Part shown: positions 1 to 11,769 of the stretch, piece after piece
How the letters are laid out: each line of letters starts with the position of its first letter
Position numbering within the stretch: the stretch's first letter is position 1
NCBI GenBank assembly: GCA_900313465.1
Contig: OMRU01000017.1
Location: 1 to 11,769 of the forward strand
Direction: 5' to 3'
From: an uncultured Clostridia bacterium
Lineage (GTDB): Bacteria; Bacillota_I; Bacilli_A; RFN20; CAG-288
Length of the DNA stretch: 11,769 bases
The notes under the pieces: model-generated
Told to the model about the DNA's origin: nothing
The model's input: the letters and a program-made list of their open reading frames with translations, nothing else
The model's database searches: none
Made by a program: the position numbers and the translations under genes

Positions 1-207
1 CTTCAGGTCGCTTATTGTGAACCGATCATGCCAGAGGAGTATGAAAAGATGACCACCGGTCAGATCGCCGCTATCGCTCAGGAAAGAGTGGAAGCCAAAT
101 TAAAAGAATTGAAAGCCAATGATCTCAACTTGATCATGAAGTACAACAACTACAAGGAAGAAAAAGCCAAGAAGGTTCAGTATTCTTCCTCCACTCATAC
201 TATCTAG
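1..207 (+). CDS. C-terminal fragment, probable 1-acyl-glycerol-3-phosphate acyltransferase (PlsC-like)
   Basis: The reading frame is open from the window edge to a TAG at 205-207 and gives 68 residues, so the start and the catalytic part lie outside. The visible pattern CEPIMPEEYEKMTTGQIAAIA, followed by an amphipathic lysine/glutamate-rich helix (ERVEAKLKEL), resembles the end of PlsC-family acyltransferases, which often carry a G-E-P-I element, a conserved 'EEY' and a helix after the last strand. Such enzymes acylate lysophosphatidate at the membrane during phospholipid synthesis. The HX4D catalytic motif cannot be seen because it would lie upstream, so the call rests on tail similarity alone. 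The charged, serine-ending tail (about 25 residues) is probably not conserved. The gene converges on a ligase gene and shares its terminator. Confidence 0.45.
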   Translation, partial: LQVAYCEPIMPEEYEKMTTGQIAAIAQERVEAKLKELKANDLNLIMKYNNYKEEKAKKVQYSSSTHTI

Positions 208-211
208 AATC

Positions 212-248
212 AAAAGAGGATATTCGCCAAGTGCGGATATCCTCTTTT
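212..248. terminator. Bidirectional intrinsic terminator between convergent genes
   Basis: A 16-bp stem (212-227 with 233-248, one T-G pair, 5-base loop CAAGT) starts AAAAGAGG and ends CCTCTTTT. It therefore gives a U tract on either strand. It begins 4 bases after the stop of the forward PlsC-like gene, and its last base overlaps the stop codon (248-250) of the reverse ligase gene. One hairpin can thus end both transcripts. Confidence 0.85.
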
Positions 249-1849
249 TAAAAGTGAATCAATGCTTTCTTATCAATCTTACCAACGCTGGTTCTGGGGA
301 ACTGAGGTAAGATAGAAATCTTTTCTGGGATAGAGTATTTGATCAAGTGTTGCTTTAAGTGGATTAACAATTCCTGCTTGAGCAATTCATCATCCTTGGA
401 ATGGTTTTCGACATACAGGTGGATATAAGGATGCTCAGGTCTAGGAACGTAGATGGCAGCGGCATCAAAGACACCCTGAATCTCATCGGCTAGTTTTTCA
501 ATATCCGCAAGATAGACATTGAAGCCGGCAATCTTGACGACATCGTTATAACGATTCTTGAAGTAGAGATAGCCATCCTTATCCACATGTCCGATATCAC
601 CAGTGCCGATATAGGTCACTCTCTTATCGGTGAAGAAAGGCTGGTTCTTCTTTGGCGTGTTGAGATAGCCAAGACAATTGGATGGACCGCTGATAAGAAT
701 CTCGCCATCCTGACCAACTGGCATTTCCTGGTGACGATCTTCGGGATTGACAATCTTGACTTTGATACCAGCTAATGGTTTACCCACGGAACCCAAGCGG
801 TGGTCGTTGATGGTGTTGACAAAGCCGACGGTGACAATCTCGGTCTGACCATATCCTTCATAGATGCGGTTTTCGGAATCATGCTTTTCCATCAGGTTGT
901 TGAATTCGCTGACTAAGGTATCGCTGATCTTGTCGGCGCCGACAAAGGTCATGTAGAGATTTTCTAAAGCACAGGAACGGAATTTCTGATTTTGCATGAG
1001 TCTATTGATCATGTAAGGAACAGCGAGTAAGAGATTTAATTGTTTCTTGTTGATGGCAGTGGCGATTTCATCGCTGTCATATTTCATCATGAGATACATG
1101 GAAGCCTCATGCATCAATGGAGCGTGAACGCCCATGGATAAACCAAAGCCATGGAAGATGGGAAGGCAAGCCAACATGGATAGACCATTAAAGTCGCGAG
1201 AAAGGATGTCATGAGCCTTGCTTCCTGCATAACGGATGGCTTTGTCATTTAATGCGACGGTCTTGATGTGACTTGTGGTTCCACCAGAACGGAGATAGAA
1301 ACTGGTCTTTAGTGGGTCAGTGTTGATTTCGATTTCGCTGACAAACTGATATTTCTTATCGACAGAGGATAACATTCTACTGTTATCGACATCGCTTAAC
1401 TGCATCATGAACTTCTTCTTGTATCCGCCTTTTTCAAATAATCCAAGGTCGATGGTGGTGCTGATGAAGTAGGTGTTGATATCGCACTGCTTGAGTTCTT
1501 CTTTGTAGTCGGAGTAACGGATATCCAAAATGATGAGGAATTCTGATTTGGTATCCTTGATGGATTCTGATAAACCTTTGACAGGAATCAAAGGGTGAAG
1601 GACAGAGACGATGGCACCAATCTTATTTAAGGCATAAAGGGTAACGATGGCTTCTGGGACATTGTAGGATAAAAGAGTGACGACAGTATCCTTGTGGATA
1701 CCGAGTCTGAAAAGATGGTCGGCCATCAAATCCACTCTGGTAAGAAGATCGACATAGCGGATTTTCTGGTTGCGAAAATAAATAGCAATTTTTTCACTAT
1801 TGCTATATTGTGCGATGTCCTGATAAAGAGTCTTGACGGATTGGTCCAT
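248..1849 (-). CDS. Class I adenylate-forming acyl/aryl-acid ligase (AMP-binding enzyme)
   Basis: This 533-residue protein has the full length and motif order of the acyl-CoA synthetase/NRPS adenylation superfamily, which activates a carboxylate as an acyl-AMP and usually passes it to a thiol (CoA or a carrier protein). Visible elements are the phosphate-binding loop SGGTTSHIKT (188-197, Lys196), YGQTE (333-337), TGD (416-418, ribose-binding Asp418), the hinge region NRYNDVVKIAG (432-442) and the C-terminal PRTSVGKIDKKAL with catalytic Lys524. The loop is unusual. SGGTT recalls EntE/DhbE-type aryl-acid ligases, but the following TGxPKG is replaced by TSHIKT, and the hinge has Asn where Gly-Arg is usual. 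No transmembrane segment or fused carrier domain is seen. The substrate cannot be told; a fatty or aryl acid is possible. The start fits because family-like sequence begins within ten residues and the next Met is at 42. It is monocistronic here. Confidence 0.85.
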   Translation of the reverse strand: MDQSVKTLYQDIAQYSNSEKIAIYFRNQKIRYVDLLTRVDLMADHLFRLGIHKDTVVTLLSYNVPEAIVTLYALNKIGAIVSVLHPLIPVKGLSESIKDTKSEFLIILDIRYSDYKEELKQCDINTYFISTTIDLGLFEKGGYKKKFMMQLSDVDNSRMLSSVDKKYQFVSEIEINTDPLKTSFYLRSGGTTSHIKTVALNDKAIRYAGSKAHDILSRDFNGLSMLACLPIFHGFGLSMGVHAPLMHEASMYLMMKYDSDEIATAINKKQLNLLLAVPYMINRLMQNQKFRSCALENLYMTFVGADKISDTLVSEFNNLMEKHDSENRIYEGYGQTEIVTVGFVNTINDHRLGSVGKPLAGIKVKIVNPEDRHQEMPVGQDGEILISGPSNCLGYLNTPKKNQPFFTDKRVTYIGTGDIGHVDKDGYLYFKNRYNDVVKIAGFNVYLADIEKLADEIQGVFDAAAIYVPRPEHPYIHLYVENHSKDDELLKQELLIHLKQHLIKYSIPEKISILPQFPRTSVGKIDKKALIHF

Positions 1850-1855
1850 ATTAGA

Positions 1856-1883
1856 ATTATAACCCCATAATGAAGAATAACAA
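1856..1883 (-). promoter_or_regulatory. Candidate promoter of the ligase gene, possibly giving a leaderless mRNA
   Basis: Read on the reverse strand, TTGTTA (1878-1883) is followed after 16 bases by a perfect TATAAT (1856-1861). Only six bases separate the -10 from the ATG at 1849-1847, so initiation at normal spacing would fall on or next to the start codon. The only SD-like run is GGGG, 13 bases upstream of the ATG and inside the promoter spacer. The hexamer could be chance in AT-rich DNA. Confidence 0.4.
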
Positions 1884-2077
1884 TCAAAGATACGTGCGTC
1901 GATTGTTTGATGTGCAAGATATATAGTTATGTGCCTACTTTAAAAGGTGTGCCATTAAAGGAGGAAACACGTATAAAGACAAAGCATTTTACTCTTTTTT
2001 TCCTAATCATACAAGAGTTTGCCATAGGCAAGGAGGAAAAACAAGCCTGAATGTTACGAAAATATGAATTGAATTTT

Positions 2078-2135
2078 CGTTGAATTTATACCCTTGATAA
2101 GACTGACGTTGAATTTATACCCTCGATAAGACTGA
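2078..2135. repeat. Tandem duplication of a 29-bp unit
   Basis: Two head-to-tail copies (2078-2106 and 2107-2135) begin CGTTGAATTTATACCC and end GATAAGACTGA. They differ at one base, T in copy 1 and C in copy 2, so TTGATA becomes TCGATA. A further TTGAATTT lies just upstream at 2069-2076. There are only two units and no spacers. Confidence 0.9.
2094..2121 (+). promoter_or_regulatory. Possible promoter spanning the two repeat copies
   Basis: TTGATA in copy 1 (2094-2099, one mismatch to TTGACA) stands 16 bases from TATACC in copy 2 (2116-2121, four of six to TATAAT). The duplication itself creates this pairing. The single mutated base removes the same -35 from copy 2. If used, the transcript would carry a leader of over 300 bases before jetA. 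Confidence 0.25.
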
Positions 2136-2385
2136 AAGTCGAGTATGTTTTGTCTTTCTTTTGATACAAGCGTTACATAAGGAGGAACCAAACGTCTTTT
2201 TAGAATGCTGTTTTTTATATCGATGTCACTTTATGAGTTGGTTTTTTCTAGTTGATTTTCAATCTATAAAAGAAAAAAAGAAAGGTGAAAATCGCAGTTT
2301 AAAACACATGCATACACGTAATATTTATGAAAAGTTGTTTCTTTCTTTTCTCAGTTGAAAAAATGCGAGAATTTCGCGTTATTGA

Positions 2386-2414
2386 TTGTATTCAAATGAG
2401 TAATTTATTATAAT
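2386..2414 (+). promoter_or_regulatory. Probable jetABC promoter
   Basis: A perfect TATAAT (2409-2414) lies 17 bases downstream of TTGTAT (2386-2391), a weak -35. It is 34 bases before the GTG start of jetA, which leaves room for the AGGA ribosome binding site at 2435-2438. The small dyad at 2365-2377 sits just upstream of the -35 and could be an operator, although four base pairs per arm is weak evidence. Confidence 0.5.
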
Positions 2415-2448
2415 TTTATCTAGGAATTTAAAATAGGATGGCAAAGTT

Positions 2449-3945
2449 GTGAATAGATTGTTTGATAAAGTGCCGGAAGACCTTTTCTCCCCGCTCTCCC
2501 GGAAATATAAAACCATATACGCATTCTCTCTTGTCTCTCTCTACTACATGCTGAGAGTCTACAAGACGGATATCAGAAAAACCGATTACGTTCAGTTTTT
2601 ACGTTCTCAAGGTGAAGAAATCCTTGAGTTATTTTCTGTTGAGACCGATTTGCTCGATGATAAAGGTGAAGATGAAAAAGTTGATGTTGAGACTGTTTTG
2701 AACCCTGATGATTCCTCTAGCGTTTTAAGTGTCAAGGTCAATTACATCGTCAGAAAACTAGCCAAATGTGGCTGGTACATCATCTCCAAGGATCCCAAGA
2801 CCAAGGTGGAAAATATCTATATTCCCGCCTATTCCATTCAGTTTTTGAAGCTGCTCAACGACTTGACTAGCGATGCTGGTTCTTATCTTCCTTTGGTTCA
2901 TCAGACTTATGCGGAACTCAAGATGGAAGACGAGAAGGAAGACGATTACATGTATCGTTCTCTTCTCAACGCCAAGTCCAATGCCGATGAACTGGAAATG
3001 AACGTCACCTTGCTAAGACAGCAGATTCTTGTCTTTGGCAATCGTCTGACCTATGTTCTTGATCCAAATGTTGCCTTAAAACAGCACTTTGATGAATACC
3101 GTGTCGACGTCTCGGAAAAATATTATCATCCGATGAAGACGTTTGACTCTCTTGGCCTATACGCTCAACCGACCATCGCCATTTTAAAGAAGTGGCTTGC
3201 AAGTGAACGTATCATCACCCTCTTAGTCAAGGAAGCCAAGACTGAGCCTGCTAACCGCAGCAAAGATACTGCGGAATTGACGACCTCCATCATCAAATTG
3301 ATTTCTAATGTTATCGATATCTTTGCCCGCCTTGCTTCTGCCTTTAATGAAATTGATGAGGCAAACGCCGATTATACGGAAGCGGTACAAAAGAAGGTCA
3401 ACTATCTTTCCAGTACGGATAAGACCGTCAAGGGTAAGATTGACCGCGTCATTCTTGCCTTAGCAACAGAAATCAAATCCAATCCTGCCCTTCGTTATGA
3501 AGAACTTCCAACATTGACGAAAGCGAGTGAATCTTTGTCTTTCTTCCGTCAGGGCTATCTTGATTCCTTCTCCTTGCAGATGCCATTCAAGAGAAAGACG
3601 GTGGAATTAGAAGAAGATCCACTTCCGATGGCGGATGATATCTTCCCCGATGAGGCTGTCACCTTCATGACGGATGTTCTCGATAACGAGTTGAATCGTT
3701 TCTCCGATCGTTCCATTGCTGAGTTCATGGAAAAGAACATGGACCAGAAAGATGAGATGCTTACTACTGATATCGCAGTTGGCGATACCGATGAATTGGT
3801 TCTCACCATTCTTGGTACACTCAAAGCGATGCTCGGCTTGATTCCGTTTAAGGCGGAAAAGGTTGCTGATCGTGTTGAATTTGCTGGTTTCTATATGCCT
3901 TTGTACAAGTTTACCAGGGTAAAACAAAGAAGAGGAGTTAGATAA
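2449..3945 (+). CDS. jetA: Wadjet/Mks-type SMC complex kleisin subunit, JetA-like
   Basis: This 498-residue soluble, mostly helical protein has an N-terminus (LFDKVPEDLFSPLSRKYKTIY) matching the pattern of JetA-family proteins of Bacillota Wadjet loci (the former DUF5716 group, as I recall). The layout fits a MukF/MksF-like kleisin: an N-terminal winged-helix region (about 1-140) interrupted by an acidic low-complexity insert (about 67-91), a long helical middle, and a C-terminal part ending in a small basic tail (KQRRGVR) that should contact the SMC head. Kleisins bridge the two SMC ATPase heads and bind the JetB/MksE dimer. The GTG start is supported by AGGA ten bases upstream; the nearby ATG at 2438 is out of frame and meets a stop after four codons. 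It is first of three co-oriented genes, with only two bases to the next. The assignment leans heavily on the neighbouring ATPase gene. Confidence 0.8.
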   Translation: MNRLFDKVPEDLFSPLSRKYKTIYAFSLVSLYYMLRVYKTDIRKTDYVQFLRSQGEEILELFSVETDLLDDKGEDEKVDVETVLNPDDSSSVLSVKVNYIVRKLAKCGWYIISKDPKTKVENIYIPAYSIQFLKLLNDLTSDAGSYLPLVHQTYAELKMEDEKEDDYMYRSLLNAKSNADELEMNVTLLRQQILVFGNRLTYVLDPNVALKQHFDEYRVDVSEKYYHPMKTFDSLGLYAQPTIAILKKWLASERIITLLVKEAKTEPANRSKDTAELTTSIIKLISNVIDIFARLASAFNEIDEANADYTEAVQKKVNYLSSTDKTVKGKIDRVILALATEIKSNPALRYEELPTLTKASESLSFFRQGYLDSFSLQMPFKRKTVELEEDPLPMADDIFPDEAVTFMTDVLDNELNRFSDRSIAEFMEKNMDQKDEMLTTDIAVGDTDELVLTILGTLKAMLGLIPFKAEKVADRVEFAGFYMPLYKFTRVKQRRGVR

Positions 3946-3947
3946 TT

Positions 3948-4655
3948 ATGTTTGTGGAAGAATATGAAAAAATGAGCCGCGGCGATCGCTCGCTCTTCTC
4001 TGAAACGGTCAATGACCTGTTATATCAGTGCTTTATCGTCAGAAAGAGCTATGACCGCAAGAGTCGTATGTTCAGAGCTGATCCTGGTTATATGTTTATC
4101 GAAAGATATTTCTCCGTTTTTGAGGAATATCTCTCCTATATGGATATGACCTTATCCAAGAATGATGAAGATGGTATCATCTTTGTCACTTCGGGTGCGG
4201 AAAGAAACCATTTCCGTATGGACCCAACTACCACCCTGATCGTCTTTGCCTTACGTTCCTACTATGAGGGACAGATTGAAAAGGCACCAGCTGAGACGGA
4301 GGTATTGATGACTTCTGGTCAGATGCTTACTCTCGTTCAGGAATTGGGTTTATCCAATGTTTCAAAAAGACTTTCTAGCCAGACCATCGGTTCTATCTTA
4401 CGTACCTTGGATGGCTTTAATGTTGTTTCTCGTGCCACCAATTCCTATGGTGATCCGACCTATACCTTCTTCATCATGCCTACCATTCGTTATGTCATTT
4501 CCAGTGAGAAACTCAATGCCTTATATTCTTTCTTGACCAATCCGGAAGAGGAAGAAGAAGAGACTCCTTCCTTATTTGATGCGCCTGTTCAACCAAAGAG
4601 CGCACCAAAGATGGGTGAAGATATCCCTGTTGAAGATGAGGGAGGTAACGAATAA
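3948..4655 (+). CDS. jetB: Wadjet/Mks-type winged-helix subunit, JetB/MksE-like (DUF4194-type)
   Basis: This 235-residue protein sits between the kleisin and SMC genes, the normal place of JetB/MksE. In the complex this subunit forms a winged-helix (KITE) dimer that binds the kleisin and the DNA. The body (about 1-195) shows the family pattern: an early helix with LLYQCFIVRKSYD, a middle segment around RMDPTTTLIVFALRSYYEGQ and a winged-helix end with TIGSILRTLDGFNVVSR. The last 38 residues are different: a run of six glutamates, then TPSLFDAP and an acidic, proline-rich tail that is probably disordered. AAGAGGAG lies 12 bases before the ATG, within the end of jetA. The stop overlaps the jetC start by one base (TAATG), which suggests translational coupling and matched subunit output. 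Confidence 0.8.
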   Translation: MFVEEYEKMSRGDRSLFSETVNDLLYQCFIVRKSYDRKSRMFRADPGYMFIERYFSVFEEYLSYMDMTLSKNDEDGIIFVTSGAERNHFRMDPTTTLIVFALRSYYEGQIEKAPAETEVLMTSGQMLTLVQELGLSNVSKRLSSQTIGSILRTLDGFNVVSRATNSYGDPTYTFFIMPTIRYVISSEKLNALYSFLTNPEEEEEETPSLFDAPVQPKSAPKMGEDIPVEDEGGNE

Positions 4656-7600
4656 TGAAGACGCTCCAGAAATTAAGATTGATCAACTGGCATTATTTTG
4701 CCAATGTCACTACCGATATTAAAAATATCACCTTCCTTACCGGTCCTAATGGTACTGGTAAATCCACCATCATCGATGCGTTGCAGATTATCATCTTGGG
4801 TACCACCAGACCAGATAACTTCAACAAGGCAGCCAATGAAAAAGGTCGTAGCGGTCGTAATTTGATTTCTTATCTTAGAGGTCAGACCGGTGTCAAGGAT
4901 GACGGTTCTGTTGTCAATCTCAGAAGTGGTAATCCATTTACTTCTTATATCGCCATTGAAATCTTTGATGATGTCGAACAGAAGACATTCACTGTCGGTG
5001 CCTGTTTTGATGTCGATACCAGCGATAGAATCGATAAACATTATTTCTATCTCGATTCCGGCTTCCCAGAAAATGGTTTCTCCAACTCGGATACCGAAAA
5101 GGTCAAGAGCAAGGTTCGTCCGATGATGTATCGTGAACTTGCTGCTTATGTCAGAGAAAATTACAAGGTCAACCATTTCCGTTTCTTTGATACTGATACC
5201 GATTATCAGGCTTTCATCAAAGAAGCCTTTGGTAACCTTCCGGATAAATATTTCGCCTTGTTCAAGAAGGCTGTTTCCTTTGCCCCAATCTCCAACATCT
5301 CCAGCTTCATCACCGAATATATCTGTGATGCGGATCTCAATGTCGATATCACTCCGATGCAGAAGAATATCGAACAATACAAGATCCTGGAATCCCAGGC
5401 CAAGGAATTAAAGAGCAAAGTTGAAATCTTACAAAAGATTCAGGAAACCTATACCGAACTTCGTTCCTATGACAAACGTATTGATATGCTCAATTATGTC
5501 AATGCTCGTGTCTCTTATGAAGAAAGCAAGAAAAAGATTGATGTCTTAAATGAAAGACTCAAGAAAGATAACGATCGTCTTGCTCTTATCGGCGACGAAC
5601 TTGGTCGACTTGATTCTCAGTTAGAAGATTTGAATAGCGATTTGAATTCTTATAATGCCAAACGTTTACAAAACGATAACTATTCCTTAACCGAAAAGTT
5701 ATCCATGAAAAAAGAAGGCATCATGAGACAGATCTCCTCTATCCAGATTCAGATCAACCAGGTCATCACCACCTTGACCAAATATGCTGATGCCTATGAT
5801 CGCACCTGTCAGGAATTCGTCAATTACTATCGTGATTTTGATGCCTCTAAGTTAGGTGAGGAAATCAAGGAACCATTCGAACAGTTGCTCGATTTATGCC
5901 AGGATATCTCTATCGAAGCAAAAAACATCATGCAGTCCATCGATAACAATGAGGTGGATTTCGAAAGCGTGAAGACGTTCCGCAACGACATGGATACCAT
6001 GCGTGAACAGGCCATTTCCTTACGTTCTACCTTGAACAAGGAATTCTATAACGTCTCTGGCAAACTTCAGGCCTTACAGTCTGATTTATCTGCTGTCAAC
6101 CAGGGTAAGAAGCCTTTTGATAAGCTTGGCCCTGTCTATATGAACATCAAGGAAGCCTTAGAGACTTCTTTAAAGGCCAGACACTCTGATGCCTACGTCA
6201 ACATCTATTGTGATTTGGTTGATGTCAACGATCCTGAATGGACCATGGCTCTTGAAGCCGTGTTGTTCAACCAGAAGTTCAACTTCTTTGTCAATCCACG
6301 TTATTACGAAGAAGCTAACCGTCTGTTAAAAGAATTGACCGATACATATCATTACTATCACGTCTCTTTGGTCGATACCGAACGTCTTTTGGCTAATGAG
6401 ATTGTTGCCGATGAAGGCTCTGTTGCTGAACTTGTCGATACCAAGGATAAGGGTGCAAGAGCCTATACGGATTACCTTTTAGGTCATATCAGAAAATGTT
6501 ATACCTTTGAGGAAGCCAGAGATTCCGGTTCCGGTTTGCTTTCCGATTGTACCGGTTATCGTGCCTTTGCTACCTGGTATCTAAATAAGGCCAATGCTCG
6601 TATCTTCTATCTCGGTACCCAGGTCAGCAACAATGCCAAAGCCATCTCCAGCGCCGATTATCAGGCGATGAACAAGAGATATTCCCTTATCTCGGAAGCC
6701 TTGAACAAACTTCAAAACCTGCTTACCTTGCAGGTCATGTCTGAAGCAGAATGCGAGACTTATGCTGCAGATATCGCCAAGGCCAATGATGTTGCTCCAT
6801 TACAGGCTAATATCGCCGAAGTGGAAAACGAGATGAAGTCTGTTGCCAAGGGCGATATGAGCGCTGTCGATAGCAAGATTCTTGATCTCCAGCAGAAATC
6901 CAAGGAACTCAATGCCAGAAGAAACGATCTTCTTACAGAACGCGGTCAGATCTTAGCCGATACCAATCGTATCAATGGTGAAGATTTACCAGCTGCTACC
7001 TCTGTCATGAGTGAAAATAAGAAGGCTCTTGATGCCTTTGAGGCTGATGTTGTCAATGAAGAATATGAACCATTCTTCAACAAGCTTCTTGATGAGCAGG
7101 GTCTTACCTTGGCTCAGATCAGAGTAGAAGCATATCGTGAATTTGTTCAGGCTCAGAACAAGACCAATCGCGACCGTTCTACCTTGATGAAATTGAGAAG
7201 CGATTATTGTGCTCAATATCATCTCAACTACGATTTACAGAATGAGAAATCCAACGCGGAATTCGATCGTGAACTTGAGACGATCTCCAAGGTCATGCTT
7301 CCGGATTATGAAACCAAGATTGCCAAGGCCCACGAGGATTCTATCCGTGAATTCAAGGATGACTTCATCTATAAATTGAGAACTGCTATCGAAACGGTCT
7401 ATTCTCAGATTGATGAACTCAACAAGGCTCTTAGCGATTCTCACTTCGGTAGAGACTCCTATCAGTTCAAGGTTTCTCCAAACAAGGATTATCTTGAATA
7501 TTACAACATGATCATGGATCCACTTCTCTTGAAGGCAGGCGACGCGGAAAACCTCTTCATGGAAAAATATAAGTCTACGATGGATGATTTGTTCGGTTTG

Positions 7601-8173
7601 ATTTCTTCTTCTACTTCTGCTACCGGTGAACAGCGTGAACAGGTCTTGAGAAATATTCATACCTTTACCACCTACACCACCTACATCATCTTCGACTTAC
7701 TTGTCACCAGAGGTCTTGGCGAGAACACCCAGACCATCTCTCTTGGTCGTTCCTTTACTTCCCAATCTGGTGGTGAGACGCAAACTCCTTTCTATATCTC
7801 TATCCTTGCTTCCTTTGCTCAGCTATGCCGTGTCAACAATGCCGCGGATAGCAATACGCTGAGACTTGTCATCTTTGATGAAGCGTTCTCCAAGATGGAC
7901 TCCGCTCGTATCATGAAGTCGACTGACTTGCTTCGTCAGTTTGGTCTGCAGTGTATCTTGTCTACACCTAGTGAAAAACTTCGTGACCTTGTCTCTTATG
8001 TCGACCTCATCTTGGTCACCATCCACGAAGATAAGCGCAAGCGTTCCTACATCGATGTCTACCAGGAAAAGAACAAGCGTGAAGGCAAGGTTGTGGAAGA
8101 ACCTGTCGAGAATAACGATGGCACGCAGATGCGAATCCCTGATGCTAACGCAATCTCGATAAAAGACAAATAA
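4655..8173 (+). CDS. jetC: SMC-like ATPase of a Wadjet/MksB complex, JetC-like
   Basis: This 1172-residue protein has the full SMC plan. The N-terminal head carries Walker A GPNGTGKST (30-38). A long coiled coil (about 245-480) leads to a globular hinge-like domain (about 484-655, with the phrase DPEWTMALEAVLFNQ). A returning coiled coil (about 675-960) leads to the C-terminal head with signature SGGETQTPF (from 1038) and Walker B LVIFDEAF (1071-1078, catalytic Glu1076), followed by a D-loop-like SKMDSAR. All ATPase motifs look intact, so an active DNA motor is expected. The DALQIIILG and SGGETQ signatures fit the MukB/JetC branch rather than classical SMC or Rad50. GGGAGG lies ten bases before the start and the ATG overlaps the jetB stop. 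In Wadjet, JetC dimers extrude DNA loops and JetD then cuts small circles. Here no JetD follows: a terminator begins ten bases after the stop. Confidence 0.9.
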   Translation: MKTLQKLRLINWHYFANVTTDIKNITFLTGPNGTGKSTIIDALQIIILGTTRPDNFNKAANEKGRSGRNLISYLRGQTGVKDDGSVVNLRSGNPFTSYIAIEIFDDVEQKTFTVGACFDVDTSDRIDKHYFYLDSGFPENGFSNSDTEKVKSKVRPMMYRELAAYVRENYKVNHFRFFDTDTDYQAFIKEAFGNLPDKYFALFKKAVSFAPISNISSFITEYICDADLNVDITPMQKNIEQYKILESQAKELKSKVEILQKIQETYTELRSYDKRIDMLNYVNARVSYEESKKKIDVLNERLKKDNDRLALIGDELGRLDSQLEDLNSDLNSYNAKRLQNDNYSLTEKLSMKKEGIMRQISSIQIQINQVITTLTKYADAYDRTCQEFVNYYRDFDASKLGEEIKEPFEQLLDLCQDISIEAKNIMQSIDNNEVDFESVKTFRNDMDTMREQAISLRSTLNKEFYNVSGKLQALQSDLSAVNQGKKPFDKLGPVYMNIKEALETSLKARHSDAYVNIYCDLVDVNDPEWTMALEAVLFNQKFNFFVNPRYYEEANRLLKELTDTYHYYHVSLVDTERLLANEIVADEGSVAELVDTKDKGARAYTDYLLGHIRKCYTFEEARDSGSGLLSDCTGYRAFATWYLNKANARIFYLGTQVSNNAKAISSADYQAMNKRYSLISEALNKLQNLLTLQVMSEAECETYAADIAKANDVAPLQANIAEVENEMKSVAKGDMSAVDSKILDLQQKSKELNARRNDLLTERGQILADTNRINGEDLPAATSVMSENKKALDAFEADVVNEEYEPFFNKLLDEQGLTLAQIRVEAYREFVQAQNKTNRDRSTLMKLRSDYCAQYHLNYDLQNEKSNAEFDRELETISKVMLPDYETKIAKAHEDSIREFKDDFIYKLRTAIETVYSQIDELNKALSDSHFGRDSYQFKVSPNKDYLEYYNMIMDPLLLKAGDAENLFMEKYKSTMDDLFGLISSSTSATGEQREQVLRNIHTFTTYTTYIIFDLLVTRGLGENTQTISLGRSFTSQSGGETQTPFYISILASFAQLCRVNNAADSNTLRLVIFDEAFSKMDSARIMKSTDLLRQFGLQCILSTPSEKLRDLVSYVDLILVTIHEDKRKRSYIDVYQEKNKREGKVVEEPVENNDGTQMRIPDANAISIKDK

Positions 8174-8182
8174 GATTTGATT

Positions 8183-8206
8183 AGCCGTCTTCGGACGGCT
8201 TTTCTT
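8183..8206 (+). terminator. Intrinsic terminator of the jetABC operon
   Basis: AGCCGTC (8183-8189) pairs perfectly with GACGGCT (8194-8200) around a TTCG loop closed by C-G, the exceptionally stable UUCG tetraloop. It is followed by TTTCTT. It lies ten bases after the jetC stop, so it closes the operon before any fourth gene. Confidence 0.85.
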
Positions 8207-8311
8207 AAAGAAACTTTCAACTTTGGTGGCGGTTTTTATCCCCGTAGAACAACAAACATGTAAAAGTGTTCAAAATCCCAAAAAACCTAGTAGTTTACGC
8301 ATATTTTGATA

Positions 8312-8317
8312 TATAAT
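8312..8317 (+). promoter_or_regulatory. Probable -10 element of the glgCDA operon
   Basis: This is a perfect TATAAT within the 183-base gap between jetC and glgC, 39 bases before the glgC ATG. The hexamer at normal -35 distance is poor. TTTACG at 8294-8299 would instead pair at 17 bases with TAAATA (8317-8322). A weak -35 would be compatible with an activated or regulated promoter. Apart from this, the terminator and the cre-like site, I see nothing in the gap. Confidence 0.5.
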
Positions 8318-8325
8318 AAATACGT

Positions 8326-8340
8326 TAGAAAGCGGTTACA
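8326..8340 (+). promoter_or_regulatory. Candidate cre operator (CcpA site) of the glg operon
   Basis: The 15-mer TAGAAAGCGGTTACA matches the cre consensus WTGNAANCGNWNNCW at every fixed position except the second (A for T). It begins about two bases after the start site expected from the TATAAT at 8312-8317 and ends just before the AGGAGG ribosome binding site (8344-8349). Sites in this position usually repress, by occlusion or roadblock. Catabolite control of glycogen synthesis makes biological sense, but no ccpA gene is in view. Confidence 0.5.
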
Positions 8341-8356
8341 TACAGGAGGCTTTTTT

Positions 8357-9475
8357 ATGAAGGAAGAAATGGTAGCCATGATTCTCGCCGGTGGCAGAGG
8401 CACCCGACTGAAATCACTCACGGCTAAAGTTGCAAAACCAGCAGTTTTTTTTGGTGGTAAATATCGTATTATCGATTTCCCACTCAGCAATGTTGCCAAC
8501 AGCGGCATCAATGCTGTCGGTGTGGCCACCCAATATGAATCGACCGATCTGAACAACTATATCGGCTCTGGTCGTAACTGGGGTCTTAATGGCACCAATG
8601 CCTTGGCTAGTATTTTGCCCCCAAGAGAAACACCATCCGGTGCTTCTTGGTATTTAGGTACCGCTGACGCGATTTATCAGAATATCGACTGGTTGGATAA
8701 GACACATTGCAAATATGTCGTCATCCTTTCTGGCGACCATATCTACAAGATGGATTATTCCGATATGCTCAAGTTCCATAAGGACAACAAGGCCGATGTC
8801 ACCATCGCCTGTATCAAGGTCCCAATGGCTGAAGCACCAAGATTTGGTATCGTGGTTGCCGATGAGAAGAACATGATCAACGAATTCCAGGAAAAACCAA
8901 AGGTTCCTAAGTCTGATTATGCTTCTATGGGTATCTATATCTTCACTTATGACTTATTAAGAAAAGCCTTAGTCGATGATGCCAAGGATGAAACATCCGA
9001 TCACGACTTTGGTAAGAATATTCTTCCAACCCTTCTTGGAGAAAAGAAGAGACTCTTTGCTTATCCATTCAAGGGATACTGGAAGGATGTCGGTACCGTT
9101 CAGTCCTTATGGGAAGCCAATATGGATTTATTAGATCCAAATTGTGAATTACAGCTCTTCTCTTCCCGTTTCAAAATCTATTCTGCGGATACGGCTTCTC
9201 GCCCAGAATATATCGCTCCAAGCGCGAAGGTAGAAGACTCTGTCATCAACCAGGGCGCTCAGATCTATGGCAGTGTCATTCACTCCGTCATCTGCAATGA
9301 AGCCATCATTGAACAAGGCGCAGTGGTCAAAAACTGTGTGATTCTTCCGGCTGCTGTCATCAAGACTGGCGTCAAGATTGAAAACGCCATCATCGGCGCA
9401 AAGACTGTTGTGGATAAGGATGTCATTGGTAAAGAAGATGATGTTGCCTTAGTCAACGCAACGGAAGATAAATAA
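8357..9475 (+). CDS. glgC: Glucose-1-phosphate adenylyltransferase (ADP-glucose pyrophosphorylase), catalytic subunit
   Basis: The enzyme makes ADP-glucose from ATP and glucose-1-phosphate, the committed step of glycogen synthesis. The 372 residues contain GGRGTRL (12-18, nucleotide binding), KYRIIDFPLSN (35-45), GTADAIYQN (101-109), SGDHIYKMDY (125-134, metal/catalytic Asp127), EKP (179-181) and GYWKDVGT (240-247). A C-terminal left-handed beta-helix (about 285-372) follows, with hexapeptide-like repeats such as AIIEQGAVVKNCVI. All catalytic motifs are present and the length fits the Bacillota form. I chose ATG 8357, preceded by AGGAGG seven bases upstream. An in-frame TTG at 8306 would add 17 residues but overlaps the promoter and lacks a ribosome binding site. 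glgD follows 13 bases later, and the product probably assembles with it. Confidence 0.97.
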   Translation: MKEEMVAMILAGGRGTRLKSLTAKVAKPAVFFGGKYRIIDFPLSNVANSGINAVGVATQYESTDLNNYIGSGRNWGLNGTNALASILPPRETPSGASWYLGTADAIYQNIDWLDKTHCKYVVILSGDHIYKMDYSDMLKFHKDNKADVTIACIKVPMAEAPRFGIVVADEKNMINEFQEKPKVPKSDYASMGIYIFTYDLLRKALVDDAKDETSDHDFGKNILPTLLGEKKRLFAYPFKGYWKDVGTVQSLWEANMDLLDPNCELQLFSSRFKIYSADTASRPEYIAPSAKVEDSVINQGAQIYGSVIHSVICNEAIIEQGAVVKNCVILPAAVIKTGVKIENAIIGAKTVVDKDVIGKEDDVALVNATEDK

Positions 9476-9488
9476 AAGGAGAAGGATT

Positions 9489-10607
9489 ATGGCATACAAA
9501 GTAGCTGGTATCATCGATTGCTTCGGCAATCCAGAATTTGGTCCTTTGACCCAACATAGACCTATGGCGTCTACCTCGTTCTTAGGTCGTTATTCGTTTA
9601 TCGATTTCCCTCTTTCTAACTTCCTCAACTCTGGCATTTTGAATATGGGTATTCTCTGCCAGAACCATATCCGTTCTCTTTCCAAGCATGTCGGCAATGG
9701 CCGTAGCTGGATCTCCAACACCAAACGCGGTGCTCTTGAAATCCTCTATGATGAGCCAAATGTCGCCAACCCTGCCTACAACACCGATATCGCTGATATC
9801 ATTGAAAACAAAGTTTTCTTCAAGGATGTCCATCCCGATTATGTCATCCTTGTTTCTCCTAACTTCGTCTATGAAGCTGACTTCAGCAAACTTCTTGACG
9901 AACATGTCGCCAGCGGCGATAGAATCACCCTTCTTTATACCCACGTGGAAAGCGGCTTAAAGAATCATTTCTTAGGCGCGGATAAGATCGGTATTTCTTC
10001 CCGCGGTAGAGTCAACCGCATGGAAACCAACATGGGTGATGAGGATAGCGGTGACATCTCTATGGGATGTCTCATTCTTGACTATCCAATGCTTGAATCC
10101 TTAGTGGAATATGCAAGAAGCACTTCCAGCTTCTTCAACTTGGATGACTGTCTGAAGTATCTTGCTCCAACGGTCATGATCAGAGCCGCCAAATTTGAAG
10201 GCTATGTCCGCGACTTTGATTCTTTGCCACACTACTTGGAGTATTCTTTGGAATTATTAGACCGCAAAATCTTCAATTCCCTGTTCCAGGAACACTGGCC
10301 AATTCATACCAGAACTTATGATACCGTTCCGGTTCAGTGCCGTGCTGGCTCTGATGTCACCAATTCCTATCTCGCTAATGGTAGCGTGATTGAAGGTAAG
10401 GTTACCGGTTCTATCTTAGGTAGAAATGTCCGCATCGAAAAAGATGCTGTCGTCATCAATTCCATCATCGGTAATGACGTCGTTATTTCCGAAGGTACAC
10501 ATGTTGAAAATGCCGTTATCGACCGTGACGCTCAGGTCTTACATGTCTCTGAAGTCATCGGTACTAAAGAAGAACCTATCTATATTGCTAGAGGAGATAT
10601 TGTCTAA
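9489..10607 (+). CDS. glgD: GlgD, non-catalytic regulatory partner of ADP-glucose pyrophosphorylase
   Basis: This 372-residue paralogue of GlgC keeps the fold, with LGRYSFIDFPLSN near the N-terminus and a C-terminal beta-helix (for example VIEGKVTGSILGRNVRIEKDAVV), but has lost the active site. The GGRGTRL loop is replaced by DCFGNPEFGPL (about 10-20), and SGDHIY by SPNFVY (123-128), which removes the catalytic Asp. This is the normal state of Bacillota GlgD, known from Geobacillus to raise or tune GlgC activity in a hetero-oligomer. AAGGAGAAGG lies just before the ATG. It follows glgC closely and is followed two bases later by glgA, so one transcript is expected. The equal length of 372 residues in both paralogues fits an old duplication. 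Confidence 0.95.
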   Translation: MAYKVAGIIDCFGNPEFGPLTQHRPMASTSFLGRYSFIDFPLSNFLNSGILNMGILCQNHIRSLSKHVGNGRSWISNTKRGALEILYDEPNVANPAYNTDIADIIENKVFFKDVHPDYVILVSPNFVYEADFSKLLDEHVASGDRITLLYTHVESGLKNHFLGADKIGISSRGRVNRMETNMGDEDSGDISMGCLILDYPMLESLVEYARSTSSFFNLDDCLKYLAPTVMIRAAKFEGYVRDFDSLPHYLEYSLELLDRKIFNSLFQEHWPIHTRTYDTVPVQCRAGSDVTNSYLANGSVIEGKVTGSILGRNVRIEKDAVVINSIIGNDVVISEGTHVENAVIDRDAQVLHVSEVIGTKEEPIYIARGDIV

Positions 10608-10609
10608 AT

Positions 10610-11769
10610 ATGAAAATCTTATTGGTCACAGGTGAATCTCTTCCTTACGCGAAAAGCGGTGGCTTAGGAGATTTCATCTATTCTTATGGCAAGGCTCTTG
10701 CCAAACTCGGTGAAGACGTCTCAGTCATCATGCCTTTATATTTGCCGATGAGAAGCAAATTTCCTGAAATCATGGAAGGCTTCTATGACCAGTTTGATTT
10801 TAAGATGAGCTGGAGAACCCAGGGCTGTGGTGTCTTCATGGTAGAAAGAGATGGTATCAAATTCTATTTCACCGCCATGGATCGTTTTGATCGCGACCAG
10901 CTATACGGTTATGGTGATGATACGGAAAGATTTGCCTGCTTTGTCATGGCGGTCAACACCTTCATCACGCGCCATAACGACTATGATGTTGTCCACTGCA
11001 ACGACTGGCAGACGGCGATGCTTCCTTTGCTTCTTTCCTATAATCCTAAACCAATCAAGACTGTTTTAACCATTCATAACCCCGCCTATCAGGGATGGGC
11101 TACCAGAGATGATTTAGGAACCTTCTTCAATCTGTCTACCGGATATTATGATTCGGGCTTTGTCCGTCTTGGCGATTCCTTCAACTATCTTAAGGCAGGT
11201 ATCATGTCTGCTGATAAGATCAATACGGTCTCGGTTACCCACGCTCAGGAATTATTAAGCGATCACACCGGTTTTGGTGGCATGGGTGCCATCATTGACT
11301 GGTGCAGACATTATGATTTCTCGGGTATCGTCAATGGTCTTGATACCGATATCTGGGATCCAAAGACTGATAAGCATATCGCTACAAATTATGATCTTTC
11401 TACTGTCAAAGAAGGAAAGAGAGCAAACAAGCGTGCGATTTTCAAACAGCTTGGTATGGATGAAGATTTCGATGGTCCATTATTCAGTGCAATCACTCGT
11501 CTTTCTGCCCAGAAGGGTGTAGAAAGAATCATCAGCATCATGCCTCATCTTGAGGAAAAGAACGCTAAGCTTATCGTCATCGGTACCGGTGAGATGGAAG
11601 AACAGTTCCAGGCGGAAGCCTTCAAATATAAGAACGTCTATCTAGTCAAACGTTATGATGAAGAATTTGTTAAAACTTTAGCTAATAAAATTGGTAAAAG
11701 TACTATTAACGATATTCTTTCCGATTTCAATTTAAATTATGGTACTATGGAAGTTGAAGCAATTTTAGA
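10610..11769 (+). CDS. glgA: Glycogen synthase (ADP-glucose type), 3'-incomplete with an anomalous end
   Basis: GlgA (GT5, GT-B fold) adds glucose from ADP-glucose to the growing alpha-1,4 glucan. Visible motifs are the substrate-binding KSGGLGD (15-21), HCNDWQTAMLP, HNPAYQG, the domain-linking NTVSVTHAQEL and GIVNGLDTDIWDPKTD, and the start of the C-terminal Rossmann domain SAITRLSAQKGVERI. The ATG lies two bases after the glgD stop, with GAGGAG inside the end of glgD, so translation is probably coupled. The frame stays open to the window edge (386 codons; the usual length is about 470-490). From about residue 355 the sequence no longer follows the family: after YDEEFVKTL one expects an alanine/aspartate helix and the E-P-C-G-L motif, but the text reads ANKIGKSTINDILSDF in 25% G+C DNA. 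Residues 1-354 are confidently GlgA; the rest is not. Confidence 0.93.
   Translation, partial: MKILLVTGESLPYAKSGGLGDFIYSYGKALAKLGEDVSVIMPLYLPMRSKFPEIMEGFYDQFDFKMSWRTQGCGVFMVERDGIKFYFTAMDRFDRDQLYGYGDDTERFACFVMAVNTFITRHNDYDVVHCNDWQTAMLPLLLSYNPKPIKTVLTIHNPAYQGWATRDDLGTFFNLSTGYYDSGFVRLGDSFNYLKAGIMSADKINTVSVTHAQELLSDHTGFGGMGAIIDWCRHYDFSGIVNGLDTDIWDPKTDKHIATNYDLSTVKEGKRANKRAIFKQLGMDEDFDGPLFSAITRLSAQKGVERIISIMPHLEEKNAKLIVIGTGEMEEQFQAEAFKYKNVYLVKRYDEEFVKTLANKIGKSTINDILSDFNLNYGTMEVEAIL
11672..11769 (+). other. AT-rich foreign-looking segment fused in frame to glgA
   Basis: By hand count about 28 of the last 113 bases (from 11657) are G or C, against roughly 40-45% in the preceding genes. Codons switch from GTC/ATC/ACC/TTC to ATT/AAT/ACT/TTA within a few codons. 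The translated tail, with segments such as KIGKSTINDILSDF and NYGTMEVEAIL, is stop-free and looks like real protein; its first part has a vaguely helix-turn-helix rhythm. I do not recognise the family. No direct repeat or IS end marks the joint. Confidence 0.6.

Follow-up and report, generated by a model that had tools for sequence, protein, structure and literature searches.

A jetABC operon that carries the motor of a plasmid-cleaving system but not its nuclease raises the question of whether the complex still serves defense or has become part of the chromosome machinery. Wadjet extrudes DNA loops through ATP hydrolysis; chromosome folding and sister separation are the task of Smc-ScpAB in many other Bacilli, and E. 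coli uses MukBEF for them. Our reading, which we consider probable, is that this jetABC encodes a resident, vertically inherited loop extruder of the type I Wadjet family without a nuclease, that no other SMC-kleisin complex was detected in the bacterial family, and that it is likely to organize the chromosome. We infer loop extrusion, the chromosomal function and the descent from a nuclease-bearing defense system alike.

The window, i.e., the whole stretch of 11,769 bp that was analyzed, is the complete contig OMRU01000017.1 of a genome that is fragmented into 275 contigs and 75% complete, and its own flanks therefore could not be traced further. It contains the following features.

248 to 1849, minus strand: AMP-forming acyl-CoA ligase, the upstream neighbor, also found upstream in several relatives
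2449 to 3945, plus strand: jetA, kleisin subunit, 498 aa, GTG start (Pfam PF18982, 196 bits against a cut-off of 26; PADLOC JetA1, 274 bits)
3948 to 4655, plus strand: jetB, KITE (tandem winged-helix) subunit, 235 aa (Pfam DUF4194, 58 bits against a cut-off of 32.7; PADLOC JetB1, 213 bits)
4655 to 8173, plus strand: jetC, SMC ATPase, 1172 aa (PADLOC JetC1, 976 bits over residues 1 to 1144)
4739 to 4768, plus strand: JetC Walker A, residues 29 to 38 (G30, N32 and GKST 35 to 38), invariant columns in alignment A1
7766 to 7783, plus strand: JetC ABC signature SGGETQ, residues 1038 to 1043 (SGGE 1038 to 1041, Q1043), alignment A1
7862 to 7888, plus strand: JetC Walker B, residues 1070 to 1078 (D1075-E1076), alignment A1
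8183 to 8206, plus strand: intrinsic terminator (sequence and RNA fold) with a 7-bp stem, a UUCG loop and then TTTCTT, closing the operon before glgC
8306 to 11767, plus strand: glgC-glgD-glgA, with glgA truncated at the contig end; also a neighbor of jetABC in many relatives of the order

The arrangement agreed with a preliminary description made from the sequence alone, which had reported overlapping or nearly touching kleisin, winged-helix and SMC genes behind a gap and a reverse-strand ligase. The three genes are intact on the plus strand (2449 to 8173), with 2 nt between jetA and jetB and 1 nt shared by jetB and jetC, and the 599 nt separating jetA from the ligase hold only a 66-codon frame. 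As also reported there, no JetD-like gene lies on either side of the operon within the window, and the UUCG-loop terminator begins ten bases past the jetC stop. Its hairpin (AGCCGTC-UUCG-GACGGCU, 8183 to 8200) folds with −14.9 kcal/mol (z of −4.1), and none of 200 shuffles was equally stable. An Rfam search of the window returned no matches.

JetA, JetB and JetC of type I Wadjet all have homologues in this one operon, and the gene order, the near-touching genes and the 976-bit match to type I JetC are also shared with JetABCD. The differences are that JetD is missing here, not only in the operon but in all 23 family genomes searched, and that the complex is found in all of those genomes and is vertically inherited, whereas Wadjet is patchy. 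JetC exceeded the cut-offs of both the AAA_29 and the SbcC_Walker_B profiles, and a PDB sequence search with it matched four entries, all of them JetC; the same search with JetA gave weak matches to acyl carrier proteins only. The ATPase motifs, earlier said to be intact, were invariant across the 15 rows of alignment A1, in which identity falls to 25%. The window thus encodes an SMC protein with intact ATPase motifs, a kleisin and a KITE subunit without a nuclease, an architecture shared with MukBEF and with MksBEF lacking MksG. By sequence, however, the proteins are closest to JetABC: the Jet models scored far above the MukB model, which reached 23.7 bits on JetC residues 4 to 188, barely over its cut-off of 23, and neither MukE nor MukF matched JetB or JetA at an E value of ≤0.001. 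A further difference from MksBEF and MukBEF is that the complex sits in Bacilli without Smc-ScpAB, where nuclease-free copies are not monophyletic. With Smc-ScpAB it shares the presumed role of sole chromosomal SMC complex, but JetC falls outside that family (54.8 bits with SMC_prok_B, TIGR02168, against a cut-off of 567) and ScpA was not found. The IFDR motif of the JetB N terminus from a 2023 review (PMC10586767), taken as a possible marker of JetD binding, was uninformative because it was seen in neither JetD-bearing nor JetD-free rows.

A JetD gene elsewhere in the genome, or relatives with jetD directly after jetC, would have refuted the preliminary description, and neither was found in the samples searched. 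JetC was present in 23/23 genomes of the family by profile search, and JetD (JetD_C, PF09983) was present in none of the 23, eight of which are at least 90% complete, with the window's own genome at 75%. At the level of the order, the window's JetC type occurred in 89 of 196 genomes, never with JetD beside it, and none of the 16 JetD matches (sub-threshold matches in G028, G098, G117 and G187 excluded) shared a contig with it. Fourteen of these 16 adjoined a second, lower-scoring JetC type, a built-in positive control showing that the search could detect JetD. The high and low types were assigned per genome by bit score, with partial matches in G007, G010, G018, G035, G040, G059, G068 and G070 put in the high type by judgement, and scoring in the JetC searches, as in the class-level Smc searches, was limited to the two or three top candidates of each genome. 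In fetched neighborhoods, all 20 loci of the window's type lacked JetD (20 of the 89 genomes), and 10 of 20 loci of the second type carried it (20 of 27 genomes); two of the remaining ten reached a contig end just past jetC. The loss of jetD by a recent deletion at this locus, or its absence through an assembly artefact in one metagenome bin, would fit an incomplete genome and a window that is a whole short contig, but this explanation is almost certainly wrong. The fetched relatives of the lineage with a visible downstream side also have jetABC without jetD, on contigs as long as 875 kb and, in a single-contig case, 2.08 Mb, which refutes a recent deletion.

The inheritance of the operon supported the earlier proposal that it is resident rather than newly acquired. 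In an 82-row tree, the 33 order rows of the window's JetC type formed one clade (SH-aLRT of 100) with no JetD inside it. Across 15 loci, the trees of jet and of the neighboring glycogen genes (glg) had 10 of 12 splits in common, compared with a mean of 0.34 and a maximum of 3 in 2000 shuffles, and dN/dS values against one close relative were 0.04 to 0.06, indicating purifying selection. Together with the presence in every family genome, this is not the patchy distribution of a horizontally moving defense system. The claim that codon use resembles that of the glg genes held only in part. GC content was similar (0.43 for jetABC and 0.42 to 0.45 for glg) and the jetC-glg codon-usage distances (0.90 to 1.02) fell inside the glg-glg range (0.80 to 1.17), whereas those of jetA (1.14 to 1.54) and jetB (1.17 to 1.46) were mostly beyond it. 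Relatives on plasmids and phages, among the matches listed, had 20 to 27% identity (12 of 16 plasmid and 2 of 2 phage records).

These data also bear on whether the complex still restricts plasmids or phages through an unlinked effector or a novel one unrelated to JetD. Elsewhere, JetABC forms the sensing half of a system that cleaves plasmids (PMC10586767), and an exchange of effectors is conceivable because the second JetC type was found both with JetD (10/20 loci) and without it (10/20). Moreover, of the 89 order genomes that carry the window's type, 11 have JetD elsewhere, and in these the complex might in principle use an unlinked JetD; in nine of the 11, JetD adjoins the second JetC type, and in the other two (G048, with an internal stop, and G053) it lies on a contig without a listed JetC. 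Nevertheless, we regard continued defense as unlikely, given that JetD was found in 0/23 family genomes, that no conserved gene lies directly 3′ of jetC across eight loci of the window's genus and the window's operon ends at a terminator, and that the uniform presence, single clade and glg-like inheritance are unlike a patchy defense system. A membrane protein cluster (n8) adjoins the 3′ side of jetC in several relatives. It was rejected as a conserved downstream effector: its representative had no Pfam match above cut-off, and it does not follow jetC in the window or in loci L041 and L050.

The search for other SMC complexes, suggested in the preliminary description, favored the housekeeping side of the alternative posed there. 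Neither ScpA nor an Smc above cut-off was detected in the 23 family genomes. The Smc model matched at an E value of ≤0.001 in 19 of them, always under the cut-off, and the strongest fragment (390.8 bits) lies on an 8.2-kb contig of G010 in an open frame that fuses an ABC-transporter N terminus to an Smc C terminus; on that ground we judged the contig to be chimeric or foreign. Among the 196 genomes of the order, of which 142 were at least 90% complete, none had an ScpA above cut-off (a sub-threshold match in G044 was left out), and no Smc was found in the 39 order genomes within the class draw. With no Smc over the TIGR02168 cut-off and no ScpA, membership in Smc-ScpAB was not supported, and by these searches for ScpA and Smc, JetABC stands without Smc-ScpAB in the family and in the order genomes covered. 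Because it is apparently the sole such machine in many genomes and has no nuclease, it probably tends the chromosome of its host. A different use of the same parts, namely, that the complex silences or traps small circular DNA through extrusion alone, would fit the intact ATPase motifs and the missing JetD. It is very unlikely, as no evidence of any kind points to such an activity and vertical retention in 23/23 family genomes better fits a core function.

Under the housekeeping reading, JetABC dimers would engage DNA and, like Wadjet, use ATP hydrolysis to extrude loops, but with no nuclease to fire, and these loops would serve chromosome folding and sister separation in place of Smc-ScpAB or MukBEF. 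According to the 2023 review (PMC10586767), action on the chromosome had not yet been documented for a JetABCD system.

JetABC and Smc-ScpAB were largely mutually exclusive in the class draw. The genomes behind all these counts are for the most part incomplete metagenome bins, and those of relatives are not independent of each other. Outside the order, 50 of 61 JetC genomes lacked both ScpA and Smc, and 70 of the 257 class genomes there showed neither complex. In the order, 89 of 196 genomes had no strong JetC and no ScpA above cut-off; these bacteria can thus apparently live without either complex, and since some lineages without Smc-ScpAB also lack JetABC, the loss of Smc is not accounted for by JetABC alone. 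Conversely, six f14 genomes carry nuclease-free JetABC copies together with Smc-ScpAB, so nuclease loss does not require that Smc-ScpAB be replaced.

In a second tree of 67 rows, the AU test (P = 6 × 10−6) argued against placing 47 chromosomal copies without a nuclease in a single clade, which was therefore rejected. From this tree the long-branch rows L148, L149 and L151 had been removed and 15 more rows thinned, and three plasmid rows had been added (L154, for which an antisense frame had been chosen, is in neither tree). This group was defined after the first tree was seen, and it leaves out the nuclease-free rows of the low type and the Agathobacter row. A broader scenario, on which our confidence is evenly divided, is that much of the Bacilli surrounding the mollicute lineages lost Smc-ScpAB and that JetABC, after shedding its nuclease on several independent occasions, became the sole chromosomal condensin there, a repeated conversion from defense to housekeeping in which the f14 lineages with both complexes are intermediates. 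A similar conversion of a defense motor has been suggested for MukBEF.

If true, the passage of machinery between immune and chromosome-maintenance roles, until now a speculation on the origin of MukBEF and MksBEF, could be read directly in living lineages whose close relatives keep both complexes, one or neither. A natural JetABC without JetD also makes it possible to study how the Wadjet motor affects a chromosome, and annotation as Wadjet defense from PADLOC Jet model matches would mislabel a likely core complex as immunity. The host lineages are mostly uncultured bacteria with small genomes. Cultured members that yielded no Smc-ScpAB are Acholeplasma laidlawii and strain zrk2. The single-contig genome CP076020.1 (strain zrk2) is among the 50 JetC genomes of the class draw without Smc and ScpA.

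The window, one full contig of 11,769 bp from a metagenome-type genome (1.34 Mb, 275 contigs, 75% complete), contained the following genes.

2449-3945, + strand: jetA, matching JetA (PF18982, 196 bits)
3948-4655, + strand: jetB, matching DUF4194 (58 bits) and JetB (213 bits)
4655-8173, + strand: jetC, matching type I JetC (PADLOC, 976 bits)
Upstream of jetABC, reverse strand: acyl-CoA ligase gene
Downstream of jetABC: glgC, glgD, and glgA (cut)

The jetA and jetB genes were separated by 2 nt, jetB and jetC overlapped by 1 nt, and a terminator with a 7-bp stem and a UUCG loop (fold z, -4.1) was located 10 bases past the jetC stop. The ATPase motifs of JetC (Walker A, signature, and Walker B) were intact and invariant across 15 aligned rows, with identities down to 25%. 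With no JetD gene within the window, these gene matches, motifs, and terminator confirmed the operon as a jetABC set without JetD. Additionally, the gap upstream of jetA contained a 29-bp unit in two head-to-tail copies that were 97% identical (positions 2078-2135).

A jetD gene elsewhere in the same genome, which the preliminary description had considered, was not found: JetD_C (PF09983) had no match in the 75% complete genome or in any of the 23 genomes of the family, in a search that matched Corynebacterium glutamicum alone among 14 control genomes. JetC was present in all 23 family genomes as a single copy, split in G018 into two pieces on two contigs, and the long contigs of relatives (for example, one of 875 kb and a single 2.08-Mb contig) carried the same jetABC with no jetD. 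Thus, a recent deletion of jetD is excluded by its absence from the family and from the vicinity of jetABC on these contigs.

The search for Smc-ScpAB, made with models of ScpA and Smc, was also negative in the family. ScpA (PF02616) was found in 0/23 genomes (control, 9 of 14 known genomes matched), and canonical Smc above the cut-off was likewise found in none of the 23, with weaker matches in 19. The sole strong Smc fragment of the family, in genome G010, was part of an open frame (L025, G010:C55) that combines an ABC-transporter N-terminus with an Smc C-terminus; this frame is probably a chimeric assembly and calls for caution in scoring Smc presence in such bins. In the wider order, which may be RFN20, none of the 196 genomes had ScpA above the cut-off and one had a subthreshold match; 142 of these genomes were ≥90% complete. 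Smc was absent from the 39 order genomes within the class draw.

When at most the best three candidates per genome were scored with the JetC profile, 107 of the 196 order genomes had a strong JetC, and two types could be distinguished. The high type, to which the window belongs, occurred in 89 genomes (full-length copies, 841-1474 bits), eight of which had partial matches and were assigned by judgement; the low type occurred in 27 (full-length copies, 377-616 bits). Nine genomes had both types and 89 had neither. JetD above the cut-off was present in 16 order genomes: 14 of the hits adjoined a low-type JetC, two (G048 and G053) were on contigs without a listed JetC, and none shared a contig with a high-type JetC. 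JetD is therefore detectable in the order, yet not adjacent to the high type. Among the 89 high-type genomes, the 11 with JetD anywhere were the nine carrying both types plus G048 and G053, and in the fetched neighbourhoods JetD was found at 0/20 high-type loci versus 10/20 low-type loci. A tree built from 82 JetC proteins grouped the order's 33 high-type rows, including the window, into one JetD-free clade with a support of 100, which places the window's JetC among nuclease-less relatives. No JetD was seen at four low-type jetABC loci of group f5 (L142, L144, L145, and L147), of which L145 shows only ~320 bp past jetC. Upstream of jetABC in these four loci was a homologous frame of >1,100 amino acids, truncated where the retrieved sequence ends, which is possibly a different effector; JetD-bearing L146 also had a long frame in that position, from another cluster.

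The class draw comprised 296 genomes, 39 from the window's order and 257 outside it, with ScpA above the cut-off in 134, Smc in 134, and either in 137. Outside the order, 50 genomes had a strong JetC and lacked both Smc and ScpA, 11 had JetC together with Smc-ScpAB, 126 lacked a strong JetC and had Smc or ScpA, and 70 had none of these (Fisher p 1.7e-10, shared ancestry ignored); the number of genomes examined per group is firm for the window's family only, and match-free genomes are not all listed. Of the 11 JetC genomes holding Smc-ScpAB, 7 had a JetC with JetD next to it. Among the 50 without it, JetD was found beside the best JetC in G317, beside a second copy in G335, and on a contig lacking any listed JetC in G429. 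Single-contig genomes among the 50 included strain zrk2 (G301; CP076020.1, identical JetC coordinates) and G281, which we take to be Acholeplasma laidlawii PG-8A. Six Izemoplasmatales-type loci (L052-L054, L056, L064, and L065) had jetABC without JetD, preceded by what we read as hrcA-grpE-dnaK-dnaJ and a PadR-like gene and followed by presumed rsmE-like and MtaB-like genes. JetABC without an adjacent JetD occurs in a member of the Clostridia too: on a 252-kb replicon of Agathobacter rectalis (L174, NZ_CP143948.1), jetABC had a gamma carbonic anhydrase gene after it and no annotated JetD.

A single clade for the 47 nuclease-free chromosomal copies was rejected (AU p 6e-6), and the JetD label on the same 67-row tree needed eight changes, six of them forced by well-supported branches. 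Thus, the nuclease was lost, or gained in other copies, more than once.

According to PMC10586767, JetABC is the DNA-sensing, loop-extruding half of Wadjet and JetD the cutter. With the motor intact, the nuclease gone, and the usual condensin missing, JetABC would most likely serve chromosome folding and segregation. The housekeeping role is the better supported of the two readings proposed earlier, the other being a defence complex with an unlinked or novel effector. More broadly, several lineages of Bacilli carry a nuclease-free Wadjet core in the place expected of Smc-ScpAB. Counting against replacement, JetABC without JetD can coexist with Smc-ScpAB, as at six loci of group f14 (L159-L164); three of these six genomes (G223, G234, and G251) had an additional JetC with adjacent JetD, and in G201, G234, and G243 the nuclease-free copy was ~15-26 kb away from smc. 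Moreover, 89 of the 196 order genomes had neither a strong JetC nor an above-cut-off ScpA, and the genomes with neither complex (e.g., G026, G033, and G043) included nearly complete ones. Together with the 70 of 257 outside the order, these genomes show that such lineages tolerate a lack of Smc-ScpAB or compensate for it by other means.

In the literature covered, with subscription papers mostly outside its scope, we found no title or abstract describing a lineage whose sole SMC complex is JetABC without the nuclease, which is no proof of novelty. The available parts of PMC12786226, which describes JetABCD in Bulleidia, and of PMC10512200, PMC10123090, PMC7203096, PMC12287153, PMC7301438, and PMC10868615 make no mention of such a sole complex.

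The glg genes followed jetC within a few genes at 9/13 family loci and 11/20 other high-type order loci, and were not seen shortly after it in groups f4, f6, and f8 (five loci). For 15 loci that held both gene sets (groups f1, f3, and f5), the JetA+B+C and GlgC+D+A trees had 10 of 12 splits in common, compared with a mean of 0.34 and a maximum of 3 for 2000 label shuffles. The dN/dS values against one close relative (L051) were 0.047 for JetA, 0.059 for JetB, and 0.044 for JetC (first 232 codons). Consistent with the suggestion of a resident rather than newly acquired operon, jetABC is resident and under selection; the accompanying remark on glg-like codon use held for jetC and less so for jetA and jetB. 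Other genera within the order encoded a membrane protein of ~300-400 amino acids (cluster n8) 3' of jetC (L021, L045-L048, L112-L114, L118, L119, L122, and L125), and a representative had no above-cut-off Pfam match. At L155-L157 (group f27), a gene of 109-111 amino acids followed jetC; in our reading its product resembles the cell division protein SepF, and the gene would then be another neighbour with a housekeeping role.
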